Positions 1 through 64,000 of a stretch of 64,000 nucleotides of DNA are shown one piece after another. Source of the DNA: Peribacillus frigoritolerans (GTDB lineage: Bacteria; Bacillota; Bacilli; Bacillales; DSM-1321). The stretch covers positions 1,086,001 to 1,150,000 of the forward strand of contig NZ_CP158190.1 of assembly GCF_040250305.1 (NCBI RefSeq), written 5' to 3'. How positions within the stretch are numbered: the stretch's first letter is position 1; every line of letters starts with the position of its first letter. Under the pieces are notes generated by a model. The model searched no databases, was not told the DNA's origin, and worked only from the letters and a program-made list of their open reading frames with translations. A program made the translations under genes and the position numbers.

Positions 1-1
1 T

Positions 2-370
2 ATGTTCGAAGAAATGAGGACAGCCGCATTGCTGCAAAAAGGAATGTATAAGGATGCCACAAAATTCCCTGCCCAAACAGCACTCGCCATGGCCACAAGA
101 ATGGGCGCCGAAGCGATAGGCATGGGTCACACAGGATCACTGGAAGCTGGTAAAAAAGCGGATTTCATCACCATTTACCCATATAACAAAGAACACCTGC
201 AGCCACTAAGTGAAGCCTATTCGCACCTGCTTTATGCAGCACGCGGAAATGACGTATGTGATGTTTACATCGATGGCAAAAACGTCGTGAAAGATGGCCG
301 CTGCTTAACGATCGATGAAGAAAAAGTAATCGCCGAAACAAATCGTCTGCAAGGTACCTTATCACGATAA
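2..370 (+). CDS. MTA/SAH deaminase (amidohydrolase), C-terminal part
   Basis: Partial gene: the frame is open to the left edge, so only about the last 122 residues are present. The segment shows the end of an amidohydrolase barrel followed by the returning beta-sandwich, with the typical GSLEAGKKADFI stretch (about residues 45-56) and DVYIDGKNVVKDGR near the end. This pattern fits the 5-methylthioadenosine/S-adenosylhomocysteine deaminase group, which converts MTA and SAH to inosyl products in methionine salvage. The metal ligands lie outside the window, so another cytosine/guanine deaminase-type amidohydrolase is possible. A strong terminator follows. Confidence 0.75.
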   Translation: MFEEMRTAALLQKGMYKDATKFPAQTALAMATRMGAEAIGMGHTGSLEAGKKADFITIYPYNKEHLQPLSEAYSHLLYAARGNDVCDVYIDGKNVVKDGRCLTIDEEKVIAETNRLQGTLSR

Positions 371-392
371 TGCAGATGTGAGAACAAAAGAA

Positions 393-420
393 GGAGCTGC
401 CATTTGCAGCTCCTTTTTTT
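393..420 (+). terminator. Intrinsic terminator after the deaminase
   Basis: Perfect 8-bp stem GGAGCTGC/GCAGCTCC with a 5-nt loop, followed by seven T, 22 bases after the deaminase stop codon. Confidence 0.9.
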
Positions 421-834
421 ATGGATTAAGTTAAGGGACGAAAATTGGTTGTAGGTCGAATCTGGTTGCAGATCGGAATAAATTGGGCCGTTTTAGTAAG
501 GGGTAATTCGTATCAAATGGCATTCAAAAAAAATTACCGCTTGTATTGTAGAATAAATAGATCTTAACACTTAGAAGCCCGACGTGAGTCAAGTTTCTTG
601 GAAATATGGAAACAAAGGAAGCCGGTAAAAAATATTAATAAGAAAATAGGTATGGCAAAAACGGTAAAAAACGAAAAGACGAAAAAAATGCTGCTGACCG
701 CAAATATTAACCAACTGGTAATCAGCAAGCAGCTGGATAAAAAATCTTTGACAGCATGGATCATGAATTTCACCACCGTATGAAGATCTATGTATTGATT
801 ATACACTATTTTCCAATGGTGTTGTTTCAACGGG
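421..834. other. Intergenic stretch, no convincing gene
   Basis: This gap separates two convergent genes. At 440-505 it has GGTCGAAT/GATCGGAAT-type words resembling the 20-21 bp repeats seen at 8.9, 18.1, 34.1 and 38.0 kb. Both strands have open frames between 564 and 845, but neither has a believable ribosome site and they overlap each other completely; I do not call either as a gene. Confidence 0.5.
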
Positions 835-1788
835 TCACCCTTCATTCACATCACGATGGAAATGCCTTTCCATGATATAGCCAAAAAAGGAGGCAAGCAT
901 TTGTTGAAACAGCATGCCAAGTACAACGGGTACCGCGACGGCAGTAGGGAAATAGGTGGTTGCAAGAACGGCTCCAGCACTGATGTTTCGCATGCCGCCT
1001 GTAAATGTCAAGGTGATGATATCCTCCTTATCCCATCTTAAATATGCACCGACCATCCAAGAAATGGCATACCCAGAAGCAGCTATGAACAAAACCAAGA
1101 AGGACATGATCAGTAATTTCTTATCGAAATGTGTTAAGTAAGGCGCGATTTTTGAACTGTTCAATATGACTACGATTCCAACGCATATCTTGGAAAATGG
1201 AGCTAAGCGGGGGGATAGTGTATATTGTATCTTCCCTTTTGTAGCTTGATTCAAGAACATGGCAAGCATGGAGGGAAGAACGACCATACCGATTAATCCT
1301 TTCACCATCGAACCCATATCCATTTCGATCGAACCGCCTCCAAAAAGGGATACACTGTAAGGAACGATGAATGGCGAGAGTAGGGTGTCGATCAAGATGA
1401 TGGTTAGGGCAAGTACGGCATTCCCATTATAAATGGATACCCAGATCATACTGGTGACACCGGTTGGAATCACTACAGCCAGGACTAGGCCGGTAATCGT
1501 GAAAGCATCACCATGGAACACTAAATGGCCGAGTCCAAAAGCCCAAACAGGCATAAGCATATGAAGGATGATCAATACGATGAAAACAGGTAAAGGGTGG
1601 GTGACTGCCTGTTTAAGAGATTTAAAGTTAGAGCCTAAACTTCCGGAAAAGGTAATGAAGGCAAATATCCATGGGACAAGAAAGGTGTAATCCATTAGAT
1701 GTTCGGCCAATAATACCCCAATAACCACGCTTATCGGCGTGATAAGGGGCATAATTTTATCCATTTGTTCATTAATTGTTTTCAGCAT
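835..1788 (-). CDS. Bile acid:sodium symporter (BASS) family transporter
   Basis: 317 residues with about nine or ten hydrophobic segments. It carries BASS-type features: the FSGSLGSNFKSLKQ stretch (about 48-61), VIPTGVTSMIW (about 106-116) and FTGGMRNISAGAVLAT (about 262-277). The family couples Na+ entry to uptake of organic anions; in Bacilli the substrates are mostly unknown (YocS-like proteins), so none is assigned. The start is supported by AGGAAGTGG about 7 bases upstream of the ATG. It stands alone, convergent with the deaminase. Confidence 0.85.
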   Translation of the reverse strand: MLKTINEQMDKIMPLITPISVVIGVLLAEHLMDYTFLVPWIFAFITFSGSLGSNFKSLKQAVTHPLPVFIVLIILHMLMPVWAFGLGHLVFHGDAFTITGLVLAVVIPTGVTSMIWVSIYNGNAVLALTIILIDTLLSPFIVPYSVSLFGGGSIEMDMGSMVKGLIGMVVLPSMLAMFLNQATKGKIQYTLSPRLAPFSKICVGIVVILNSSKIAPYLTHFDKKLLIMSFLVLFIAASGYAISWMVGAYLRWDKEDIITLTFTGGMRNISAGAVLATTYFPTAVAVPVVLGMLFQQMLASFFGYIMERHFHRDVNEG

Positions 1789-2059
1789 GATTCATCCACT
1801 TCCTGAGCAAAGTAAATTCTATTAAGTAAGTTTACCATATTCCTAAAAATATAATTTGTAAGACAATAAATTTGTCTATATATTTTTTTCTGGATTATTA
1901 AAAATGGATTACTATCAATGCCCTGGAACTCGCATCGTTCCAAAAAGGGCTTAAAGCTTTCCCCGACGACCGAGGGTTTAAGGTTTTAGGCAGGATTGTT
2001 CGATGCATCGTTGTATATTCATTGAAAAATAGTTTAAAGTAGAGAGAGAGGTGAAAGAA

Positions 2060-2476
2060 ATGTCAGAAAAGGTATCCAGTATTATGTGGTTTAGTCTTGC
2101 CGTACAAGCCCTGCTTGTTCTTGCTGATCATGATGGATTATGTAATAGTAATAAATTGGCCGATAAGCTTGATTCGGAGTCAGGTTTTCTTAGAAAAATA
2201 TTAAGTAATTTAGTGAAGGCAGGGCTGATTCAAGCGAAGGAGGGCAGGGATGGGGGATATTCACTTGCCAAAAATCCCGAACAAATCATTCTTGCAGATA
2301 TATACTCTGCAATTAAATCAGAACCTTTTTCAAAAGGCTTTCTTGATGTGAATGATAAAAAATGCTTTCATCCATCTTCTAGAGAAGCGTTATGCGGTTT
2401 GAAAAACGAGATGGAGAGCTGGATTATACAAGGCTTGGAACAAAAGACGATCGCTGACTTACTATCAAAATCTTAA
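2060..2476 (+). CDS. Rrf2-family transcriptional regulator
   Basis: 138 residues. An N-terminal winged helix (SSIMWFSLAVQALLVLADHD, then SNKLADKLDSESGFLRKILSNLVKAGLI) and the wing EGRDGGYSLAKNPEQI are typical of Rrf2/IscR/YwnA proteins. Cysteines occur at about residue 28 and in KKCFHPSSREALCGLK, the region where relatives sense Fe-S clusters or thiol stress. ATG 2060 is preferred over GTG 2051 because GAGGTG (2048-2053) then lies six bases upstream. The nitroreductase 115 bp downstream has its own promoter with a palindromic operator, so this protein probably controls it (inference). A 10-bp palindrome CGATGCATCG at 2001-2010 lies upstream of this gene. Confidence 0.87.
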   Translation: MSEKVSSIMWFSLAVQALLVLADHDGLCNSNKLADKLDSESGFLRKILSNLVKAGLIQAKEGRDGGYSLAKNPEQIILADIYSAIKSEPFSKGFLDVNDKKCFHPSSREALCGLKNEMESWIIQGLEQKTIADLLSKS

Positions 2477-2480
2477 TGTG

Positions 2481-2510
2481 AAAAACGAAACTGACAGGGT
2501 TTCGTTTTTC
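2481..2510 (+). terminator. Intrinsic terminator after the Rrf2 gene
   Basis: 11-bp stem AAAAACGAAAC/GTTTCGTTTTT with a 7-nt loop directly after the stop codon. It separates the regulator from the nitroreductase promoter. Confidence 0.85.
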
Positions 2511-2521
2511 TTAAACTGTAT

Positions 2522-2570
2522 TTGACAAAAGAACAGTATGCGTTATATACTGTTCCTGTATTAAATACAG
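2522..2570 (+). promoter_or_regulatory. Promoter and palindromic operator of the nitroreductase gene
   Basis: TTGACA (2522-2527), 18-bp spacer, TATACT (2546-2551). Inside it lies a perfect palindrome GAACAGTAT-N7-ATACTGTTC (2531-2555), and just downstream a second one, CTGTAT-TAA-ATACAG (2556-2570). A further CTGTATT half-site starts at 2516. The placement between and over the promoter elements is that of a repressor site. The binding protein is not shown; the adjacent Rrf2 protein is the obvious candidate. Confidence 0.75.
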
Positions 2571-2590
2571 TTAAATGGAGGTCATTATAA

Positions 2591-3298
2591 ATGACAAAAA
2601 ATATAATGAGTAAAGAAGAGTACCTAAATAAATCGAAAGAATTGAATGTACCGGTTGAAAAACCCAAAGTCCTTAATGATACGGATTTCATTACGGTAGC
2701 AAAAGAACGGAGATCTGTTCGCCAGTACGATGCTGAATACGTGATGACTGAAGAAGAAATTCGTGAAATCCTGGATATTGCGATTCAAGCGCCATCTTCT
2801 TCCAACTTGCAGCCATGGAGATTCCTTGTGATTCAAGATAAGCAAACACAGCAAGAATTGCTTCCCATCGCAAATAACCAACAACAAATCGTCGATGCAT
2901 CTGCTGTCATTGCCGTTTTAGCTGATATAGAAGGTTACAAAAATGCAGAGCGGATTTATGGTGAATTAGTCAATAAAGGAATCATGAAGAATGAAATCAA
3001 AGAGCCATATGTAGCCTCTATTCTGCATAATTACGGTAATTTTTCTGCTGAAAAGGCTTTAAGTGTAGCCATGATTGACGGTGGCTTGGTTTCCATGCAG
3101 ATCATGTTGGCTGCAAAAGCAAAAGGATACGATACAGTCCCAATGGGAGGGTTTGATGAAGCCAAATTTGTCGATGCATTCAATGTACCGGAAAACTTCA
3201 AGCCTGTCATGTTAATTTCCATTGGAAAAGGAACTAAAGCAGGGTTTGAAAAAGTCCGTTTGCCACTCGATACTATATTGACTTGGAATAAATACTAA
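2591..3298 (+). CDS. Nitroreductase family protein
   Basis: 235 residues. Nitroreductase fold markers: RRSVRQYDAEYVMTEEEI (about 37-54), QAPSSSNLQPWRFLVI (about 67-82, FMN contact), and VSMQIMLAAKAKGYDTVPMGGFD (about 167-189). Members are FMN-dependent NAD(P)H oxidoreductases reducing nitro compounds, quinones or flavins. The ATG has GGAGG ten bases upstream. A roughly 30-residue N-terminal extension precedes the core. It follows an Rrf2 gene and has its own regulated promoter, suggesting induction by electrophile, nitro or thiol stress (inference). Confidence 0.9.
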   Translation: MTKNIMSKEEYLNKSKELNVPVEKPKVLNDTDFITVAKERRSVRQYDAEYVMTEEEIREILDIAIQAPSSSNLQPWRFLVIQDKQTQQELLPIANNQQQIVDASAVIAVLADIEGYKNAERIYGELVNKGIMKNEIKEPYVASILHNYGNFSAEKALSVAMIDGGLVSMQIMLAAKAKGYDTVPMGGFDEAKFVDAFNVPENFKPVMLISIGKGTKAGFEKVRLPLDTILTWNKY

Positions 3299-3312
3299 GG
3301 AAAAAACGTAGT

Positions 3313-3345
3313 AAAAGGATAGCTAAAATTCGCTATCCTTTTTTT
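3313..3345 (+). terminator. Intrinsic terminator after the nitroreductase
   Basis: 11-bp stem AAAAGGATAGC/GCTATCCTTTT with an 8-nt loop and a T run. Confidence 0.9.
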
Positions 3346-3548
3346 CATGGTTTGAGATTGGCATTGAAAATGATTTAATCTCGCATGCGATAAATGGATA
3401 TGTTACAATTTTTCCAGATATTTCTTTGGAATGTCTCCTCAAAAGTCCCCTACGCAAAAGGATATTTAAGGGGATAAACAGAGCTAAAGAATTGCGCTGC
3501 AAGCCAATAATTGGTTTAGCCGTTCACAATGGATGGGAGGGAGTCCTT

Positions 3549-4094
3549 ATGAAGAATATGAGAAGTGAAGTGTTTTCGTGGTTGAAAGCCATCTTATTCG
3601 CTTTAATGATTGTGTTCATTTGCCAACAGTTTTTATTTACGCCAGTCACAGTAAAAGGTGAATCAATGGAGCCGACTTATGAGAATGATGACCGGATCGT
3701 GGTTGCTAAAATCGGAAAGCCGGAGCGCTTCGATATGGTCGTATTTTATGCTCCGGACGCGGAAGAGAATTATATAAAAAGAGTGATCGGTCTACCAGGT
3801 GACAGTGTCGAAATGAAAGATGATGTCTTATATATCAATGGGAAAAAATATACGGAACCATATTTGAAAACAAAAAAAGGTGAAATTCCGCCTGAAGAAA
3901 ATCTGACGGAGAATTTCACCCTGAGTGATTTACTTGGGAAATCCAAGGTTCCTGCGGGTCATTTATTTGTCATGGGGGATAATCGGAGAAACAGTTGGGA
4001 TGGAAGAAGATTTGGTTTTATTTCTGAAGAATCACTTGTGGGCAAAGTGAAATTTCGTATCTACCCACTAAATGAAATGGGAGTGCCGAAGTGA
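3549..4094 (+). CDS. lepB: Type I signal peptidase
   Basis: 181 residues from ATG 3549, which has GGGAGGG just upstream; an open frame extends 41 codons further left but lacks a ribosome site. One N-terminal membrane anchor (about 11-30) is followed by the catalytic boxes: Ser39 in KGESMEPT, Lys77 in NYIKRVIGLPGD, and the late MGDNRRNSWDGRRFG box. The Ser/Lys dyad, single anchor and short length fit Gram-positive SipS/SipT-type enzymes that cleave secretory signal peptides outside the membrane. Relatives are often present in several copies; the exact paralog is not decided. Confidence 0.93.
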   Translation: MKNMRSEVFSWLKAILFALMIVFICQQFLFTPVTVKGESMEPTYENDDRIVVAKIGKPERFDMVVFYAPDAEENYIKRVIGLPGDSVEMKDDVLYINGKKYTEPYLKTKKGEIPPEENLTENFTLSDLLGKSKVPAGHLFVMGDNRRNSWDGRRFGFISEESLVGKVKFRIYPLNEMGVPK

Positions 4095-4171
4095 ATGGAT
4101 CACAGTGAGTACAAGTGCAAGCTTAGAGGATAATTATGTGGACTAAGTTGTATTTATAGCAGATGATGGAT

Positions 4172-4201
4172 AAGAACCTTTTCCTGTGGTTAAGGTTTTT
4201 C
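4172..4201 (+). terminator. Probable terminator after signal peptidase
   Basis: AACCTT/AAGGTT stem, extendable with G-T pairs, 11-nt loop, T run. Confidence 0.65.
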
Positions 4202-4226
4202 ATTTTGGTTTGTGGGGGGTATTAAT

Positions 4227-5273
4227 ATGACGAATGGGTTGGCTGCCATCTCCATCCCGATGCTGGACGAAGAAATGGGACGGCAGGTTAAAGGACATGT
4301 CGATTCGCTGACGGTTCCTCAGGGAAGCCTAGGACGGCTTGAAGAATGGATAATCGAACTGGCCAAGATGACAGGAGAGGCATTTCCGGACATTTCGAAA
4401 CCGGGGGTTATCGTGTTTGCGGCCGACCATGGAATTACGGAAGAAGGGGTCTCGGCTTATCCAAAAGAAGTGACGGAACAAATGGTTCTCAACTTCCTGA
4501 ATGACGGTGCTGCCATCAATGTATTAAACCGGGCGATAGACGCTTACTTGGACATTGTCGATATAGGGATCGATGCAGATATCGAGGCAGCGGGGTTAAC
4601 TTCGAGAAAAGTCCGCAAGGGAACTAGAAACTTTTATAAGGAAGAGGCGATGACAAAGGAAGAAGTAATTCAAGCGCTTGAAATTGGATATGACCGTGCA
4701 AAGAAAATGATTGCCCGTGGAGCAAACTGCCTGATTCTTGGTGAAATGGGAATCGGAAATACGACTTCCAGTACCGCCATCATCTCCATCGTAAGCGGGA
4801 AAAGCGTCGAATCACTAGTGGGGCAGGGAACAGGATTGAATTCAGACGGCATTTTACATAAGCGAAGAATAATTGAAGAAGCGATTTCATTAAGAAATCC
4901 TAATCCTGATGACCCAATCAATATTTTGATGAATATCGGTGGATTCGAAATTGCAGGTATGGCAGGGGCCATGCTTGCTGCAGCGAATAACCGTATACCC
5001 ATTCTTGTTGATGGTTTCATTACAACCACGGCTGCTGTATTGGCAAACCTGATTTCCGGACGTGCAGCCGATTATATGTTTGTTGGACATCGATCTGCAG
5101 AACCTGGTCATAGAACGGCCATAGAACTGCTTGGCAAGGAGCCAATCCTCGATGTGGGAATGAGAATCGGGGAAGGAACAGGGGCAGCCCTGGCATACCC
5201 CATCCTTAAGGCAGCGACATTGGTCATTAAAGAAATGGCAACATTTGAATCTGCAGGCGTGTCAAATAAGTAA
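4227..5273 (+). CDS. cobT: Nicotinate-nucleotide-dimethylbenzimidazole phosphoribosyltransferase
   Basis: 348 residues. Recognised by AADHGITEEGVSAYPKEVT (about 73-91), the phosphate-binding GEMGIGNTTSSTAI (about 174-187), and RIGEGTGAALA near the end, where Glu316 aligns with the catalytic glutamate of the family. It transfers ribose phosphate from nicotinate mononucleotide to dimethylbenzimidazole, giving alpha-ribazole phosphate for the lower ligand of cobalamin. ATG 4227 follows GGGGGGT by six bases; GTG 4212 would overlap that site. No other cobalamin genes lie nearby, so it probably serves corrinoid salvage (inference). No cobalamin riboswitch is seen upstream. Confidence 0.93.
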   Translation: MTNGLAAISIPMLDEEMGRQVKGHVDSLTVPQGSLGRLEEWIIELAKMTGEAFPDISKPGVIVFAADHGITEEGVSAYPKEVTEQMVLNFLNDGAAINVLNRAIDAYLDIVDIGIDADIEAAGLTSRKVRKGTRNFYKEEAMTKEEVIQALEIGYDRAKKMIARGANCLILGEMGIGNTTSSTAIISIVSGKSVESLVGQGTGLNSDGILHKRRIIEEAISLRNPNPDDPINILMNIGGFEIAGMAGAMLAAANNRIPILVDGFITTTAAVLANLISGRAADYMFVGHRSAEPGHRTAIELLGKEPILDVGMRIGEGTGAALAYPILKAATLVIKEMATFESAGVSNK

Positions 5274-5278
5274 GAAAC

Positions 5279-5305
5279 AGGAGACCTTAGATACGCTGGT
5301 CTCCT
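5279..5305 (+). terminator. Weak terminator-like hairpin after cobT
   Basis: Perfect 8-bp stem AGGAGACC/GGTCTCCT with an 11-nt loop; the following T run is poor. Confidence 0.5.
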
Positions 5306-5361
5306 ATTTATACAGGTTAAATAAAGGTGGATACTGCATTGAAACATTCTTTCATCCCACT

Positions 5362-6765
5362 TTACTTAATGGGCAGGTGATCTTTATATTTCTTCATTTT
5401 CCTGACGACGGAAGGCTGGCTGATACCTAAGAATTTAGCCATTTCATATGTGGACTTGCATTGTTTACTCGCTTTCATCATCATCCATTTTTCGACTTGT
5501 TCGAGGGCGGTATTGAGATCACTATCATCAACCATCATAGTGTCGATCATTAGGGTATCATCTATTTTCTCCAAAGATTCTTGTCCATGGAAATGGGAGG
5601 GGAGAAAGCCTGGGAAAATGATGGAGTCTTCCGAGGTCAAAATGAGCCGTTCAATCAGGTTTTCCAATTCACGCACGTTTCCTGACCATTTATGCTGAAT
5701 CAGTATTTCGTAAGTCGAAGGGTGCAACTTCTTATCTGTCTTGTATTTCTTGTTGATGATTTCGAGATTATGATTGATTAAGATGGCAATGTCTTCTTTT
5801 CTTTCGCGTAATGGCGGTATTTGAATCGGAATCACATTTAAGCGGTAATACAAATCCAGCCTGAATGTTCCCTTTTCCACCATTTCCTCAAGGTTTTGAT
5901 TGGTTGCCGTCACAAGCCGAAAATCTATCTTATGCTCTTTTTTTCCGCCCACTCTTTTAAAGGTCTTCTCTTGCAGGACATTTAATAACTTCACTTGCAT
6001 ATCCAGGGGAAGCTCCCCGATTTCATCCAGAAATAAGGTTCCGTTATCAGCTTGTTCCACCAGCCCTTGCTTCCCCTGCTTCTGCGCACCGGTAAAGGAT
6101 CCCGCTTCGTAACCAAACATTTCCGATTCGAAGAGACTTTCTGGGATGGTACTGCAGTTGACTTCGATGAATGGCTCCTTGCTGCGGTAACTCTGATTAT
6201 GCAGCCGGCGGGCGAAGACGCTCTTTCCCACACCGGATTCCCCAAGTAGCATGACCGTGGCATCCGTTTTGGAAACACGGTGTATCGTTTTCGCGATTTG
6301 CCGCATTTCCTTGCTGCGATAGATCAGCTCCTCCTGTTCCCTAAGCTCCTCGACCTCCGATTGGTATTCCTGTATCTTTTTCTCCAATTGACCGTACTGA
6401 TCCTGGAGGTTCCTGATTTCAGTTTGATCTTGGGCATAGCTGACGACACGAATCAATTCACCATTATCATCAAAGATGGGATAAGCAGTCGACATGACTA
6501 TTTTTCCTGTCTTCGTTTGCTGCATGATCTGGACAGGTGTTTTCTCTTTCAATACCATGGCGGAAATCGACGGTGAAAGGATTCCTTCCGTTTCGAGCTG
6601 GTAAACGGATTTCCCAAGATAATGTTCTGGTTCGATTCCATATATCCACCAATGGTTAGGATTCGTGAATAAAATGAACCCTTTTTCATCGGTCACGGTA
6701 ATATTGTTATTGGATGTGTTGATGATGCATTCCAAAACCCTTTTGACATTGTTATCACTCATCAT
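5362..6765 (-). CDS. Sigma-54-type activator with PAS domain and TyrR-like HTH
   Basis: 467 residues. Order: PAS sensor (about 10-125), coiled coil (about 118-150), AAA+ domain with Walker A GESGVGKS (about 173-180), the sigma-54 contact loop as GSFTGA (about 224-229), Walker B GTLFLDEIGELP, arginine-finger region RLDLYYRLNVIPIQIPPLRER, and a C-terminal HTH (STYEMAKFLGISQPSVVRKMKKY). The family opens sigma-54 promoters; the HTH resembles TyrR/PAS-type activators of amino acid or keto acid catabolism. It is divergent from a 2-keto acid decarboxylase, which is its likely target (inference). No CheY-type receiver is present, so a ligand probably acts on the PAS domain. Confidence 0.88.
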   Translation of the reverse strand: MMSDNNVKRVLECIINTSNNNITVTDEKGFILFTNPNHWWIYGIEPEHYLGKSVYQLETEGILSPSISAMVLKEKTPVQIMQQTKTGKIVMSTAYPIFDDNGELIRVVSYAQDQTEIRNLQDQYGQLEKKIQEYQSEVEELREQEELIYRSKEMRQIAKTIHRVSKTDATVMLLGESGVGKSVFARRLHNQSYRSKEPFIEVNCSTIPESLFESEMFGYEAGSFTGAQKQGKQGLVEQADNGTLFLDEIGELPLDMQVKLLNVLQEKTFKRVGGKKEHKIDFRLVTATNQNLEEMVEKGTFRLDLYYRLNVIPIQIPPLRERKEDIAILINHNLEIINKKYKTDKKLHPSTYEILIQHKWSGNVRELENLIERLILTSEDSIIFPGFLPSHFHGQESLEKIDDTLMIDTMMVDDSDLNTALEQVEKWMMMKASKQCKSTYEMAKFLGISQPSVVRKMKKYKDHLPIK

Positions 6766-6789
6766 TTTCCCCCTTATCCTCTTTTCCGG

Positions 6790-6859
6790 TGATTCAAATA
6801 TAAATCAAAAACAGAGGTGAATCAAGAATTTTCAGATATTTTGATTTGGAATTGAATCA
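6790..6859. promoter_or_regulatory. Cluster of TGAATCA sites between the activator and the decarboxylase
   Basis: Three exact 7-mers: TGATTCA (6790-6796, inverted), TGAATCA (6818-6824) and TGAATCA (6853-6859), plus AATCA at 6803 and TTGATTTGG at 6841. All lie within 70 bp next to the activator start and 150-220 bp upstream of the decarboxylase, a suitable distance for enhancer sites of a sigma-54 activator. Function is inferred from position and repetition only. Confidence 0.45.
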
Positions 6860-7012
6860 TTTATGACAGTATGCCTGCGATAATCTCACTCACTTCAATA
6901 CATCAAGGCTAAAACTAGAGTAATAGAGTAGCGAACTACCTTACTTACGGTTAACCTACTTATGTTTGGGTATAAATAAAGTAAAGAGTAATCGATTGAA
7001 GGAGTGATTGAA

Positions 7013-8686
7013 TTGGCTGAAAACACAACCTTGGGACAATATTTATACGACTGCTTAAAAGCAGAAGGCATTACAGAGATTTTTGGTGTGCCAGGAGACT
7101 ATAATTTCTCATTGCTAGATACTTTGGAAGATTACGATGGGATTGAGTTTATTAATGGACGAAATGAACTCAATGCTGGATACGCAGCGGACGCTTATGC
7201 CCGGGTGAAGGGCTTGTCGGCACTGATCACCACCTTTGGTGTCGGTGAAATGAGCGCATGTAATGCAATCGCTGGAGCGTACAGTGAAAATGTGCCGCTC
7301 ATCCATATTGTCGGCTCGCCAAAGTCCATGATGCAACAGGAGAAGGAGCTTGCCCATCATACGTTAATGGACGGAGATTTTGATGTTTTCCGTAAGGTTT
7401 ATGAGCATATCACCAGTTATACGGCGATTCTTACACCAGAAAACGCGGCTAGGGAGATACCGGCTGCAATCAGAATCGCGAAAGAAAAGAAAAAGCCCGT
7501 TTATTTGGTAGTGGCTATCGATCTCGTTGAAAAACCGTTGATTTCCCACAGTGAGGTTTCTGAAAATGTGGCCAAAACAAATGTCGATGCGTTGCAGTCA
7601 GCAGTGAAGCATATAAAAGGTATGCTAGAACATGTAAATAAAGCGGTTCTGCTTGTCGACGTAAAAACACTTCGCTATAACTTGCAGAAACCCGTACTGC
7701 AGCTCGCTGAGAGGTTAAATGTTCCGGTTGCTTCGTTAATGCAGGGAAAAAGCGGGTTTGATGAGAGGCATCCTCAGTATATTGGTGTATACGGCGGAGC
7801 TTTCGGAAGTAAGGATGTAACTCAAACTGTTGAAGAAGCGGATTTCATCATAGCTGTTGGTGCAGTTTGGTCAGACGTCAATACTTCCAAAGGTACAGCA
7901 AAGCTTGACCCGTTGAAAATGGTGGAAATTCAACCTGACACATTAAAAGTGGGGGCAGCCAGTTATATGAATGTCAGGGCGGAGGAAATTCTAAGTGCGC
8001 TCCAGGACATTGGCTACCGGCAGAACGAATCTGTCGGAACCATCTCGTTTCCGTATGACACAATGGTGGAAGACCCGTCAGCACCTCTGGAAGCGGCTTC
8101 CTATTATCCACGGATTCAGCAAATGTTGAAGGAAAATGACATTGTGGTCACGGAAACAGGAACATTCTCTTATGGCATGTCACAGGTCAGATTGCCGAAA
8201 GGGGCGACCTATATTGCACAGGGAGGCTGGCAAAGCATCGGTTATGCTACCCCCGCAGCTTTCGGAGCTTGTATAGCGGATAGAAACCGGCGTGTTCTTT
8301 TGTTTACCGGGGACGGCTCGATACAGCTGACAGCACAGGAAATAAGCTCAATGCTGGAGAACGGCTGTAAGCCCATCGTGTTTATCCTCAACAATAACGG
8401 CTATACGATAGAAAAATTCTTAAATGTAAAAGTCGATATAGAAAAACAGAAATACAACGAGATACCAGAGTGGAATTATACAAAACTGGCTGAAGCGTTT
8501 GGTCAAGAGGCATTCACAGCACGAGTTGAGACGAATGGTGAACTGGATGATGCCATTGCAAATGCCCAGGACATGAACGCCGATAAACTTTGCCTTATAG
8601 AATTGGTCGTGAAAGATCAAATGGATGCACCGGATTATTTGAAAAAAATGAGGCAGTATCTTGAAAAGCAAGAGAAACTAAAGTAA
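7013..8686 (+). CDS. Thiamine-diphosphate-dependent 2-keto acid (indolepyruvate-type) decarboxylase
   Basis: 557 residues. Family marks: EIFGVPGDYNFSLLD (about 19-33), catalytic glutamate in NGRNELNAGYAADAYAR, the paired histidines in LAHHTLMDGDF (typical of pyruvate/indolepyruvate decarboxylases rather than acetolactate synthases), and the cofactor motif GDGSIQLTAQEI ... NNNGYTIE (about 430-465). It should decarboxylate a 2-keto acid such as indolepyruvate, phenylpyruvate or branched-chain keto acids to an aldehyde; the substrate cannot be read from sequence. TTG 7013 is chosen because GGAG (7001-7004) lies eight bases upstream; GTG 7004 overlaps that site. Divergent from a TyrR-like activator. 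Confidence 0.88.
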   Translation: MAENTTLGQYLYDCLKAEGITEIFGVPGDYNFSLLDTLEDYDGIEFINGRNELNAGYAADAYARVKGLSALITTFGVGEMSACNAIAGAYSENVPLIHIVGSPKSMMQQEKELAHHTLMDGDFDVFRKVYEHITSYTAILTPENAAREIPAAIRIAKEKKKPVYLVVAIDLVEKPLISHSEVSENVAKTNVDALQSAVKHIKGMLEHVNKAVLLVDVKTLRYNLQKPVLQLAERLNVPVASLMQGKSGFDERHPQYIGVYGGAFGSKDVTQTVEEADFIIAVGAVWSDVNTSKGTAKLDPLKMVEIQPDTLKVGAASYMNVRAEEILSALQDIGYRQNESVGTISFPYDTMVEDPSAPLEAASYYPRIQQMLKENDIVVTETGTFSYGMSQVRLPKGATYIAQGGWQSIGYATPAAFGACIADRNRRVLLFTGDGSIQLTAQEISSMLENGCKPIVFILNNNGYTIEKFLNVKVDIEKQKYNEIPEWNYTKLAEAFGQEAFTARVETNGELDDAIANAQDMNADKLCLIELVVKDQMDAPDYLKKMRQYLEKQEKLK

Positions 8687-8728
8687 TTCCATGTTCGAAA
8701 TGCACTCACCCCTGATTAAAACACTAGA

Positions 8729-8889
8729 TTGAAGAAATATGCGACACTCCTGCCGAATAACTGGCCAACAGGAGCTTGCTTTGAGTTGGCTTGGCAGACA
8801 GCCGGTGGAAAGGGAGCGGATTTCTGAAATCAAGCTGGAACGTTTTTTAGTAAAAACTGTAGGCGAACTTCTCATCGAGTGTGGCGACA
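8729..8889 (-). repeat. Partial copy of composite repeat A
   Basis: Read on the minus strand this repeats the left part of the element at 33785-34000: a CTCGATGAGAAGTTCGCC arm, then TTTCAGAAATCCGCTCCC, CTGTCTGCCAAGCC and GTGTCGCATATTTCTTCAATC. It abuts the fuller copy at 8890-9290 in the same orientation, so the locus holds a tandem of one full and one truncated element. Confidence 0.75.
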
Positions 8890-9290
8890 AAATGTGGTTC
8901 GGAGTCCGAATAATGAGGTGAAAGTCGAAAAAAATTCGTGAACGGTCGAATAAAGTGCCTCAACGGTCGAATAAAGTGCGGGATAGGTCGAATAAAGCGC
9001 CTAAACGGTCGAATACTGTCCGGGATAGGTTGAATACAGTGCGTGAACGACCGAATACAGTGAGGCTTAGGTCGATAAACTGTGTCAACGGCCCAAGACA
9101 GTGCAGCTGTTCGAATACTATGCTCCGGCCTTGATGGTTTTTACTGTAATCGTTACTGGATTGAAGAAATATGCGACACTCCTGCCGAATAACTGGTAGC
9201 CGAGACACCACAGGCGTTTGCTTTGAGGTGGCTGGGCAGAAAGCCGGAGGAAAGGAAACGGATTTCTGAAATCGACTGGAACGTTTTTGA
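8890..9290 (-). repeat. Full copy of composite intergenic repeat A
   Basis: On the minus strand this matches 33850-34215 in order: TTTCAGAAATCCG, CTCAAAGCAAACGCCTG, GTGTCGCATATTTCTTCAATCC, CAGTAAAAACCATCAAGGCC, then about nine degenerate 21-bp units of the type CACTGTATTCGACCGTTGAGG, ending in ACCTCATTATTCGG. Word order and spacing are kept, with scattered substitutions. It sits between the decarboxylase and the FbpB-like gene; no frame in it looks coding. The remainder of the gap to 9576 is described under the hairpins at 9340 and 9410. Confidence 0.8.
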
Positions 9291-9339
9291 AAGAAAAAAG
9301 CTCAGGCAAACTTACTCTTCTTATTAGTATACTTTCTGA

Positions 9340-9369
9340 AAAGGTCTTCTGTGATGAAGGCCTTTTTTT
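9340..9369 (+). terminator. Intrinsic terminator downstream of the repeat
   Basis: 10-bp stem AAAGGTCTTC/GAAGGCCTTT (one G-T pair), 6-nt loop, seven T. No gene is directly upstream, so it may be the displaced end of the decarboxylase transcript. Confidence 0.75.
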
Positions 9370-9409
9370 GTTGGTAATCTAGATACTGCACGGCCCGATC
9401 AAGGACAAG

Positions 9410-9440
9410 AATGACAATACCAATATTGGTAACTGTCATT
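9410..9440. promoter_or_regulatory. 31-bp near-perfect palindrome upstream of the FbpB-like gene
   Basis: AATGACA ... TACCAATATTGGTA ... TGTCATT, symmetrical around CAATATTG apart from one extra base in the right arm. It lies about 140 bp upstream of the FbpB-like start. It does not match the Fur box consensus well. A regulator site is likely but unidentified. Confidence 0.45.
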
Positions 9441-9576
9441 TCAAAATTGAAACCAAGAATTTTTAAAATAAGAGTATTATGAAAATATCATGAAGTAATA
9501 GGAAAAATATTTTTCCTTAGCAGAGAAAACCATTCTTTTTCCGGCTAGCAATTTCTGTAGAGAAGGAGGCCAAAAA

Positions 9577-9780
9577 ATGCGTAAAAATGTATCATTAGCG
9601 CGGTTAATAGAGTCGAATAAAGAAAATCTCAACAATAATCAGCTGTTCATAGATTTTATAGAAGAAAAAGTCCATAGAAAGCAAATGGAAATGCAGGAAA
9701 GACATCTAACAAAACAGGCAGGTGAGGGAAATGTTATTAAGAAAGGCTTGGTTATTACAACAAACGATAACCTATCATAG
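9577..9780 (+). CDS. FbpB-like (Fur-regulated basic protein) small protein
   Basis: 67 residues, basic and hydrophilic, no membrane segment. The core LARLIESNKENLNNNQLFID followed by an acidic-basic helix (IEEKVHRKQMEMQERH) matches the pattern L-NK-LL---IE---K of the FbpB family. In B. subtilis FbpB is a small Fur-controlled protein helping the sRNA FsrA in iron sparing. The start has GAAGGAGG about 9 bases upstream. No clear Fur box was found, so iron control is not supported by the sequence here. Its 3' end overlaps a second small gene by 50 bp in another frame. Confidence 0.55.
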   Translation: MRKNVSLARLIESNKENLNNNQLFIDFIEEKVHRKQMEMQERHLTKQAGEGNVIKKGLVITTNDNLS

Positions 9781-9898
9781 AAAAAAGAAGGATGAAATAG
9801 GCCAACGAAAGGAATTATCAAGCTTTGAAGGAGTCCGTATCAGTAATCAACTGAATTATGCGATTGTGGAAATGCAAAGGTTAATGCGCCAGGTATGA
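9731..9898 (+). CDS. Small Spo0E-like protein (unlisted short gene)
   Basis: 55 residues: begins MLLRKAWLLQQT, then HRKKKDEIGQRKELSSFEGVRI and SNQLNYAIVEMQRLM. The helix-turn-helix pattern with LS at the turn and S-x-x-L-x-x-x-I in the second helix resembles the Spo0E/YnzD/YisI aspartyl-phosphate phosphatases, which dephosphorylate Spo0A~P. The usual SQELD signature reads SNQLN, with Asn for the Asp, so activity is doubtful. GGTGAGGG precedes the ATG. It overlaps the FbpB-like gene by 50 bp. A degraded duplicate of its 3' end lies at 10548-10605. An FbpA-like identity is an alternative because of the MLLRKA start. Confidence 0.5.
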   Translation: MLLRKAWLLQQTITYHRKKKDEIGQRKELSSFEGVRISNQLNYAIVEMQRLMRQV

Positions 9899-9988
9899 GG
9901 AAAGAGAGGATAATGGAATAAATACAATAGGACGGATCTTCGGAGCCCCAATAAAACTGCAGAAGCTTGTTATCCGGCATATCAATGT

Positions 9989-10288
9989 ATGTCTAAATCA
10001 ATTTTGCCAACAAATCACAAATTGTATTTTAGTAATAAGAATAGATCAAAAGGATTATTAGTCGGTTCATTAGCAATAGGAGCTGCTGGTTTGATTCCTG
10101 GAATGAGTGTTACATCATTTTTAGCTGGCTCTGCATTTGGAATAAAGGAATATTCAAAGGGCTATATGTCATACAAGGTATATATCAAAAGAAGTTCAAA
10201 ATCTAATAAAAAAGGACAACTTAAATTTGTATATTATAAAGAGAAGAATTTTAAGGGGGCAACTAAAACTACCTATTCAGATTTTTAA
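9989..10288 (+). CDS. Unknown protein with glycine-rich hydrophobic segment
   Basis: 99 residues, not recognised. A basic N-terminus (to about 22) is followed by a small-residue-rich hydrophobic stretch (about 23-51, GLLVGSLAIGAAGLIPG ... SFLAGSAFGI) that could form one or two membrane segments, then a basic, tyrosine-rich tail. No convincing ribosome site precedes the ATG, and the frame continues open upstream for about 23 codons (with Cys-Tyr-Pro-Ala-Tyr-Gln-Cys just before the Met) without a start, so it may be the 3' remnant of a longer gene. The locus is more AT-rich than its neighbours. Confidence 0.35.
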   Translation: MSKSILPTNHKLYFSNKNRSKGLLVGSLAIGAAGLIPGMSVTSFLAGSAFGIKEYSKGYMSYKVYIKRSSKSNKKGQLKFVYYKEKNFKGATKTTYSDF

Positions 10289-10308
10289 ATTGAAAAGTGG
10301 TGTTGATA

Positions 10309-10485
10309 ATGAGTAAGTATTGGCCTTATAAAATCTTTTTAACTGGTGTGTTTATTATTGCTACTATTATCTTTTACAAATTTGGGTTTACTAGTGAAGG
10401 TTTAGTTTACTTTGTATGTTTTTCAATACTTTTAAGTGTTTTGAGTATTTTAAATCGTAAAATCAACTATAAGAAAAAGACTTAA
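10309..10485 (+). CDS. Small two-segment membrane protein
   Basis: 58 residues from ATG 10309, with a weak GTGGTG element upstream. Two hydrophobic segments (about 7-24 and 30-48) and a basic tail (NRKINYKKKT) suggest a small inner-membrane protein. It follows the unknown 99-residue gene by 20 bp, so the two may be cotranscribed. A small toxin or bacteriocin with a membrane immunity protein has this layout, but no motif supports it. Confidence 0.45.
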   Translation: MSKYWPYKIFLTGVFIIATIIFYKFGFTSEGLVYFVCFSILLSVLSILNRKINYKKKT

Positions 10486-10547
10486 TACTTAATACTTTAA
10501 CCAATAAAAATAAATTTCCAGTTATAAATAATAAACCACAATTGAAT

Positions 10548-10605
10548 TATTGCGCTTTTATGCGATTGTGGAGATGTAAAGGTTAATGCGGAAGAAATGA
10601 GTCAA
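10548..10605 (+). repeat. Degraded duplicate of the Spo0E-like gene 3' end
   Basis: TGCGATTGTGGAGATGTAAA (10561-10580) and GGTTAATGCG (10581-10590) repeat the stretch at 9859-9888 with few changes; the preceding CAATTGAATTA also recurs. In this copy a TAA falls inside the reading frame. The two copies bracket the pair of small unknown genes. Confidence 0.7.
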
Positions 10606-10746
10606 AAAGATAATGATGTGGGAACATTTGTAGGTAACGGTGTAAAACGCTTTTAATTTTTTGAATATTATATCAATTTATATTAAGAGAGTCTTGGAGC
10701 CATTAACCCTACCTCTTGTTTTGCCTTGGGAAAGGTAACTGCTCTG

Positions 10747-11069
10747 AAGTCACGCCAGATAATATAAATGATAATTGTTGGATAGGAGCCAGGATACTAT
10801 TTTGTCAGGTGTGTAATTGGCGGAATCGATAGTGACTAAAAGTATTTATGCTACAATTTTCAATCATTGCGGGTAATCCAGCAAAAGTGATGAAAATGTT
10901 ACTTACTAAAGAGACTAATAGAACTGAAAAAATATATATTTTTGATGAAAATATGACCAATATCTTACAATTGAAGGACTCCTTAGGAGATAATCTGAAA
11001 TGGAAGCTTGTTTTCCTCCATTACAAAGGAAATTGTAATATGGAACCTGCTAGTGCATTTGTATCGTAA
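10747..11069 (+). pseudogene. Broken hexapeptide-repeat acyltransferase
   Basis: Three frames must be joined to read a left-handed beta-helix acetyltransferase end: VTPDNINDNCWIGARI (from about 10754), then SIVTKSIYATI in a second frame (about 10826-10858), then SIIAGNPAKVMKML back in the first frame (from about 10861). The order D-N-x-W-I-G-A ... I-V-T-K ... I-A-G-N-P-A-K is the signature of the maltose/CatB-type O-acetyltransferases. In-frame stops lie between the blocks, and the 5' part of the gene is missing or unrecognisable. The tail to 11069 remains open. It is a dead gene in an accessory stretch. Confidence 0.72.
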
Positions 11070-11101
11070 CACGAGTTGGCGGCTATTTTACATTATGATA
11101 C

Positions 11102-11145
11102 GCAAAAAAGCGTGTATGATATTTTATCAAACCACGCTTTTTTGC
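11102..11145. terminator. Bidirectional terminator between acetyltransferase remnant and cell-wall hydrolase
   Basis: 13-bp stem GCAAAAAAGCGTG/CACGCTTTTTTGC around an 18-nt loop, with A and T runs on both sides. It serves the minus-strand hydrolase gene. Confidence 0.85.
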
Positions 11146-11171
11146 TCTTTATCGTTTACTGTCATCATCAT

Positions 11172-12341
11172 TTAGTTAAGAACTCGGACCGCCTTCACAA
11201 AGCTAGGTCCCCAGTAAGAATTGTTAATGTTAGCGTAGGAAACACCTTTAGATGTCGAAGCATTCAGCATTTGACCGTTACCGGCATAAATTCCTACATG
11301 ATTGATTACTCCATCATTATTGGTATCGAAAAATACTAAATCCCCTTTTTGCAGGGCTTTCGAGGATACAGCTGTACCAACGTGTGATTGTGCCACTGAA
11401 TTTCGAGGCAAGGAAATACCTGCACTTTGGAATGCCCTTAATGTGAAAGAAGAGCAATCAAATACGTCAGTGCGTGAAGTGCTCGCACCGTAAACATACT
11501 TGGCTCCCATGTATTTGGCGCCAGCTGCCAAAACTTGATCTGCTTTGGTGGATTTGGACGGTTTATTACTTGCAGATGCCGAGGCCTTCCCTGAAACACG
11601 GATGGTTTGGCCGATACGAATACGATCTGAATTAGAAATATTAGGGTTTATTTTAAGTAAGGCACTAAGGGAAAGGTTATATTTTTTAGCGATTGTTGAT
11701 AAGGAATCCCCTAATTTAACGACATAAACGTCTGTTGTATTTTTACCTTTATCCGGATTGCTGGTAATGGTATTAACCTTCAAGACCTGGCCGGGAAAAA
11801 TGAGAGTGCTAGTCAAATGGTTTATAGACTTTAATTGTTGGACAGTCATATTATTGACTCTGGCAATTTTGCCCAGTGTATCTCCGGATTTGACTTTATA
11901 TGTAGCATTTGAACTGTTTTTAGCCGGAGAGCTGGACCCAGAGGCTTGTCCGGAAACCCGGATGGTTTGGCCAATATAAATGCGATCCGAATTAGAAATG
12001 TCAGTGTTTAATTTAAGCAGGGCACTAAGGGAAAGGTTATATTTATTAGCAATTTTAGATAAAGTATCCCCCAGTTTAACCACATATTTTTCGGTTTTAT
12101 CTTTATTATCTGTACGGTTATTAAGAGTATTAAATTTCAAGACTTGGCCGGGAAAAATAAGGTTACTAGTCAAATGGTTTTGAGATTTTAAGTGTTGGAC
12201 AGTTGTATTATTGGCTTTAGAGATTTTATCTAGGGTGTCCCCTGATTTAACTTGATAAGAACCAGCATAAGCAGAAGTGCCGGCGATTAGGGTACCTATA
12301 ATGGTCCCCGCAAGAATGAAAGAGTTTTTAGAATTGTTCAT
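11172..12341 (-). CDS. LysM/NlpC-P60 cell-wall D,L-endopeptidase
   Basis: 389 residues. Signal peptide (about 1-26, ending TSAYA), then four LysM repeats arranged as two duplicated pairs (each pair YxVKSGDTL ... IFPGQVLK then YVVKLGDxLS ... IGQTIRVSG), a Ser/Lys-rich linker, and an NlpC/P60 domain (about 275-389) with the catalytic Cys in FDCSSFT and His in INHVGIYAG. This is the LytE/LytF/CwlS layout: LysM binds peptidoglycan and the P60 domain cuts the D-Glu-mDAP bond during growth or separation. AGGAGGAA precedes the ATG. The paired repeats are so alike that an internal duplication is clear. Confidence 0.93.
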   Translation of the reverse strand: MNNSKNSFILAGTIIGTLIAGTSAYAGSYQVKSGDTLDKISKANNTTVQHLKSQNHLTSNLIFPGQVLKFNTLNNRTDNKDKTEKYVVKLGDTLSKIANKYNLSLSALLKLNTDISNSDRIYIGQTIRVSGQASGSSSPAKNSSNATYKVKSGDTLGKIARVNNMTVQQLKSINHLTSTLIFPGQVLKVNTITSNPDKGKNTTDVYVVKLGDSLSTIAKKYNLSLSALLKINPNISNSDRIRIGQTIRVSGKASASASNKPSKSTKADQVLAAGAKYMGAKYVYGASTSRTDVFDCSSFTLRAFQSAGISLPRNSVAQSHVGTAVSSKALQKGDLVFFDTNNDGVINHVGIYAGNGQMLNASTSKGVSYANINNSYWGPSFVKAVRVLN

Positions 12342-13171
12342 TTAGGAAAGTTCCTCCTGATGTGGTAAAAAAATATCTAGCATTTATATTATAAAGGTAT
12401 GGAATATAAAAAACATGGCACATATCAATAAAATTCAACTTTTTCATCATTTTTCGGGTTATTCTGTTACAGGAAAATGGGAGTCTGTTACATCGGGTGG
12501 ATTCATTGGAGTGTAAGGGGACCAAATCTTGGAATTTCGCATAAATGGATAGCTAGTAAACTCAAAAGAGCATTTCATAAAATGGAAGTGTGAGTTACGG
12601 TAATTAAAAGAAAGGTAAGAATAACAAATCCTTACCTTTCCGTGATTAATTTTTTAATATTGTCTATTAACGAAGGGGGCATCAGGTTCACGATTTTACT
12701 ATGTGATGATACTTTGAGTAGGGGAATGGTTTACTTGAATGGCTGATTATATAAGGATTTCATACAAACATTTAGATGATCCCAAATATAAGGACTCCCA
12801 ATTAGGATACTAATAAAAATCGTATTCATTTGCAAAAGTCCTGAACGTTCATCATAAACCACCTTCCATATTGCTGACTTAACTATATTAGGTTTGTCAT
12901 GGAAGGAAGTCAATTTAATATTACTGGGGTAATAGGCTGGAAGTTTAATAGGGATTAAGGAAAATAGACTGTGGAATATTGAGGGTATTTTAATAATTAG
13001 TTTGACAGAAATTAAGTATTACCGCAACGTATCCTTCGTTCCTTTTGGGCTAGTGTCTGATGCTTCATTCACGACTTTTTGAGATTTCGAGATGCTTACG
13101 GACATTGTAAAATCCCCTCAAAGTCGTGTAACATCCACAGAATTTACACTGTTCACTTAGAGGGGATAAAA
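12342..13171. other. Long intergenic region upstream of the hydrolase
   Basis: The first 150 bp hold the leader of the minus-strand hydrolase, including two copies of CTGTTACA (12464-12471 and 12485-12492, reading TGTAACAG on the coding strand) exactly 21 bp apart, a spacing of two helical turns. A 10-bp hairpin GAAAGGTAAG/CTTACCTTTC lies at 12610-12640. From 12731 to 12913 the minus strand is open for 60 codons but has no good start. A 28-codon minus-strand frame at 13019-13105 (MSVSISKSQKVVNEASDT...) has a GAGGGG element upstream; it is too short to call. Confidence 0.5.
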
Positions 13172-13804
13172 TCATGGTTTATTTTTCGGTACAGCTTTAT
13201 TAATTAGGTTTTTACGCGATATAAACGGATTGTCGGTAACCCAGAAACGCCAAGGGTAATCTTTTGCTTCCCCGGAGTTGTCGATTCCGACGCGGGGGCC
13301 GCTGGATATGTGTTCAGGCTTTTTTCCGGCAGCTAGATATAGCGGGGGATCTGTAAAAGATCGACCATAATCATCCATGGTGATGCCCAGTGCCTTTGTT
13401 AGCTTCCCTGGTCCATCGGTCCATTTACGAATATCGGCAATTCCTCGTCTTTCATGCATTAACTCGAGCCCTGAATAGGGTTCAACCGCCCGGATTAAAA
13501 TGGCTTCCGGATTTTCAAGCCCTCCGCTTACGACATTGACCAGTGTATGTGTGTGCATGACGTATGTATAGATCAAACTGGAATTTCCGAACATCACTTC
13601 CGTCCGTTTTGTCCTTCTATTTCCAAAACTATGTGCGGCCCTGTCACCAGGTCCAATATAGGCCTCTGTTTCAACAATGAATCCAGAAGCGGTTCCATCC
13701 GCTGTTTCTTTTACAATCAGGCAGCCAAGAAGGGATTTTGCCAGTTCAAGGGTGGGCTGCTGATAAAAATCCGCAGGTAAAATTGAATCGTTTATCTTGT
13801 TCAT
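13172..13804 (-). CDS. DNA-3-methyladenine glycosylase (Aag/MPG family)
   Basis: 210 residues from the ATG at 13804, which has TGGAGTGAT upstream; a longer reading from 13849 lacks such a site. Family marks are GFIVETEAYIGPGDRAAHSFGNRRTKR (about 42-68), the base-flipping YVMH region, GGLENPEAILIRAVEP (about 94-109) and DGPGKLTKALGI (about 130-141). The enzyme removes 3-methyladenine and other alkylated purines, opening base-excision repair. It follows the drug exporter on the same strand, but a terminator separates them. Confidence 0.93.
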   Translation of the reverse strand: MNKINDSILPADFYQQPTLELAKSLLGCLIVKETADGTASGFIVETEAYIGPGDRAAHSFGNRRTKRTEVMFGNSSLIYTYVMHTHTLVNVVSGGLENPEAILIRAVEPYSGLELMHERRGIADIRKWTDGPGKLTKALGITMDDYGRSFTDPPLYLAAGKKPEHISSGPRVGIDNSGEAKDYPWRFWVTDNPFISRKNLINKAVPKNKP

Positions 13805-13870
13805 GATATCACTCCATTTAGTCTCATATAGGTAAAATTCCCTTATCAATGAAAAAGAAACATGAAGGGA

Positions 13871-13903
13871 AAAAAAAGGCCGGCTGATTATATCAGCCGG
13901 TCC
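13871..13903 (-). terminator. Intrinsic terminator of the MFS exporter gene
   Basis: Perfect 9-bp stem CCGGCTGAT/ATCAGCCGG with a 3-nt loop; on the minus strand it is followed by a run of eight T. Confidence 0.85.
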
Positions 13904-13913
13904 CGAGCATTTT

Positions 13914-15494
<1,581 letters not shown>

Positions 15495-15520
15495 CTATAA
15501 CTGTATTCCTTATTCATTTG

Positions 15521-15566
15521 TGACTAATAGGTCAAAATTATAAATCTCTAATGACCATTTAGTCAA
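15521..15566 (-). promoter_or_regulatory. Promoter with two TetR-type operators for the MFS exporter
   Basis: On the minus strand: TTGACT (15566-15561), 18-bp spacer, TATAAT (15542-15537). One operator TGACTAAATGGTCA covers the -35 box (15565-15552); the second, TGACCTATTAGTCA, lies just past the -10 box (15534-15521). The two are inverted with respect to each other. Spacing and symmetry are those of a repressed efflux promoter. Confidence 0.72.
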
Positions 15567-15735
15567 CATCTTTTTTATTTAATTGCTTGACTATATTGCG
15601 TAAAGGTGGATTTAAAAATACATCCATATCACTTAAGTAATTCGACCAGAAACCACCAAATCCTTCCTTATTAATATCTCCAACGTGTTTCCATTTATCA
15701 TATCCGATATAATAAGAAAGAATATAGATGAACTT
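15559..15735 (-). other. Possible gene remnant between exporter and proC
   Basis: The minus strand encodes a protein-like stretch, YIGYDKWKHVGDINKEGFGG then FWSNYLSDMDVFLNPPLRN, ending at a stop at 15559. No start codon with ribosome site is present, and its end overlaps the exporter operator. I read it as the tail of a lost gene, with low certainty. Confidence 0.3.
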
Positions 15736-15754
15736 ATGATTGGAAGTGTAAGAT

Positions 15755-16561
15755 ATGAATAAAAAAATCGGGTTTATTGGATGCGGCAAAATGGGTGAGG
15801 CAATGCTTGAGGGCATGCTGCTTGCAGAGGTCATTTCACCTGAAGGGATCATGGTCAGTACTGCGAGTGTGGAGACCAAAACTAAAATCACCACGAAATA
15901 TAAGGTTAAAGGTACTTTGGATAATAAAGAGGTTGCCGGTTTTGCCGATTTTCTCTTTCTAGGAATCCAGCCTGCCATGCATAAGCAAGTGCTTGAAGAA
16001 GTGAAGAATCATGTTAAAGAAGACGCTGTGATCATTACTATGGCAGCAGGGATCACTGTATCACTAGTTGAGAACAGCTTCGGAAAAAGAATGAAGGTTG
16101 TCCGGACGATGCCAAACACTCCTTCGCTTGTTGGTGAAGGCATGACTGCCATGAGCATTAATGATCAAATTACCGATGCTGATATAGAGGGTGTGACTGC
16201 ACTGCTGAATAGTTTCGGTAAAACGGAAATCCTGCATGAAGATTTGATGGACGCAGTACCGGCCATCAGCGGTTCGTCGCCTGCTTATGTATATATGTTC
16301 ATCGAGGCGCTGGCTGATGGAGGGGTCCGTGACGGCATTCCACGAAAACAAGCATACCGAATGGCAGCACAAGCTGTAATGGGAGCTGCTAAAATGGTAC
16401 TGGAAACGGAAAGACATCCTGCTGCTTTAAAGGATGATGTCTGCACGCCGGGCGGTTCAACGATAGCTGCCGTAGCGACTTTAGAAGAAAATCAGCTAAG
16501 ATCCAGCATTCTGCAAGCAATGAAGGCATGCACGGATAAAACGAAAGGTTTCAATAAATGA
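15755..16561 (+). CDS. proC: Pyrroline-5-carboxylate reductase
   Basis: 268 residues. N-terminal Rossmann motif GFIGCGKMGEAMLEG (about 6-20), VVRTMPNTPSLVGEGMTAMS (about 111-130), the dimer/active-site segment VPAISGSSPAYVYMFIEALADGGVRDGI (about 168-195) and CTPGGSTIAAVATLE (about 230-244). It reduces pyrroline-5-carboxylate to proline with NAD(P)H, the last step of proline synthesis. GGAAGTG precedes the ATG. It is divergent from the MFS exporter. Bacilli often carry several ProC paralogs (ProI, ProG, ProH); which one this is cannot be decided. Confidence 0.94.
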   Translation: MNKKIGFIGCGKMGEAMLEGMLLAEVISPEGIMVSTASVETKTKITTKYKVKGTLDNKEVAGFADFLFLGIQPAMHKQVLEEVKNHVKEDAVIITMAAGITVSLVENSFGKRMKVVRTMPNTPSLVGEGMTAMSINDQITDADIEGVTALLNSFGKTEILHEDLMDAVPAISGSSPAYVYMFIEALADGGVRDGIPRKQAYRMAAQAVMGAAKMVLETERHPAALKDDVCTPGGSTIAAVATLEENQLRSSILQAMKACTDKTKGFNK

Positions 16562-16570
16562 AGAAAGATG

Positions 16571-16610
16571 GATTGCCTATTAGCGGGCAATCTCGTCCAT
16601 TTTCTATTTT
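16571..16610 (+). terminator. Probable terminator after proC
   Basis: GATTGCC/GGCAATC stem with an 8-nt loop, flanked by AAAGATG and CATTTTCT that can extend it. Confidence 0.6.
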
Positions 16611-16645
16611 CAGAATGTTTGGTGAAAAAAAGAGGAGGCTGCATA

Positions 16646-18013
16646 ATGACTGGTTATATAGAAGAATTAAGGAAGATTCTGACGGAAGAACAGGTAACGG
16701 TGAATGAAACATTATTGGAGCAGCACAGCCATGATGAATCATATCACACTCCGCACCTTCCGGATATGGTCATATATCCAAGGGATACTGCGGAAGTAAG
16801 CGCAGTCATGCGTTATGCGAATGAGCATGAAATACCGGTCATTCCTTTTGGATTAGGTTCAAGTTTGGAGGGGCATGTCGTTCCAGTCAAAGGGGGAATT
16901 TCCTTGGATTTGTCTTTGATGAATCGAATATTGGAAATCAGGGAAAATGATTTCCTTGTGAAGGTCCAGCCAGGTGTGACTAGGACGCAGCTCAATAAAG
17001 AATTAAAAAAATACGGTTTGTTCTTTTCCGTCGACCCTGGTGCAGATGCTACATTGGGAGGGATGGCAGCTACGAATGCAAGTGGGACGACCTCGGTCAA
17101 ATATGGGATTATGCGCGATCAAGTCAGGGATTTGGAAATAGTTTTAGCAAACGGTGAAGTGATTCATTCCGGAAGCTTAGCGACAAAATCATCTTCAGGC
17201 ATTCATTTGAATGGCTTGTTTGTCGGTTCTGAAGGTACGCTGGGAGTATTTACTGAACTGACATTAAAGGTGTATGGCATTCCTGAAGTCACAATGGCTG
17301 GGAGAGCATCATTTCCAACCGTCGAACAGGCAGTATCTGCGGTTAATGGGATCATGCTTGCTGGTATTCCGATTGCACGAATTGAATTGGTTGATGCCGA
17401 GTCCATAAAAAAAGTTAATCAATTCATGGACAAATCCTATGAAGTCAAACCAACTTTATTCCTCGAGTTTCATGGGAATTTTGCCGGACTGGAACAGGAC
17501 GTCAAATTTGCCAAGGAAATCGTAAGTGATTTTGGCTGTGGGGATATCCAGTTTGAAACCGATTCAAAAGCACGGAATGCCTTATGGGAAGCGCGCCATA
17601 ATCTCGCGTACGCATTCATTCACAGCGCCCCGGGGAAGAAACTGATGGTGACCGACGTAAGTGTGCCCCTTCATGAATTATCGAATGCCATACTGGATAC
17701 AAGGAAGAAAGTCGAACAATCCAAAGTGGAGGGGGCGATTGTAGGACATGTAGGTGACGGGAATTATCACGTATTGTTCATGATCGATCTGAAAAATCCT
17801 GAAGAAGTTAAAGAAGCGAAAAGGTTAAATGAAGAAATCGTCGAGTATGCATTAACCAGAGGCGGTACATGTACGGGTGAACATGGGGTGGGCCTTGGAA
17901 AATCGAAGTATCAGCGAAGGGAGCATGGAGCAGCTTACGAAGTGATGAAAACGATCAAACAGGCTTTGGATCCAAAAGGAATAATGAATCCCGGGAAGAT
18001 CTTCATAGATTAA
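16646..18013 (+). CDS. FAD-linked 2-hydroxy acid oxidase (GlcD/D-lactate dehydrogenase type)
   Basis: 455 residues from ATG 16646 with GAGGAGG upstream. FAD-binding PCMH domain: VIPFGLGSSLEGHVVPVKGGISLDLSLMN (about 61-89), DPGADATLGGMAATNASGT (about 130-148), VGSEGTLGVFTELTLK. C-terminal domain: GHVGDGNYHVLFMID with the metal-binding histidines, and TGEHGVGLGKSKY. The family oxidises D-lactate, glycolate or related 2-hydroxy acids, passing electrons to quinone or cytochrome. The exact substrate is not readable. There is no GlcE/GlcF partner, which favours a stand-alone D-lactate/2-hydroxyglutarate-type dehydrogenase. Confidence 0.88.
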   Translation: MTGYIEELRKILTEEQVTVNETLLEQHSHDESYHTPHLPDMVIYPRDTAEVSAVMRYANEHEIPVIPFGLGSSLEGHVVPVKGGISLDLSLMNRILEIRENDFLVKVQPGVTRTQLNKELKKYGLFFSVDPGADATLGGMAATNASGTTSVKYGIMRDQVRDLEIVLANGEVIHSGSLATKSSSGIHLNGLFVGSEGTLGVFTELTLKVYGIPEVTMAGRASFPTVEQAVSAVNGIMLAGIPIARIELVDAESIKKVNQFMDKSYEVKPTLFLEFHGNFAGLEQDVKFAKEIVSDFGCGDIQFETDSKARNALWEARHNLAYAFIHSAPGKKLMVTDVSVPLHELSNAILDTRKKVEQSKVEGAIVGHVGDGNYHVLFMIDLKNPEEVKEAKRLNEEIVEYALTRGGTCTGEHGVGLGKSKYQRREHGAAYEVMKTIKQALDPKGIMNPGKIFID

Positions 18014-18075
18014 GAGGAATATTCTATTTTGTTAGAGTAGTAATAACATCAACCGGGGAAAGGGCAGAGTAGTGG

Positions 18076-18262
18076 CCTATCCGGAAAAATCGCCCGTCCG
18101 AAAATCCGACCTAACTCTGGATAATTCGACCGATCGAGCAGAAAATCGAGCCTAACTCTGGATAATTCGACCGATCGAGCAGAAAATCCGACCTATACCC
18201 AAATTATTCAACCGTTGTGCAAGTTAATTCGACCGTTGTGTGAGATAATCCGGCCTAATCCA
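18076..18262 (+). repeat. 41-bp tandem repeat related to the 21-bp repeat family
   Basis: Units of 41, 41 and 40 bp start at 18100, 18141 and 18182. Each joins GAAAATCCGACCTAACTCTG with GATAATTCGACCGATCGAGC; the first two units differ at only a couple of bases, and later units decay. The alternating TCCGACCTA and TTCGACCG words are the same as in composite repeat A, so this is a second form of the family. No coding frame or unique spacers are seen. It fills the gap between the oxidase and ald. Confidence 0.8.
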
Positions 18263-18313
18263 GATATCGTATGGAGACGTACTGCTTCATCGAGGTTCTC
18301 GTCCAAAAAAAAT

Positions 18314-18341
18314 AAGACTCCAGACAAGATTCTGGAGTCTT
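18314..18341. terminator. Bidirectional terminator between the oxidase and ald
   Basis: 11-bp stem AAGACTCCAGA/TCTGGAGTCTT, 6-nt loop, A run before and T run after; serves the minus-strand ald gene. Confidence 0.85.
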
Positions 18342-18347
18342 TTTTTA

Positions 18348-19481
18348 TTAAGCGTTAATGTTATTTGGGTTTAAGGCGTTTTCAACACTTACGTAGTTGT
18401 AGCCAAGGTCTGTGGCAACTGCTTCGAACGTGATTTCACCGTTCGCCACATTGACGCCTTTTGCAAGGGCATCATTTTCAAGGATTGCTTTGATGGCACC
18501 TTTGTTTGCAATTTGAAGTGCAAATGGAACTGTTACGTTAGTTAAAGCAACTGTAGAAGTTTGAGGCACTGCTCCTGGCATATTCGCCACTGCATAATGC
18601 ACTACTCCATGTTTAACATAAGTAGGGTTATCATGTGTTGTTATGTGGTCAACCGTTTCAAAGATACCGCCTTGGTCGATTGCAACATCGACAATGACTG
18701 AACCTGGAGACATCGATTTAACCATTTCTTCAGTAACGAGCTTAGGAGCTTTAGCACCTGGAATCAATACAGCACCGATAACCAAATCGGCATCTTTGAC
18801 CGCTTCTGCAATATTATAAGGGTTGGAGATGAGTGTAGTCAGTTCATTTCCGAAAATATCATCAAGTTGACGAAGGCGGTCTGGGCTTAAGTCAAGAATG
18901 GTAACATCTGCGCCTAATCCAATAGCGATTTTAGCAGCATTCGTTCCAACCATGCCTCCGCCGATAACAGCGACTTTACCGCGTTTAACTCCAGGAACTC
19001 CGCTTAAGAGTATTCCTTTACCGCCGTTATTTTTTTCAAGGAACTGAGCACCGATTTGTGCAGCCATGCGTCCTGCAACTTCACTCATTGGTGTCAATAA
19101 AGGAAGTGTGCGGTTTACTGCAACCGTTTCATAAGCAATGGCCAAGACACCGCTTTCTTTTAGGGCCTGAGCTAGTGCCGGTTCTGCCGCAAGATGTAAA
19201 TATGTGAAAAGGATTAAATCTTTTCGGAAATATTTATATTCAGATGAGATAGGTTCTTTTACTTTCATGATCATTTCTGTGCTTGCCCAAACGCTAGCAG
19301 CGTCCTCGACTATAACAGCACCAGCTTCTTGATATGCTTCATTTGTAAAACTGCTTCCTAGACCTGCGTTCATTTCGATTAATACTTCATGTCCTGCATT
19401 GACTAATGCTACGACCCCAGCTGGAGTGATAGCTACACGATTTTCATTGTTTTTAATCTCTTTTGGAATTCCTATTCTCAT
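18348..19481 (-). CDS. ald: Alanine dehydrogenase
   Basis: 377 residues from the ATG at 19481 (GGAGGGATT upstream); a frame 13 codons longer lacks a ribosome site. Marks: [20 protein letters not shown] at the N-terminus, the catalytic Lys/His region MKVKEP and [10 protein letters not shown] (about 74-97), NAD-binding [20 protein letters not shown] (about 172-191) and the C-terminal [13 protein letters not shown]. It interconverts L-alanine and pyruvate with NAD+, supplying carbon, nitrogen and spore-germination needs. The same-strand upstream genes are ecsC-like and a PucR-type regulator resembling AdeR, the known activator of ald in B. subtilis. Confidence 0.95.
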
Positions 19482-19652
19482 CTTAATCCCTCCAATAATA
19501 TGTTTTACTATTTGTATCACAAGTATAGTTGGAAAAAGAAACAGTTAGTATGTGGAAATCAGAAAAATGAAAAAGGTGTATTTGTGGAATTCCACAAACG
19601 CAGTTTCAAAAAACATGGACTTGCCAGGATCAAAACCCAATTAAAGCTGAAT

Positions 19653-20474
19653 TCAATTCTTTGCAATTGGTTCTTGAATGCGCTCTAGAATCCTTCTTTT
19701 CTTATAAAGCATGATTCCCGTATCGGCTATATCGGCAATCATCGAACGATTTGTCAGGGCGCCAAATATTATTCCGGCAACAGGAACCATTTGCAAAAGC
19801 TTTTTCCAGCCAAACTGATCACGGTATGTATAAACGACTTCTCGCCATCCTTGCAGTTCTGATGCTATTTCCCTTTTTGATTGGGAATCAGTCTGGGTCA
19901 TTTTCGACAATTCATTTAATAGAGCCTTTTTGCCGACAACATCCGATGCTGTGAATTGCAGGCATTTGACGATGAATATACGTTCTTGGCGGTCCCTAGG
20001 ATTGAAGCCATATGTGATGGCGATATCCTGAAGGGTTTTGATCGACATGCCGAGAAGAAGGGGGATGTCGATTGCCAAGGTGAAGATTCCGCCAATCCCG
20101 GTAGTGGCCCCTTGAACCGTTGCCAATTTGCTGCCTGAATTTTTAATATCCTGACTCACGCTATCCATGATATGGAGGGGTATGCTTGAAACATCCTCCA
20201 CGGCAGTAATATTCAACTCGGGATTCTTGGCTTGCAGCTGATTTAGAATATGAGCTTCTTTCGTTAAATATTTTCCGCCATTCTGAATGTAGCTTCCGAT
20301 TTCATCAAGCATGACACCCAATTTTTTCTGAATGAAATCCGGTGTCAACTTATCCAATAGCTTGAAGGGAATCCGCCCAATCCGTTCCCAAAACCATAGT
20401 CCTTTTTGATCCTTCTCCCATTTTTCTATGATTGCTAATTCTTTTTCAAGTTCTTCTTTTGTTTCAAATTTCAT
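19653..20474 (-). CDS. EcsC family protein
   Basis: 273 residues. Matches the EcsC pattern: a charged N-terminal helix, FKLLDKLTPDFIQKKLG (about 37-53), and the hydrophobic glycine-rich core TGIGGIFTLAIDIPLLLGMSIKTLQDIAITYG (about 125-156), then KKLLQMVPVAGIIFGALTNRSMIADIADTG near the end. EcsC accompanies the Ecs ABC transporter in some Bacilli, but its biochemical role is unknown. Here it stands between adeR and ald with 50 bp to adeR, so the three may share regulation. No Ecs transporter genes are close. Confidence 0.82.
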   Translation of the reverse strand: MKFETKEELEKELAIIEKWEKDQKGLWFWERIGRIPFKLLDKLTPDFIQKKLGVMLDEIGSYIQNGGKYLTKEAHILNQLQAKNPELNITAVEDVSSIPLHIMDSVSQDIKNSGSKLATVQGATTGIGGIFTLAIDIPLLLGMSIKTLQDIAITYGFNPRDRQERIFIVKCLQFTASDVVGKKALLNELSKMTQTDSQSKREIASELQGWREVVYTYRDQFGWKKLLQMVPVAGIIFGALTNRSMIADIADTGIMLYKKRRILERIQEPIAKN

Positions 20475-20523
20475 AAGATCAACCTTTCCACACTTCTAGT
20501 ATTCCATATCAGGGAATATATCA

Positions 20524-21780
20524 TTAATTTTTCTTGGAGAATTCATCATATTGATTAAGTTTAATGTTAAGAAAGAGGGACATTTTTTGAATCGGGTCTT
20601 TTAACCGGATATTTCCCACTTCCGAGATCCTTTTTAATCGATAATTCAATGTATTCACATGGATATGAAGGTTTCTTGAAGCCTCGTTTGGGTTGCAGTC
20701 TTTCTCTAGATAGACGGTGAGTGTTTGCAGCAATTCCGTCTGGTTTTTCATATCGTATGCTTTAAGTTTAAGGATGGAAGGATGAACACGACGCTGTTTG
20801 TTGCTTGCGAGTGATTCAATCATTTGAAACATGCCAAGTTCTTCATAATGTAAAATGAGTTTCATGTCATCAGGGAATATATTCTTCATTTTTAGAGTGT
20901 ATAGAGCTTCTTCGTAACTTGATTTAACATCCATTAAGTTTTTATACATATTGCCAGCCGTTCCAAGGATATGCTCAACACCGAAACGCCGTTTCATCTC
21001 CAGAATGAAAAAAGGAATGAACTCATAAATCGATGAAGTGAAAGAAGGGCTGTTTTCCTGGTTGGCTCCTGCGAAAAGAATGAGCTTGTTATGGTCAATG
21101 GCAAATAAGGAACTGTTTATCTTTTGAGTGGTCGTTAACATGTATGAAATGTAGCGCTCCACTTCGCGATTGATCTCTTTAGGAAATTCGAATACCAATA
21201 TGGAAAAAACCACTGGAACATGGATCGAGAATTTCTTATAATTTTCAATTATTTCCGATTCTTCTTGGTAGTGCCCGGTCAACATGCGCCAAAGGAACTC
21301 TTGATGACCCGCTTCTTTCCTTTTCTTTTTCAATTGCAATTGCTGTAACTGGTTCTTCGCCTCCTTGGCAGCGAATTGCAGAAATTGCATATCTTCTTCG
21401 GTGAATGGTTCATTTACTTCCAAAGCCCAAATGAATCCAAGTACTTCATTATTTTTCCGGATGGAAACCGCAACCCTGTTACCGAGACCGACATCATTGA
21501 TGGCCCCGATTTTAATAGGGGCATCTTCTTTCAATAACGCGGGTATGAAGCCATCTTTCCATAAACTGTTGATGACCTTTTCAGGGACACGTCTTCCGAT
21601 TATGGTCATGATACGAGCCTGATCCGTCGTATCATCGTGAGTGCTATAAGCAAGTAAGCGATGGTTACCGTCCTCGATTGTAATGGGGCAGCCTAAAACA
21701 GAACTGATTCTATCGGCAAACTCCATCATATCTCCATAAAGGTCTTTAAAAATATCTCTATTTTTTTCGAATTCCTTCAT
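20524..21780 (-). CDS. adeR: PucR-family transcriptional regulator, AdeR-like
   Basis: 418 residues. Order: a GAF-like sensor (about 15-145), a charged linker (QLQLKKKRKEAG), a GGDEF-related middle domain (about 165-300), and a C-terminal PucR HTH with LLQTLTVYLEKDCNPNEASRNLHIHVNTLNYRLKRISE (about 357-395), its best mark. Members sense small metabolites; B. subtilis AdeR sits beside ald and activates it in response to alanine. The same linkage here, separated only by ecsC, supports the same job. No ATG ribosome site stronger than GGGGC about 10 bases upstream is seen. Confidence 0.85.
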   Translation of the reverse strand: MKEFEKNRDIFKDLYGDMMEFADRISSVLGCPITIEDGNHRLLAYSTHDDTTDQARIMTIIGRRVPEKVINSLWKDGFIPALLKEDAPIKIGAINDVGLGNRVAVSIRKNNEVLGFIWALEVNEPFTEEDMQFLQFAAKEAKNQLQQLQLKKKRKEAGHQEFLWRMLTGHYQEESEIIENYKKFSIHVPVVFSILVFEFPKEINREVERYISYMLTTTQKINSSLFAIDHNKLILFAGANQENSPSFTSSIYEFIPFFILEMKRRFGVEHILGTAGNMYKNLMDVKSSYEEALYTLKMKNIFPDDMKLILHYEELGMFQMIESLASNKQRRVHPSILKLKAYDMKNQTELLQTLTVYLEKDCNPNEASRNLHIHVNTLNYRLKRISEVGNIRLKDPIQKMSLFLNIKLNQYDEFSKKN

Positions 21781-21873
21781 TGTTATTTTGCCCCTCGCTA
21801 AAAAAAATTCCTTCTCCTTGAATTTTAAACGATTTCCTATTAATTAGCATAGATAAATCCTATGTCAAAACAG

Positions 21874-21907
21874 AAAATCCCTACCGATGGAAACCGGAAG
21901 GGATTTT
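21874..21907 (-). terminator. Intrinsic terminator of the first phosphate transporter
   Basis: 9-bp stem AAAATCCCT/AGGGATTTT with an inner CCG/CGG pairing; T-rich on the minus strand. Confidence 0.8.
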
Positions 21908-21910
21908 ATT

Positions 21911-22909
21911 TTAGAATAAGAAGTTAATTAAAAGATAAAGCAAACCAGCTAATGTTGCAGAGATGGGAATGGTAATGAACCAAGTGATGATCATTCTTTT
22001 TGCCGTTCCCCATTTTACGCCCTTGACACGATGCGCAGATCCAACACCAAGGATTGAAGACGAAATAACATGTGTTGTACTGACCGGCATGTGTATTACA
22101 GTCGCGCCGAAAATGATAAAGGCTCCGGTTAAGTCCGCTGCAACACCATTGACCGGGCGGATTTTCATGATTTTGCCGCCAACGGTTTTAATGATTTTCC
22201 ATCCGCCGACGGAAGTTCCAAGTCCCATTGCCAGCGCACAGGAGAACTGAACCCAGAAGGCGATATCGGTACTTGATGCATAACCATTTGCAATAAGGGC
22301 CATCGTGATGATACCCATCGCTTTTTGAGCGTCGTTCGTTCCGTGGGTATACGATTGAAGTGCTGCAGTAGCAATCTGTATAGTCCGGAATTTTTGGTTT
22401 GTTTTTGTCAGGTTATTGTTTTTAAAGACAACTTTAAAGATGCTGTATACGATAAACCCGATTACAAAAGCAATTAACGGGGAGAAAATCAAAGCTTGAA
22501 GAATTTTCATGAAACCTTCCCATTTAATTCCAGCGAATCCCGCTGCAGCAATGGCTGCACCAGCAATCGAACCAATCAATGCATGGGAGGAACTGCTTGG
22601 TATTCCGTAATACCAGGTTAGAAGGTTCCATATGATAGCGGCAAGTAGAGCAGCCATAATTACATATGAACCATTCGGAAGCGTGAACGGATCCACGATA
22701 TCCTTCGTTATGGTCTTCGCCACTCCAGTAAATGTCATGGCTCCGACGAAATTCATGACGGCTGCCAAGATGATGGCATGCCTAGGCTTCAAGGCCTTTG
22801 TTGAAACAGCAGTCGCTATTGCATTGGCTGTATCATGAAAACCATTGATGAAGTCAAATGCTAAAGCAAAGAAAACGATTAATATTGTTATAATTAATAA
22901 AGTATCCAT
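21911..22909 (-). CDS. pit: PiT-family inorganic phosphate transporter (copy 1)
   Basis: 332 residues, about ten membrane segments. Carries the duplicated PiT signature: FINGFHDTANAIATAVSTKAL (about 20-40) and ALQSYTHGTNDAQKAMGIITMAL (about 188-210). The family moves metal-phosphate with H+ or Na+. It starts 15 bp after the DUF47 gene on the same strand, a pairing conserved in B. subtilis (ykaA-pit), so the two form an operon. It is very close in sequence to the second copy at 23783-24781, differing at scattered positions, which points to a recent duplication. Confidence 0.94.
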   Translation of the reverse strand: MDTLLIITILIVFFALAFDFINGFHDTANAIATAVSTKALKPRHAIILAAVMNFVGAMTFTGVAKTITKDIVDPFTLPNGSYVIMAALLAAIIWNLLTWYYGIPSSSSHALIGSIAGAAIAAAGFAGIKWEGFMKILQALIFSPLIAFVIGFIVYSIFKVVFKNNNLTKTNQKFRTIQIATAALQSYTHGTNDAQKAMGIITMALIANGYASSTDIAFWVQFSCALAMGLGTSVGGWKIIKTVGGKIMKIRPVNGVAADLTGAFIIFGATVIHMPVSTTHVISSSILGVGSAHRVKGVKWGTAKRMIITWFITIPISATLAGLLYLLINFLF

Positions 22910-22924
22910 TTATTGGGGTACTCC

Positions 22925-23545
22925 TTAGGCGTTTTTCATTATGATTGTTTCAAGTGTATTGGCCACCGCTTGACAGTGATCGGCGATCTCTTCAAGGCTT
23001 TCGTAAATTTCTTTATATTGAATGATCCTGATTGGATCTTTTTCTACTGTAAACAAGTTTTTGATTGATTGACGTTGGATTCCGTCACAAACGGATTCAA
23101 GATCTTTAATTTTTATTGCATGTTCACGAATCATTGGCAATTTTTTAGTGGATAGTGTATCGACAGCATTTTCAATCTCATACGTACACTGTTTGATTGC
23201 ATCCACAAACTTAAGCATATACTCATCTGCATTGACAATTGAGTACATTTCGAATAATGCCGCACAGTGTTCCAAACCGTCTATGACATCATCCATTCTC
23301 ATGGTTAATTCAAGGATATCCTCCCGTTCGATAGGAGTGATGAAAGCATTGTTCAGCTCTTTGATCACATTATGAACCATTGAATCGCCTTTATGCTCAA
23401 AGTCTTTCATCGTATCTGAAAATACTTTGAGATCGGAGATGTTCTTGAGTTTATAATCCGCGAAATAGTCAGCACCTTCTTTTAGGTTTTGAGCGATGTT
23501 AAAAAGCATTACAGCGAATTTGTCTTTTTTTGATTTAAAAGCCAT
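22925..23545 (-). CDS. DUF47 (PhoU-like) partner of the phosphate transporter
   Basis: 206 residues from the ATG at 23545, which has GGGAGGC upstream. All-helical and charged, with the DUF47 pattern: FKSKKDKFAVMLFNIAQNLKEGADYFADYK at the start, KDFEHKGDSMVHNVIKELNNAFITPIEREDI (about 47-77), and YKEIYESLEEIADHCQAVANTLE near the end. These proteins resemble PhoU and are nearly always next to Pit transporters, where they are thought to modulate transport. Close in character to B. subtilis YkaA. Cotranscribed with pit copy 1. Confidence 0.9.
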   Translation of the reverse strand: MAFKSKKDKFAVMLFNIAQNLKEGADYFADYKLKNISDLKVFSDTMKDFEHKGDSMVHNVIKELNNAFITPIEREDILELTMRMDDVIDGLEHCAALFEMYSIVNADEYMLKFVDAIKQCTYEIENAVDTLSTKKLPMIREHAIKIKDLESVCDGIQRQSIKNLFTVEKDPIRIIQYKEIYESLEEIADHCQAVANTLETIIMKNA

Positions 23546-23612
23546 GTTAAAGCCTCCCAATTAGTCATGCAAATTTACGCACTTTAGTCGTACGCTTAGT
23601 ATTAACAAATTG

Positions 23613-23685
23613 ATTGTAACGAATTCATGTAGTATCCGGGAAGGTTTTTCGACGAAAATTTACAAAATCTTAATAAAACTTTACA
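23613..23685 (-). promoter_or_regulatory. Conserved upstream region of the DUF47-pit operon
   Basis: ATTGTAACGAAT (23613-23624) offers a TACAAT -10 on the minus strand. Exactly 46 bp from its start lies TTTACA (23659), followed by TTAATA (23670) and TTTACA (23680), spaced 11 and 10 bp like PhoP direct repeats though on the plus strand. The same 12-mer and TTTACA at the same 46-bp distance recur upstream of pit copy 2. Confidence 0.5.
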
Positions 23686-23744
23686 TAAAAAAACAAGGAA
23701 AATTAAAAAAAGGGAAAAAGCCTGCATTTATAAGGGGGAATTGT

Positions 23745-23774
23745 AAAAAAAAAGCCTTTCCGATATGGAAAGGC
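23745..23774 (-). terminator. Intrinsic terminator of the second phosphate transporter
   Basis: Perfect 8-bp stem GCCTTTCC/GGAAAGGC, 5-nt loop, and nine T on the minus strand. Confidence 0.9.
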
Positions 23775-23782
23775 GAAAGGTT

Positions 23783-24781
23783 CTATAAAAATAAAGCAAT
23801 CAAATAGTAAATGATTCCAGCTAAAGAAGCAGAAATTGGCAATGTAATGAACCAAGTGACCAACATGTTTTTGGCGGTTCCCCATTTTACCCCTTTGATG
23901 CGGTGTGCAGAACCGACCCCAAGTATTGAAGAAGAAATGACATGAGTCGTGCTGACAGGCATATGCAGGAAGGTTGCGCCGAAAATGATCGATGCACCAG
24001 TCATATCGGCAGCAACTCCATTAACCGGACGGATTTTCATGATTTTACCGCCAACTGTTTTGATGATCTTCCAACCTCCGATAGATGTACCAAGCGCCAT
24101 GGCAATTGCGCAGGATAATTGTACCCAGAAAGGAACCTCAGAGGTAGAGGCATATCCGTTAGCGATCAAAGCCATCGTGATGATACCCATGGATTTTTGA
24201 GCATCATTCGTTCCATGTGTATAAGACTGGATGGCCGCTGTGAGAATTTGTATTCTCCTGAATCGCTTATTGGTTTTTCCTAAATTATTATTTTTGAATA
24301 CTACCTTGAAAATACTGTATACAATGAAACCAAGCGTAAAGGCAAGGATGGGAGATAGAATCAATGCTTGTACAATTTTAGTGAATCCACTCCATTTAAT
24401 CGCATCGAATCCACTAGCCACGATGGCAGCTCCCGCTATTGAACCAATGATCGCATGGGAGGAACTGCTTGGAATGCCAAAATACCAGGTGATTAAATTC
24501 CATATTATGGCCGAAATTAGAGCAGCAAGGATTACATAAGAACCATTGTTCAATGTGAAAGGATCAACGATATCCTTCGTAATGGTATGCGCAACACCGG
24601 TAAAGGTCAGTGCTCCTAGTAAATTCATGACCGCAGCCAGGATGATTGCATGACGTGGTTTAAGCGCCTTGGTTGATACTGCTGTAGCGATGGCGTTAGC
24701 CGTATCATGGAAACCATTGATAAAGTCAAAGACCAAAGCAAAAATAATAATTAGCACTGTTAAGATGAGTATGCTATTCAT
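23783..24781 (-). CDS. PiT-family inorganic phosphate transporter (copy 2)
   Basis: 332 residues, the same length as copy 1 and aligning without gaps by eye. Both PiT signatures are present (FINGFHDTANAIATAVSTKAL at about 20-40, IQSYTHGTNDAQKSMGIITMAL at about 189-210). It lacks an adjacent DUF47 gene of its own; the single DUF47 gene follows 240 bp downstream beyond a terminator. The duplication has left one copy with its regulator-like partner and one alone. ATG is preceded by GGAGGACT-type purines (TGGAGGACTC on the plus strand reads as a poor site on the coding strand), so translation strength is unclear. Confidence 0.92.
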   Translation of the reverse strand: MNSILILTVLIIIFALVFDFINGFHDTANAIATAVSTKALKPRHAIILAAVMNLLGALTFTGVAHTITKDIVDPFTLNNGSYVILAALISAIIWNLITWYFGIPSSSSHAIIGSIAGAAIVASGFDAIKWSGFTKIVQALILSPILAFTLGFIVYSIFKVVFKNNNLGKTNKRFRRIQILTAAIQSYTHGTNDAQKSMGIITMALIANGYASTSEVPFWVQLSCAIAMALGTSIGGWKIIKTVGGKIMKIRPVNGVAADMTGASIIFGATFLHMPVSTTHVISSSILGVGSAHRIKGVKWGTAKNMLVTWFITLPISASLAGIIYYLIALFL

Positions 24782-25166
24782 ACATGGAGGACTCCCTTGA
24801 TTTCAAGTGTAAAGTGTATATGGATTTTGGCCAATGAATGGGCGCAAAACAGTTTGCAACTCCTCAATATTTAGAATGGGAGTTTTACGTTTGATTATTC
24901 TTTAAAAGCTGACACCTTCTTTTTTACTTGGTTTTAAATCGAACTATTCAATTGTAACGAATTTCATACCTATAAGGATAGATGTTTCGTCATTTTTTTA
25001 CAAAATATTTAACTTGGTGAATGATTAAAAAGATAAAATGTTTCCTCTTATATATATAAACGGGTGCGTTTCGTTTAAGGAACTCTATAAATCCCGAGGC
25101 TTATGGTTAGAAATAGAAGGTGGAGGGATGTATAATTGGTAAATAAAAGTAAGGGGGAATGATGGA
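24782..25166. other. Divergent intergenic region with a second conserved pit upstream motif
   Basis: ATTGTAACGAAT recurs at 24951-24962 and TTTACA-N5-TTTAAC at 24997-25013, keeping the 46-bp spacing seen upstream of the DUF47-pit operon. Between them both regions share AAGG and TTCG words. The right part contains the leader of the aldo/keto reductase with AAGGGGGAATG before its start. No gene is seen. Confidence 0.5.
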
Positions 25167-25997
25167 ATGATTTCAAACATTGGGGAAACGATCACCTTAC
25201 ATAATGGAGTTAAAATGCCACAGTTAGGTTTTGGTGTATTTAAAGTGAAAAACGGCAATGAAACGGTTGAGTCTGTCAAGAAAGCGATCGAAGTTGGATA
25301 TCGTGCGATCGATACTGCGGCCATTTATGAAAATGAAGAAGGTGTTGGCCAGGCGATTCGTGAATGCGGCGTGCCTCGTGAAGAATTGTTCATTACATCT
25401 AAAGTGTGGAATACAGAGCAAGGATACGAAACGACGCTCCAGGCATTTGATGATAGTTTAAATCGCCTTGGCTTGGAATACTTGGATTTATACTTGATCC
25501 ACTGGCCGGGAAAAGATAAATATCTGGAAACCTGGAGGGCTTTGGAAAAGCTTTATAAGGATGGCAAGGTGAAATCAATCGGTGTAAGTAATTTCCATGT
25601 TCATCATTTGGAAAATTTACTTGCAAACAGTGAAGTGAAGCCGGTCGTCAATCAAATTGAATTACACCCACTTTTGACACAAGTAGAAATTCGTGATTAC
25701 TGTGCAAAACATGAAATAAAGGTAGAATCTTGGAGCCCGCTAGGAAGAGGGAACCTATTGGAAGAGCCGACAATTAATCATATAGCGAAGAAGCATGGGA
25801 AAAGTTCAGCGCAAGTGTTGATTAGATGGCATCTGCAACATGATCTAGTTGTAATACCTAAATCGATTACGCCGTCCCGTATCGAGGAAAATGCACAGGT
25901 ATTTGACTTTTCATTAAGCCTGAATGAAATGAATCAAATAGATGCCTTGAACAAAAATGAACGGTTCGGCAGCAATCCCGATGAACTTTTGTTCTAA
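25167..25997 (+). CDS. Aldo/keto reductase (YvgN/YtbE-like)
   Basis: 276 residues, a single TIM barrel. The catalytic tetrad is visible: Asp49 and Tyr54 in AIDTAAIYENE, Lys79 in ITSKVWN, His112 in LIHWP. GVSNFHVHHLENLL (about 139-152) and VIPKSITPSRIEEN (NADPH-binding, about 232-245) complete the AKR5-type pattern. Bacillus relatives reduce methylglyoxal, glyoxal and other aldehydes with NADPH. Single gene with its own terminator. Confidence 0.93.
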   Translation: MISNIGETITLHNGVKMPQLGFGVFKVKNGNETVESVKKAIEVGYRAIDTAAIYENEEGVGQAIRECGVPREELFITSKVWNTEQGYETTLQAFDDSLNRLGLEYLDLYLIHWPGKDKYLETWRALEKLYKDGKVKSIGVSNFHVHHLENLLANSEVKPVVNQIELHPLLTQVEIRDYCAKHEIKVESWSPLGRGNLLEEPTINHIAKKHGKSSAQVLIRWHLQHDLVVIPKSITPSRIEENAQVFDFSLSLNEMNQIDALNKNERFGSNPDELLF

Positions 25998-26017
25998 GAA
26001 TGCTGCAAATAATAGAA

Positions 26018-26046
26018 GGGTGTCCCGATAATTGGGGCATCCTTTT
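26018..26046 (+). terminator. Intrinsic terminator after the aldo/keto reductase
   Basis: GGGTGTCCC/GGGGCATCC stem (G-T pairs), 7-nt loop, five T. Confidence 0.8.
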
Positions 26047-26471
26047 TCTTTTTCCTTTATGAACATAATTGAGACAGTTACTGCTTATACTAACAATGTG
26101 ACAAAGTTAAAGCCTATGGTATACCCGTTTAATATGTCTGATAATCCTGTTTTCGTTACCAAATATTTTTTAAAAAAATTAGGTTTTAGATTATTATAAC
26201 GGGGAAAATAATGAGTACAGCGGCAAACAAAAAGAAAAAAATCACTAACATGAGGATTGTCCAATCAGTTACTCAAGGGCTATAGCTAGCTAACTCTACC
26301 CAATAACTAAAGCATTCACATTCATTAGATATCGTGCTAATCGGCATCATACCATTTTGAATGTAAAAGTTAAAATAACTGAAAAATTGCATGACAATAT
26401 GGAAGTGATTTGATTTCTTGGAGTCTGCTGCAGAAATGAAAAAATAACTAATTTGAAGGAGGAAATATATT
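26047..26471. other. Intergenic region upstream of the GlsB-like gene
   Basis: AT-rich, with no convincing gene. GTTTTA at 26181 and GGGGAA about 12 bp later loosely resemble a SigB promoter, but the match is poor. A 24-codon frame starting at 26211 (MSTAANKKKKITNMRIVQSV...) follows GGGG; too short to call. Confidence 0.35.
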
Positions 26472-26726
26472 ATGGGATTTTTATGGTCATTAATTATCGG
26501 AGGTATCATTGGTTGGTTAGCAGGTATGATCGTTGGACGTGACGTACCATTTGGAATTATCGGTAACATTATCGCTGGTTTTGTTGGTGCATGGTTAGGT
26601 TCATTAATTCTTGGGAACTGGGGACCTTCAGTTGCAGATTTCGCGATAATTCCAGCATTGATTGGTGCAATCGTATTTGTCTTCATCTTAAGCCTTATCT
26701 TAAAAGGCATGAGAAAAGCTTCATAA
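26472..26726 (+). CDS. GlsB/YeaQ/YmgE family small membrane protein
   Basis: 84 residues with three hydrophobic segments and the family's glycine-rich pattern IIGGIIGWLAGMIVGR (about 8-23), GIIGNIIAGFVGAWLGSLI (about 28-46) and a final segment ending KGMRKAS. AAGGAGG lies ten bases before the ATG. Relatives are stress-induced, often SigB-type, small envelope proteins once named transglycosylase-associated; their function is not established. Confidence 0.9.
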   Translation: MGFLWSLIIGGIIGWLAGMIVGRDVPFGIIGNIIAGFVGAWLGSLILGNWGPSVADFAIIPALIGAIVFVFILSLILKGMRKAS

Positions 26727-26739
26727 ATACAAAAAATAA

Positions 26740-26768
26740 AGCTGGCCCAAGTGGCCAGCTATTTTTTT
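26740..26768 (+). terminator. Intrinsic terminator after the GlsB-like gene
   Basis: Perfect 8-bp stem AGCTGGCC/GGCCAGCT, 5-nt loop, seven T. Confidence 0.92.
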
Positions 26769-26960
26769 ATGCCAAAAGAACGGATTTCGTCCCGACATGC
26801 GTATAATTCGGTTGACCTAACATGCAGAAAATCAGTCCGCTGAAAAAAAATATGAGCGACAATTCGGATAATATTAATGAAGAAATAAGTACACCGTCCG
26901 AAAAGGAATGGTGTTTCAGACTGTCACAAATTCAAAATTAATTGAGTTAGCAAAAAAAGT

Positions 26961-27560
26961 GTTGATTTCCACTTCAGGCACTCGCTTTCCGCGGGCGGTC
27001 CGGGAAGCCTCCTCGGCGCCTTGCGCCTCCGGGGTCTTCCCTGGACACGTTTTCCCGCAGGAGTCTCGTACCTTACGCTCCAATCAACTTTGTTTTACCT
27101 TTTAGATAGGGCCCCATTTGTCTACAAACTCGATAATAATTGATTTTTCCTACAGTACTTTTGAGTGTTTATAGAATTGAAACGTTGATTTCCTCTCCAG
27201 GCACTCGCTTTCTGCGGGCGGTCCGGGAAGCCTCCTCGCCTGCGGGGTCTTCCCTGGACACGTTTTCCGGCAGGAGTCTCGTACCTTACGCTCCAATCAA
27301 CTTTGTTTTACCTTTTAGATAGGGCCACATTAGTTTGCAAACTCGATAATAATTTTTCCTACAGTATTTTTTGAGTGTTTATAGAATTGAAACGTTGATT
27401 TCCCCTTCAGGCACTCGCTTCCCGCGGGCGGTCCGGGAAGCCTCCTCGGCGCCTTGCGCCTGTGGGGTCTCCCTTGGACTCGCTATTCCCGCAGGAGTTT
27501 CGCACACCCGCTCCAATCAACTATGTTTAAAAATTTAGATAGAACTCCTTTTGTCTACAA
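26961..27560. repeat. Three tandem copies of a GC-rich Bacillaceae intergenic repeat (family B)
   Basis: Copies begin at GTTGATTTCC at 26961, 27184 and 27394, periods 223 and 210 bp. Each contains GGCACTCGCTT, CGCGGGCGGTCCGGGAAGCC (CTGCGGGCGG in copy 2), a variable TCGGCGCCTTGCGCC loop shortened in copy 2, CGCAGGAGTCTCG and CTCCAATCAACT; copies 1 and 2 then have an AT-rich tail (TTTTAGATAGGGCC, CTACAAACTCGATAATAA). A fourth, inverted copy is at 61361-61480. Elements with these words are widespread between genes of Bacillaceae. They are far more GC-rich than the surroundings, can fold, and encode nothing convincing. A further short stretch at 26800-26870 has ATAATTCGG words of the 21-bp family. 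Confidence 0.85.
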
Positions 27561-27564
27561 AAAA

Positions 27565-27597
27565 AACACCGTCCGGTATGGAACGGTGTTTTTTTTG
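27565..27597. terminator. Bidirectional terminator before the RluA-type gene
   Basis: 8-bp stem AACACCGT/ACGGTGTT extended by TCC-type pairing, A run and T run on either side; ends the minus-strand pseudouridine synthase gene. Confidence 0.85.
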
Positions 27598-27598
27598 T

Positions 27599-28510
27599 TT
27601 AAATGGTGAAATCGAATATTTCAGGTTTATCAATGAAAGGAGCTTCAACGATCATTTTTTCTTCTGAAATGGGGTGGATGAATTCAATTTTTCTTGCATG
27701 AAGGGCTTGACGTGGAAATGTCCTTTTTCCGCCATATAAGGAATCTCCGGCCAAGGGGTGGTTCAAATGACTGAAATGCACCCTGATCTGATGGGTTCGG
27801 CCGCTTTCCAGGGTGCAGCTGACGAGTGTCAAGTTTTTCTTGGGATAGCGGTTGAGCACCCGATAGTGGGTGACTGCCGTCTGGCCTGTAGGGGAAACCC
27901 TTCTTCTCGTGGCATGGTGGCGGTCGCGGCCAATTTTTTCTTTGATTTCGCCTTCATCCTTTTTAATGTTTCCTTGTACTAAAGCTAGGTAAGTCCGCTT
28001 GATTTCCCTTTCTTCCAACATTCTATCCAGCATGGACCCAACAAGGCGGTTTTTGGCAAAAAGGACGGCACCGGTGGTATCTTTATCAAGCCTATGAATA
28101 TGCTTGATCATACAGGTCTGGCCGTTTTTTTGAAGATGGTGTGCGACTCCATTGAGGAGGGAATGTGCTTCACCCGGCTGAGAAGGGTGGGTATCCATTC
28201 CAGCCGGTTTATTGGCTATCAACAACACATCATCTTCATATAAGATGGAAATTCCTAAGTCTGCCGCTTGTACTGTTTCATTTTCAGCGTGATCCAATAA
28301 GGGGATTCTGATCGTATCTCCTTCATTAAGGATTGTTGACCATGTTACGGAATTCCCGTTCACTGTCACTTCTTTACTCATTCTCCATTCATGCACTAAT
28401 TTCTTTGGGGCCTTCCAACGCTCCCTAAAAAGTTTTTCCAATGTTAATCCATTCCAAGTTTGGAGAACATCTATTATTAAATGTTGGTTAGTTATTCTGA
28501 AATTTTCCAA
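27599..28510 (-). CDS. RluA-family pseudouridine synthase (YhcT-like)
   Basis: 303 residues. N-terminal S4-like segment (about 18-70: TLEKLFRERWKAPKKLVHEWRMSKEVTVNG), then the catalytic domain with the aspartate motif IHRLDKDTTGAVLFAKN (about 141-157), GRTHQIRVHFSHLNHPLAGDSLYGG (about 240-264). The family converts uridine to pseudouridine in rRNA or tRNA; the target of YhcT-type enzymes is not settled. Position next to a YhcU-like gene repeats the B. subtilis yhcT-yhcU order, although the two genes are divergent here. Confidence 0.92.
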   Translation of the reverse strand: MENFRITNQHLIIDVLQTWNGLTLEKLFRERWKAPKKLVHEWRMSKEVTVNGNSVTWSTILNEGDTIRIPLLDHAENETVQAADLGISILYEDDVLLIANKPAGMDTHPSQPGEAHSLLNGVAHHLQKNGQTCMIKHIHRLDKDTTGAVLFAKNRLVGSMLDRMLEEREIKRTYLALVQGNIKKDEGEIKEKIGRDRHHATRRRVSPTGQTAVTHYRVLNRYPKKNLTLVSCTLESGRTHQIRVHFSHLNHPLAGDSLYGGKRTFPRQALHARKIEFIHPISEEKMIVEAPFIDKPEIFDFTI

Positions 28511-28743
28511 TAAAAACTCCTACTTTCGACTGCTTTGGTTTTTGATTAAATGAAAAAAATATATAATAATCAAGAATTAGTCATGAAAAAGTAACTTTGG
28601 ACCTATTGCTGAAATTTTCGTGGTGGAAATTACCACATATTTTTTACAATATTTATGTTATTCTAGTGGGAAAGAAATCGCTTGTCCTAGAATATACATA
28701 TAATAGATAGGTCTAACGGATCTGAAAAAAGGTGGTTTTTTTA

Positions 28744-29163
28744 GTGAAGACGGTCTTTTCTTCAACGGAAGAACAAGAGCAAGAAATAGCGAGTCTCGTT
28801 TCTCGTTTCTACGAATCTGTATTTCCAAAATACTTTACGGAAAGTGAAATCCTTCATTTTCGCGAGATTGGCGTTTTAGAGCCCAATCAAAGTTCTGTTA
28901 CTTACTTGGCAACATTAAGAGACGCATTTCAAGTAATGACATGTCTTCAAGTCCTTATGTCGATATTAGACAAACAAAAGAGAGAAGAGTTTATAGTGAT
29001 GGAACCTGAATCTGAAGAATTGTTCCAACATAACATCACTCTATTGAATGAATGCGGAATATTCTTCCCCTTTTATTATGACCATTTTTCAAGTATAAAC
29101 CAAGAATCGAATAATGAGATTCAGATGATGGACATCCAGGTGGCTAATCAATATTTAGTATAA
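28744..29163 (+). CDS. YhcU-like protein
   Basis: 139 residues from GTG 28744, with AGGTGG eight bases upstream; GTG 28732 overlaps that site. Soluble and acidic: MKTVFSSTEEQEQEIASLVS (1-20), FPKYFTESEILHFREIGVL (about 27-45), TLRDAFQVMTCLQVLMSILD. This resembles B. subtilis YhcU (conserved, unknown function). The adjoining RluA-type gene strengthens the assignment by synteny. No catalytic motif is seen. Confidence 0.72.
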   Translation: MKTVFSSTEEQEQEIASLVSRFYESVFPKYFTESEILHFREIGVLEPNQSSVTYLATLRDAFQVMTCLQVLMSILDKQKREEFIVMEPESEELFQHNITLLNECGIFFPFYYDHFSSINQESNNEIQMMDIQVANQYLV

Positions 29164-29170
29164 GGCAAAA

Positions 29171-29226
29171 AAAATGAGCCGGCTATAACGGGAGAAGCAT
29201 TTCCGTTAGGGCCGGCTCATTTTTTC
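29171..29226. terminator. Long bidirectional hairpin terminator
   Basis: Arms AAATGAGCCGGC/GCCGGCTCATTT plus an inner ATAACGG/CCGTTA pairing, A and T runs on both sides; shared by YhcU (+) and the thioredoxin-like gene (-). Confidence 0.88.
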
Positions 29227-29231
29227 CATCC

Positions 29232-29702
29232 TTAATTAATATCGTGGTCCTTGAACCATTTCTCGAACGTTTCCTCATCATTATAGCCAACGATCCGTTC
29301 TTGTTCTTTGCCATTATTATAGTGAACGATGGTCGGGGTCTTTTTGATGCCATAATCGCTCCATCCTTGTTCAAACTCCAAAAGATTATATTGAACTAGA
29401 TCGATTCCCAACTTTTCTGCCAAAGGAGCCACGATTGGCGTGGTTTTTAGACAATGCGGGCACTCAGGACTATAGAAGTAAACGGTCACATCTTCATTAT
29501 CCTGGAGGTCCTGCTCCAATTCTTCCGGCAGGATCAAGTTTTGATAATTGGGGTCATCCAGCTGATCGACAGTAGCGGGTTTAAGCTTATCCTTGCCGTA
29601 TGGATTTCCTTTTGATTTTTCTTCTTTTTTCAAGTTTGTAAAAACGCCCAGCAGGACAAATATCGCGACGATTATCACTAAAAATATAGCCATTTTCTTC
29701 AT
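29232..29702 (-). CDS. Membrane-anchored thioredoxin-like protein (BdbA/TlpA type)
   Basis: 156 residues from the ATG at 29702 (AAGGAGG upstream). A single N-terminal anchor (about 4-22), a linker, then a thioredoxin fold with the active site Cys81-Pro-His-Cys84 in YFYSPECPHCLKTTP and the cis-proline stretch IKKTPTIVHYNNGKE. It should act outside the membrane on substrate disulfides, with CPHC typical of oxidising DsbA-like enzymes. Its start overlaps the bdbC stop by one base (TAATG), so the pair is translationally coupled and BdbC probably reoxidises it. Confidence 0.9.
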   Translation of the reverse strand: MKKMAIFLVIIVAIFVLLGVFTNLKKEEKSKGNPYGKDKLKPATVDQLDDPNYQNLILPEELEQDLQDNEDVTVYFYSPECPHCLKTTPIVAPLAEKLGIDLVQYNLLEFEQGWSDYGIKKTPTIVHYNNGKEQERIVGYNDEETFEKWFKDHDIN

Positions 29703-30139
29703 TAAGCTGCAACCTCCTTGGATCTTGTCCATATGATGTAACTGCATATGAAAATAATGATGAATGCAGTCAAGGCTAGGAACGGGATGGTGATGAAACC
29801 AAATACGTTTATATATTGACCTGTACATGGAACCCTTCCGCATGCAAGGGTGTGGTCAGAAAAGAATGAAACCTTTTGTATCAAGTAATGGTACGTGGAA
29901 ATGAATGCACCGATAGCGGATAATATCATCGTATAAAAGCTGATCCAATAATCTTTTCGAATGATTGCAATTCCTAAAATGATCGTAAAAGGATACATGA
30001 TGATCCGCTGATACCAACAGAGCACACAAGGTTCATATTGCTTGATTTCAGAAAAATATAAGCTTCCAAACATAGCAATGATGGAAGCAGCCCAGGCTGC
30101 AAATAATAAGTTTTCCACACTGCGTTTTGTATTGTTCAT
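29702..30139 (-). CDS. bdbC: Disulfide bond formation protein, DsbB/BdbC family
   Basis: 145 residues with four membrane segments. The two redox pairs are visible: Cys38-Val-Leu-Cys41 in YEPCVLCWYQRI and Cys100/Cys105 in LACGRVPC. DsbB proteins pass electrons from the thiol oxidase to quinone. Paired by a one-base overlap with the CPHC thioredoxin-like protein, as in many Bacilli where BdbC works with BdbD in exported-protein folding and competence. Confidence 0.93.
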   Translation of the reverse strand: MNNTKRSVENLLFAAWAASIIAMFGSLYFSEIKQYEPCVLCWYQRIIMYPFTIILGIAIIRKDYWISFYTMILSAIGAFISTYHYLIQKVSFFSDHTLACGRVPCTGQYINVFGFITIPFLALTAFIIIFICSYIIWTRSKEVAA

Positions 30140-30329
30140 GGTTCCTCTTCCCCATCTCTTTATACTCTCATGAAAAGTATAGTATGTAAGGACCGCGTAT
30201 GTAAAATATATATTCTTTTAACGGACAATCAGAATGTTTTTATTTGAAATCCATGGGTAGGTTCAGTTGTTTTAATTTTTGAATAAGGGGTATAATTCTT
30301 ATGGAAGAGATTAAAGGAGTCTGAGGAAA

Positions 30330-31877
30330 ATGCCTAATTTGGACCTGCATAAATATGAAAAAATAATGGAAATACGTAATATGAGGCTAGGAGACATAGA
30401 TGAAATAATTGCTTTGCAGTCGAGTTGCTTTCCTGGAATGGTTCCCTGGAAGCGAGATCAGCTTGAGAGCCATCTGGCAATTTTTCCAGAGGGGCAGTTT
30501 GTGGCTGAATATGATGGAAAAGTGATTGGCTCATGTTCCAGCCTCATTATTAATTTTGACGAATATGATGACCGCCATACATGGGATGATGTAACCGATA
30601 ATGGATACATCACGAATCATAATCCGGACGGTTATAATTTATATGGAATCGAGGTCATGGTCCATCCTGAATTCCGCAGGATGAAAATTGGCCAAAGACT
30701 ATATGATTCAAGGAAAGAACTTGTTGCCCATTTGAACTTAAAAAGCATCATTATCGGGGGCAGGATCCCCAATTACCATAAACATGCGGATGAATTGTTA
30801 CCAAGGGAATATGTGAAAGAAGTGCAATTGCATAAAATATATGATCCGGTTCTTTCATTCCAGCTTTTAAATGGGTTCACGCTTATGAGGATCAATCCGA
30901 ATTACTTGCCGGATGATCTGCAATCGAATAAGTATGCTACGCTCATGGAGTGGAATAACGTCGATTATCAGCCAAAAACAAAACGTTATTATAAAACATC
31001 GGAACCGGTACGTATCTGCGTCGTGCAATACATGCTGCGTAAAATCGATTCATTCGAAGATTTCGCTAACCAAGTCGAATATTTCACCGATGTTGCTTCA
31101 GATGCCAATGCGGATTTCGCCGTGTTCCCGGAATTGTTCACAACCCAGCTGATGTCTTTCTTGAATGAAAGATCACCAAGCTTGGCTGTCCGGAAACTGT
31201 CGGATTTCACGGAGCAATACATTGAATTGTTTACCACTTTAGCTGTAAGGTATAACGTCAATATCATCGGCGGTTCCCATTTCGTTAAAGAAGATGATGA
31301 CAATATCTATAATATCGCTTATTTATTCCGTCGCGATGGGACGATTGAAAAGCAATATAAAATTCATATCACACCGAATGAAAGAAAATGGTGGGGTATT
31401 AACGCAGGTGACCGCGTTCGTGTCTTTGATACGGATTGTGGAAAAATCGCGATACAAATTTGTTATGATATTGAGTTTCCGGAACTCGCCCGGATTGCTA
31501 CCGACATGGGAGCCAAAATCATATTCACTCCATTTTGTACAGAAGACAGGCAAGGCTATCTGCGGGTTCGTTATTGTGCCCAGGCCCGTGCCGTGGAAAA
31601 CCAAATTTACACCGTCATTTCCGGAACGGTCGGAAATCTTCCGCAAACGGAAAATATGGATATCCAATATGCCCAATCGGGAATCTTCTCTCCATCGGAT
31701 TTCGAATTTGCGCGTGATGGCATAGTCGGGGAAACAAGCCCGAACCTTGAGATGGTACTGATTGGCGATGTCGATTTGGAAATCTTAAGGCGGGAGCGTC
31801 AATCTGGTACTGTAAAGCAATTGAAAGATCGCCGCCATGATATTTACCATCTGCATTACAAAGATGGCCAAAAATAA
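30330..31877 (+). CDS. yhcX: GNAT acetyltransferase-nitrilase fusion (YhcX-like)
   Basis: 515 residues with two fused domains. GNAT fold about 10-200 (NMRLGDIDEIIALQSSCFPG, then YGIEVMVHPEFRRMKIGQRLYDSRKEL with the acetyl-CoA loop). Carbon-nitrogen hydrolase about 220-505 with the catalytic triad: Glu in FAVFPELFTT, Lys in EKQYKIHITPNE, Cys in IAIQICYDIEFPEL. B. subtilis YhcX has the same fusion; the substrate is unknown, though nitrilase-superfamily enzymes hydrolyse amides. GAGGAAA precedes the ATG. The neighbourhood matches the yhcT-yhcX order. Confidence 0.92.
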   Translation: MPNLDLHKYEKIMEIRNMRLGDIDEIIALQSSCFPGMVPWKRDQLESHLAIFPEGQFVAEYDGKVIGSCSSLIINFDEYDDRHTWDDVTDNGYITNHNPDGYNLYGIEVMVHPEFRRMKIGQRLYDSRKELVAHLNLKSIIIGGRIPNYHKHADELLPREYVKEVQLHKIYDPVLSFQLLNGFTLMRINPNYLPDDLQSNKYATLMEWNNVDYQPKTKRYYKTSEPVRICVVQYMLRKIDSFEDFANQVEYFTDVASDANADFAVFPELFTTQLMSFLNERSPSLAVRKLSDFTEQYIELFTTLAVRYNVNIIGGSHFVKEDDDNIYNIAYLFRRDGTIEKQYKIHITPNERKWWGINAGDRVRVFDTDCGKIAIQICYDIEFPELARIATDMGAKIIFTPFCTEDRQGYLRVRYCAQARAVENQIYTVISGTVGNLPQTENMDIQYAQSGIFSPSDFEFARDGIVGETSPNLEMVLIGDVDLEILRRERQSGTVKQLKDRRHDIYHLHYKDGQK

Positions 31878-32031
31878 AGAAGTAAACGAGCTCGTGATGT
31901 GAAGAATGCTGGATTCGGTTCTTTTCATTACGAGCCTTTACTTCATTTATTGGAATAAATATGATAATTTTGTATATGTAAGGCAGATACATAATAAGAA
32001 AATATGAGGCGTTTGGGAGGAGATGTTGGAG

Positions 32032-33762
32032 ATGGACTGGAAATCTTTATACACCACTTGGGCAGGGTACCAGAATTTAAATGGGGAATTACGTGTCCTC
32101 CTTGAGGAAATGCAGCGGGATGAAGCACAACTCGAAGATGCCTTTTATAAAAATTTAGAATTTGGAACAGGCGGAATGCGCGGGGAAATCGGGGCAGGAA
32201 CGAACCGGATGAATCTTTATACTGTAAGGAAGGCAACGGTGGGGTTGGCTCAATATATCTCTTCGTTTGGGGAAGAAGCGAAAGGAAGAGGGGCTGTGAT
32301 CGCTTATGATTCAAGACATAAGTCCCCGGAATTTGCACTCGAAGCAGCTAAGACCTTGGCAACATTTGGGGTGAAGGCTTATTTATTCGATGAATTGCGT
32401 CCAACTCCAGAATTGTCATTTGCGGTTCGCGAGCTGAATGCTTTTGCTGGAATCGTCATCACGGCAAGCCACAATCCGCCTGAATATAATGGTTACAAGG
32501 TTTATGGGTCAGATGGGGCACAATTGCCACCGGAAGCGGCTGATCAAGTGATCAGCTACGTGAATGCCATTGAAAACGAGCTTGAAATTCAGGTTGAAGA
32601 AGCTGAAATCCTTAAAGGGCAGGGCCTCATCGTAATGGTTGGGGAGGAAGTGGATGCAGCGTATAATCGTGCGTTGCTTACAGTTCCCGAGAACCCGCAG
32701 CTTGCCGAGGAAATAGATGTGTCAATCGTCTTTACACCGCTTCATGGAACGGCAAATAAATCCGTCAGGCGGGCACTGCAAAGCTTAGGGTATCAAAATT
32801 TGCATATCGTTAAGGAGCAGGAATTGCCAGATCCGGATTTTTCGACAGTTCAGTCTCCAAATCCGGAGGAACCAGCTGCATTTGAAATGGCCATCGAGCT
32901 TGGTAACAAGGTGGAGGCGGACCTATTGATAGCAACGGACCCAGATGCCGACCGGCTTGGAATTGCCGTGAGAGACGAGAGGGGCCAATATGTTGTCCTG
33001 ACTGGAAATCAAACAGGTGCTCTTTTCCTGGATTATTTACTGTCCCAGAAGAAAGAAAAAGGGAAGATTCCCCAAAATGGAATCGTCTTAAAAACGATCG
33101 TCACTTCAGAAATCGGCCGGACGATTGCTGAGTCATATGGCTTGAAGACGGTTGATGTACTTACCGGGTTTAAGTTCATCGCCGAGAAAATAAATCAGTA
33201 TCATGTAAGCGGGGAAAGCAGCTTTTTGTTCGGATATGAAGAAAGCTACGGTTATCTGATTAAAGACTTTGCACGTGATAAGGATGCCATTCAAGCTGCA
33301 GTGCTTGCTGTCGAGGTCTGTGCCCATTATAAAAAGCAGGGATTGACCCTATATGAAGGGTTGCTGAATGTGTTTGAAAAGTACGGCTTTTACTTGGAAG
33401 GTTTGCGTTCATTGACTTTAAAGGGCATTGAGGGAGCGAAACAGATTTCTGGAATATTGAATCAATTCCGTCAAAATCCTCCTTCCCGAATTGCTGGCAT
33501 TCCGGTAGTCGCTGAAGAAGATTACCAAAGCAGCAAGAAGCGTACATTACTTTCAAATGATGAAGAATTGATCGAGCTTCCGAAATCAAATGTATTGAAG
33601 TATTTCCTTGAGGATGGTACATGGGTTTGCCTGCGTCCTTCAGGCACTGAACCGAAAATTAAATTCTATTTCGGTGTCCAAGGTAAATCAATGCAAGAAG
33701 CTGAGTCCAAGTTATCGGGAGTCATGGAAGATTTCATGAGCAAGATTGAAGCATTGGTTTAA
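32032..33762 (+). CDS. pgcA: Alpha-phosphoglucomutase
   Basis: 576 residues. Marks: [25 protein letters not shown] near residue 46, phosphoserine loop [18 protein letters not shown] (about 142-159), Mg2+ site [13 protein letters not shown] (about 302-314), sugar loop [10 protein letters not shown] and phosphate loop [13 protein letters not shown]. It interconverts glucose-1- and glucose-6-phosphate, feeding UDP-glucose for glucosylated teichoic acid and glycolipids. ATG 32032 is preferred because GGGAGG ends only two bases before ATG 32023. Confidence 0.93.
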
Positions 33763-33784
33763 ATGTATGAAAGCTAGACGAAAG

Positions 33785-34210
33785 ACTGTAGGCAAACTCG
33801 ATGAAAAATCAGTTTGCCTGCAGTTTTTTATTTAGAAAAGTTCATTTGATTTCAGAAATCCGCTCCCTTTCCGCCCGACTGTCTGCCAAGCCGCATCAAA
33901 GTAAGCGCCTCTGGGGTCTCGGCTAGCCAGTAGTGTCGCAAATTTTCTTTAATCCAATGAGGATAACAGTAAAAAACCATAAAGACCGGAGCACTTTATT
34001 CGACTCGCTGCACTGTCTTGGGCCGTTGACATAGTTTATCGACCCAAGCCTCACTGTATTCGGTCGTTCACGCACTGTATTCAACCTATCCAGGACAGTA
34101 TTCGACCTACCTCGCACATTATTCGACCGTTGAGGCATTATATTCGACCGTTCACGAATTTTTTTCGACCCTCACCTCGCGATTGGGACTCCGAATCCCA
34201 TTTTGTCGTT
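33785..34210 (+). repeat. Full copy of composite intergenic repeat A
   Basis: Begins with a terminator-like hairpin CTGTAGGCAAACT/AGTTTGCCTGCAG (33786-33823), then TTTCAGAAATCCGCTCCC, CTCTGGGGTCTCGGCT, AACAGTAAAAAACCAT, and about nine degenerate 21-bp units (ACTGTATTCGACCGTTGAGG type, about 34000-34175), ending CCCATTTTGTCG. The same order is found at 8890-9290 (inverted) and, with a deletion, at 37891-38131. It is flanked by the 10-mer ACGAAAGACT at 33778-33787 and 34219-34228. The hairpin also acts as the pgcA terminator. Confidence 0.85.
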
Positions 34211-34217
34211 AAAGTTA

Positions 34218-34250
34218 AACGAAAGACTTCTTCGGTCTTTCGTTTTTTTA
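34218..34250 (+). terminator. Intrinsic terminator beyond repeat A
   Basis: Perfect 10-bp stem AACGAAAGAC/GTCTTTCGTT, 7-nt loop, T run. Its 5' arm repeats the sequence found left of the repeat element, suggesting this was the original pgcA terminator. Confidence 0.88.
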
Positions 34251-34361
34251 TGCTTTTTAGTTGCATGAAAAATCAAAATTCTAGGAAATTCCGTTTCGGT
34301 TTTGGTATACTGTATTGGCGACTGATCTCGGAAAACATCGGGAATAATGGAGGTTTAATTC

Positions 34362-34889
34362 ATGAAATTAGTAATCATTAATGGTTCACCACGTAAACAA
34401 GGGCGTACGGGGATTGCCTCACGCTACATATCCAAGAAATACGGAGCGGAACTTATTGATTTAAGCAATAGCGAAATCCCTTTATATTCAGGTGAAGGTG
34501 AGCAATATCAACTGGAAGTGATCCAAGGTCTTCGGAAAAGCATCGAGGAAGCTGATGGCGTAATTCTGACAACTCCGGAATATCATGGTTCCATGAGCGG
34601 AGCCTTGAAAAATGCCTTGGATTTTCTAAGCAGTGAACAATTCACGCATAAACCAGTAGCTTTATTGGCTGTCTCCGGCGGAGGAAAAGGCGGAATCAAT
34701 GCCTTGAATTCCATGAGAACAGTGGGTCGAAGCCTTTATGCAAATGTGATCGCCAAACAATTGGTTCTGGATCCGCATTGCTTCGATTACGAAAATGATG
34801 GTTTATTTGAAGAATCTGCGGTACTTGTAGAAGGTATGATTGAAGAACTTAAAATGTATGCAAACGCATATGCTGCAATGAAAAAATGA
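34362..34889 (+). CDS. azr: FMN-dependent NADPH azoreductase (YhdA-like)
   Basis: 175 residues, flavodoxin-like. FMN phosphate loop INGSPRKQGRTGIASRYI (about 5-22), LTTPEYHGSMSGALKNALDFLSSEQF (about 69-94, strongly conserved with B. subtilis YhdA) and VSGGGKGGINALNSMRTVGRSLYANVI (about 106-132). The enzyme reduces azo dyes and quinones with NADPH and probably protects against quinone stress. AATGGAGG lies upstream of the ATG. Followed by a yhdB-like gene on the other strand, as expected from the B. subtilis order. Confidence 0.92.
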   Translation: MKLVIINGSPRKQGRTGIASRYISKKYGAELIDLSNSEIPLYSGEGEQYQLEVIQGLRKSIEEADGVILTTPEYHGSMSGALKNALDFLSSEQFTHKPVALLAVSGGGKGGINALNSMRTVGRSLYANVIAKQLVLDPHCFDYENDGLFEESAVLVEGMIEELKMYANAYAAMKK

Positions 34890-34897
34890 TGAAATGA

Positions 34898-34935
34898 GGG
34901 TCAGGTATTTACATACCTGACCCTTCCTTGTTTTT
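34898..34935. terminator. Intrinsic terminator after the azoreductase
   Basis: Perfect 11-bp stem GGGTCAGGTAT/ATACCTGACCC with a 4-nt loop; a T-rich stretch follows. Confidence 0.85.
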
Positions 34936-35020
34936 ATAGGGTTTCACCAGCCAAAGTTATATCCCCGAACATTAATCCTCTTGTATAATTTTTCCCGTTT
35001 TGCAAAAACTATAGTTGATT

Positions 35021-35263
35021 TTAGCTTGGAAGTTCACTTAAATAATCACTTGTTTTTTCTGCCGCATGATCCAGATATCGAAGCAGTGCATACAGCTGGG
35101 ATTGAACGATTTGATAATCATGCTCAAACCTGTAAGCGTGCAAAAAATGTTCTATTTTTTTTGAAAGAAAGTGATCTTTCGTTCGAACCATCAATACTAA
35201 CAAGCTGTCCCAATCAGAACGGTGTGTGTGAAACAATGCCTGATCATAATCAGCGATCCTCAT
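35021..35263 (-). CDS. yhdB: YhdB-like small protein
   Basis: 80 residues, soluble and helical: MRIADYDQALFHTHRSDWDS (1-20), LLVLMVRTKDHFLSKKIEHFLHAY, then QLYALLRYLDHAAEKTSDYL. This matches the conserved Bacillus protein YhdB, of unknown function, and the location beside the azoreductase repeats yhdA-yhdB. GGGGGAG lies about 8 bases before the ATG. A 130-codon frame on the opposite strand of this interval is a shadow: it lacks a ribosome site and a protein-like composition. Confidence 0.78.
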   Translation of the reverse strand: MRIADYDQALFHTHRSDWDSLLVLMVRTKDHFLSKKIEHFLHAYRFEHDYQIVQSQLYALLRYLDHAAEKTSDYLSELPS

Positions 35264-35394
35264 GTTCTTCTCCCCCTTATAAGGAGCTATTTGTATTTTG
35301 TTCAGATACGACAGAACATTTCCTTACAATAAGTGGCGATGTATATGGACCGCGGTTGTTGCTTTTTACCTGAATAAAAATAAAAGGTGAGTAC

Positions 35395-36363
35395 ATGAGA
35401 AAAATAATGGTAATTGGAATACTAGTGCTTCTTTTTTTCCCTGAACCATCGCTGGCGGCAGAAGTGTATTCCCCTGAACAGATGGAAATGGATCTTCAAG
35501 GAATCCAAAAGCAGTATGAATTGGATGTTCAAATAATCGGGCAAACTGAAAAGGGAAAAAATATAAAGGCAGTCAAGTTAGGAAAAGGAAAAAGATCGAT
35601 TTTGCTGGTGGGATCACATCATGGACGGGAATGGCTCAGCTCCAAACTTTTAATGCGCTTGCTTGAAGAATATGCAGCTGCCTATCGAGCGGGCAAACCT
35701 GTTGGAGAATACCGGACGGAAACATTGGATGAGGTGAGCATCTGGTTCATCCCGATGCTGAATCCAGATGGCGTCAGCATCCAGCAAGGAGATTTATCCA
35801 ACTTAAATGTTCTTGAAAAGGCTGCGGTATGGAAAATGAACCGATATAGCAGGAATTGGTCCCGGTGGAAAGCCAACGCTAAAGGCATTGATTTAAATAG
35901 GCAGTATCCGGCTGGATGGAATGAAGTCATGAGTCATGAAACAAAACCGACGTATCAATTTTATAAGGGCCGACAACCACTTGAAGCAGCTGAAGTAATA
36001 GCGCTTACGGATTTCACGAAAAAGATTGATCCCCTTATTGCCGTTTCCTATCATACCTCAGGAAGGGAAATCTTTTGGCATTATAATAATAAACGGAAAA
36101 ATATGGCAAGGGATTATGGCATTGCCAAAAAGACTGCCGAATTGACTGGATATGAACTGACCTTTCCGGAAAAAGAAGCGGTAGGAAGCGGATATACGGA
36201 TTGGTTCATAACTGAATTCCGCCGCCCGGGAATGACGATTGAACTTAGTTATTTAGTGGATGAAACCAATCCGCCATTGACTGTGTTTCCTGAGGAGTGG
36301 GAGAGGAATCGATTAGTTGGAATCATGCTTGTAAAAGAAGCGAAGCAGCTGCATAACAACTGA
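35395..36363 (+). CDS. Secreted M14-family zinc carboxypeptidase
   Basis: 322 residues. Signal peptide (1-22, ending SLAA), then an M14 domain: first zinc ligands His76 and Glu79 in VGSHHGREWLSS, substrate-binding NPDGV and the GIDLNRQYP stretch (about 163-171), the third zinc ligand in AVSYHTSGRE (about 220-229), and the catalytic Glu in GMTIELSYL (about 279-287). The family includes gamma-D-glutamyl-diaminopimelate peptidases that trim peptidoglycan stem peptides; no LysM repeats are present here. A cell-wall or peptide-nutrition role is inferred. Confidence 0.9.
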   Translation: MRKIMVIGILVLLFFPEPSLAAEVYSPEQMEMDLQGIQKQYELDVQIIGQTEKGKNIKAVKLGKGKRSILLVGSHHGREWLSSKLLMRLLEEYAAAYRAGKPVGEYRTETLDEVSIWFIPMLNPDGVSIQQGDLSNLNVLEKAAVWKMNRYSRNWSRWKANAKGIDLNRQYPAGWNEVMSHETKPTYQFYKGRQPLEAAEVIALTDFTKKIDPLIAVSYHTSGREIFWHYNNKRKNMARDYGIAKKTAELTGYELTFPEKEAVGSGYTDWFITEFRRPGMTIELSYLVDETNPPLTVFPEEWERNRLVGIMLVKEAKQLHNN

Positions 36364-36412
36364 ACAATTTTACATAATAATACTAACCGGAAAGTATGAG
36401 GAGGAAAAGATT

Positions 36413-36733
36413 TTGAAAAAAGTTATCGTGATGCTAATGGGGATTTTTTTGATTATGCAAGCAGGGGACATTTCAGCACAAGCCCAAAAACCCGATTACG
36501 AAAAATACGGAAAGATTGCGATTACAATAGTGCAGGCAGATTATCCTGAAGTTGAGATTACCGATTACGAATATAAGGGCAGAAAAACGGTAGCGAAAAA
36601 TCTAGTCGAAGACGATTTCAGATTTTTGGTCGAGAATAAAGGTCAGGAGTTCAATGTCATCGTGACTGTACAACATGATTTGAAAAATGAAAAATTACTT
36701 AGTTTGAAGGTCACAGAACAAAAAGGAAAGTGA
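36413..36733 (+). CDS. Secreted DUF3889 family protein
   Basis: 106 residues from TTG 36413, which has GGAGG nine bases upstream. Signal peptide (1-24, ending ISAQA), followed by the conserved KPDYEKYGKIAITIVQADYP (about 26-45) and ITDYEYKGRKTVAKNLVEDDFRF pattern of DUF3889. Function unknown. It follows the secreted peptidase by 49 bp without an obvious terminator, so they may be cotranscribed. Confidence 0.82.
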   Translation: MKKVIVMLMGIFLIMQAGDISAQAQKPDYEKYGKIAITIVQADYPEVEITDYEYKGRKTVAKNLVEDDFRFLVENKGQEFNVIVTVQHDLKNEKLLSLKVTEQKGK

Positions 36734-36773
36734 GATCGCGGAACAAACGGAAAACTTAAGGGATGCATTACAG

Positions 36774-36804
36774 AACATCTTCATCTCGAGAAGATGTTTT
36801 TTTC
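36774..36804 (+). terminator. Intrinsic terminator after the DUF3889 gene
   Basis: Perfect 9-bp stem AACATCTTC/GAAGATGTT, 7-nt loop, T run. Confidence 0.88.
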
Positions 36805-36973
36805 TGATTTCGTTTAAAGGCTGTCCAGAAATGGTTGATATCGGATTAGGTGCCAATGGGAAGTGATGCCAGCCGTTCAGCTTCCATGAAGTTTTCATTG
36901 CATTTATGAGCAGCTAACAAGTATAGTTAGTATCAGATTGAAACAATAAGCTTGAATGTAGGGGTATTAGAAA

Positions 36974-37855
36974 ATGAGAAAGTTTAAGAAAGTTTATGTG
37001 GAAATTACGAATATATGTAATTTGAAGTGTAATTTTTGTCCAAGCTCCAGCTTGCAAAGGACCCTGAAATTCATGGATCCTGAAGGGTTTACGGAGGTTA
37101 TCAAGAAAATCAAACCACACACCGATCATATTTATTTTCATCTGATGGGTGAACCGTTTTTAAATAAAAATTTGGGTACATTCCTGGATATCAGTGCTGA
37201 AAATGACCTGAAGGTTAATATTACAACGAACGGTACTTTGATTCAAAAGGTCAAAGACAAGCTGCTCTCCAAAAAAGCCCTTCGGCAGGTGAATATTTCA
37301 CTTCATAGCTTTGAGGCAAACGATACGAGCAATAGTCTTGACTCTTATGTCAGTAATATTGCCGATTTCATAAATGAAGCAAATGAAAAAAGCGAAGTGA
37401 TTTGTGCCATTCGTTTATGGAATATGGATACGGATGAATTAAAAGCGAGTAATGGCCTGAACGACGATATTCTGAGCATGCTGGAGGAGAAGCTTTCATT
37501 GGACATTCGCTTAAGTGAAGCTCTTCAGCAAAAGAATAATATAAAGTTGAGGGACCGGGTTTATATAAACATGGCGGAAAAATTCGAGTGGCCGGAATTG
37601 GACCGTGACATTATCGATGAAAATATTTTCTGCTATGCTCTTAGAGATCAATTAGGCATCTTGGTTGATGGTACAGTCGTACCTTGTTGCTTGGATAGTG
37701 AAGGCAAAATACCGCTGGGAAATATATTCGAAACATCACTTGAAGACATTTTAAATGGTGAACGGGCGAAAAATATGTATGATGGTTTTTCAAGAAGATG
37801 TGCAGTTGAAGAATTATGCAAACGATGTGGCTATGCAAAGCGTCATAAAAAATAA
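36974..37855 (+). CDS. Radical SAM/SPASM domain protein
   Basis: 293 residues. The 4Fe-4S cluster motif is Cys15-x3-Cys19-x2-Cys22 (NICNLKCNFC), followed by FHLMGEPFLNKN (GEP-type SAM-binding) and ITTNGTLI. The C-terminal part has a SPASM-like set of cysteines: FCYALRDQLGILVDGTVVPCC, then RRCAVEELCKRCGYAK. SPASM enzymes modify peptides or proteins or cofactors; no candidate precursor peptide gene is seen beside it, so the substrate is unknown. It is a single gene with a repeat element directly downstream. Confidence 0.9.
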   Translation: MRKFKKVYVEITNICNLKCNFCPSSSLQRTLKFMDPEGFTEVIKKIKPHTDHIYFHLMGEPFLNKNLGTFLDISAENDLKVNITTNGTLIQKVKDKLLSKKALRQVNISLHSFEANDTSNSLDSYVSNIADFINEANEKSEVICAIRLWNMDTDELKASNGLNDDILSMLEEKLSLDIRLSEALQQKNNIKLRDRVYINMAEKFEWPELDRDIIDENIFCYALRDQLGILVDGTVVPCCLDSEGKIPLGNIFETSLEDILNGERAKNMYDGFSRRCAVEELCKRCGYAKRHKK

Positions 37856-37862
37856 AGGAAGG

Positions 37863-37890
37863 AAAACCACGAAGTCCATCTCCGGGGTTT
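37863..37890 (+). repeat. Degraded duplicate of the radical SAM terminator
   Basis: AAAACCACGAAGTCCATCTC copies the hairpin at 38133-38161 with a few mismatches (CGAAG for CGGAG, CGGGG for CGTGG). The two copies bracket repeat A, copy 3. Confidence 0.75.
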
Positions 37891-38131
37891 CAGGCTGTAG
37901 GCAAACTCGATGAAAACTCAGTTTGCCTGCAGTTTTTTATTTGAAAAGTTCAGTTGATTTCAGAAATCCGCTCCCTTTCCGCCGACTGTCTTGGGCCGTT
38001 AACGCAGTTTATCGACCTAAACCACACCGTATTCGACCGTTGAGGCACAGTATTCGACCTACCCCGCACTGTATTCGGCCGTTCACGACTTTTTTTCGAC
38101 CTTCACCTCACTATTAACCCCATTTTGCCGC
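37891..38131 (+). repeat. Internally deleted copy of composite repeat A
   Basis: Starts with the same hairpin (CTGTAGGCAAACT/AGTTTGCCTGCAG) and TTTCAGAAATCCGCTCCC as the 33785 copy, then jumps from ACTGTCT to the second ACTGTCT of the full element, losing 134 bp. The 21-bp units are reduced to about five, ending CCCATTTTGCCG. The deletion between two 7-bp direct repeats explains the shorter form. Confidence 0.85.
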
Positions 38132-38132
38132 C

Positions 38133-38166
38133 AAAACCACGGAGTCCATCTCCGTGGTTTTTTCTG
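38133..38166 (+). terminator. Intrinsic terminator of the radical SAM gene
   Basis: Perfect 12-bp stem AAAACCACGGAG/CTCCGTGGTTTT with a 5-nt loop and T run, now about 280 bp from the gene because the repeat lies between. Confidence 0.88.
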
Positions 38167-38211
38167 TTCTTGAAGCATTTCCTTCTTTTTTATTAAAAAT
38201 TCAGAATATTA

Positions 38212-38271
38212 TTGTTTTATTAAACGTCCCGTGATAAAATACTCTCTATTATTGTTGAAGTTAAAACTTCA
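38212..38271 (+). promoter_or_regulatory. Promoter and MurR/RpiR-type operator
   Basis: TTGTTT (38212-38217), 17-bp spacer, TAAAAT (38235-38240). A perfect 16-bp palindrome TGAAGTT-AA-AACTTCA lies at 38256-38271, just past the likely start of transcription. RpiR-family sites are often of this form; autoregulation of the operon is inferred. Confidence 0.65.
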
Positions 38272-38324
38272 TATTGTCATATAAAAAGTTTTTGATTCAT
38301 ATCTTGTTTCAGAGGGGATGTTTT

Positions 38325-39167
38325 ATGGACTTACAGCAAAAAGTTAAAGAAGTATTCCCGGGTTTATCTACTGGTCAAAAAAAGGTAGCAAAATACTTGT
38401 TAGTGCATTCACATACATTTGCAGTCACTTCAGCTCAAAAGCTCGGAAAGGATATTGGGGTGAGTGAAACGACCATCATCCGCTTTTGCTATTCATTAGG
38501 GTTAAGTGGATATGCTGAGCTTCAAAAGCTTATTCGCAATCAGTTGATATACGAGAGCAGCAGTTTGAATGAATATCATTCTTCAAAACTTGAAGCCGCG
38601 AGTCAGCCAAACTTCATGGCTCAAGTGATGGGGCAGGATATCATCAGCATCGAAAAGACAATGAAAAATTTATCAAATGAAGATTTCGCCACAACAGTCG
38701 ATAAATTGGCGGCAGCTGACAATGTTTTGATATCCGGACACCGTTTATCATTTTCGGCAGCGCATTGGTTAACCTTTACACTTAGGCTTGTCAGGGAAGA
38801 GGTTCATTTATATCGGCCTGATACTGATGATATATTTTTACTGTTGAATAAAATGACTGAAAATTCCGTTTTTGTAGCCATTTCATTTCACCGCTATGTT
38901 AAAGAGACTGTGAAAATAACGGAAATGGCCAAAAAAGCGGGTGCATTTGTAATTGGGGTTACGGATTCCGAACTGGCTCCGATTGCTGAATACACTGACA
39001 TTTTATTGCCCATTTCAACACCAAGGACTTCCACGATCGATACAGCACCGGTTTTATTCTCATTATTGAATAGTTTAGTAGCTGGAGTATCGATTAAGGA
39101 CGAACAGGGTTTCAAAGAAAGAAAAGCGATATATGATGCGTTCAATCAAGACGATTATTTCTTTTGA
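38325..39167 (+). CDS. MurR/RpiR-family transcriptional regulator
   Basis: 280 residues from ATG 38325 (GAGGGG upstream). N-terminal HTH_6 domain: STGQKKVAKYLLVHSHTFAV, then GVSETTIIRFCYSLGLSGYAEL (about 47-68). C-terminal SIS domain (about 125-265) including NVLISGHRLSFSAAHWLTFTLR and AISFHRYVKETVKITEMAKKAG. SIS domains bind phosphosugars, but relatives in amino acid loci also exist. It is the first gene of a run with an M20 deacylase, a GNAT and a racemase, so it probably controls that operon. Confidence 0.88.
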   Translation: MDLQQKVKEVFPGLSTGQKKVAKYLLVHSHTFAVTSAQKLGKDIGVSETTIIRFCYSLGLSGYAELQKLIRNQLIYESSSLNEYHSSKLEAASQPNFMAQVMGQDIISIEKTMKNLSNEDFATTVDKLAAADNVLISGHRLSFSAAHWLTFTLRLVREEVHLYRPDTDDIFLLLNKMTENSVFVAISFHRYVKETVKITEMAKKAGAFVIGVTDSELAPIAEYTDILLPISTPRTSTIDTAPVLFSLLNSLVAGVSIKDEQGFKERKAIYDAFNQDDYFF

Positions 39168-39230
39168 GGTAAAACTTCCACCAGTTTGGGGAACAAGCCG
39201 ATTAAACCGGGATACAAGGGGGAGACAGAA

Positions 39231-40385
39231 ATGGATATCACAAAATCTATCGAAAAATTAAGGCCGCGTATACTCGATATTTTTGACCATTTACACGCAA
39301 ATCCTGAAACGAGTTGGAATGAAGTGAATACGACAGCTTTCATTTCAAATATTTTAACGGAGAATCAGTGTACGGTGAAAACATTCGGGGACTGTACAGG
39401 AGTGATTGGGGAAATCGGGGATGGGGATTTCACGGTCGGGTTACGATCGGATATCGATGCACTTTGGCAGGAGGTGCATGGGACGTTTCAAGCCAATCAT
39501 TCCTGTGGACACGATGGTCATATGACCTTGGCACTTGGAGTATTCCTGGTATTGAGGGAAATGGACTTTCGTCCTAGGGGGAAGCTGAAGTTCATTTTTC
39601 AACCTGCTGAAGAAAAAGGTACGGGTGCCTTGAAGATGATTGAAGAAAAAGTATTGGATGATGTCGATTTCCTTTATGGAGTGCACTTAAGACCGGTTGA
39701 GGAAGTGAAGGATGGGCAAGCGGCGCCAGCCATTGTGCATGGAGCGGCTCAGTTCATTAAAGGTGAAATAGCGGGAACTGATGCGCATGGAGCCAGACCG
39801 CATCAAGGGCAAAATGCCATCGAGATAGGAGCGGCTTTCATCACTTTGCTAAATGGTATCCATCTCAATCCATCCATCCCTTATTCCGTAAAAATGACGC
39901 AGTTTTTTGCTGGCGGCGAAAGTTCCAATATCATCCCGGGGAGAGCCACTTTTTCATTGGATTTACGGGCACAGGATAATGCAGTGATGGAAGAGCTCAC
40001 CAAAAAGGTGGAAAAGGTTGCAGAATCTTTGGCCATTGTCCATGGAGTCGAAGTGAAACTCGAACCGGGAACCTGTGTTGCTGCTGCAACCGTGAACGAT
40101 CAAGCCCAGGAAATGATGTCTGAAGCGATAGCCGATACACTCGGGGAAGAAAATCTGGTAGCCCCTGTCATTACAACCGGAGGAGAGGATTTTCATTTTT
40201 ATACGTTGAAAAGACCTGAACTCAAGGCGACGATGCTTGGATTGGGCTGTGATTTGGCACCAGGGCTCCATCATCCGAACATGACGTTCAACAAAGATGC
40301 ATTGTTATCGGGAATTGAAATCCTGACCAAAGCCATCATACTGACTTTCGAGAAATATGGAGATGGGGGCCACTTACATGACTGA
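39231..40385 (+). CDS. M20-family N-acyl amino acid amidohydrolase
   Basis: 384 residues from ATG 39231 with AAGGGGGAGA upstream. M20/peptidase-D-type marks: GLRSDIDALWQEVHG (about 75-89), the metal-binding HSCGHDGHMTLALG (about 94-107), FQPAEEKGTGALKMIEE with the catalytic Glu (about 123-139), and GGEDFHFYTLKRPE near the end. The family removes acyl groups from amino acids (AmhX/YxeP-like). In the N-succinylamino acid racemase pathway a desuccinylase of this family releases the L-amino acid, which fits the neighbours. Its stop overlaps the next start. Confidence 0.9.
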   Translation: MDITKSIEKLRPRILDIFDHLHANPETSWNEVNTTAFISNILTENQCTVKTFGDCTGVIGEIGDGDFTVGLRSDIDALWQEVHGTFQANHSCGHDGHMTLALGVFLVLREMDFRPRGKLKFIFQPAEEKGTGALKMIEEKVLDDVDFLYGVHLRPVEEVKDGQAAPAIVHGAAQFIKGEIAGTDAHGARPHQGQNAIEIGAAFITLLNGIHLNPSIPYSVKMTQFFAGGESSNIIPGRATFSLDLRAQDNAVMEELTKKVEKVAESLAIVHGVEVKLEPGTCVAAATVNDQAQEMMSEAIADTLGEENLVAPVITTGGEDFHFYTLKRPELKATMLGLGCDLAPGLHHPNMTFNKDALLSGIEILTKAIILTFEKYGDGGHLHD

Positions 40386-41172
40386 AGAATTAATCATTAA
40401 ATCCCTATCCACACTAGAGGATTTACAAGAAGTGCAGCGACTGGAAGCCGTCGTATGGGGCATGGATTGCGTTCCCATCCATCAGACGATTACTGCAGTC
40501 AAAAACGGCGGGCTTGTTTTAGGCGGCTATATCAATGGCCAGTTAGTAGGGTTTCAATACAGTTTCCCGGGATTCAAGGACGGAAGGGTATATCTTTGTT
40601 CACATATGCTAGCCATCCATCCGGACCATCAAAAGAAGGGCTACGGCAGATTACTTAAACTTGCACAAAAAGAAGAAGCACTTAAAAAAGGCTACGACTT
40701 GATCACATGGACGTATGATCCATTGGAAAGTGTGAATGCAAACTTGAATATCGGTAAGCTAAAAGCTGTTTGCTCTACATATATGGAAGATTGTTATGGA
40801 AATATGAAGGATACCCTCAATGAAGGACTGTCAACCGATCGTTTCATGGTGGAATGGAATATACGGCAGGAAGCAAAGGAAGAGACTCCGCTTCCTGATA
40901 AAGCGATACACATCGTAACGACAGCAATGAATGACCAAGGCTTTCCTTACATCAAGGATTATCATTTCGAAACCAATGCCGAGGTGATCGCCATACCCAT
41001 TCCGACAGATATTCAACACATCAAAAAAGCTGATCTTCGCCTTGCGATTGATTGGCGGTTAAAAACCGGTGAATTATTCAAAGCCTTTTTTGCCAAAGGC
41101 TATGTTGCAGCGGGGATCGAACGGGAAAAAGGTGAAAACATTCAAAACTATTTATTAAAAATACCAGAATAA
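40378..41172 (+). CDS. GNAT acyltransferase, probable amino acid N-succinyltransferase
   Basis: 264 residues from ATG 40378, overlapping the M20 stop by 8 bases (ATGACTGA). GNAT core: [19 protein letters not shown] (about 21-39), [72 protein letters not shown] (about 74-130, with the CoA-binding loop). The [17 protein letters not shown] pattern is shared with proteins adjacent to N-succinylamino acid racemases in Geobacillus. There the enzyme succinylates D-amino acids. The substrate here is inferred from context. Confidence 0.85.
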
Positions 41173-41185
41173 GAGGGGAATCGCG

Positions 41186-42298
41186 ATGAAAATAACAGAA
41201 GTGCGTTTACGTCATTTAAATATGGATTTGGTAGCTCCCTTTACAACAAGCTTTGGAACGTTTGTGGATAAGGAGTTCATTCTTGTGGAAGTGAAAAATG
41301 GAGAAGGGCTTTCGGGCTGGGCTGAATCTGTGGCGTTTTCAGCACCTTGGTATAACGAAGAAACCATAAAAACCAATTGGACGATGCTGGAGGATTTCCT
41401 GATTCCGCTTGTATTGGATAAAGAAATAGAGCATCCTCGTGATGTATCGGAAATGTTCTCGCATATTCGTAAAAATAATATGGCAAAATCGGCAATCGAG
41501 GGAGCCATCTGGGATTTATATGCGAAAGAAAAGAATATTCCATTAAGTATGGCTTTAGGCGGAAAACTGGAAAAAATCGATGTTGGAATCAGTATCGGCA
41601 TCCAAAAAACGGTACCTGAATTACTGGCGAAAATAGAAGCTGGATTGAAGGATGGGTATAAAAGAATCAAAATGAAAATACAACCAGGTTGGGATGTAGA
41701 TGTAATCAGGGAAGTACGTAATCGATATCCTGATGTCCCGATCATGGCAGATGCAAACTCCGCCTACCGGCTGAAAGACATCGAATTACTGAAACAACTT
41801 GATCAATTTGATTTAATGATGATCGAGCAGCCCTTGTCATCAGATGATATTGTCGATCATGCTACATTACAAGCGGAAATCAAAACACCGATTTGCTTGG
41901 ATGAAAGTATACATTCCGTCGAAGATGCAAGAAAAGCCCTTGAATTGGGGAGCTGTAAAATCATTAATATTAAGATCGGCAGGGTTGGCGGTTTAACGGA
42001 AGCAATGAAAATACATGAATTATGTAAAGAAAGGAATGTACCGGTTTGGTGCGGAGGCATGTTGGAATCTGGTGTCGGGCGTGCCCATAATATCGCATTG
42101 ACAACACTTGATAACTTCACGATGCCTGGTGATACGGCAGCATCCGCGAATTATTGGCATAAAGACATCATCCAACCAGAGGTTACAGTGGAAGATGGGG
42201 TCATAACCGTTCCAAAGGCGGCAGGCATTGGCTATGAAGTCGATTATGCTGCGATCGATGAATTCACTTCCTATAGTAAAAGATATACAAATAAATAA
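41186..42298 (+). CDS. N-acyl/N-succinylamino acid racemase or o-succinylbenzoate synthase (enolase superfamily)
   Basis: 370 residues. MenC/NSAR subgroup marks: [21 protein letters not shown] (about 13-33), the Lys-x-Lys catalytic region [12 protein letters not shown] (about 158-169), metal ligands at [19 protein letters not shown] and CLDESIHS, the second catalytic Lys in [10 protein letters not shown] (about 262-271), and [19 protein letters not shown]. Promiscuous members race N-succinylamino acids. It follows the GNAT by 13 bp and lacks any menaquinone neighbours, so the racemase role is favoured over MenC. Confidence 0.88.
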
Positions 42299-42316
42299 GA
42301 ATTGGAATAAAAGAAA

Positions 42317-42360
42317 CTCCCAGCTTCATGGACATCAGCCCGTTAACTTGAAGCTGGGAG
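42317..42360. terminator. Strong hairpin after the racemase
   Basis: Perfect 12-bp stem CTCCCAGCTTCA/TGAAGCTGGGAG around a 20-nt loop. The plus strand lacks a T run; the minus strand has TTTCTTTTATT, so it may stop antisense transcription or act as an RNA-stabilising end. Confidence 0.6.
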
Positions 42361-42450
42361 GCTATTAAAGAACAGGATCATGATGAAAGGGAAGATATTT
42401 CTTTTAACTTAAATTGTCAGAATAATCATATAATTGGGGGGGTATTTGAT

Positions 42451-43530
42451 ATGAAAAACAGTATAAATCTTGCAGGAGCATATATTGGAATCATCATTGG
42501 AGCAGGTTTCGCTTCAGGACAAGAAGTATTACAGTTCTTCACGAGTTTTGGAATCTACAGTGTATTGGGAATTGTGGTGGCGACAGCTTTATTCGCGTTT
42601 TTAGGCATGCAAGTTACCCAGTTGGGGAGCACTCTCCAAACACGCTCCCATAAAAGCATCATCGATCATATTTGTGGCCGCTATATAGGCAGGGTGGTCG
42701 ATATTATCATCACATTTTTCTTGTTTGGCGTTACAGTCATCATGATTGCCGGTTCCGGAACGATTTTTGAGGAACAATTCGGGATTCCAAGTATAGTCGG
42801 TGCAATCGTCATGACGGTGCTCACGATTGGTACGCTTTTACTTAATGTTAATAAAATAATGTCCATCATTAGTGCCATCACACCGTTTTTATTCGTTATC
42901 ATGATCATTATTTCAGGTTATTCATTTTTCACATCCGAACTAAGTTTCAATCAAATCATTTCATCTTCAAGTAAAGGAACGGCTGCAACCGGGAATTGGA
43001 TGATGGGTTCATTACTTTATGTTTCATATAATATGACTGCCGGAATTGCCATGCTAGCCGTAATGGGAGGGACCTTCAAAAATAAGAAAGAGGCTGGTAT
43101 GGGAGGAATTCTAGGAGGTATCGGTTTGGGGATCCTGCTATTCTTGATCAATTTGGGGATGATGTCCGACTTGAAGGGCATAGAAGGTTCAGGAATGCCT
43201 ACCCTTCATTTAGCGAATCAGATTTCTCCATGGTTGGGATATACCCTATCAATCATCCTTTTAGGAATGATTTATAATACCGCTGTCGGGATGCTGTATG
43301 CGTTCACCGCAAGGTTGGTGCCTGCCGAAACGAAACGCTTTAAAATATCCGTGATTATGGTCGGAATCCTCGCTTTCCTTGCAAGTTTCGTTGGCTTTAT
43401 TAAATTGGTTGGGACGGTATACCCAGTCACAGGATACTTAGGTTTTGTCATCATTGCAGCGCTCATCATTTCCTGGCTCCGTTCCAAAACGAAAAAAGAG
43501 GCTGTGAATACGGAATTCGCGAAATTTTAA
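42451..43530 (+). CDS. YkvI-type membrane transporter (APC superfamily)
   Basis: 359 residues with about ten hydrophobic segments. N-terminal AGAYIGIIIGAGFASGQEVLQFFTSFG (about 8-34) is the family's glycine-rich unwound-helix region; YNMTAGIAMLAVMGG (about 193-207) and GMIYNTAVGMLYAFTARL follow. Members are annotated as YkvI-like transporters, related to amino acid carriers, with unproved substrates. It follows the D-amino acid operon by 150 bp, behind a hairpin, so an amino acid substrate is a reasonable guess. A G-run (GGGGGGG) lies about 12 bases before the ATG. Confidence 0.85.
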   Translation: MKNSINLAGAYIGIIIGAGFASGQEVLQFFTSFGIYSVLGIVVATALFAFLGMQVTQLGSTLQTRSHKSIIDHICGRYIGRVVDIIITFFLFGVTVIMIAGSGTIFEEQFGIPSIVGAIVMTVLTIGTLLLNVNKIMSIISAITPFLFVIMIIISGYSFFTSELSFNQIISSSSKGTAATGNWMMGSLLYVSYNMTAGIAMLAVMGGTFKNKKEAGMGGILGGIGLGILLFLINLGMMSDLKGIEGSGMPTLHLANQISPWLGYTLSIILLGMIYNTAVGMLYAFTARLVPAETKRFKISVIMVGILAFLASFVGFIKLVGTVYPVTGYLGFVIIAALIISWLRSKTKKEAVNTEFAKF

Positions 43531-43574
43531 TTTCAAAGGGATTGAGTGCAGAACTGCACGAAACCTTTGGCCAG

Positions 43575-43602
43575 ACATCTTCTTCGTGGAGGTGTTTTTT
43601 TT
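43575..43602 (+). terminator. Intrinsic terminator after the YkvI-type gene
   Basis: ACATCT/AGGTGT stem (one G-T pair) extended inward, T run of eight. Confidence 0.75.
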
Positions 43603-43632
43603 CTGTTATCGAGGACCTTTCTCATGATCACG

Positions 43633-43660
43633 GCATTTTTCCTCCTTTTTTTCATACATT
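43633..43660 (+). promoter_or_regulatory. SigE-type promoter of spoVR
   Basis: GCATTTT (43633-43639), 13-bp spacer, CATACATT (43653-43660), about 33 bp before the spoVR start. The -10 fits the SigE form CATACA-T well; spoVR is a mother-cell SigE gene in B. subtilis. Confidence 0.6.
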
Positions 43661-43692
43661 AGTTTAAAGGCGGAAGACAAGGGGGATATCGG

Positions 43693-45108
43693 ATGAATGA
43701 AGCGGAGCAAAAGGCTCTGGAATATGCCATTAGTGAAATTACCGAAATAGCAACAGGGTTCGGGTTGGATTTTTACCCGATGCGTTATGAAATTTGCCCT
43801 TCAGAAATCATTTATACATTTGGTGCCTATGGGATGCCTACCCGTTTTTCTCATTGGAGCTTTGGGAAGCAATTTCATAAAATGAAGCTGCAGTACGACT
43901 TTGGATTAAGTAAGATCTATGAACTGGTCATTAACTCTGATCCTTGTTACGCTTTTCTGCTGGACTCCAATTCACTTGTACAAAATAAATTGATTGTTGC
44001 CCACGTTTTGGCGCATTGTGATTTCTTTAAGAATAATATACGTTTCAATAATACTAAGAGAGATATGGTAGAAAGTATGTCGGCAACGGCAGAAAGAATC
44101 CGTGAATATGAAATCCTGCATGGCAAAAAGGAAGTGGAAACCTTCCTTGATGCACTTTTAGCCATTGAAGAACATATCGACCCGTCGCTGATGAGGCCAA
44201 AGCTTGCCTGGACGATGGAGGATGAGGAAGAAGAAGAGGAAATAAAACCGACAGCCACACAATACGATGATTTATGGAACCTTGATAATAAGGATAAACC
44301 AAAGAAATCCAACATTAAAAAAAGAAAAAAATTCCCGCCAAGGCCTGAAAAGGATATTATGCTTTTCATAGAACAGTACAGCAGGGATTTAACCGATTGG
44401 CAACGGGATATCATGACGATGATCAGGGAAGAGATGCTGTATTTCTGGCCGCAGCTGGAAACGAAAATCATGAACGAAGGCTGGGCATCCTACTGGCATC
44501 AGCGCATAATCCGTGAATTGGATCTATCCTCAGGGGAAGCCATTGAATTCGCGAAACTGAACGCAGGCGTCGTTCAGCCATCACGGACCAGCATCAATCC
44601 TTATTATCTCGGCTTGAAAGTGCTTGAAGATATTGAAGAACGCTATGATAATCCAACCGAAGAAATGCTCAGGCTGGGCGTCAAGCCTGGATCTGGCCGC
44701 GAAAAGATGTTCGAAGTCAGGGAAATCGAATCGGATATTTCCTTTCTCCGCAATTATTTGACGAAAGATCTGGTCATGCGGGAGGATATGTACCTATTCC
44801 AAAAGCAGGGCAAGGATTATAAAATCGTCGATAAATCATGGGAACATGTTCGTGATCAACTCGTCAGTATGAGGGTTAACGGCGGTTTCCCCTATATCAC
44901 AGTAAATGATGGGGACTTCATGCGCAATGGGGAACTTTATTTAAAACATTGGTATGAAGATATTGAACTGGATCTGAAATATCTCGAAAAAGTCATGCCA
45001 TATATCTATCAGCTCTGGGGCCGCCCCGTGCATATGGAATCAGTCATGGAAGGAAAAGAAGTCCTGTTTTCCTATGATGGAAAAGGTATTCACCGGAAAT
45101 ATTTATAA
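43693..45108 (+). CDS. spoVR: Stage V sporulation protein R
   Basis: 471 residues. SpoVR family marks: [64 protein letters not shown] (from about 25), [14 protein letters not shown] (about 101-114), an acidic stretch ([11 protein letters not shown], about 177-187), and [20 protein letters not shown] (about 257-276). In B. subtilis SpoVR is needed for proper spore cortex formation. AAGGGGG lies before the ATG, and a SigE-like promoter is seen upstream. Its presence is a strong mark of a spore former. Confidence 0.95.
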
Positions 45109-45118
45109 AGCTGAAAAA

Positions 45119-45144
45119 AACTGCCGGTCACTCGGCAGTTTTCT
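45119..45144 (+). terminator. Intrinsic terminator after spoVR
   Basis: Perfect 8-bp stem AACTGCCG/CGGCAGTT, 6-nt loop, T-rich tail. Confidence 0.88.
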
Positions 45145-45193
45145 TGTTTCAAGCTCTAATATTCGTTAAGAGCTACTTTGCATAAAAATCTAT

Positions 45194-45216
45194 AATACTT
45201 GTAATTTGCAAGTATT
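45194..45216. promoter_or_regulatory. MarR-type operator, copy 1 (upstream of the ArsN1-like gene)
   Basis: Perfect 8-7-8 palindrome AATACTTG-N7-CAAGTATT, 61 bp before the ArsN1-like start. The same architecture recurs at 46004 and 46526. Read as the site of the MarR regulator encoded at 46056. Confidence 0.75.
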
Positions 45217-45277
45217 AATGTTATAAATCAACTATAGAATCTTGAAAAATTCATGTGGCAAACGAAAGGGGAAAGAT

Positions 45278-45763
45278 ATGATAATTCGTGAAGCGATCGA
45301 CACAGACATGGGTTCGGTCAAAGAAATTTACAATCAAGGGATTGAGGATAGAATTGCCACGTTAGAAACGGAACTGAAGGATCAAGCCTACATGGAGGAG
45401 TGGTTTGCCAAACACAGCGGTCGATATAAGGTAATTGTCGCTGAACAAGAAGGGGAAATCGTTGGATGGGCTTCCTTGAATCAATATAACAATCGTAGTG
45501 CTTATAATGGGGTTGCCGATTTATCCGTTTATATCTCAAGAGATCATCGAGGGAAAGGGATTGGCGATTTATTGCTGCAATCAATCGAAAAGCTCGCAAA
45601 AGAAAATGACTTCAATAAAATTGTGTTATTCACTTTTCCCTTTAACCAGATTGGTCAAGGATTATACAAAAAACGGGGGTACCGTGAAGTAGGAGTGTTT
45701 AAGAACCAGGGAATTTTAGACGGGGAATTTGTCGATGTGATGGCTATGGAGAAATTACTTTAA
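45278..45763 (+). CDS. arsN1: ArsN1-like GNAT N-acetyltransferase
   Basis: 161 residues from ATG 45278 (GGGG upstream). The pattern is that of ArsN1/phosphinothricin acetyltransferases: EIYNQGIEDRIATLETEL (about 16-33), KVIVAEQEGEIVGWASLNQYNNRSAY (about 50-75), VYISRDHRGKGIGDLLLQSIEKLA with the acetyl-CoA loop (about 83-106), and a C-terminal GYREVGVFKNQGILDGEFVDVMAMEKLL. ArsN1 acetylates the amino group of arsinothricin, an arsenical antibiotic. The usual TFE is TLE here. Proximity to ars genes supports this over a phosphinothricin-only role. Confidence 0.8.
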   Translation: MIIREAIDTDMGSVKEIYNQGIEDRIATLETELKDQAYMEEWFAKHSGRYKVIVAEQEGEIVGWASLNQYNNRSAYNGVADLSVYISRDHRGKGIGDLLLQSIEKLAKENDFNKIVLFTFPFNQIGQGLYKKRGYREVGVFKNQGILDGEFVDVMAMEKLL

Positions 45764-45785
45764 ACAATTAGGGGGTAGGAGGATT

Positions 45786-45983
45786 ATGACAGTAAACCAT
45801 TCAAGCGTATTGTCTGTTGGTTATTTTGATGCTTATTTCAAGCTGGTTTTAGCTTCTCGTGAACCTATGGTGGAAAAGGCAAAAGAATTCATTGAAACAA
45901 ACTTTTTTAAAGGTGAAGCGTGTTATTATGGCGAGCAAACTCACCGAAATTTCATGGCAGCTTTTAATAAGCTAAAAGGATAA
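45786..45983 (+). CDS. Unknown 65-residue protein of the ArsN1-MarR cluster
   Basis: 65 residues, not recognised. TAGGAGG lies seven bases before the ATG, a strong site, so translation is likely. The sequence is soluble with aromatic residues (GYFDAYFKLVLASREPMVEKAKEFI then FFKGEACYYGEQTHRNFMAAF) and one cysteine. It starts 22 bp after the ArsN1-like gene and must be cotranscribed with it. It might be a small binding or regulatory protein in the metalloid response; nothing in the sequence decides this. Confidence 0.7.
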   Translation: MTVNHSSVLSVGYFDAYFKLVLASREPMVEKAKEFIETNFFKGEACYYGEQTHRNFMAAFNKLKG

Positions 45984-46003
45984 ATGAAAAAATAGTTGAA
46001 TCA

Positions 46004-46026
46004 AATAGTTGTAAATTGCAAATAAT
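46004..46026. promoter_or_regulatory. MarR-type operator, copy 2 (upstream of the MarR gene)
   Basis: AATAGTTG-N7-CAAATAAT, an imperfect version of the 8-7-8 palindrome, 29 bp before the MarR start; suggests autoregulation. Confidence 0.65.
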
Positions 46027-46055
46027 TAGCGTATAAATAAAGTGAGGTGACAGTA

Positions 46056-46511
46056 ATGGAAAATGAAAACCTTAGAGGTCTCTTCCAACTCTTGACTAGG
46101 CGGTTTGGATTATTGAATAAAAATTGCTGCAGTGCAGGTGGAATTGAAATTTCACTCGTTCAAAGCCATATCCTGTATGAAATAAATCGACAAAACAACT
46201 CTTCCATCCAGCAAATTGCAGAAACACTAGGGACGGACATTACGACCTTCAGCCGACAAATCCAATCTTTAATAAAAATGAATTTGGTCACAAAAACACA
46301 AGATGCTGAAGATCGGAGAATTTCTATTCTTTCTCTGACCGATGAAGGAATGAAGGTCAATCAATTAATCGATCAGCAAATGAATGATTATTTGAATGAA
46401 ATCTTCAAGACAATGAATGAGTTTGAAAAGGAATCCGTCGTGCGTTCCCTGAAATTGCTTAATGATAAAATGCTGAAGTCTTCCGTATGCTGTACTACTC
46501 CTTGGGGGTAG
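46056..46511 (+). CDS. MarR-family regulator with paired cysteines
   Basis: 151 residues from ATG 46056, with GTGAGGTG upstream. Winged helix: SLVQSHILYEINRQNNSSIQQIAETLGTDITTFSRQIQSLIKMNLVTKTQDAEDRRISILSLTDEG (about 35-100), including the D-x-R wing motif DAEDRR. Two Cys pairs, Cys24-Cys25 near the N-terminus and Cys145-Cys146 near the C-terminus, are unusual for MarR proteins and could bind As(III) or a similar thiophile (inference). Three copies of one palindrome lie upstream of the ArsN1-like gene, this gene and the flavoprotein, so it likely represses all three. Confidence 0.88.
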   Translation: MENENLRGLFQLLTRRFGLLNKNCCSAGGIEISLVQSHILYEINRQNNSSIQQIAETLGTDITTFSRQIQSLIKMNLVTKTQDAEDRRISILSLTDEGMKVNQLIDQQMNDYLNEIFKTMNEFEKESVVRSLKLLNDKMLKSSVCCTTPWG

Positions 46512-46525
46512 TATGATTTTTCGGA

Positions 46526-46548
46526 AATACTTGCAAATTACAACTTTT
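46526..46548. promoter_or_regulatory. MarR-type operator, copy 3 (upstream of the flavoprotein)
   Basis: AATACTTG-N7-CAACTTTT: the left arm and centre equal the inverted form of copy 1, the right arm is degenerate. It lies 25 bp before the flavoprotein start. Confidence 0.65.
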
Positions 46549-46572
46549 TTAAATGAAATATAGGAGGGAATA

Positions 46573-47949
46573 ATGATGGTTCAATTTGATAAAAGTGCTT
46601 TACCCGTAGCAATTATAGGCGGGGGTCCTGTAGGGCTTGCCGCTGCCGCTCATTTACTGAAAAAAGGGGAGAAGTTTATCGTACTGGAAGCGGGAGATTC
46701 GGTTGGTTCCAGCATGCTGGAGTGGGGCCATGTCAGAATGTTTTCCCCATGGCAGTATAACATCGATCAAACAGCAAAGGAGTTACTTGAGAAGTCTGGG
46801 TGGACTTCACCCAACCAAGAAGCTTTGCCAACAGGTCGCGAACTGGTAGAAGAATACCTTCTGCCGCTAAGTAACCTTCCGGAAATTAATGAAAACATCT
46901 TATTACAAGCAAAAGTAGTCGGTGTTGCCAAAAAGGCTCACGATAAATTGAAAACCGGAAAACGGGTCACCGTTCCCTTTCAACTGTATGTAGAAGTGGA
47001 TGGTGACACAAAAGTGGTTGAAGCGAAGGCTGTTATTGATTCATCAGGTACTTGGACCAATCCAAACCCGATCCTTTCCAATGGTATCTGGACGAATGCC
47101 GAGAGAAAATTACTCAATCAAATTCACTATGGCATTCCAAACGTCGTCCAATTGGAAAATAGATATCAAAATAAATCGATCATGGTGATCGGGAGCGGTC
47201 ATTCTGCAATAAATGCCCTATTGGATCTCGCGTCATTACAGCAAAAGTTTACGGATACCAAGATCTACTGGGTTCTTCGTAAAAAACAGATCAATGAAGT
47301 GTACGGCGGGCAAGAAAACGACGGCTTGGCAGCTCGTGGAGAGTTGGGCATAAGAATTCAGCAATTAGTGGAGTCTGGACGAATCAATATCCTCACTCCC
47401 TTTCATATTAACGGCGTGTATCCAGCAAACGGTAAAATCACTGTTGTGGGGGAACTTGACGGAGAAGAAACCACAATCGGTGAGATCGATGAGATCGTTG
47501 TGAGTACGGGTTTCAGACCTGATACATCCTTTTTAAATGAAATAAGGATAAACCTTGATTCAGCTGTGGAAAGCATAGAAGCGCTTGCTCCGCTTATTGA
47601 CCCCAATATCCATAGCTGCGGAACTGTGCGGCCGCATGGTGAACAGGAATTACGGCACCCTGAAAAGAACTTCTACATTGTTGGCATGAAGAGTTATGGA
47701 AGAGCGCCTACATTCTTACTGGCAACAGGCTACGAACAAATCCGTTCCGTGGTGGCTTATCTGACAGGGGATGTCGAGGGGGCAAAAGAAGTGCGCTTGC
47801 AACTTCCTGAAACAGGAGTTTGCAGTGTGAATCTGACATCTAGTTCCTGCGATTCTGATATTCCTGCAACTGAAACAAACGATAGTTCTTGCTGTGGCAG
47901 TCCGGTTCCAGTGAGATTGGAAATAAAAAATAATTCCTGTTGTGAATGA
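46573..47949 (+). CDS. FAD/NAD(P)H flavoprotein monooxygenase-like with cysteine-rich tail
   Basis: 458 residues. FAD-binding IIGGGPVGLAAAAHLLKKG (about 14-32) and a second Rossmann motif MVIGSGHSAINALLDLA (about 209-225) give the layout of class B-type flavin monooxygenases or thioredoxin-reductase-like oxidoreductases. The last 40 residues hold six cysteines, including Ser-Ser-Cys-Cys-Gly and Asn-Ser-Cys-Cys-Glu ending the protein, apt for thiophilic metalloid binding. ArsO/ArsV-type flavoproteins in arsenic loci oxidise or otherwise handle organoarsenicals; this is a plausible but unproved match. GGAGGG precedes the ATG; ATG 46576 is an alternative start. Confidence 0.82.
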   Translation: MMVQFDKSALPVAIIGGGPVGLAAAAHLLKKGEKFIVLEAGDSVGSSMLEWGHVRMFSPWQYNIDQTAKELLEKSGWTSPNQEALPTGRELVEEYLLPLSNLPEINENILLQAKVVGVAKKAHDKLKTGKRVTVPFQLYVEVDGDTKVVEAKAVIDSSGTWTNPNPILSNGIWTNAERKLLNQIHYGIPNVVQLENRYQNKSIMVIGSGHSAINALLDLASLQQKFTDTKIYWVLRKKQINEVYGGQENDGLAARGELGIRIQQLVESGRINILTPFHINGVYPANGKITVVGELDGEETTIGEIDEIVVSTGFRPDTSFLNEIRINLDSAVESIEALAPLIDPNIHSCGTVRPHGEQELRHPEKNFYIVGMKSYGRAPTFLLATGYEQIRSVVAYLTGDVEGAKEVRLQLPETGVCSVNLTSSSCDSDIPATETNDSSCCGSPVPVRLEIKNNSCCE

Positions 47950-47955
47950 ACTAGA

Positions 47956-47985
47956 AGACCAGTCTGAAGTCAGGCTGGTCTTTTT
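47956..47985 (+). terminator. Intrinsic terminator after the flavoprotein
   Basis: AGACCAG/CTGGTCT stem, extendable inward, with T-rich tail. Confidence 0.85.
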
Positions 47986-48110
47986 ATATGATCCTTTTTA
48001 TTTCGAGATGCACAATTAAATTATTTTCGGATAGTCGGACCACTTATTTTGTCTTCTTTGGCATATGGAACTCGCACCCGTTATCTCAATAGCAAATGAA
48101 TAATAACTCG

Positions 48111-48458
48111 TTATTTCTCCCAAAGCTCGATCAGTCGACCTTCAGGATCTTCAATCCAAATAAACTTTCCAAATTCACTAATCTCTTTTTTCTTTGCAAG
48201 AGGTACACCAATATGTTCAAGATGCTTAATAGTCTCGTTTAGATTATGTACTTGGAAATTTATCATCACTTGTTGTTCTGTTGGAAAATAACTGTCATTC
48301 TCGGTAAAGAAAGAAAAGATAGTCTCATTTCCTAATTGGGGTTTTATCACAGTCCCATTCCAATTTTCTATTTCAATCTTCAACACTTCACTGTACCATT
48401 TTTTTACAACTTCAAGATTCTTAGTTCTCCAAAATATTCCTCCGAAACCTTTTAACAT
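48111..48458 (-). CDS. VOC/glyoxalase-fold protein
   Basis: 115 residues with one paired beta-alpha-beta-beta-beta module: GFGGIFWRTKNLEVVKKWYSEVLKIEI (about 4-30) and NFQVHNLNETIKHLEHIGVPLAKKKE, ending IWIEDPEGRLIELWEK. This is the common glyoxalase/bleomycin resistance/dioxygenase fold. Metal ligands could be the final Glu and an early position, but the usual first His is replaced by Gly-Gly-Ile-Phe, so the reaction cannot be assigned. The start has AGGAGTTAG upstream on the coding strand. Some ArsI C-As lyases share this fold, but their cysteine pair is absent here. Confidence 0.85.
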   Translation of the reverse strand: MLKGFGGIFWRTKNLEVVKKWYSEVLKIEIENWNGTVIKPQLGNETIFSFFTENDSYFPTEQQVMINFQVHNLNETIKHLEHIGVPLAKKKEISEFGKFIWIEDPEGRLIELWEK

Positions 48459-48540
48459 CGTATCTAACTCCTGTCTGTCATCAAATTTTTTGCTATCCGA
48501 TTACATTAGCTATTCGAGATTTAAATTTAAGTTCCTTCTT

Positions 48541-48563
48541 CAACTAACCTGCCCGGTTAGTTG
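48541..48563. repeat. Palindrome CAACTAACC-N5-GGTTAGTTG
   Basis: Perfect 9-bp arms with a TGCCC centre. A related copy (TAACCTGCCCAGTTAGTT) is at 49256-49273 in the same direction; the two bracket the frameshifted gene. They may be terminators or ends of a small mobile repeat. Confidence 0.55.
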
Positions 48564-48689
48564 CATAAAGAAAAAGCTGCCTTACAGAGCTCCGATCTTC
48601 AGCTAACCCAACTGTTAGCATAACAAATCACTTGATTAATCAAAAAAGGGTGCCGTTCGAAAATAGTTACCAGCAGATGAGTTTGAAAG

Positions 48690-49060
48690 TTACGCTTTTA
48701 CTATATTCATCATTTTACGATACTCAAGAATTTCCTCATCAGTGAACACGTTGGCTGCCAATCGTTTAACTTTATCCCAGTATTCTTTGAATTTATCATA
48801 TTTAAAATCTTGCTCCTCTATAAAGTCAACCAGGCTGCCACCAGTAAAGATAAGATGAGTTTTTGGATAATATGTATCCCAGTCCCAGTAAATATTTGCT
48901 CGAAGATTTAATTCATTTCCAGTTTCTTTAACTTGAAGGGTAATTGAAACAGCACATCAAGTCTTGGTACTCCGCGATCGTGCCCTTCCCCCTTTTTATT
49001 TATTACCATAATAGTGACATACTGCTCATTTTCAAAAATCATTTCTTTTTCGCTAATCAT
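48690..49060 (-). pseudogene. Frameshifted small protein gene (unlisted)
   Basis: The ATG at 49060 has GGGGGAA upstream and opens MISEKEMIFENEQYVTIMVI and NKKGEGHDRGVPRLDV. One base is then missing (near 48950) and the frame shifts to VSITLQVKETGNELNLRANI, WDWDTYYPKTHLIFTGG, FIEEQDFKYDKFKEYWDKVK and ends DEEILEYRKMMNIVKA. The joined protein would have about 123 residues with even composition, so both halves look genuine. The family is not recognised. The total span of 371 bases is not a multiple of three. A sequencing error is the alternative explanation. Confidence 0.75.
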
Positions 49061-49359
49061 TAATTCCCCCGGTTTTTCTCGAAATTTGTCGGCTAACTTA
49101 CACCGAATTCAACCCTGTCTTAATATTATTAACTACTCAACTTTTGTATAACAAGAATACCAGCAGAGACTATCAAACACAAAAGAATGAGAGATTAATC
49201 TTTTCATATGTTTTACAACCTTTTTAGTGGGTAATATCCTCAATCCTTTTTCTAATAACCTGCCCAGTTAGTTCATCAAGAAAATCAACAACACCCTTTT
49301 TGAATTTAAGCAGACTAAATTTAAAAATTATATCGTTGGATATTTAATGCTTGATTAAA
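49061..49359. other. Intergenic stretch between the frameshifted gene and arsR
   Basis: AT-rich, with the TAACCTGCCC repeat at 49256 and otherwise no gene or clear signal until the ArsR boxes. Confidence 0.5.
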
Positions 49360-49410
49360 TAAGAATATGCTTATACAATGTTGTTGAATAATCACATAAG
49401 CATATACTTA
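49360..49410. promoter_or_regulatory. Two ArsR-type operator boxes
   Basis: TAAGAATATGCTTA (49360-49373) and TAAGCATATACTTA (49397-49410), two 14-bp near-palindromes 37 bp apart, differing at two mirrored positions and located 31 and 68 bp before arsR. Their form matches SmtB/ArsR imperfect inverted repeats; metalloid release of ArsR should derepress the operon. Confidence 0.75.
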
Positions 49411-49440
49411 TTTACTTTGTGCTAGGAGGGATGAAAAGCT

Positions 49441-49782
49441 ATGAATGAAGCGTTGGATTTGGAAACCACGGCAAACATTCTTAAATTACTAGGTGATAAA
49501 ACCCGTTTGACCATGATTAAGATCATGGCTGAGCATGAATGCTGTGTCTGTGAATTTGTGGACCTATTCGAGATGAGCCAGCCAGCTATCAGCCAGCATT
49601 TACGAAAGTTGAAAGATAGCGGGCTCGTGAATGAAGCGAGGAGGGGACAATGGGTTTTTTACTCGTTAAATCCGTCTTCTTCCCATTACACATTTATTCA
49701 GACGGTCATCAAGGACTTGCCAAGTCAAAACTTTAAATTAGAAAACTTAACAGCACAAGGAAAACGGATTTGTTGTGACTAA
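49441..49782 (+). CDS. arsR: ArsR-family arsenic-responsive repressor
   Basis: 113 residues. Winged-helix pattern ILKLLGDKTRLTMIKIMAEHECCVCEFVDLFEMSQPAISQHLRKLKDSGLVNEARRGQWVFYSLNP (about 13-78). The As(III)-binding motif ECCVCE holds Cys34, Cys35 and Cys37 at the expected place before the recognition helix; two more cysteines end the protein (Ile-Cys-Cys-Asp). GGAGG lies just upstream. First gene of arsR-arsB-arsC; two operator boxes precede it. It should bind these in the absence of arsenite. Confidence 0.93.
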   Translation: MNEALDLETTANILKLLGDKTRLTMIKIMAEHECCVCEFVDLFEMSQPAISQHLRKLKDSGLVNEARRGQWVFYSLNPSSSHYTFIQTVIKDLPSQNFKLENLTAQGKRICCD

Positions 49783-49800
49783 CTAGGAGGTACTACTTCA

Positions 49801-51099
49801 GTGGGATCAGTTATTTTGGCAGTTATCATCTTTTTATTAACACTCATTCTCGTCATCTGGCAGCCGAAGGGATTGTCAATCGGATGGTCAGCTTGTGGCG
49901 GTGCGGTTTTGGCCTTACTTGTTGGAGTGGTGGACTTTACTGATGTCATGGACGTGACATCGATAGTCTGGAACGCAACACTCGCCTTCATCGCGATCAT
50001 CATCATCTCGCTTATTTTGGACGAGATAGGATTTTTTGAATGGGCAGCACTGCATATGGCGAGAGCCGCCAAGGGAAATGGAGTAAGGATGTTTGTCTAT
50101 GTAAGTATCCTCGGTGCTCTTGTGGCTGCTTTTTTTGCGAATGACGGAGCGGCACTTATCCTTACACCAATCGTATTAGCAATGGTTCGGGCCTTGAAAT
50201 TTAGTGATAAAATGATTTTCCCTTTTATCATCGCCAGTGGGTTCATTGCCGATACCACTTCACTTCCTTTGGTGGTGAGTAATCTTGTAAATATTGTATC
50301 CGCAGACTTTTTCAATATCAGTTTTGCCGAGTTTGCCTCAAGAATGATCGTACCGGACATCTTTGCACTTGTAGCAAGCATCTTGGTTTTATATCTATTT
50401 TTCCGTAAAAGCATACCGAAAAATTACGATGTATCACAGCTTAAAAAACCAGTGGAAGCCATCCAAGACCACAGGATGTTTAGGCTGTCCTGGATCGTAT
50501 TAGGAATATTGCTGGTTGGTTATTTTGCCAGTGAATTCATTGGGGTTCCTGTATCCATCATTGCAGGCATTGTCGCCATCTTCTTCCTCATGATGGCTAG
50601 AAGGAGTCCAGCGGTCAACACGAAAACCGTTATCAAAGGCGCACCATGGGCAATCGTCTTTTTCTCAATTGGGATGTATGTAGTGGTGTACAGCCTAAGA
50701 AATGTTGGCTTGACGAATGTATTAACGGATTTAATCCAAGTTACCGCCGATCAAGGATTATTTGTGGCAACGATTGGGATGGGCTTCATCGCTGCCATTC
50801 TGTCATCACTTATGAATAACATGCCAACCGTTATGATTGATGCCCTTGCCATTTCCGACACCCATACCACAGGCGCAATCAGGGAGGCCCTTATTTATGC
50901 AAATGTCATCGGTTCGGACTTGGGCCCGAAAATCACTCCTATCGGTTCTTTGGCTACGTTATTGTGGCTGCATGTCCTTTCATTAAAAGGCGTGAAAATC
51001 TCATGGGGAACTTATTTTAAAACGGGAATCATCTTAACCATCCCAACATTGTTCATCACATTGGCCGGCTTATATATATGGTTGCAAATCATTCATTAA
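49801..51099 (+). CDS. arsB: Arsenite efflux permease
   Basis: 432 residues from GTG 49801, with AGGAGGT ten bases upstream and 18 bp after arsR. About eleven or twelve hydrophobic segments; the ArsB/NhaD-type motifs include [22 protein letters not shown] (about 110-131), [25 protein letters not shown] (about 146-170) and [14 protein letters not shown]. It exports As(III) and Sb(III), driven by the membrane potential. No arsA ATPase is present, so it works as a secondary carrier. Confidence 0.94.
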
Positions 51100-51131
51100 A
51101 CACTTACTTACAAACAAAGGAGAGAAACAGC

Positions 51132-51551
51132 ATGGCTAAAAAAACACTTTACTTCTTATGTACAGGGAACTCTTGCAGAAGCCAAATGGCAGAGGCATGG
51201 GGGAAGAAATATTTAGGTAACGAATGGCAAGTGCTTAGCGCAGGAATCGAGGCCCATGGGTTAAATCCAAAAGCTGTAAAAGCAATGAATGAAGTTGGAT
51301 TGGACATCTCCAATCAAACATCGGATATCATCGACCCTGACATATTGAATAATGCCGATTTTGTCGTTACATTATGTGGCGATGCGGCTGACAAATGTCC
51401 AATGACGCCACCGCATGTTAAACGTGAACATTGGGGCTTTGATGACCCGGCAAAAGCGGTAGGAACAGATGAAGAGAAATGGGCAACCTTCCAACGTGTT
51501 CGTGATGAAATAGGTGAAAGAATTGCCCGTTTCTCTAAAACCGGTGAATAA
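51132..51551 (+). CDS. arsC: Thioredoxin-coupled arsenate reductase
   Basis: 139 residues from ATG 51132 (AAAGGAGAG upstream); a longer frame lacks a site. P-loop CTGNSCRSQ gives the nucleophile Cys10 and Cys15; Cys82 and Cys89 in [10 protein letters not shown] complete the disulfide relay, matching the S. aureus/B. subtilis ArsC numbering exactly. It reduces As(V) to As(III), which ArsB exports, using thioredoxin. Last gene of the operon, 32 bp after arsB. Confidence 0.96.
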
Positions 51552-51600
51552 ATGAAATTGAAAAGCCGTGGGTGTGTAGGTTTACCAAAGACCATAAAGA

Positions 51601-51627
51601 AAGAGCTGCCAAAATCGGCAGCTCTTT
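51601..51627. terminator. Bidirectional terminator of the ars operon
   Basis: Perfect 10-bp stem AAGAGCTGCC/GGCAGCTCTT, 6-nt loop, T and A runs; also serves the convergent lipoprotein gene. Confidence 0.88.
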
Positions 51628-51633
51628 TCATCA

Positions 51634-52410
51634 TTAAATCTTAATATCGACCTTAGCATTTTTCTGAAGTTCTTCGACATGCTTCACAAGCTTTTCTTGT
51701 TTCTTTTGCAGCTCTAGTTGTTCCTTGATTTGCGGCTTCATTTCTTCGAGTTTCTGTACCTTCTGTCCGCTTGTTTTAGCTTGCTCCGCAACCTGGTCGT
51801 AATACTTTTGGATTTCTTCATCAGTTGGTTCTTCCACTTTAATCTCTTTTTCAACATACTTCGTATATGGGATGTTCTCTGCAATCTGGGCATTAAGCAT
51901 TTCCGAATTCAGACCTGCTTGCTTCATCGCTTCCTTGAATTTCTCTTCATTCTCATATGGCTTTTTGATTTCGGCAAGTTGCTCTTCAATTTCGGCCTTG
52001 GAAGCTGTGTAGCCCTTTTTATCAGCTGCTTGAAGCAGCAATGTTTGCCCCACTAAAGAGTTGAGCGTTTGCTCTTTAATTTGTTTGGCGCCCTCCTTGG
52101 ATGTTGGGTCTTGTCCGAATTGCTGCATCTGCGTTTGTGTGGTGGACAACACGGTATTATATTCCGCACCTGAAATTTTTTCGTCATTGACGATGGCTAC
52201 CGTTTTCTTTTCATCCACCTTTTGCTTGTCTAGTTTCTTTTGCATTTCTTCCATCTGTTTTTGCTGTTCCTCAGTTGCTTTAGCCGTTTCTTTCTCAGTT
52301 GTTTTAGTCTCTTTCTCGTCATTTTTCTTATCCGCTTCATCGTTCGAACCACAAGCCGTCAGAACAACTGCCAATAATCCAATGATGATTGGGTACAATA
52401 GTTTCTTCAT
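51634..52410 (-). CDS. SurA-like lipoprotein chaperone
   Basis: 258 residues. Lipoprotein signal peptide with lipobox LTAC (Cys20), a long charged coiled linker (about 25-70), then a SurA N-like domain: VAIVNDEKISGAEYNTVLSTTQTQMQQFG (about 71-99), QIKEQTLNSLVGQTLLLQAADKKGYTASKAEIEEQL (about 111-146). It resembles PrsA/YacD-type extracytoplasmic folding factors but lacks a parvulin isomerase domain. It is probably a membrane-anchored chaperone of exported proteins. The gene is convergent with arsC and shares its terminator, with no functional link evident. Confidence 0.87.
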   Translation of the reverse strand: MKKLLYPIIIGLLAVVLTACGSNDEADKKNDEKETKTTEKETAKATEEQQKQMEEMQKKLDKQKVDEKKTVAIVNDEKISGAEYNTVLSTTQTQMQQFGQDPTSKEGAKQIKEQTLNSLVGQTLLLQAADKKGYTASKAEIEEQLAEIKKPYENEEKFKEAMKQAGLNSEMLNAQIAENIPYTKYVEKEIKVEEPTDEEIQKYYDQVAEQAKTSGQKVQKLEEMKPQIKEQLELQKKQEKLVKHVEELQKNAKVDIKI

Positions 52411-52835
52411 ATTTCAGTCTCCTCTCATATTCAATGCTAAAAAATCATCTAATGCGCATTATAAATGAATTTCCCATTAAAACACAATAAATTCATTCTT
52501 TTTTCCAGAAAACAGGAAGATAGTATAGGCATCATCTCATTATATAAGTGTAACATTCGCGGAAATGAACCCATTTACCCTTCAACATGCAAAATTCTTA
52601 ATGGGAATGCGAAGGCTTGATACCTGGTGGGCAGTCAGAAACTTGTAATCAATCTCTTAATCACAAAACGATGCTTAGTAACTATTGTATATAAAACTTG
52701 TATGGTATTATATACCTCATCATCCGAATATAGTTCATTTAGCCTATCTAATGAAATTATCAAATCATGAACGGAAAGAGCCGTGACACTATGAGACAGA
52801 ATTGGAAATCCGGCAGGTTATTGGAGGTATAGATT
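52411..52835. other. Divergent intergenic region
   Basis: AT-rich. GTATAT (52688) and TATTATATAC (52706) are possible promoter elements for the rightward PAS/HD-GYP gene. No further gene or conserved motif is seen. Confidence 0.4.
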
Positions 52836-53857
52836 TTGAAAGGGAAATCAAGGCTGCCATGCGAATTGGCAGGGTATTTAAAGCTGGGGGATGCCGTCAT
52901 CATTACGGATCAAGATCATCGCATACTTGACATTAATCCATATTATGAAAGGACGACAGGGTATTCAAGGAACAGTATCATTGGGTTCAAAGCTGGATTC
53001 TTGAAGTCAGGGTTAACACCTTTATGTACATACACATCCCTGAAAAATGAGTTAAGGAAGGGGAATCCTTGGTCAGGGGTTTTCACCAATCGAAAGAAAT
53101 TGGGTGAGATTTGGCATTCCTCGATTACGATTACCCCTATTCATCTGGGGGATCAGTGGTATTTTGTAGAGATTTTCCGTGAACTGGAACAATTGAAAGA
53201 AGGGATCTACCTTTCGGAAAAGAAAAGGGCAGAGACTCAAAGGGAATTGTTAAAGGTACTCGCCATTTCATGCGAAATCCGTGATCCAGGCATTGAAGCG
53301 CATTTATTGAGAGTTCAAAATCTAACCGAGGAGCTAGTTACGTTCATAATCGAAGATGCCAGCTGGAAACATCTAAAAGCTATATGAATCATATCGTCCA
53401 TTCAAGTATTCTACATGATATCGGGAAAGCGGAGATTCCTGAGGGGATATTATACAAACCTGGCCCGTTATCTCCTTATGAACGAAAAATCATCGAAATG
53501 CATCCGTTAATGGGATCCGATATTTTGAATAAGATTTCAAGGGAAATAAACAATGATGTGATCAGCAGCCTGGAAGTGGCTGAAAACATCATCCTCCATC
53601 ATCATGAAAAATGGGATGGAACTGGATATCCACATCGATTGAAAGGTGAGGACATCCCATTGGAAGCTAGAATCGTTGCCATTGTGGATGTATTCGATGC
53701 ATTGACCAGCAGAAGGCCGTATAAAGATTCCTGGTCAGTGGAGCGGGCATTATCTTTCATAAACGAACAAAAAGGAAAGCATTTCGATCCATCCATCGTG
53801 GTGTCCTTCTTTTGCTATTTTAATGAAAAGGCTTCAAAGCCGTTCCCGGCACAGTGA
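52836..53857 (+). pseudogene. PAS/HD-GYP domain protein, split by a frameshift
   Basis: Two frames. 52836-53387 (TTG start with TGGAGGT upstream) encodes a PAS domain (DAVIITDQDHRILDINPYYERTTGYSRN at about 18-45) and the beginning of an HD-GYP domain (EAHLLRVQNLTEELV). It stops with TGA inside ATGA, where 53384-53857 takes over with SSILHDIGKAEIPEG, the HD residues, then HHHEKWDGTGYPHRLKGEDIP with the GYP motif. A single uninterrupted protein of about 340 residues is the family norm; a one-base change in GCTATATGAATC is the simplest cause. Coupled translation of two chains is possible. Predicted c-di-GMP phosphodiesterase. Confidence 0.8.
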
Positions 53858-53932
53858 TATAAATCAAAGAACTCGTCGAATATATTTTCCCGATATAATG
53901 GGGTCATGCCTCATCCGCTTTCTGGATCTGGT

Positions 53933-53959
53933 AGTAACCCTTGGAGACCAAGGGTTACT
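53933..53959. terminator. Strong hairpin after the HD-GYP gene
   Basis: Perfect 12-bp stem AGTAACCCTTGG/CCAAGGGTTACT with a 3-nt loop; no T run follows on either strand. Confidence 0.6.
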
Positions 53960-53983
53960 GATTCTTGAAAGGGAGGATTTTTA

Positions 53984-54535
53984 CTACATTCCTTTTTTCT
54001 TATTTCTATTAAAGTAATAAACGACTGCGATTACCAGAATCAACAGTACCAAAACAATCCTTACATCGTCCGATGCCTTCAATACTTGTGTCACCGAATA
54101 CGCCTCGACAAGGAGGGCAGGCAGTTTTCCAATGGATGTGGCGAGGAAGAAAATCATCATTCCCGTCTTGCTTAATGCTGCTGTAAGGTTGATTACGCCG
54201 GATGGTATAAAAGGAAGGAGCCTAAGCATCAGGATCATCCAAAATGCATGAAACCCTTGAGACTTTTGCAGCTTCATGACCCAACGGTTCTTCAAGAACT
54301 TGGGTTGGAATGTTTGAAAGCCCTTTCGATATAACCAAAAGCTGACCACTGCACCGGCAATTTCCCCCATGTACGAAAGGATCAATCCCTTTTCAAATCC
54401 AAATACGGTGATATTGGCTGCCGTGATGAATACACTTGGAACAAAACCAAGCACGCTAATCAATATATTGAATACTAAACTTACAGCAATGGAAAAAGGG
54501 CCGCTCGATAGTAATGCCTCAGAAATGAAATTCAT
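53984..54535 (-). CDS. TVP38/TMEM64 family membrane protein
   Basis: 183 residues with five or six hydrophobic segments. The VTT domain pattern is present: ISVLGFVPSVFITAANITVFGFEKGLILSYMGEIAGAVVSFWLYRKGF (about 26-73) and MILMLRLLPFIPSGVINLTAALSKTGMMIFFLATSIGKLPALLVEAY (about 101-147). The family (YdjX/YtxB/DedA relatives) is thought to move lipids or protons; the bacterial role is open. It starts one base after the stop of the response regulator gene and belongs to its operon. Confidence 0.88.
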   Translation of the reverse strand: MNFISEALLSSGPFSIAVSLVFNILISVLGFVPSVFITAANITVFGFEKGLILSYMGEIAGAVVSFWLYRKGFQTFQPKFLKNRWVMKLQKSQGFHAFWMILMLRLLPFIPSGVINLTAALSKTGMMIFFLATSIGKLPALLVEAYSVTQVLKASDDVRIVLVLLILVIAVVYYFNRNKKKGM

Positions 54536-54536
54536 A

Positions 54537-55214
54537 TCAATCCACAGAACTCCATTTATATCCGATGCCCCAGACCGTTTTCAAGTGTTGATCTGCTGGA
54601 AAACCGGCATGACGTAATTTCTCTCTAATATTTCGAATGTGGGAATCGATTGTCCGATCTTCCGTATCCGTTTTAAATCCCCATATGGTCGAAAGCAGGT
54701 GGTCTCTGGAATACACTTGATCTGGTGATTTTAAAAACAAGCACAACAGTGAGAACTCTTTTGGTGTCAATGGGATTGTTTTGGTATCATAATGTGCTTC
54801 ATAAGCGGATTCATTTAATTTTAGCCCTCTAAATATCACATTATCATCCTGATTATGCACTCGCCGCGTCACTGCTTCGATTCTGGCAAGTAAAACATCT
54901 TCATTAAATGGTTTCGTAATATAATCGTCTGCGCCCTTTTTCAACCCTTTCACCATTTCTTGTGCAGCATCCCGGGCGGTGAGCATGATTATGGGAATGT
55001 TGGTAAACGCACGGATCCTTTCACAAGTTTCCCACCCATCCATCTCAGGCATCATTACATCAAGAAGTACTATGTCCGCATGTTTATGCGCTAGGAACTG
55101 TAAGACTTCATGTCCAGATTTCATCTTCATGCATGTATATCCGTGAGGTTTAATGTATAGCTCTAATAGATCAAGCATTCTCTGTTCATCATCAACCAGA
55201 ACTATTGTCTTCAT
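54537..55214 (-). CDS. OmpR-family response regulator
   Basis: 225 residues. Receiver with acidic pocket Asp8-Asp9, phosphoacceptor Asp52 in VLLDVMMPEMDG, Thr/Lys switch residues in IIMLTARDA and DYITKPFNED. A C-terminal winged helix (about 128-225: LTPKEFSLLCLFLKSPDQVYSRDHLLSTIWG then TEDRTIDSHIRNIREKLR) binds DNA. The gene overlaps the histidine kinase gene by 23 bases, and is followed by the TVP38 gene. Similar in layout to YkoG-type regulators. Confidence 0.93.
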   Translation of the reverse strand: MKTIVLVDDEQRMLDLLELYIKPHGYTCMKMKSGHEVLQFLAHKHADIVLLDVMMPEMDGWETCERIRAFTNIPIIMLTARDAAQEMVKGLKKGADDYITKPFNEDVLLARIEAVTRRVHNQDDNVIFRGLKLNESAYEAHYDTKTIPLTPKEFSLLCLFLKSPDQVYSRDHLLSTIWGFKTDTEDRTIDSHIRNIREKLRHAGFPADQHLKTVWGIGYKWSSVD

Positions 55215-56583
55215 TTGTTATCTCCTTAAATGTGATAGTGAAGCACGTTCCTTGCTCCAATTTGCTTTTAACCGAAATGGTTCCTCCTTGTATCTCCACT
55301 AATTGCTTGACGATGGAGAGCCCCAATCCGAATCCACCGGTATCTCTGGCGCGTGATTTCTCGACACGATATAAACGATCAAAGATATGGGGGATATCTT
55401 CAGGGGGAATGCCAACCCCTTGATCGATTATGGAGATGGAAATCCTGCCAAGGCATTCAGTGGCTTTGATGGTGGTGACTGTATATTCGTTCGAGTACTT
55501 CAGCGCATTATCGAGCAGGTTAAGAATGACTTGCTCAAACCGTGAGGGATCTATATCTATAAATAAATCATCCTTACATACCAGATTCAATTGAATTCTT
55601 TCATTTGTAAAAGCCGGCAGCACTTTTTCATGAATGTTTTGCAGGAATGAAGAGAGCTGGACGGTTTCTTTTGATATGGTGAATGTATTTACATCCATTC
55701 TAGCCATATTGAATAGTTCGTCCAATAATCTGTTTAATCGTTCGGATTCATCATGGATGATCTCTAAGTATCGTGTTCGTTCGGCAGCATTCAAGTCTTT
55801 CCGGCGGGCAATATCAGAGTATCCCTTGATATAAGTTAGCGGCGTGCGCAGTTCATGAGAGATACTTGCCAAAAATTCATTGCGTTCCTTCTTTAAATAG
55901 TTCAATTCATTAGCCAAGCTTTGAATGGATTGGGCAAGCTCCCCGAGTTCATCATGAGATCGTACTGGCACAGCTACTGAAAAATTCCCTTTGCTGAGTT
56001 TGGTTGTCGCTTCCTTCATCGAAATAAGAGGTCTAGTCAAAGCTTTTGATAGAAAATAAATGGTGATAAGCATGAAGAAAAGGAGCAATGCAGTCGCAAA
56101 AAGGAAATGCCTATTCAATTGTGCAATCAAATCCTCAACATCCCTAGTATCTTTGAACATATAAACATAGCCTTTTTTTTCTTTATCACTGATAAATGGC
56201 GTAACGGTCGCTATATACCTTTCATCCTTCCAACTTGATTGGATGACCAGACCATTTCGGGGTAGTTGCGGGATGTTTTTTGCCAAGATTTTTTTCATTC
56301 CCCTATTTACCTTTGCGGAAGATATCAGAATATCTCCTCTTGTGTTCGTAATCACGACATCTGTATCGGTATGGTACTCCATCAGGCCGATATGCTGAAG
56401 GGTAGAGTCGGAATACGTGATTTCCAACACATCCCGATGACTATTGCCACGGGCCTTCAGTGATTCCAATTCTTGATTGATACGGGAATGGATCACTTTA
56501 TTATGCAAGTAAATCATCGAAACGGTCTCCATCAAAAAAATGCAAACAAATATAGATAGTCCGAGCTTAAAGGAGATTTTCAT
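55192..56583 (-). CDS. Sensor histidine kinase
   Basis: 463 residues from the ATG at 56583; ATG 56589 is only three bases after AGAGGG, so the second is preferred. Two membrane segments (about 4-24 and 160-182) enclose an extracytoplasmic sensor of about 135 residues; then HAMP (SKALTRPLISMKEATTKLSKGNF), HisKA with the phosphorylated His in ISHELRTPLTYIKGY, and the ATPase boxes NLLDNALKYS, DQGVGIPPEDIPHIFDRLYR and TGGFGLGLSIVKQL. Pairs with the overlapping response regulator. The signal is not deducible. Confidence 0.93.
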   Translation of the reverse strand: MKISFKLGLSIFVCIFLMETVSMIYLHNKVIHSRINQELESLKARGNSHRDVLEITYSDSTLQHIGLMEYHTDTDVVITNTRGDILISSAKVNRGMKKILAKNIPQLPRNGLVIQSSWKDERYIATVTPFISDKEKKGYVYMFKDTRDVEDLIAQLNRHFLFATALLLFFMLITIYFLSKALTRPLISMKEATTKLSKGNFSVAVPVRSHDELGELAQSIQSLANELNYLKKERNEFLASISHELRTPLTYIKGYSDIARRKDLNAAERTRYLEIIHDESERLNRLLDELFNMARMDVNTFTISKETVQLSSFLQNIHEKVLPAFTNERIQLNLVCKDDLFIDIDPSRFEQVILNLLDNALKYSNEYTVTTIKATECLGRISISIIDQGVGIPPEDIPHIFDRLYRVEKSRARDTGGFGLGLSIVKQLVEIQGGTISVKSKLEQGTCFTITFKEITNEDNSSG

Positions 56584-56994
56584 GAGCATTCACCCTCTTA
56601 TGGAATAAAGTCAGTTTAGCGAAAAAGTATGAAGAAAGTATGCAGTATTTTTAATTTCTTCGCATCTCTTAACAACGATAATCCGAATGATGACTTGTTG
56701 CAAGAGAGACAATATTTTTAATGGACCCCAACTGCATTTTGTTCAGTCTTTTATATGGAAATGGGGGAATCAGGTTTTTCCGTGCAATAACACTTTTGGA
56801 AGTGGTTATTTAAAAAATAGATGATGATCATTCATACTTGAGTGTTTGTAGACTGCTCTTATTTTGATTACACCTAAATAAATTGAAACTGCCGGGAAAA
56901 TGGGCAGTTTTTGTATTTAGTCTATTCAAAATATTTTGTATTAAGGAAACATTTTGTCGTAAATGAATACTATGTAAAAAAGGAGCTGATCCAT
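56584..56994. other. Divergent intergenic region with terminator-like hairpin
   Basis: A perfect 8-bp stem AAACTGCC/GGCAGTTT followed by T at 56886-56912 looks like an intrinsic terminator but has no gene on its left. Nothing else is recognised. Confidence 0.45.
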
Positions 56995-57117
56995 ATGAAT
57001 TGTACAAACCGTACGCAGAAAAAAATAATGGCTTATTCCGCATTATTCAAAAAAATGGGCATTCTCAATGATGAGGAATACAAAAATATCGCAAAGACCT
57101 TTCAAACAAAGGATTGA
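56995..57117 (+). CDS. Small SHOCT-like protein
   Basis: 40 residues from ATG 56995, with AAGGAGCTGA upstream. Content: a basic helix (NRTQKKIMAYSALFKKMG) and a short acidic end (ILNDEEYKNIAKTFQTKD) reminiscent of the SHOCT-type helical pair. Function unknown. The frame is open upstream but without a better start. It may be cotranscribed with a tiny TTG-started frame at 57129-57224. Confidence 0.5.
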   Translation: MNCTNRTQKKIMAYSALFKKMGILNDEEYKNIAKTFQTKD

Positions 57118-57128
57118 GGAAGTGTCCA

Positions 57129-57224
57129 TTGGAAATTCATAAACTTTTATCCTGCATTGAACGGGCTGTAAAACCCCCTCCTTCCAACCTCAAAGTAGGG
57201 GGGGACTTGCAGTCTGGAACTTAA
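57129..57224 (+). CDS. Possible 31-residue protein
   Basis: TTG 57129 has GAGGAAGTG a few bases upstream and lies 11 bases after the previous small gene. It reads EIHKLLSCIERAVKPPPSN then LKVGGDLQSGT. Length and composition give little support, and the DNA here is rich in C and G runs that can pair (CCCCCT at 57174 with AGGGGG at 57198 and 57223), so an RNA structure is an equally good reading. Confidence 0.25.
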   Translation: MEIHKLLSCIERAVKPPPSNLKVGGDLQSGT

Positions 57225-57484
57225 GGGGGTGTCGGCGGTGCCGTCAATTTGTCTGGCCCTTAGTCTATCGCCTTCCATCTTTTTGGCGGCTGCACTCAGT
57301 TGGATGAAATGCTGCATCTTAAGTTTGAAAAACTACATATTTGATGGAGATTCATATGCAGAGGGGGAAAATTAGGGATGCCCAAAAATTTCTGCCTTTA
57401 TTAGAAGTGAAAAGGAAGATTGTTGTGATCCGGTGGTGTTCTCTGCGATAATGGAATAAAGATATCGAAAAGGAGTTACGTAGG

Positions 57485-57961
57485 ATGGCAGAGGACTTTA
57501 AGATTCCCAGCTTGAAAGTTGATGAAATCGATAAGAAAATCATATCGGTTTTACATGAAGATGCACGAATTTCATATACCGACTTAGCGAAGAAAGTGGA
57601 GCTTTCCAGAGTGGCGGTTCAGATGAGAATTAATCATCTTGTGGAAAACGGGGTGATCGAGAGGTTTACTGCGGTCATAAATCCAGCTAAGGTCGGCATC
57701 CATGTCTCGGCATTCTTTAACGTTGAGGTTGAGCCAAAATATCTGGAATCGGTCGCGCAGCAATTAGAAAGTGAACCGGCTGTAACGAGTTTATATCATA
57801 TGACCGGTCCGAGTAAACTCCATATGCACGGAATCTTTACTGATAATCAAGAGATGGAACGTTTTCTCAATGAGAAGCTGTATGCGGTCGTCGGTGTGGT
57901 CAGCGTTGATTGCCAAATTCTCATTAAACGCTATAAAAGCCGGATGGGCATGAAGCTTTAA
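57485..57961 (+). CDS. Lrp/AsnC-family regulator (YwrC-like)
   Basis: 158 residues. N-terminal [59 protein letters not shown] (about 12-67), then the RAM sensor domain with [25 protein letters not shown] and [17 protein letters not shown]. Adjacent to convergent split chromate transporter genes, repeating the ywrC-ywrB-ywrA set of B. subtilis, so it probably controls them. AAAAGGAG precedes the ATG. Confidence 0.87.
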
Positions 57962-57963
57962 TA

Positions 57964-57994
57964 AAAAATCCCCCTATATAGGAGGATTTTTTAT
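57964..57994. terminator. Bidirectional terminator between Lrp and chromate transporter genes
   Basis: AAAAATCC-CCT/AGG-GGATTTTT hairpin with a 4-nt loop and T runs on both strands. Confidence 0.85.
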
Positions 57995-57999
57995 TATTA

Positions 58000-58551
58000 T
58001 TATGTGTGCGGGATGATAAAGCCGCCGTACATAAAGGCAAGAATGATTACGAATGCAGGGTGGATCTTGAATTTACCTAAAGCCAAGAAGGCCAATCCAG
58101 CGATGACGATTGAATGGATGTAGCCGATGGATCCGACCGCATCCGCGGCCATATTCCAGGTGAGCAATAACATCATGATCGCAATTACGGGCTGTACAAG
58201 CAGTGACATGCCTTTTACAATAGGCGATTGCTTGTATTTTCGCAGGATTTTTAATAAATATATCAAAGCCACGGCTGAAGGGATGATCGTGCCTGCCAAT
58301 GCAGCTAGAAATCCTGGCCAGCCATATACATCATATCCGACATATGCGGCTATTTTCGTGGCGATAGGTCCTGGGAGTGAATTTCCTAACGCAAGCATTT
58401 GAGAGAATTCGGTATTATCAAGCCAGCCATAACGGGTTACGATTTGATCATACATTAGCGGAATCGAGGCTGGACCTCCGCCGTAACCAAGCATATTGGC
58501 TATGAAAAACGCCAGAAAAACAGCAACTCCTATTGGGATAATAAGACCCAT
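58000..58551 (-). CDS. Short-chain chromate transporter subunit (CHR, second half)
   Basis: 183 residues with about five or six hydrophobic segments, carrying the CHR pattern MLGYGGGPASIPLMYDQIVTRYGWLDNTEFSQMLALGNSLPGPIATKIAAYVGYDVYGWPGFLAAL (about 21-86). Split CHR proteins work as a heterodimer; the other half is the adjoining gene, whose stop overlaps this start (TAATG). Members export chromate or take part in sulfate transport. Resembles YwrA or YwrB. Confidence 0.88.
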   Translation of the reverse strand: MGLIIPIGVAVFLAFFIANMLGYGGGPASIPLMYDQIVTRYGWLDNTEFSQMLALGNSLPGPIATKIAAYVGYDVYGWPGFLAALAGTIIPSAVALIYLLKILRKYKQSPIVKGMSLLVQPVIAIMMLLLTWNMAADAVGSIGYIHSIVIAGLAFLALGKFKIHPAFVIILAFMYGGFIIPHT

Positions 58552-59138
58552 TAAGCGGATTCCTCCTTCCTATCCTTCTTTTTGTTTTTCAATCTATCCT
58601 TTAATTTAAAATGAAACGCTCCATATATAAGAAAAATCATGATGACGATACCCGGATGCAGGGAAATGACTTGCAGAAGCAAAAAGGAAATCGCAAAAAA
58701 GGTGATTCCGAGCACCTTTCCTAACCCTTTTACCGCCTTTTCGCCAAACTCATAAGCCATTTGACCAAGCATGACAGCAACCACCGGCATTACAGCAGCG
58801 ATCATATTACTGATCATTGCGGAATTACTTAGAACATTAATGAACGCAATCAAGAAAACCATCGCAATGCATGAAGGTAAAACGTGAGCGGCCACACTTA
58901 CGATGGCTCCCGGCCAGCCTTTTAGTTTATAACCAAGATATGCTGCCATCTTCGTGGCAATCGGTCCTGGGAGTGTATTGGCAATCGCCAAAGTGTCCCC
59001 GAATTCATCATCGTCGAGCCAGTGATAACGGGAAACTGCTTCGTGGCGGATGAGAGGGATGACTGATGGTCCGCCGCCGAAACCTAATATACCCGTTCTC
59101 ATCATCCCGATCGTCAATTCCGTATATGGTTTTTTCAA
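58551..59138 (-). CDS. Short-chain chromate transporter subunit (CHR, first half)
   Basis: 195 residues from TTG 59138, which has a perfect AAAGGAGG eight bases upstream; ATG 59171 lies before that site. The CHR pattern GILGFGGGPSVIPLIRHEAVSRYHWLDDDEFGDTLAIANTLPGPIATKMAAYLGYKLKGWPGAIVSV is present near the N-terminus (about 15-80). It overlaps its partner by one base, so both are made together. A basic, charged tail (KDRLKNKKKDRKEESA) ends the protein. Confidence 0.88.
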   Translation of the reverse strand: MKKPYTELTIGMMRTGILGFGGGPSVIPLIRHEAVSRYHWLDDDEFGDTLAIANTLPGPIATKMAAYLGYKLKGWPGAIVSVAAHVLPSCIAMVFLIAFINVLSNSAMISNMIAAVMPVVAVMLGQMAYEFGEKAVKGLGKVLGITFFAISFLLLQVISLHPGIVIMIFLIYGAFHFKLKDRLKNKKKDRKEESA

Positions 59139-59491
59139 GATCGATTCCTCCTTTGTTATAAAATTTAGCATTCATTTCCAAAAGATTATGAATTAATGAT
59201 AACAAAAATTATTTCGAAATGTACATAAAGTAATAATAATAATTACGTAATGAATGTATATTTAAGATTTTTTAATATAATCGGCTGAAAAAAATAAAAT
59301 AATACAACTTTTTGTCCTGAGATTCAAGAAACCGTTGGGACGGTCCGCCTTATTAACATAAAGGGGGATTAGTAAGGAGAAATTACAAATAAAAAACAAC
59401 GTTTCTGCAATCCCCTTTTTTAAACCAAAAAAGAACCCTATAGGCAGCCTTTTTTAAAGAGACCGCTCTATAGGGTACATTTTAATGTGGG
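59139..59491. other. Intergenic region with two hairpins
   Basis: AT-rich leader of the chromate genes, then AAGGGGGATT (59360) pairing with AATCCCCTTTTTT (59409), a T-tailed hairpin, and the terminator of the EamA gene at 59435-59476. No gene is seen. Confidence 0.55.
59435..59476 (-). terminator. Terminator hairpin of the EamA transporter gene
   Basis: Perfect 9-bp stem ACCCTATAG/CTATAGGGT around a 24-nt loop; T-rich to its left on the minus strand. Confidence 0.7.
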
Positions 59492-60364
59492 TTATTCTTC
59501 CCGAATGACTAATAACACACCGATAAAAATTAATATTGTGCCGATCCAAAAAGACAAGCCGATTTGTTCACCTAGTATTAACCAACCTAAAAAAGTACCG
59601 ACTATAGGCTGTAAAAAGAAAAATAATCCACCGCTTGAAGCGGTAAGCATTTGCAGTCCGCGATTCCACAGTAAAAAGGCACATGCTGTGGAAATAACGC
59701 CCAAGTATAATAGGCCGCCCCATATGGATGGATGCATGATTGCTTGAAAATCAAGCTCATCCAATCGACTGATCGTAACAGGTGTTAAAAAGACAATTGC
59801 CACAAGCACTGCATAGGTCGTTATAACAATTTGTGAATATTGCCCAGGGACACGTTTAATCAGAACAGACATAAGTGCCCAAGTTAAGGCAGCAATAAGC
59901 AGTGATAGGCCCCCAAGTTGGTGAGATGAGCCGATATGGGCATTCCCGACAATGATACCGACACCGATTGTCGCTAAAATTACGGAAATTGATTTCTTGA
60001 TGGTGATCTTTTCTTTTAAAACGATACGTGCAAATATCACCATAAATGCAGGTGTTGTGGAAGTAATGATAGCTCCCATTTGTGCAGTGGATAGCAGTGT
60101 ACCGACTTCCTGGGTTACGATGGAAATTGTGTTTCCAACAAGTCCTATAATGAAAACCAAAACCCAGTCTCGTTTTTCAATCCGCCAAGATTGTTTTGTT
60201 ATAAAACCAATTGTCAGCAATGCTAAAATCGCAATTACATATCGTAATAATACTAATTCAAGTGGCGGAACAACGTCTACCACAACTTTTACCACAACAT
60301 ACATCCCGCCCCAAATGCTAGCAGCGAGTGATAAATATAAAGAACCTAATATAGTGTTTTTCAT
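59492..60364 (-). CDS. EamA/DMT-family metabolite exporter
   Basis: 290 residues with ten hydrophobic segments in two EamA repeats (about 7-135 and 155-288). Marks include SLAASIWGGMYVVVKVVVDVVPPLELVLLRYVIAIL (about 13-48) and ISTACAFLLWNRGLQMLTASSGGLFFFLQPIVGTFLGWLILGEQ in the second repeat. The family exports amino acids and other metabolites; no substrate is evident. GGAGGG is just before the ATG. Confidence 0.9.
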   Translation of the reverse strand: MKNTILGSLYLSLAASIWGGMYVVVKVVVDVVPPLELVLLRYVIAILALLTIGFITKQSWRIEKRDWVLVFIIGLVGNTISIVTQEVGTLLSTAQMGAIITSTTPAFMVIFARIVLKEKITIKKSISVILATIGVGIIVGNAHIGSSHQLGGLSLLIAALTWALMSVLIKRVPGQYSQIVITTYAVLVAIVFLTPVTISRLDELDFQAIMHPSIWGGLLYLGVISTACAFLLWNRGLQMLTASSGGLFFFLQPIVGTFLGWLILGEQIGLSFWIGTILIFIGVLLVIREE

Positions 60365-60839
60365 TTTGTACCCTCCGTTTTAACTAAACATTTCCAGTCC
60401 TTAACGGAGATGCAATTTTTCTGCCGTTAAGGGAGAATAACTGCAGGTACATCATTTTCGAATAGTGGTGACCACATCATCAGCTTTCAGCTCACTTTCA
60501 AAAAAATATTTATTTTCAATGTTTTTAGCTAACATCAGTAAGTTATAAAACATACTCATTTAAATATACAAGATTTTAGATTGATAAAACAACAAATAAT
60601 AGTATTGAAGCTAGCGAACCTTTAAGATGATCCGTCAATCAAGATAGTATACTGAAACTTGAAACACAAAAAAAAACCCTACATGATCTATTAACGACTG
60701 GTGGGGTTTCTATTTGGCTTAATGGATTCTAGTTGGGATAGAAAGAGGGATTTAAAGGGAAGGGAAGCAAATGGTACAGTAATAATGCTGGTCAAATTGT
60801 CGGTAGCTAGTAATGTAAGTGATAAAGCTGGAAAGAAAA
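60365..60839. other. Intergenic region, no gene found
   Basis: Contains AAACCC (about 60672) pairing with GGGGTTT (about 60705) in a T-poor hairpin. The left 60 bp hold the leader of the EamA gene. Nothing else is recognised. Confidence 0.45.
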
Positions 60840-60889
60840 GGTGGATTAGGATTGAAGAGCTCCCTTAAAGAGTTTAATCCTAATCCACC
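60840..60889 (-). terminator. Intrinsic terminator of the 70-residue gene
   Basis: Perfect 14-bp stem GGTGGATTAGGATT/AATCCTAATCCACC around a 22-nt loop; TTTTCTTTCC follows on the minus strand. Confidence 0.78.
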
Positions 60890-60926
60890 GTTAAGTTAAA
60901 TTTGGTGCATGACTTTTCCGGAAGCA

Positions 60927-61139
60927 TCACAATCCGTTATATTTTCTTTCAATTTTCCTGAACTCGTCTGATAGTTCAAATAGGGTGTGTAATACGGCTG
61001 TTTGAATATATAGATTCATATAATTATCATTGCTCTTCTTTTGAAAAGATAAATCATGTTTTTCATTAATTTTACGAGTTATACATGCATTAATTTCGCT
61101 CCACATTTCTTTCGTTCCTTCTTTAACTTTAGTCTCCAT
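60927..61139 (-). CDS. Unknown 70-residue protein
   Basis: 70 residues from the ATG at 61139, which has AAAGGAGTGGGAG upstream, a good ribosome site; the frame is open further but without one. Soluble and charged: ETKVKEGTKEMWSEINACITRKINEKHDLS then NLYIQTAVLHTLFELSDEF. Not recognised. It has its own terminator, which supports a real gene. Confidence 0.6.
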   Translation of the reverse strand: METKVKEGTKEMWSEINACITRKINEKHDLSFQKKSNDNYMNLYIQTAVLHTLFELSDEFRKIERKYNGL

Positions 61140-61360
61140 AATCTCCCACTCCTTTTTTATTAGTTTATCCAATCTATTACATTCTTATACTTATTTTTTG
61201 GGCAATCTGGTAACTTTTTTATCTTAAAATTAATGTCTACAGTTTTATTTGGTATCCTTCTGTTTGAGTGCAAACCCGAAAAATAGGAGAAGTCATCACA
61301 TTAGTGGTTATTAAATGCTGAAAAAAATATTGTGGAATAACACTATAGTCGCTTGGCTCA

Positions 61361-61480
61361 GTTTGTAGACAAAAGGGTTTTATCTAAAAGTGAAGACAAA
61401 GTTGATTGGAGCGGGTGTGGGAGACCCCGCAGGCACAATGGCGCCGGACCGCCCGCGGAAAACGAGTGCCTGGAGGTAAC
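61361..61480 (-). repeat. Inverted copy of the GC-rich repeat family B
   Basis: Reads in reverse the same words as the three copies at 26961-27560: GTTTGTAGAC, AAGTTGATTGGAGCG, GAGACCCCGCAGGC, GGCGCCGGACCGCCCGCGG and ACGAGTGCCTGGAGG. It is shorter inside the variable loop. It lies in the 530-bp gap before the response regulator; no gene is seen in the rest of that gap. Confidence 0.85.
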
Positions 61481-61672
61481 ATTAAAATTGTACAATCCCG
61501 TAAAGGGGGGGCCAGGGTGTCACTATCGCATCCTTTCTCTATAGTTTCTTTGATTGGGACATATACTGTAGTGACGTATTGTATAAATGACAGGAGTTTG
61601 GAATAATTAGCATTATGATATTATAGAGAATTTAAAACCTTTATCGATTCAGTCCATGAATAGGAGATTGTT

Positions 61673-62347
61673 ATGTTTAAAATTATGATAGTTGAAGATG
61701 ATGAAAAAATTAGAAAAATAGTGGCTGATACGCTAACAAAGTGGAAATATGACGTTGTGGGGATTATGGAGTTTGACCACATTTTAGATGATTTTGAGAA
61801 ATTCCAGCCTGATTTGGTACTATTGGATATAAACTTGCCAACCTTTGATGGCTTTTATTGGTGTCAGCAGATCCGTGCAATCTCAAGTGTGCCCATACTG
61901 TTCCTTTCCTCTAGAAATCAAAACATGGACATCATCATGGCCATTAATATGGGAGGGGATGATTTTATCCAGAAGCCATTTGATTTAGATGTTCTTGTAG
62001 CAAAAATCAGTGCATTGTTAAGGAGGAATTATACTTATCAAAATGGACATAACTTAAAATTAACGCACCGGAACTTGTCTTTGCATGTAACAAACTCGAC
62101 TATCCAATATGAGGAACAGTCCATTGAACTTTCACGTAATGAGTTCATCATTTTGCAATTGATGATGCGCAGAATAGGTAAAATTGTATCAAGAGATGAC
62201 TTGATGCAAGCTCTTTGGAATGATGAACAGTTTGTCGATGATAATACACTGACTGTTAATGTAAATCGATTAAGGCGTAAGATCTCTGGAATTGGATTAG
62301 AAGACTTTATTGTGACACGTAAAGGAATGGGGTATCTGATTGAATGA
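61673..62347 (+). CDS. BceR-type response regulator
   Basis: 224 residues. Receiver with Asp9-Asp10 and phosphoacceptor Asp52 in LVLLDINLPTFDGFYWCQQIR; switch residues in ILFLSSRNQ and DFIQKPFD. C-terminal winged helix with ELSRNEFIILQLMMRRIGKIVSRDDLMQALWND and VDDNTLTVNVNRLRRKI. The DINLPxFDGFYWC stretch is typical of BceR/PsdR/YxdJ regulators of peptide-antibiotic ABC transporters. Its stop overlaps the kinase start, and a BceB-type permease lies downstream on the other strand. Confidence 0.92.
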   Translation: MFKIMIVEDDEKIRKIVADTLTKWKYDVVGIMEFDHILDDFEKFQPDLVLLDINLPTFDGFYWCQQIRAISSVPILFLSSRNQNMDIIMAINMGGDDFIQKPFDLDVLVAKISALLRRNYTYQNGHNLKLTHRNLSLHVTNSTIQYEEQSIELSRNEFIILQLMMRRIGKIVSRDDLMQALWNDEQFVDDNTLTVNVNRLRRKISGIGLEDFIVTRKGMGYLIE

Positions 62348-63342
62348 GGTTCATACAATTTTTAAAACATGAGAAGCCTTATATCTTTTTACTGGTTTTT
62401 GTCTTTTGTATGGTTTCTGCAGTCTATCACACTGACCCCAATATGACATGGAACTGGAACACCTTTCTATATGCTGGGGCATTAACTCTTTTCGTATTGA
62501 TTATTTTCTTTTTGTACCGGTATCAGCAAAATTTGCGCGCAATCCGAGCCATGGGTGACGAAGATCATGAGAACCTTTCTTTAGAGGCAGCCTCGTTACA
62601 GCAGTTGATTGAAGAGAAGGAAAGGGAACAAATAAGGTCTCTCAATCTGATTCATGAGAAACAAAGCGAGTATTACGATTTTATTGTATCGTGGTTTCAT
62701 GAAATTAAGACACCCATCTCGGTGCTGCGATTGATGGAGCAGACAGAGATCGATGCCAAGAGCTTTCATGATGAGGTGTCAAGGATAGAGCATTATGTGG
62801 ATCAAGCACTTTATTATGCAAAGTTGGATAGCTTCAATCAAGACTATGACATCAAGAATTGTGATTTGGACCAATTGGTTAAAGAGGTCATAAAAACTCA
62901 TTCCAAAACATTTATTTCCAAGAAAATCCGCCTGCAGTTACAGATAGAACCAACCACGATCCAAAGTGACCCCAAGTGGCTGCAATTTATCCTTAATCAA
63001 TTAATTTCAAATTGCTTGAAGTATACGGAAGAAGAAGGGGAAATAAAGATTGAGACAGGTTTCGATTTAAAAGAAAAGCAGCTGATCATTAGAGATAATG
63101 GAATTGGTATAGAAAAAACGGATTTACCACGGATATTCAATAGGGGTTTTACAGGATCCAACGGGCGTACCTACACAAAATCCACAGGGATGGGGTTATA
63201 TTTAGCACAGCAGTTATCCAACAAACTTGGCCACTATATCACATGCACCTCTGAAACAGGTTTGTATACGGAATTTGTCATGCACTTTCCCAAAAATGTC
63301 GATCCCTATTTCATTATGCAAAAAAACGCAATGAGACCTTGA
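62344..63342 (+). CDS. BceS-type intramembrane-sensing histidine kinase
   Basis: 332 residues. Two closely spaced membrane segments (about 13-28 and 38-58) with almost no external loop, the hallmark of intramembrane-sensing kinases. His in VSWFHEIKTPISVLRLMEQT (about 115-134); ATPase boxes NQLISNCLKYT, DNGIGIEKTDLPRIFNRGFTG and KSTGMGLYLAQQL. BceS kinases respond to flux through a partner ABC transporter when bacitracin or lantibiotics are present, rather than binding the drug directly. Four-base overlap (ATGA) with the regulator gene. Confidence 0.93.
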   Translation: MRFIQFLKHEKPYIFLLVFVFCMVSAVYHTDPNMTWNWNTFLYAGALTLFVLIIFFLYRYQQNLRAIRAMGDEDHENLSLEAASLQQLIEEKEREQIRSLNLIHEKQSEYYDFIVSWFHEIKTPISVLRLMEQTEIDAKSFHDEVSRIEHYVDQALYYAKLDSFNQDYDIKNCDLDQLVKEVIKTHSKTFISKKIRLQLQIEPTTIQSDPKWLQFILNQLISNCLKYTEEEGEIKIETGFDLKEKQLIIRDNGIGIEKTDLPRIFNRGFTGSNGRTYTKSTGMGLYLAQQLSNKLGHYITCTSETGLYTEFVMHFPKNVDPYFIMQKNAMRP

Positions 63343-63366
63343 TGAAGGCCATTGCGTTTTTTTATT
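63323..63366. terminator. Bidirectional terminator between kinase and permease genes
   Basis: 10-bp stem AAAACGCAAT/ATTGCGTTTT with inner CCTT/AAGG pairing and T runs on both sides. Confidence 0.88.
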
Positions 63367-64000
63367 AATATTTCTGATTTACGATTTTGTAGTAGAGATT
63401 CGCAGAAGACAGATAAAACAAAACATAAATCACAAAGTATATTGCAAAGATGAACCAGAGCATCGAAGTAAGCTGCGGAAAATCTTGTACAGAATCCAGA
63501 ATATAGTATTTTAAAATGAGCCAGCTGTGCAAAATGCCTAAAACTAGCGGAGGGAAGAAAACAAGGGTAAGTTGTTTACGAATCACACTTTTCAATTCAC
63601 TGTCTGCGGTTCCTATCTTTCGCAGAATGGAATACTGTCTCTGTTCTTCCGTTGCTTCCCGCAATTGTTTAAAGTAAATGACGCTGGCCAATGCAAACAG
63701 GGCAATGACAGCCAGGAAAGCAGCTGCAAATAACATTAAAGATGAACCTTCTATTTGCTTAGAATACACATCGGCAAATGAAGAATAGTACGTGTCGGGC
63801 TTCTTCGTAACAATGGCATGTATATCACTTGATAAAGATTCAGCCTGCTTCTCATTTTCAATTTCATAAATTTCAAAAGGAATCGTTTTGGCTTTGCTTT
63901 TTAAGTTTTGATAAGCCTCATCTGAAATAATCAGGACTGCGGGCTTTAATAACATGGATTGAACAGGGTCGCTGGCCCAGCCTAATAATGCGTAATCTTT
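63365..64000 (-). CDS. BceB-type ABC transporter permease, C-terminal part
   Basis: The frame is open to the right edge, so only the last 211 residues are present. Seen are an extracellular part (LIISDEAYQNLKSKAKTIPFEIYEI), then three membrane segments: SLMLFAAAFLAVIALFALASVIYFKQLREATEEQRQYSILRKIGTADSELKSVIRKQL (FtsX-like, with the cytoplasmic loop), FFPPLVLGILHSWLIL, and MLWFIFAIYFVIYVLFYL. This is the end of the ten-segment BceB/YtrF/PsdB permeases that confer resistance to peptide antibiotics. It is convergent with the bceRS-type genes; the missing ATPase gene should be just outside the window. Confidence 0.88.
   Translation of the reverse strand, partial: KDYALLGWASDPVQSMLLKPAVLIISDEAYQNLKSKAKTIPFEIYEIENEKQAESLSSDIHAIVTKKPDTYYSSFADVYSKQIEGSSLMLFAAAFLAVIALFALASVIYFKQLREATEEQRQYSILRKIGTADSELKSVIRKQLTLVFFPPLVLGILHSWLILKYYILDSVQDFPQLTSMLWFIFAIYFVIYVLFYLSSANLYYKIVNQKY

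Follow-up and report, generated by a model that had tools for sequence, protein, structure and literature searches.

The locus described here lies within the window, by which we mean the whole 64-kb stretch of DNA that was analysed (bases 1,086,001-1,150,000 of a single-contig genome of 5,596,670 bases). Its elements follow one another in the order site, arsN1, p65, site, marR, site and flavoprotein gene (Table 1), and arsR, arsB and arsC are found approximately 1.5 kb further on. A preliminary description of this DNA had placed palindromes upstream of an ArsN1-like gene, a marR gene and a flavoprotein gene, and profile searches confirmed the three products as an ArsN1a protein, a MarR protein and an FAD/NAD(P) flavoprotein.

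Table 1. Features of the locus, in positions of the window.
Feature	Position	Strand	Remarks
Operator 1	45194..45216	+	upstream of arsN1; perfect 8-7-8 palindrome; matrix score 29.3
Likely arsN1 promoter	TTGTAA 45199-45204, TATAAA 45222-45227	+	17 bp spacing, from letters
arsN1, ArsN1 family A N-acetyltransferase, 161 aa	45278..45763	+	NF040503
p65, 65-aa protein, three helices predicted	45786..45983	+	28 homologues
Operator O1	46004..46026	+	upstream of marR; matrix score 29.0
Likely marR promoter	TTGTAA 46009-46014, TATAAA 46032-46037	+	17 bp spacing
marR, MarR-family repressor, 151 aa from ATG	46056..46511	+	PF01047; C24-C25, C145-C146
Terminator-like hairpin, then TGATTTTT	46493..46513	+	spans marR stop codon
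Operator O2	46526..46548	+	between hairpin and flavoprotein gene; matrix score 25.9
FAD/NAD(P) flavoprotein, 458 aa, Cys-rich C-terminal tail	46573..47949	+	Pyr_redox_3 72 bits

The arsN1 product scores 218.4 bits against the ArsN1 family A equivalog (cut-off 170); its assignment is this profile score, and acetylation of arsinothricin is its putative activity. The protein encoded by p65 matched no Pfam or NCBIfam family. Its structure model has a pLDDT of 85, and a PDB search gave no match to its fold at E <= 0.001. In two related loci (L029 and L094) p65 has its own operator, without an ArsN1 gene before it, and distant relatives of p65 sit downstream of the window-type flavoprotein gene in other genera.

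The marR gene has an alternative GTG start at 46047. Its product reaches 46.8 bits with the MarR family domain (cut-off 24.6), and its structure model (pLDDT 81.7) has the MarR fold, with MexR and MarR chains as the best structural matches. No NCBIfam model was reached, the best being BilQ with 50 bits versus a cut-off of 125. Likewise, the protein stays below the cut-offs of the ArsR/SmtB model NF033788 (22.2 bits, cut-off 55; there is no PF01022 match), the AdcR equivalog NF038251 (37.9 bits, cut-off 175) and the OhrR model (23 bits, cut-off 200). Homologues number 1588 at E <= 1e-10, and the 120 listed are 69-97% identical, the nearest named ones among them belonging to Peribacillus. The two Cys pairs to which the preliminary description drew attention are both present in all 120 listed homologues, one CC falling within the first 40 residues and the other within the last 20. 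The second pair falls in the low-confidence tail of the structure model. The first lies within about 2 residues of position 30 of ZitR/AdcR by an alignment extrapolated 1-4 residues past the aligned stretch, and Cys30 of these proteins is presumably a metal ligand. A Clostridioides difficile MarR with Hg bound (8xt8) is also among the structural matches, and no arsenic-bound chain is named among the VIA-align structural matches listed.

The flavoprotein carries a CC within its last 45 residues in 119 of the 120 homologues listed. Like the ArsO-family flavin monooxygenases it is an FAD/NAD(P) oxidoreductase in an arsenic island, but with 56.1 bits it does not reach the ArsO equivalog cut-off of 425, nor does a Paenibacillus-type representative of the ArsO-like flavoproteins counted below (285 bits), and the window type differs further in its Cys-rich tail. 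ArsV and ArsW are ArsO-family flavin monooxygenases, as cited in PMC9144182. Between the flavoprotein gene and arsR lies a glyoxalase-like gene on the reverse strand (48111-48458), which reached 20 of the 30 bits of its Pfam cut-off and gave no match in an NCBIfam search, and therefore we do not call it ArsI.

Operator sites in the window and in related loci

According to the preliminary description, one 8-7-8 palindrome is repeated at 45194, 46004 and 46526. The three places held up, but the identity of the letters did not: only the first site is perfect, and the mismatches to AATACTTG-N7-CAAGTATT number 0, 3 and 2, respectively. At the same tolerance, at least three matches occurred in 3 of 100 shuffled windows, and the pattern as written is only modestly above chance. 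We judged it too loose to define the operator and put in its place a matrix derived from the MarR-upstream sites of 80 other loci. Beyond the three sites, the next best place for this matrix in the 64-kb window scores 8.5 (at 21231), and we consider the cross-locus matrix to be the better argument for the three sites. No such site precedes arsR, in agreement with the earlier claim that this operon uses different boxes of its own: a doubled box, TAAG-N6-CTTA, is found there at 49360 and 49397, and the whole window holds three boxes of this kind.

Random scatter of the palindrome through the genome had been named beforehand as the outcome that would count against a regulon, and none was seen with strict patterns. 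The core TTGYAAWTTRCAA, which we took from the three sites, is found nowhere else in the 5.6-Mb genome, and its reversed control has three copies. Looser patterns were at chance level, with 21 places versus 26 for the control when the core was given a free spacer (TTGYANNNTRCAA), and 208 versus 222 when the 17-mer ACTTGCANNNTGCAAGT was allowed up to 3 mismatches. Therefore, regulon members outside the locus are not callable with such patterns.

A scan of species genomes returned 431 MarR relatives at E <= 1e-3, and the best 80 of these constitute our named loci (L023-L102). The comparison with orthologous clusters that had been suggested for the palindrome was thus carried out, and it revealed a site upstream of the MarR gene in all 80 loci, two of them weak, with a consensus of approximately wATAcTTGCA-N3-TGCAAgTATw that is tighter than the 8-7-8 pattern. 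The two weak sites (L052 and L054) score only 12.6, the other 78 scoring 17 or more, and in both loci stronger sites stand upstream of a flavoprotein gene that precedes MarR. The site core is located 43-65 bp upstream of the MarR start (52 or 53 bp in 52 of the 80), and its TTG and CAA are invariant over 69 distinct sites. Sites scoring at least 10 number 194 in the real loci versus 8 in mononucleotide-shuffled loci. Because the best match in each region served to train the matrix, the fit at those sites is partly built in, and independent support comes from the constant position, from the second site described below, which was not used in training, and from the three sites of the window.

In 68 of 75 distinct regions, the left half-site is followed 17 bp downstream by a hexamer that agrees with TATAAT at four or more positions, and thus the left half is likely to serve as the -35 element of the marR promoter. 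The arsN1 and marR sites of the window share this layout. Extra sites occur upstream of ArsN1 or p65 in eight loci (L023-L026, L029, L066, L087 and L094) and upstream of ArsP in three (L066, L094 and L098).

Across 43 family genomes, the strict pattern occupies 43 distinct places, of which 34 are within 2 kb of the MarR gene and 9 are elsewhere. It is present in 16 of the 18 family genomes with this MarR versus 3 of the 25 without (Fisher p 7e-7, kinship ignored); the window site at 46526 matches it on one strand only. This conservation of the operator together with the MarR gene lends good support to the earlier proposal that a MarR regulon exists independently of the ArsR operon. The locus is accessory, because one genome of the same species (G031) has neither this MarR nor the strict pattern, and another genome (G015) carries arsN1, marR and the flavoprotein gene all as broken copies.

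The second operator and the adjacent hairpin

A second copy of the site (O2) is present downstream of the MarR stop codon in 77 of the 80 named loci, and in 64 of these 77 it starts 12-15 bp past the stop. We also compiled an even sample of the order, in which 68 of 299 genomes match the MarR protein at E <= 1e-25 and 60 of the 72 matches listed were taken (L103-L162); at least 8 of these 60 loci are also among the named ones. In the even sample, O2 stands 7-65 bp past the stop (43 loci). The constant feature is the distance from a hairpin to O2, with a gap of 12-14 nt in 61 of 75 cases. Among 107 distinct sequences, drawn from the window and from both sets of loci, 75 have a hairpin and T tract upstream of O2, versus 106 of 2140 shuffles and 17 of 74 sequences upstream of O1. 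This criterion replaced hairpin energy in 48-nt pieces, which proved to have a poor control as a terminator test (40/43 versus 137/300 random pieces in the even sample).

One reading of this arrangement, to which we give nearly an even chance, is gated read-through, wherein repressor bound at O2 would block the elongating polymerase at a leaky terminator, and the target gene would be reached only through read-through from the marR promoter once the repressor is released. The enrichment of hairpin and T tract before O2 and the near-fixed gap, which is kept even where the hairpin sequence differs, argue for such a mechanism, as does the near absence of -35-like hexamers before O2 (4 matches at a spacing of 12 to 23; at most 2 of 73 sequences). 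However, 32 of the 107 sequences are without a hairpin and T tract, and hairpin energy alone separated poorly from random pieces in the even sample.

It is also possible, albeit somewhat unlikely in our judgement, that the target gene has a weak second promoter whose -10 element is covered by O2. The motif WATACT occurs in the left O2 arm at 41 of 63 distinct sites, versus 3 right arms and 12 of 69 left O1 arms, and could be such an element, which speaks for a second promoter. Nevertheless, no sigma-A promoter was found at O2: there is no -35 and no extended -10 upstream of it, and a -10 hexamer (at least 4 matches) stands 17 bp downstream in just 3 of 74 sequences. Moreover, the start codon of the flavoprotein gene in the window lies only 24 nt beyond O2, so that a promoter would hardly fit between them. 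A DNA loop joining O1 and O2 would agree with the bracketing of marR by two sites in 77 of the 80 named loci, but it seems improbable given that the separations are 511-539 bp in the named loci and 511-563 bp in the even sample, and that the fixed helical phase sought in both samples is absent.

Short relics of the start of an ArsO-like flavoprotein gene lie between O2 and the present target in several loci (L034, L045, L046, L048, L087 and others), as if this flavoprotein had been the older target.

Arsenic genes in the company of MarR

At least one of ArsB, Acr3, ArsC, ArsM, ArsI, ArsN1 and ArsP is encoded in 71 of the 80 named loci, as judged by tblastn (E <= 1e-8) in the stretch fetched for each locus, and the other nine hold none of the ars genes sought there. 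This count does not involve arsR, and such neighbours support the link to arsenic that had been proposed for the regulon. ArsR and ArsC are each found in 56 of the 80 loci, and ArsB in 38.

The first recognised same-strand gene behind MarR, before which unrecognised ORFs may intervene, codes for a flavoprotein, ArsP_1, ArsM, ArsI/CadI or ArsN1 in 78 of the 80 loci. It is an ArsO-like flavoprotein in 36 (decayed copies included), the window-type flavoprotein in 20, ArsP_1 in 8, ArsM in 8, ArsI/CadI in 4 and ArsN1 in 2, and there is none in 2. One representative of each type, and two of ArsI, were checked against profiles, with scores of 355 bits for ArsM (cut-off 263), 161 and 167 for ArsI/CadI (116), 219 for ArsN1a (170) and 174 for ArsP_1 (32). 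Four ArsP proteins of the even sample score 163-189 bits with PF03773. Since this is a broad family, ArsP is used here as a label and not as proof, and the PF03773 permeases and the flavoproteins are putative, not proven, arsenical enzymes.

A recognised arsenical-type first gene follows MarR in 47 of the 60 even-sample loci (ArsP in 33, the window-type flavoprotein in 5, ArsN1 in 4, ArsI in 2, ArsM in 2 and an ArsO-like flavoprotein in 1), with none in 13. In a tree built from the window and the two sets of loci (141 rows), at least 31 changes of the first gene are counted. Both CC pairs are present in 47 of the 60 MarR proteins, and of these 47 loci, 46 have a site with a score of at least 15 and 43 have an ars gene, the other four holding none of those sought. 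The 13 loci without both pairs comprise eight with neither site nor ars gene, three with both, one with the site only and one with an ars gene only. All eight that lack site and ars genes share one genus code, and four of them keep the N-terminal CC; the loss of the cysteines together with the regulon therefore amounts to about one event. When cysteines, site and ars genes were compared in independent pairs on the tree, the supported branches gave just 3 pairs for each comparison.

ArsN1a scores over the cut-off without this MarR in 5 of the 16 family genomes that have ArsN1a, which counts against a strict link. The genome examined here has no ArsM or ArsI over the cut-off and a single ArsP_1 gene, at 4.17 Mb. 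Given the lack of ArsM and ArsI, an organoarsenical inducer would come from other organisms.

Proposed regulation and relation to known systems

The DNA itself shows the sites and how they are conserved with this MarR, together with the conserved cysteines and the kinds of gene nearby. From these we infer the binding, the ligand and the enzyme activities of a small four-gene regulon, and we consider it reasonably probable that a single MarR repressor controls these genes and that a trivalent arsenical, most probably organic, releases it. The 23-bp palindrome would be occupied by MarR dimers. Upstream of arsN1-p65 and of marR, it would lie over the -35 element, such that initiation would be blocked and marR autoregulated, and at the flavoprotein gene O2, just downstream of the terminator-like hairpin, would add another block. 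The ligand of C24-C25 and/or C145-C146 would be a trivalent arsenical, and most probably an external organoarsenical such as methylarsenite. The arsenical-bound repressor would then leave the DNA, allowing ArsN1, p65, MarR and the flavoprotein to be made and the compound to be detoxified. The neighbouring ArsR operon would respond to inorganic arsenite by itself.

We favour an organoarsenical over arsenite because the first genes behind MarR encode products (ArsP, ArsM, ArsI, ArsN1 and the flavoproteins) with known or supposed activity on methylarsenite or arsinothricin. Arsinothricin is only one candidate inducer among others. For ArsM and ArsP, such activity is also described in PMC8649762.

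We regard it as rather unlikely that the inducer of the same regulon is inorganic arsenite or antimonite, with MarR as a second As(III) sensor beside ArsR. Genes for ArsR, ArsB and ArsC are common in the same islands, and vicinal thiols bind As(III), both of which would suit such a sensor. However, the islands carry their own arsR, and none of the 80 named or 60 even-sample loci has ArsB, Acr3, ArsC or ArsR as its first recognised gene downstream of MarR. Although the MexR and mercury-bound MarR matches and the N-terminal CC near ZitR/AdcR position 30 (by extrapolated alignment) would be consistent with a MarR protein that responds to thiol stress (peroxide, quinones) or to soft metals (such as mercury or zinc) instead of arsenic, this is very improbable given that ArsM, ArsI, ArsN1 or ArsP is encoded in 67 of the 80 named loci.

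The proposed arsenical-responsive repressor resembles ArsR/SmtB proteins in being apparently autoregulated, in its location beside detoxification genes and in having thiols as the likely ligand site, but it belongs to another winged-helix family, and its operator is unlike the neighbouring ArsR box. A methylarsenite-selective ArsR is also known to exist. With the AdcR/ZitR zinc repressors it shares the MarR fold and the approximate position of the N-terminal CC, and it differs from them in its CC pairs, its arsenic neighbours and its sub-cut-off AdcR score. Unlike the thiol-reactive repressors MexR and OhrR, it has two CC pairs, and no peroxide genes are among the recognised neighbours of window-type MarR.

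Regulators of arsenic genes are known among ArsR/SmtB proteins, two-component systems and LysR types. Neither MarR repressors nor arsenic repressors are new as such; what appears to be new is their combination with an O1-marR-hairpin-O2 cassette. No MarR-type arsenic sensor was found in the open-licence literature searched, although one may have been described elsewhere, and none appears in the portions covered of PMC8060452, PMC9144182, PMC8649762, PMC12607644, PMC6947025 and PMC12608789. One of these, a 2025 review on arsenic in Bacillus, does not mention MarR anywhere in its main text and refers to arsN, arsO and arsT as poorly understood (PMC12607644).

A more general proposal, which we put forward as speculative and somewhat doubtful, is that a Bacillales family of MarR repressors, characterised by two vicinal thiol pairs, serves specifically to sense trivalent organoarsenicals that microbes use as weapons against one another. 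It would control interchangeable ArsP, ArsM, ArsI, ArsN1 and two flavoproteins via the O1-marR-hairpin-O2 cassette, with O2-bound repressor gating read-through of an intrinsic terminator. If true, a MarR protein with conserved vicinal thiols would represent another way of sensing arsenicals, and a regulator of organoarsenical resistance could be named for many soil Bacillales and might serve as a biosensor part. The hairpin-operator arrangement would offer a system in which repressor action on elongation can be tested, and the regulon gives a lead on the 65-aa protein and the Cys-tailed flavoprotein.

The MarR family also occurs on plasmids (21 records), and the three plasmids examined show ars islands, one of them in the order MarR, small ORF, ArsM, ArsN1. 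A MarR with 62% identity is present on plasmids of the gammaproteobacterium Stenotrophomonas rhizophila (CP065518 and CP031730), which could reflect either transfer or contamination. Finally, a dual-specificity phosphatase gene recurs in the arsenic islands, being found in 22 of the 80 named loci (e.g. L035:6444-6887).
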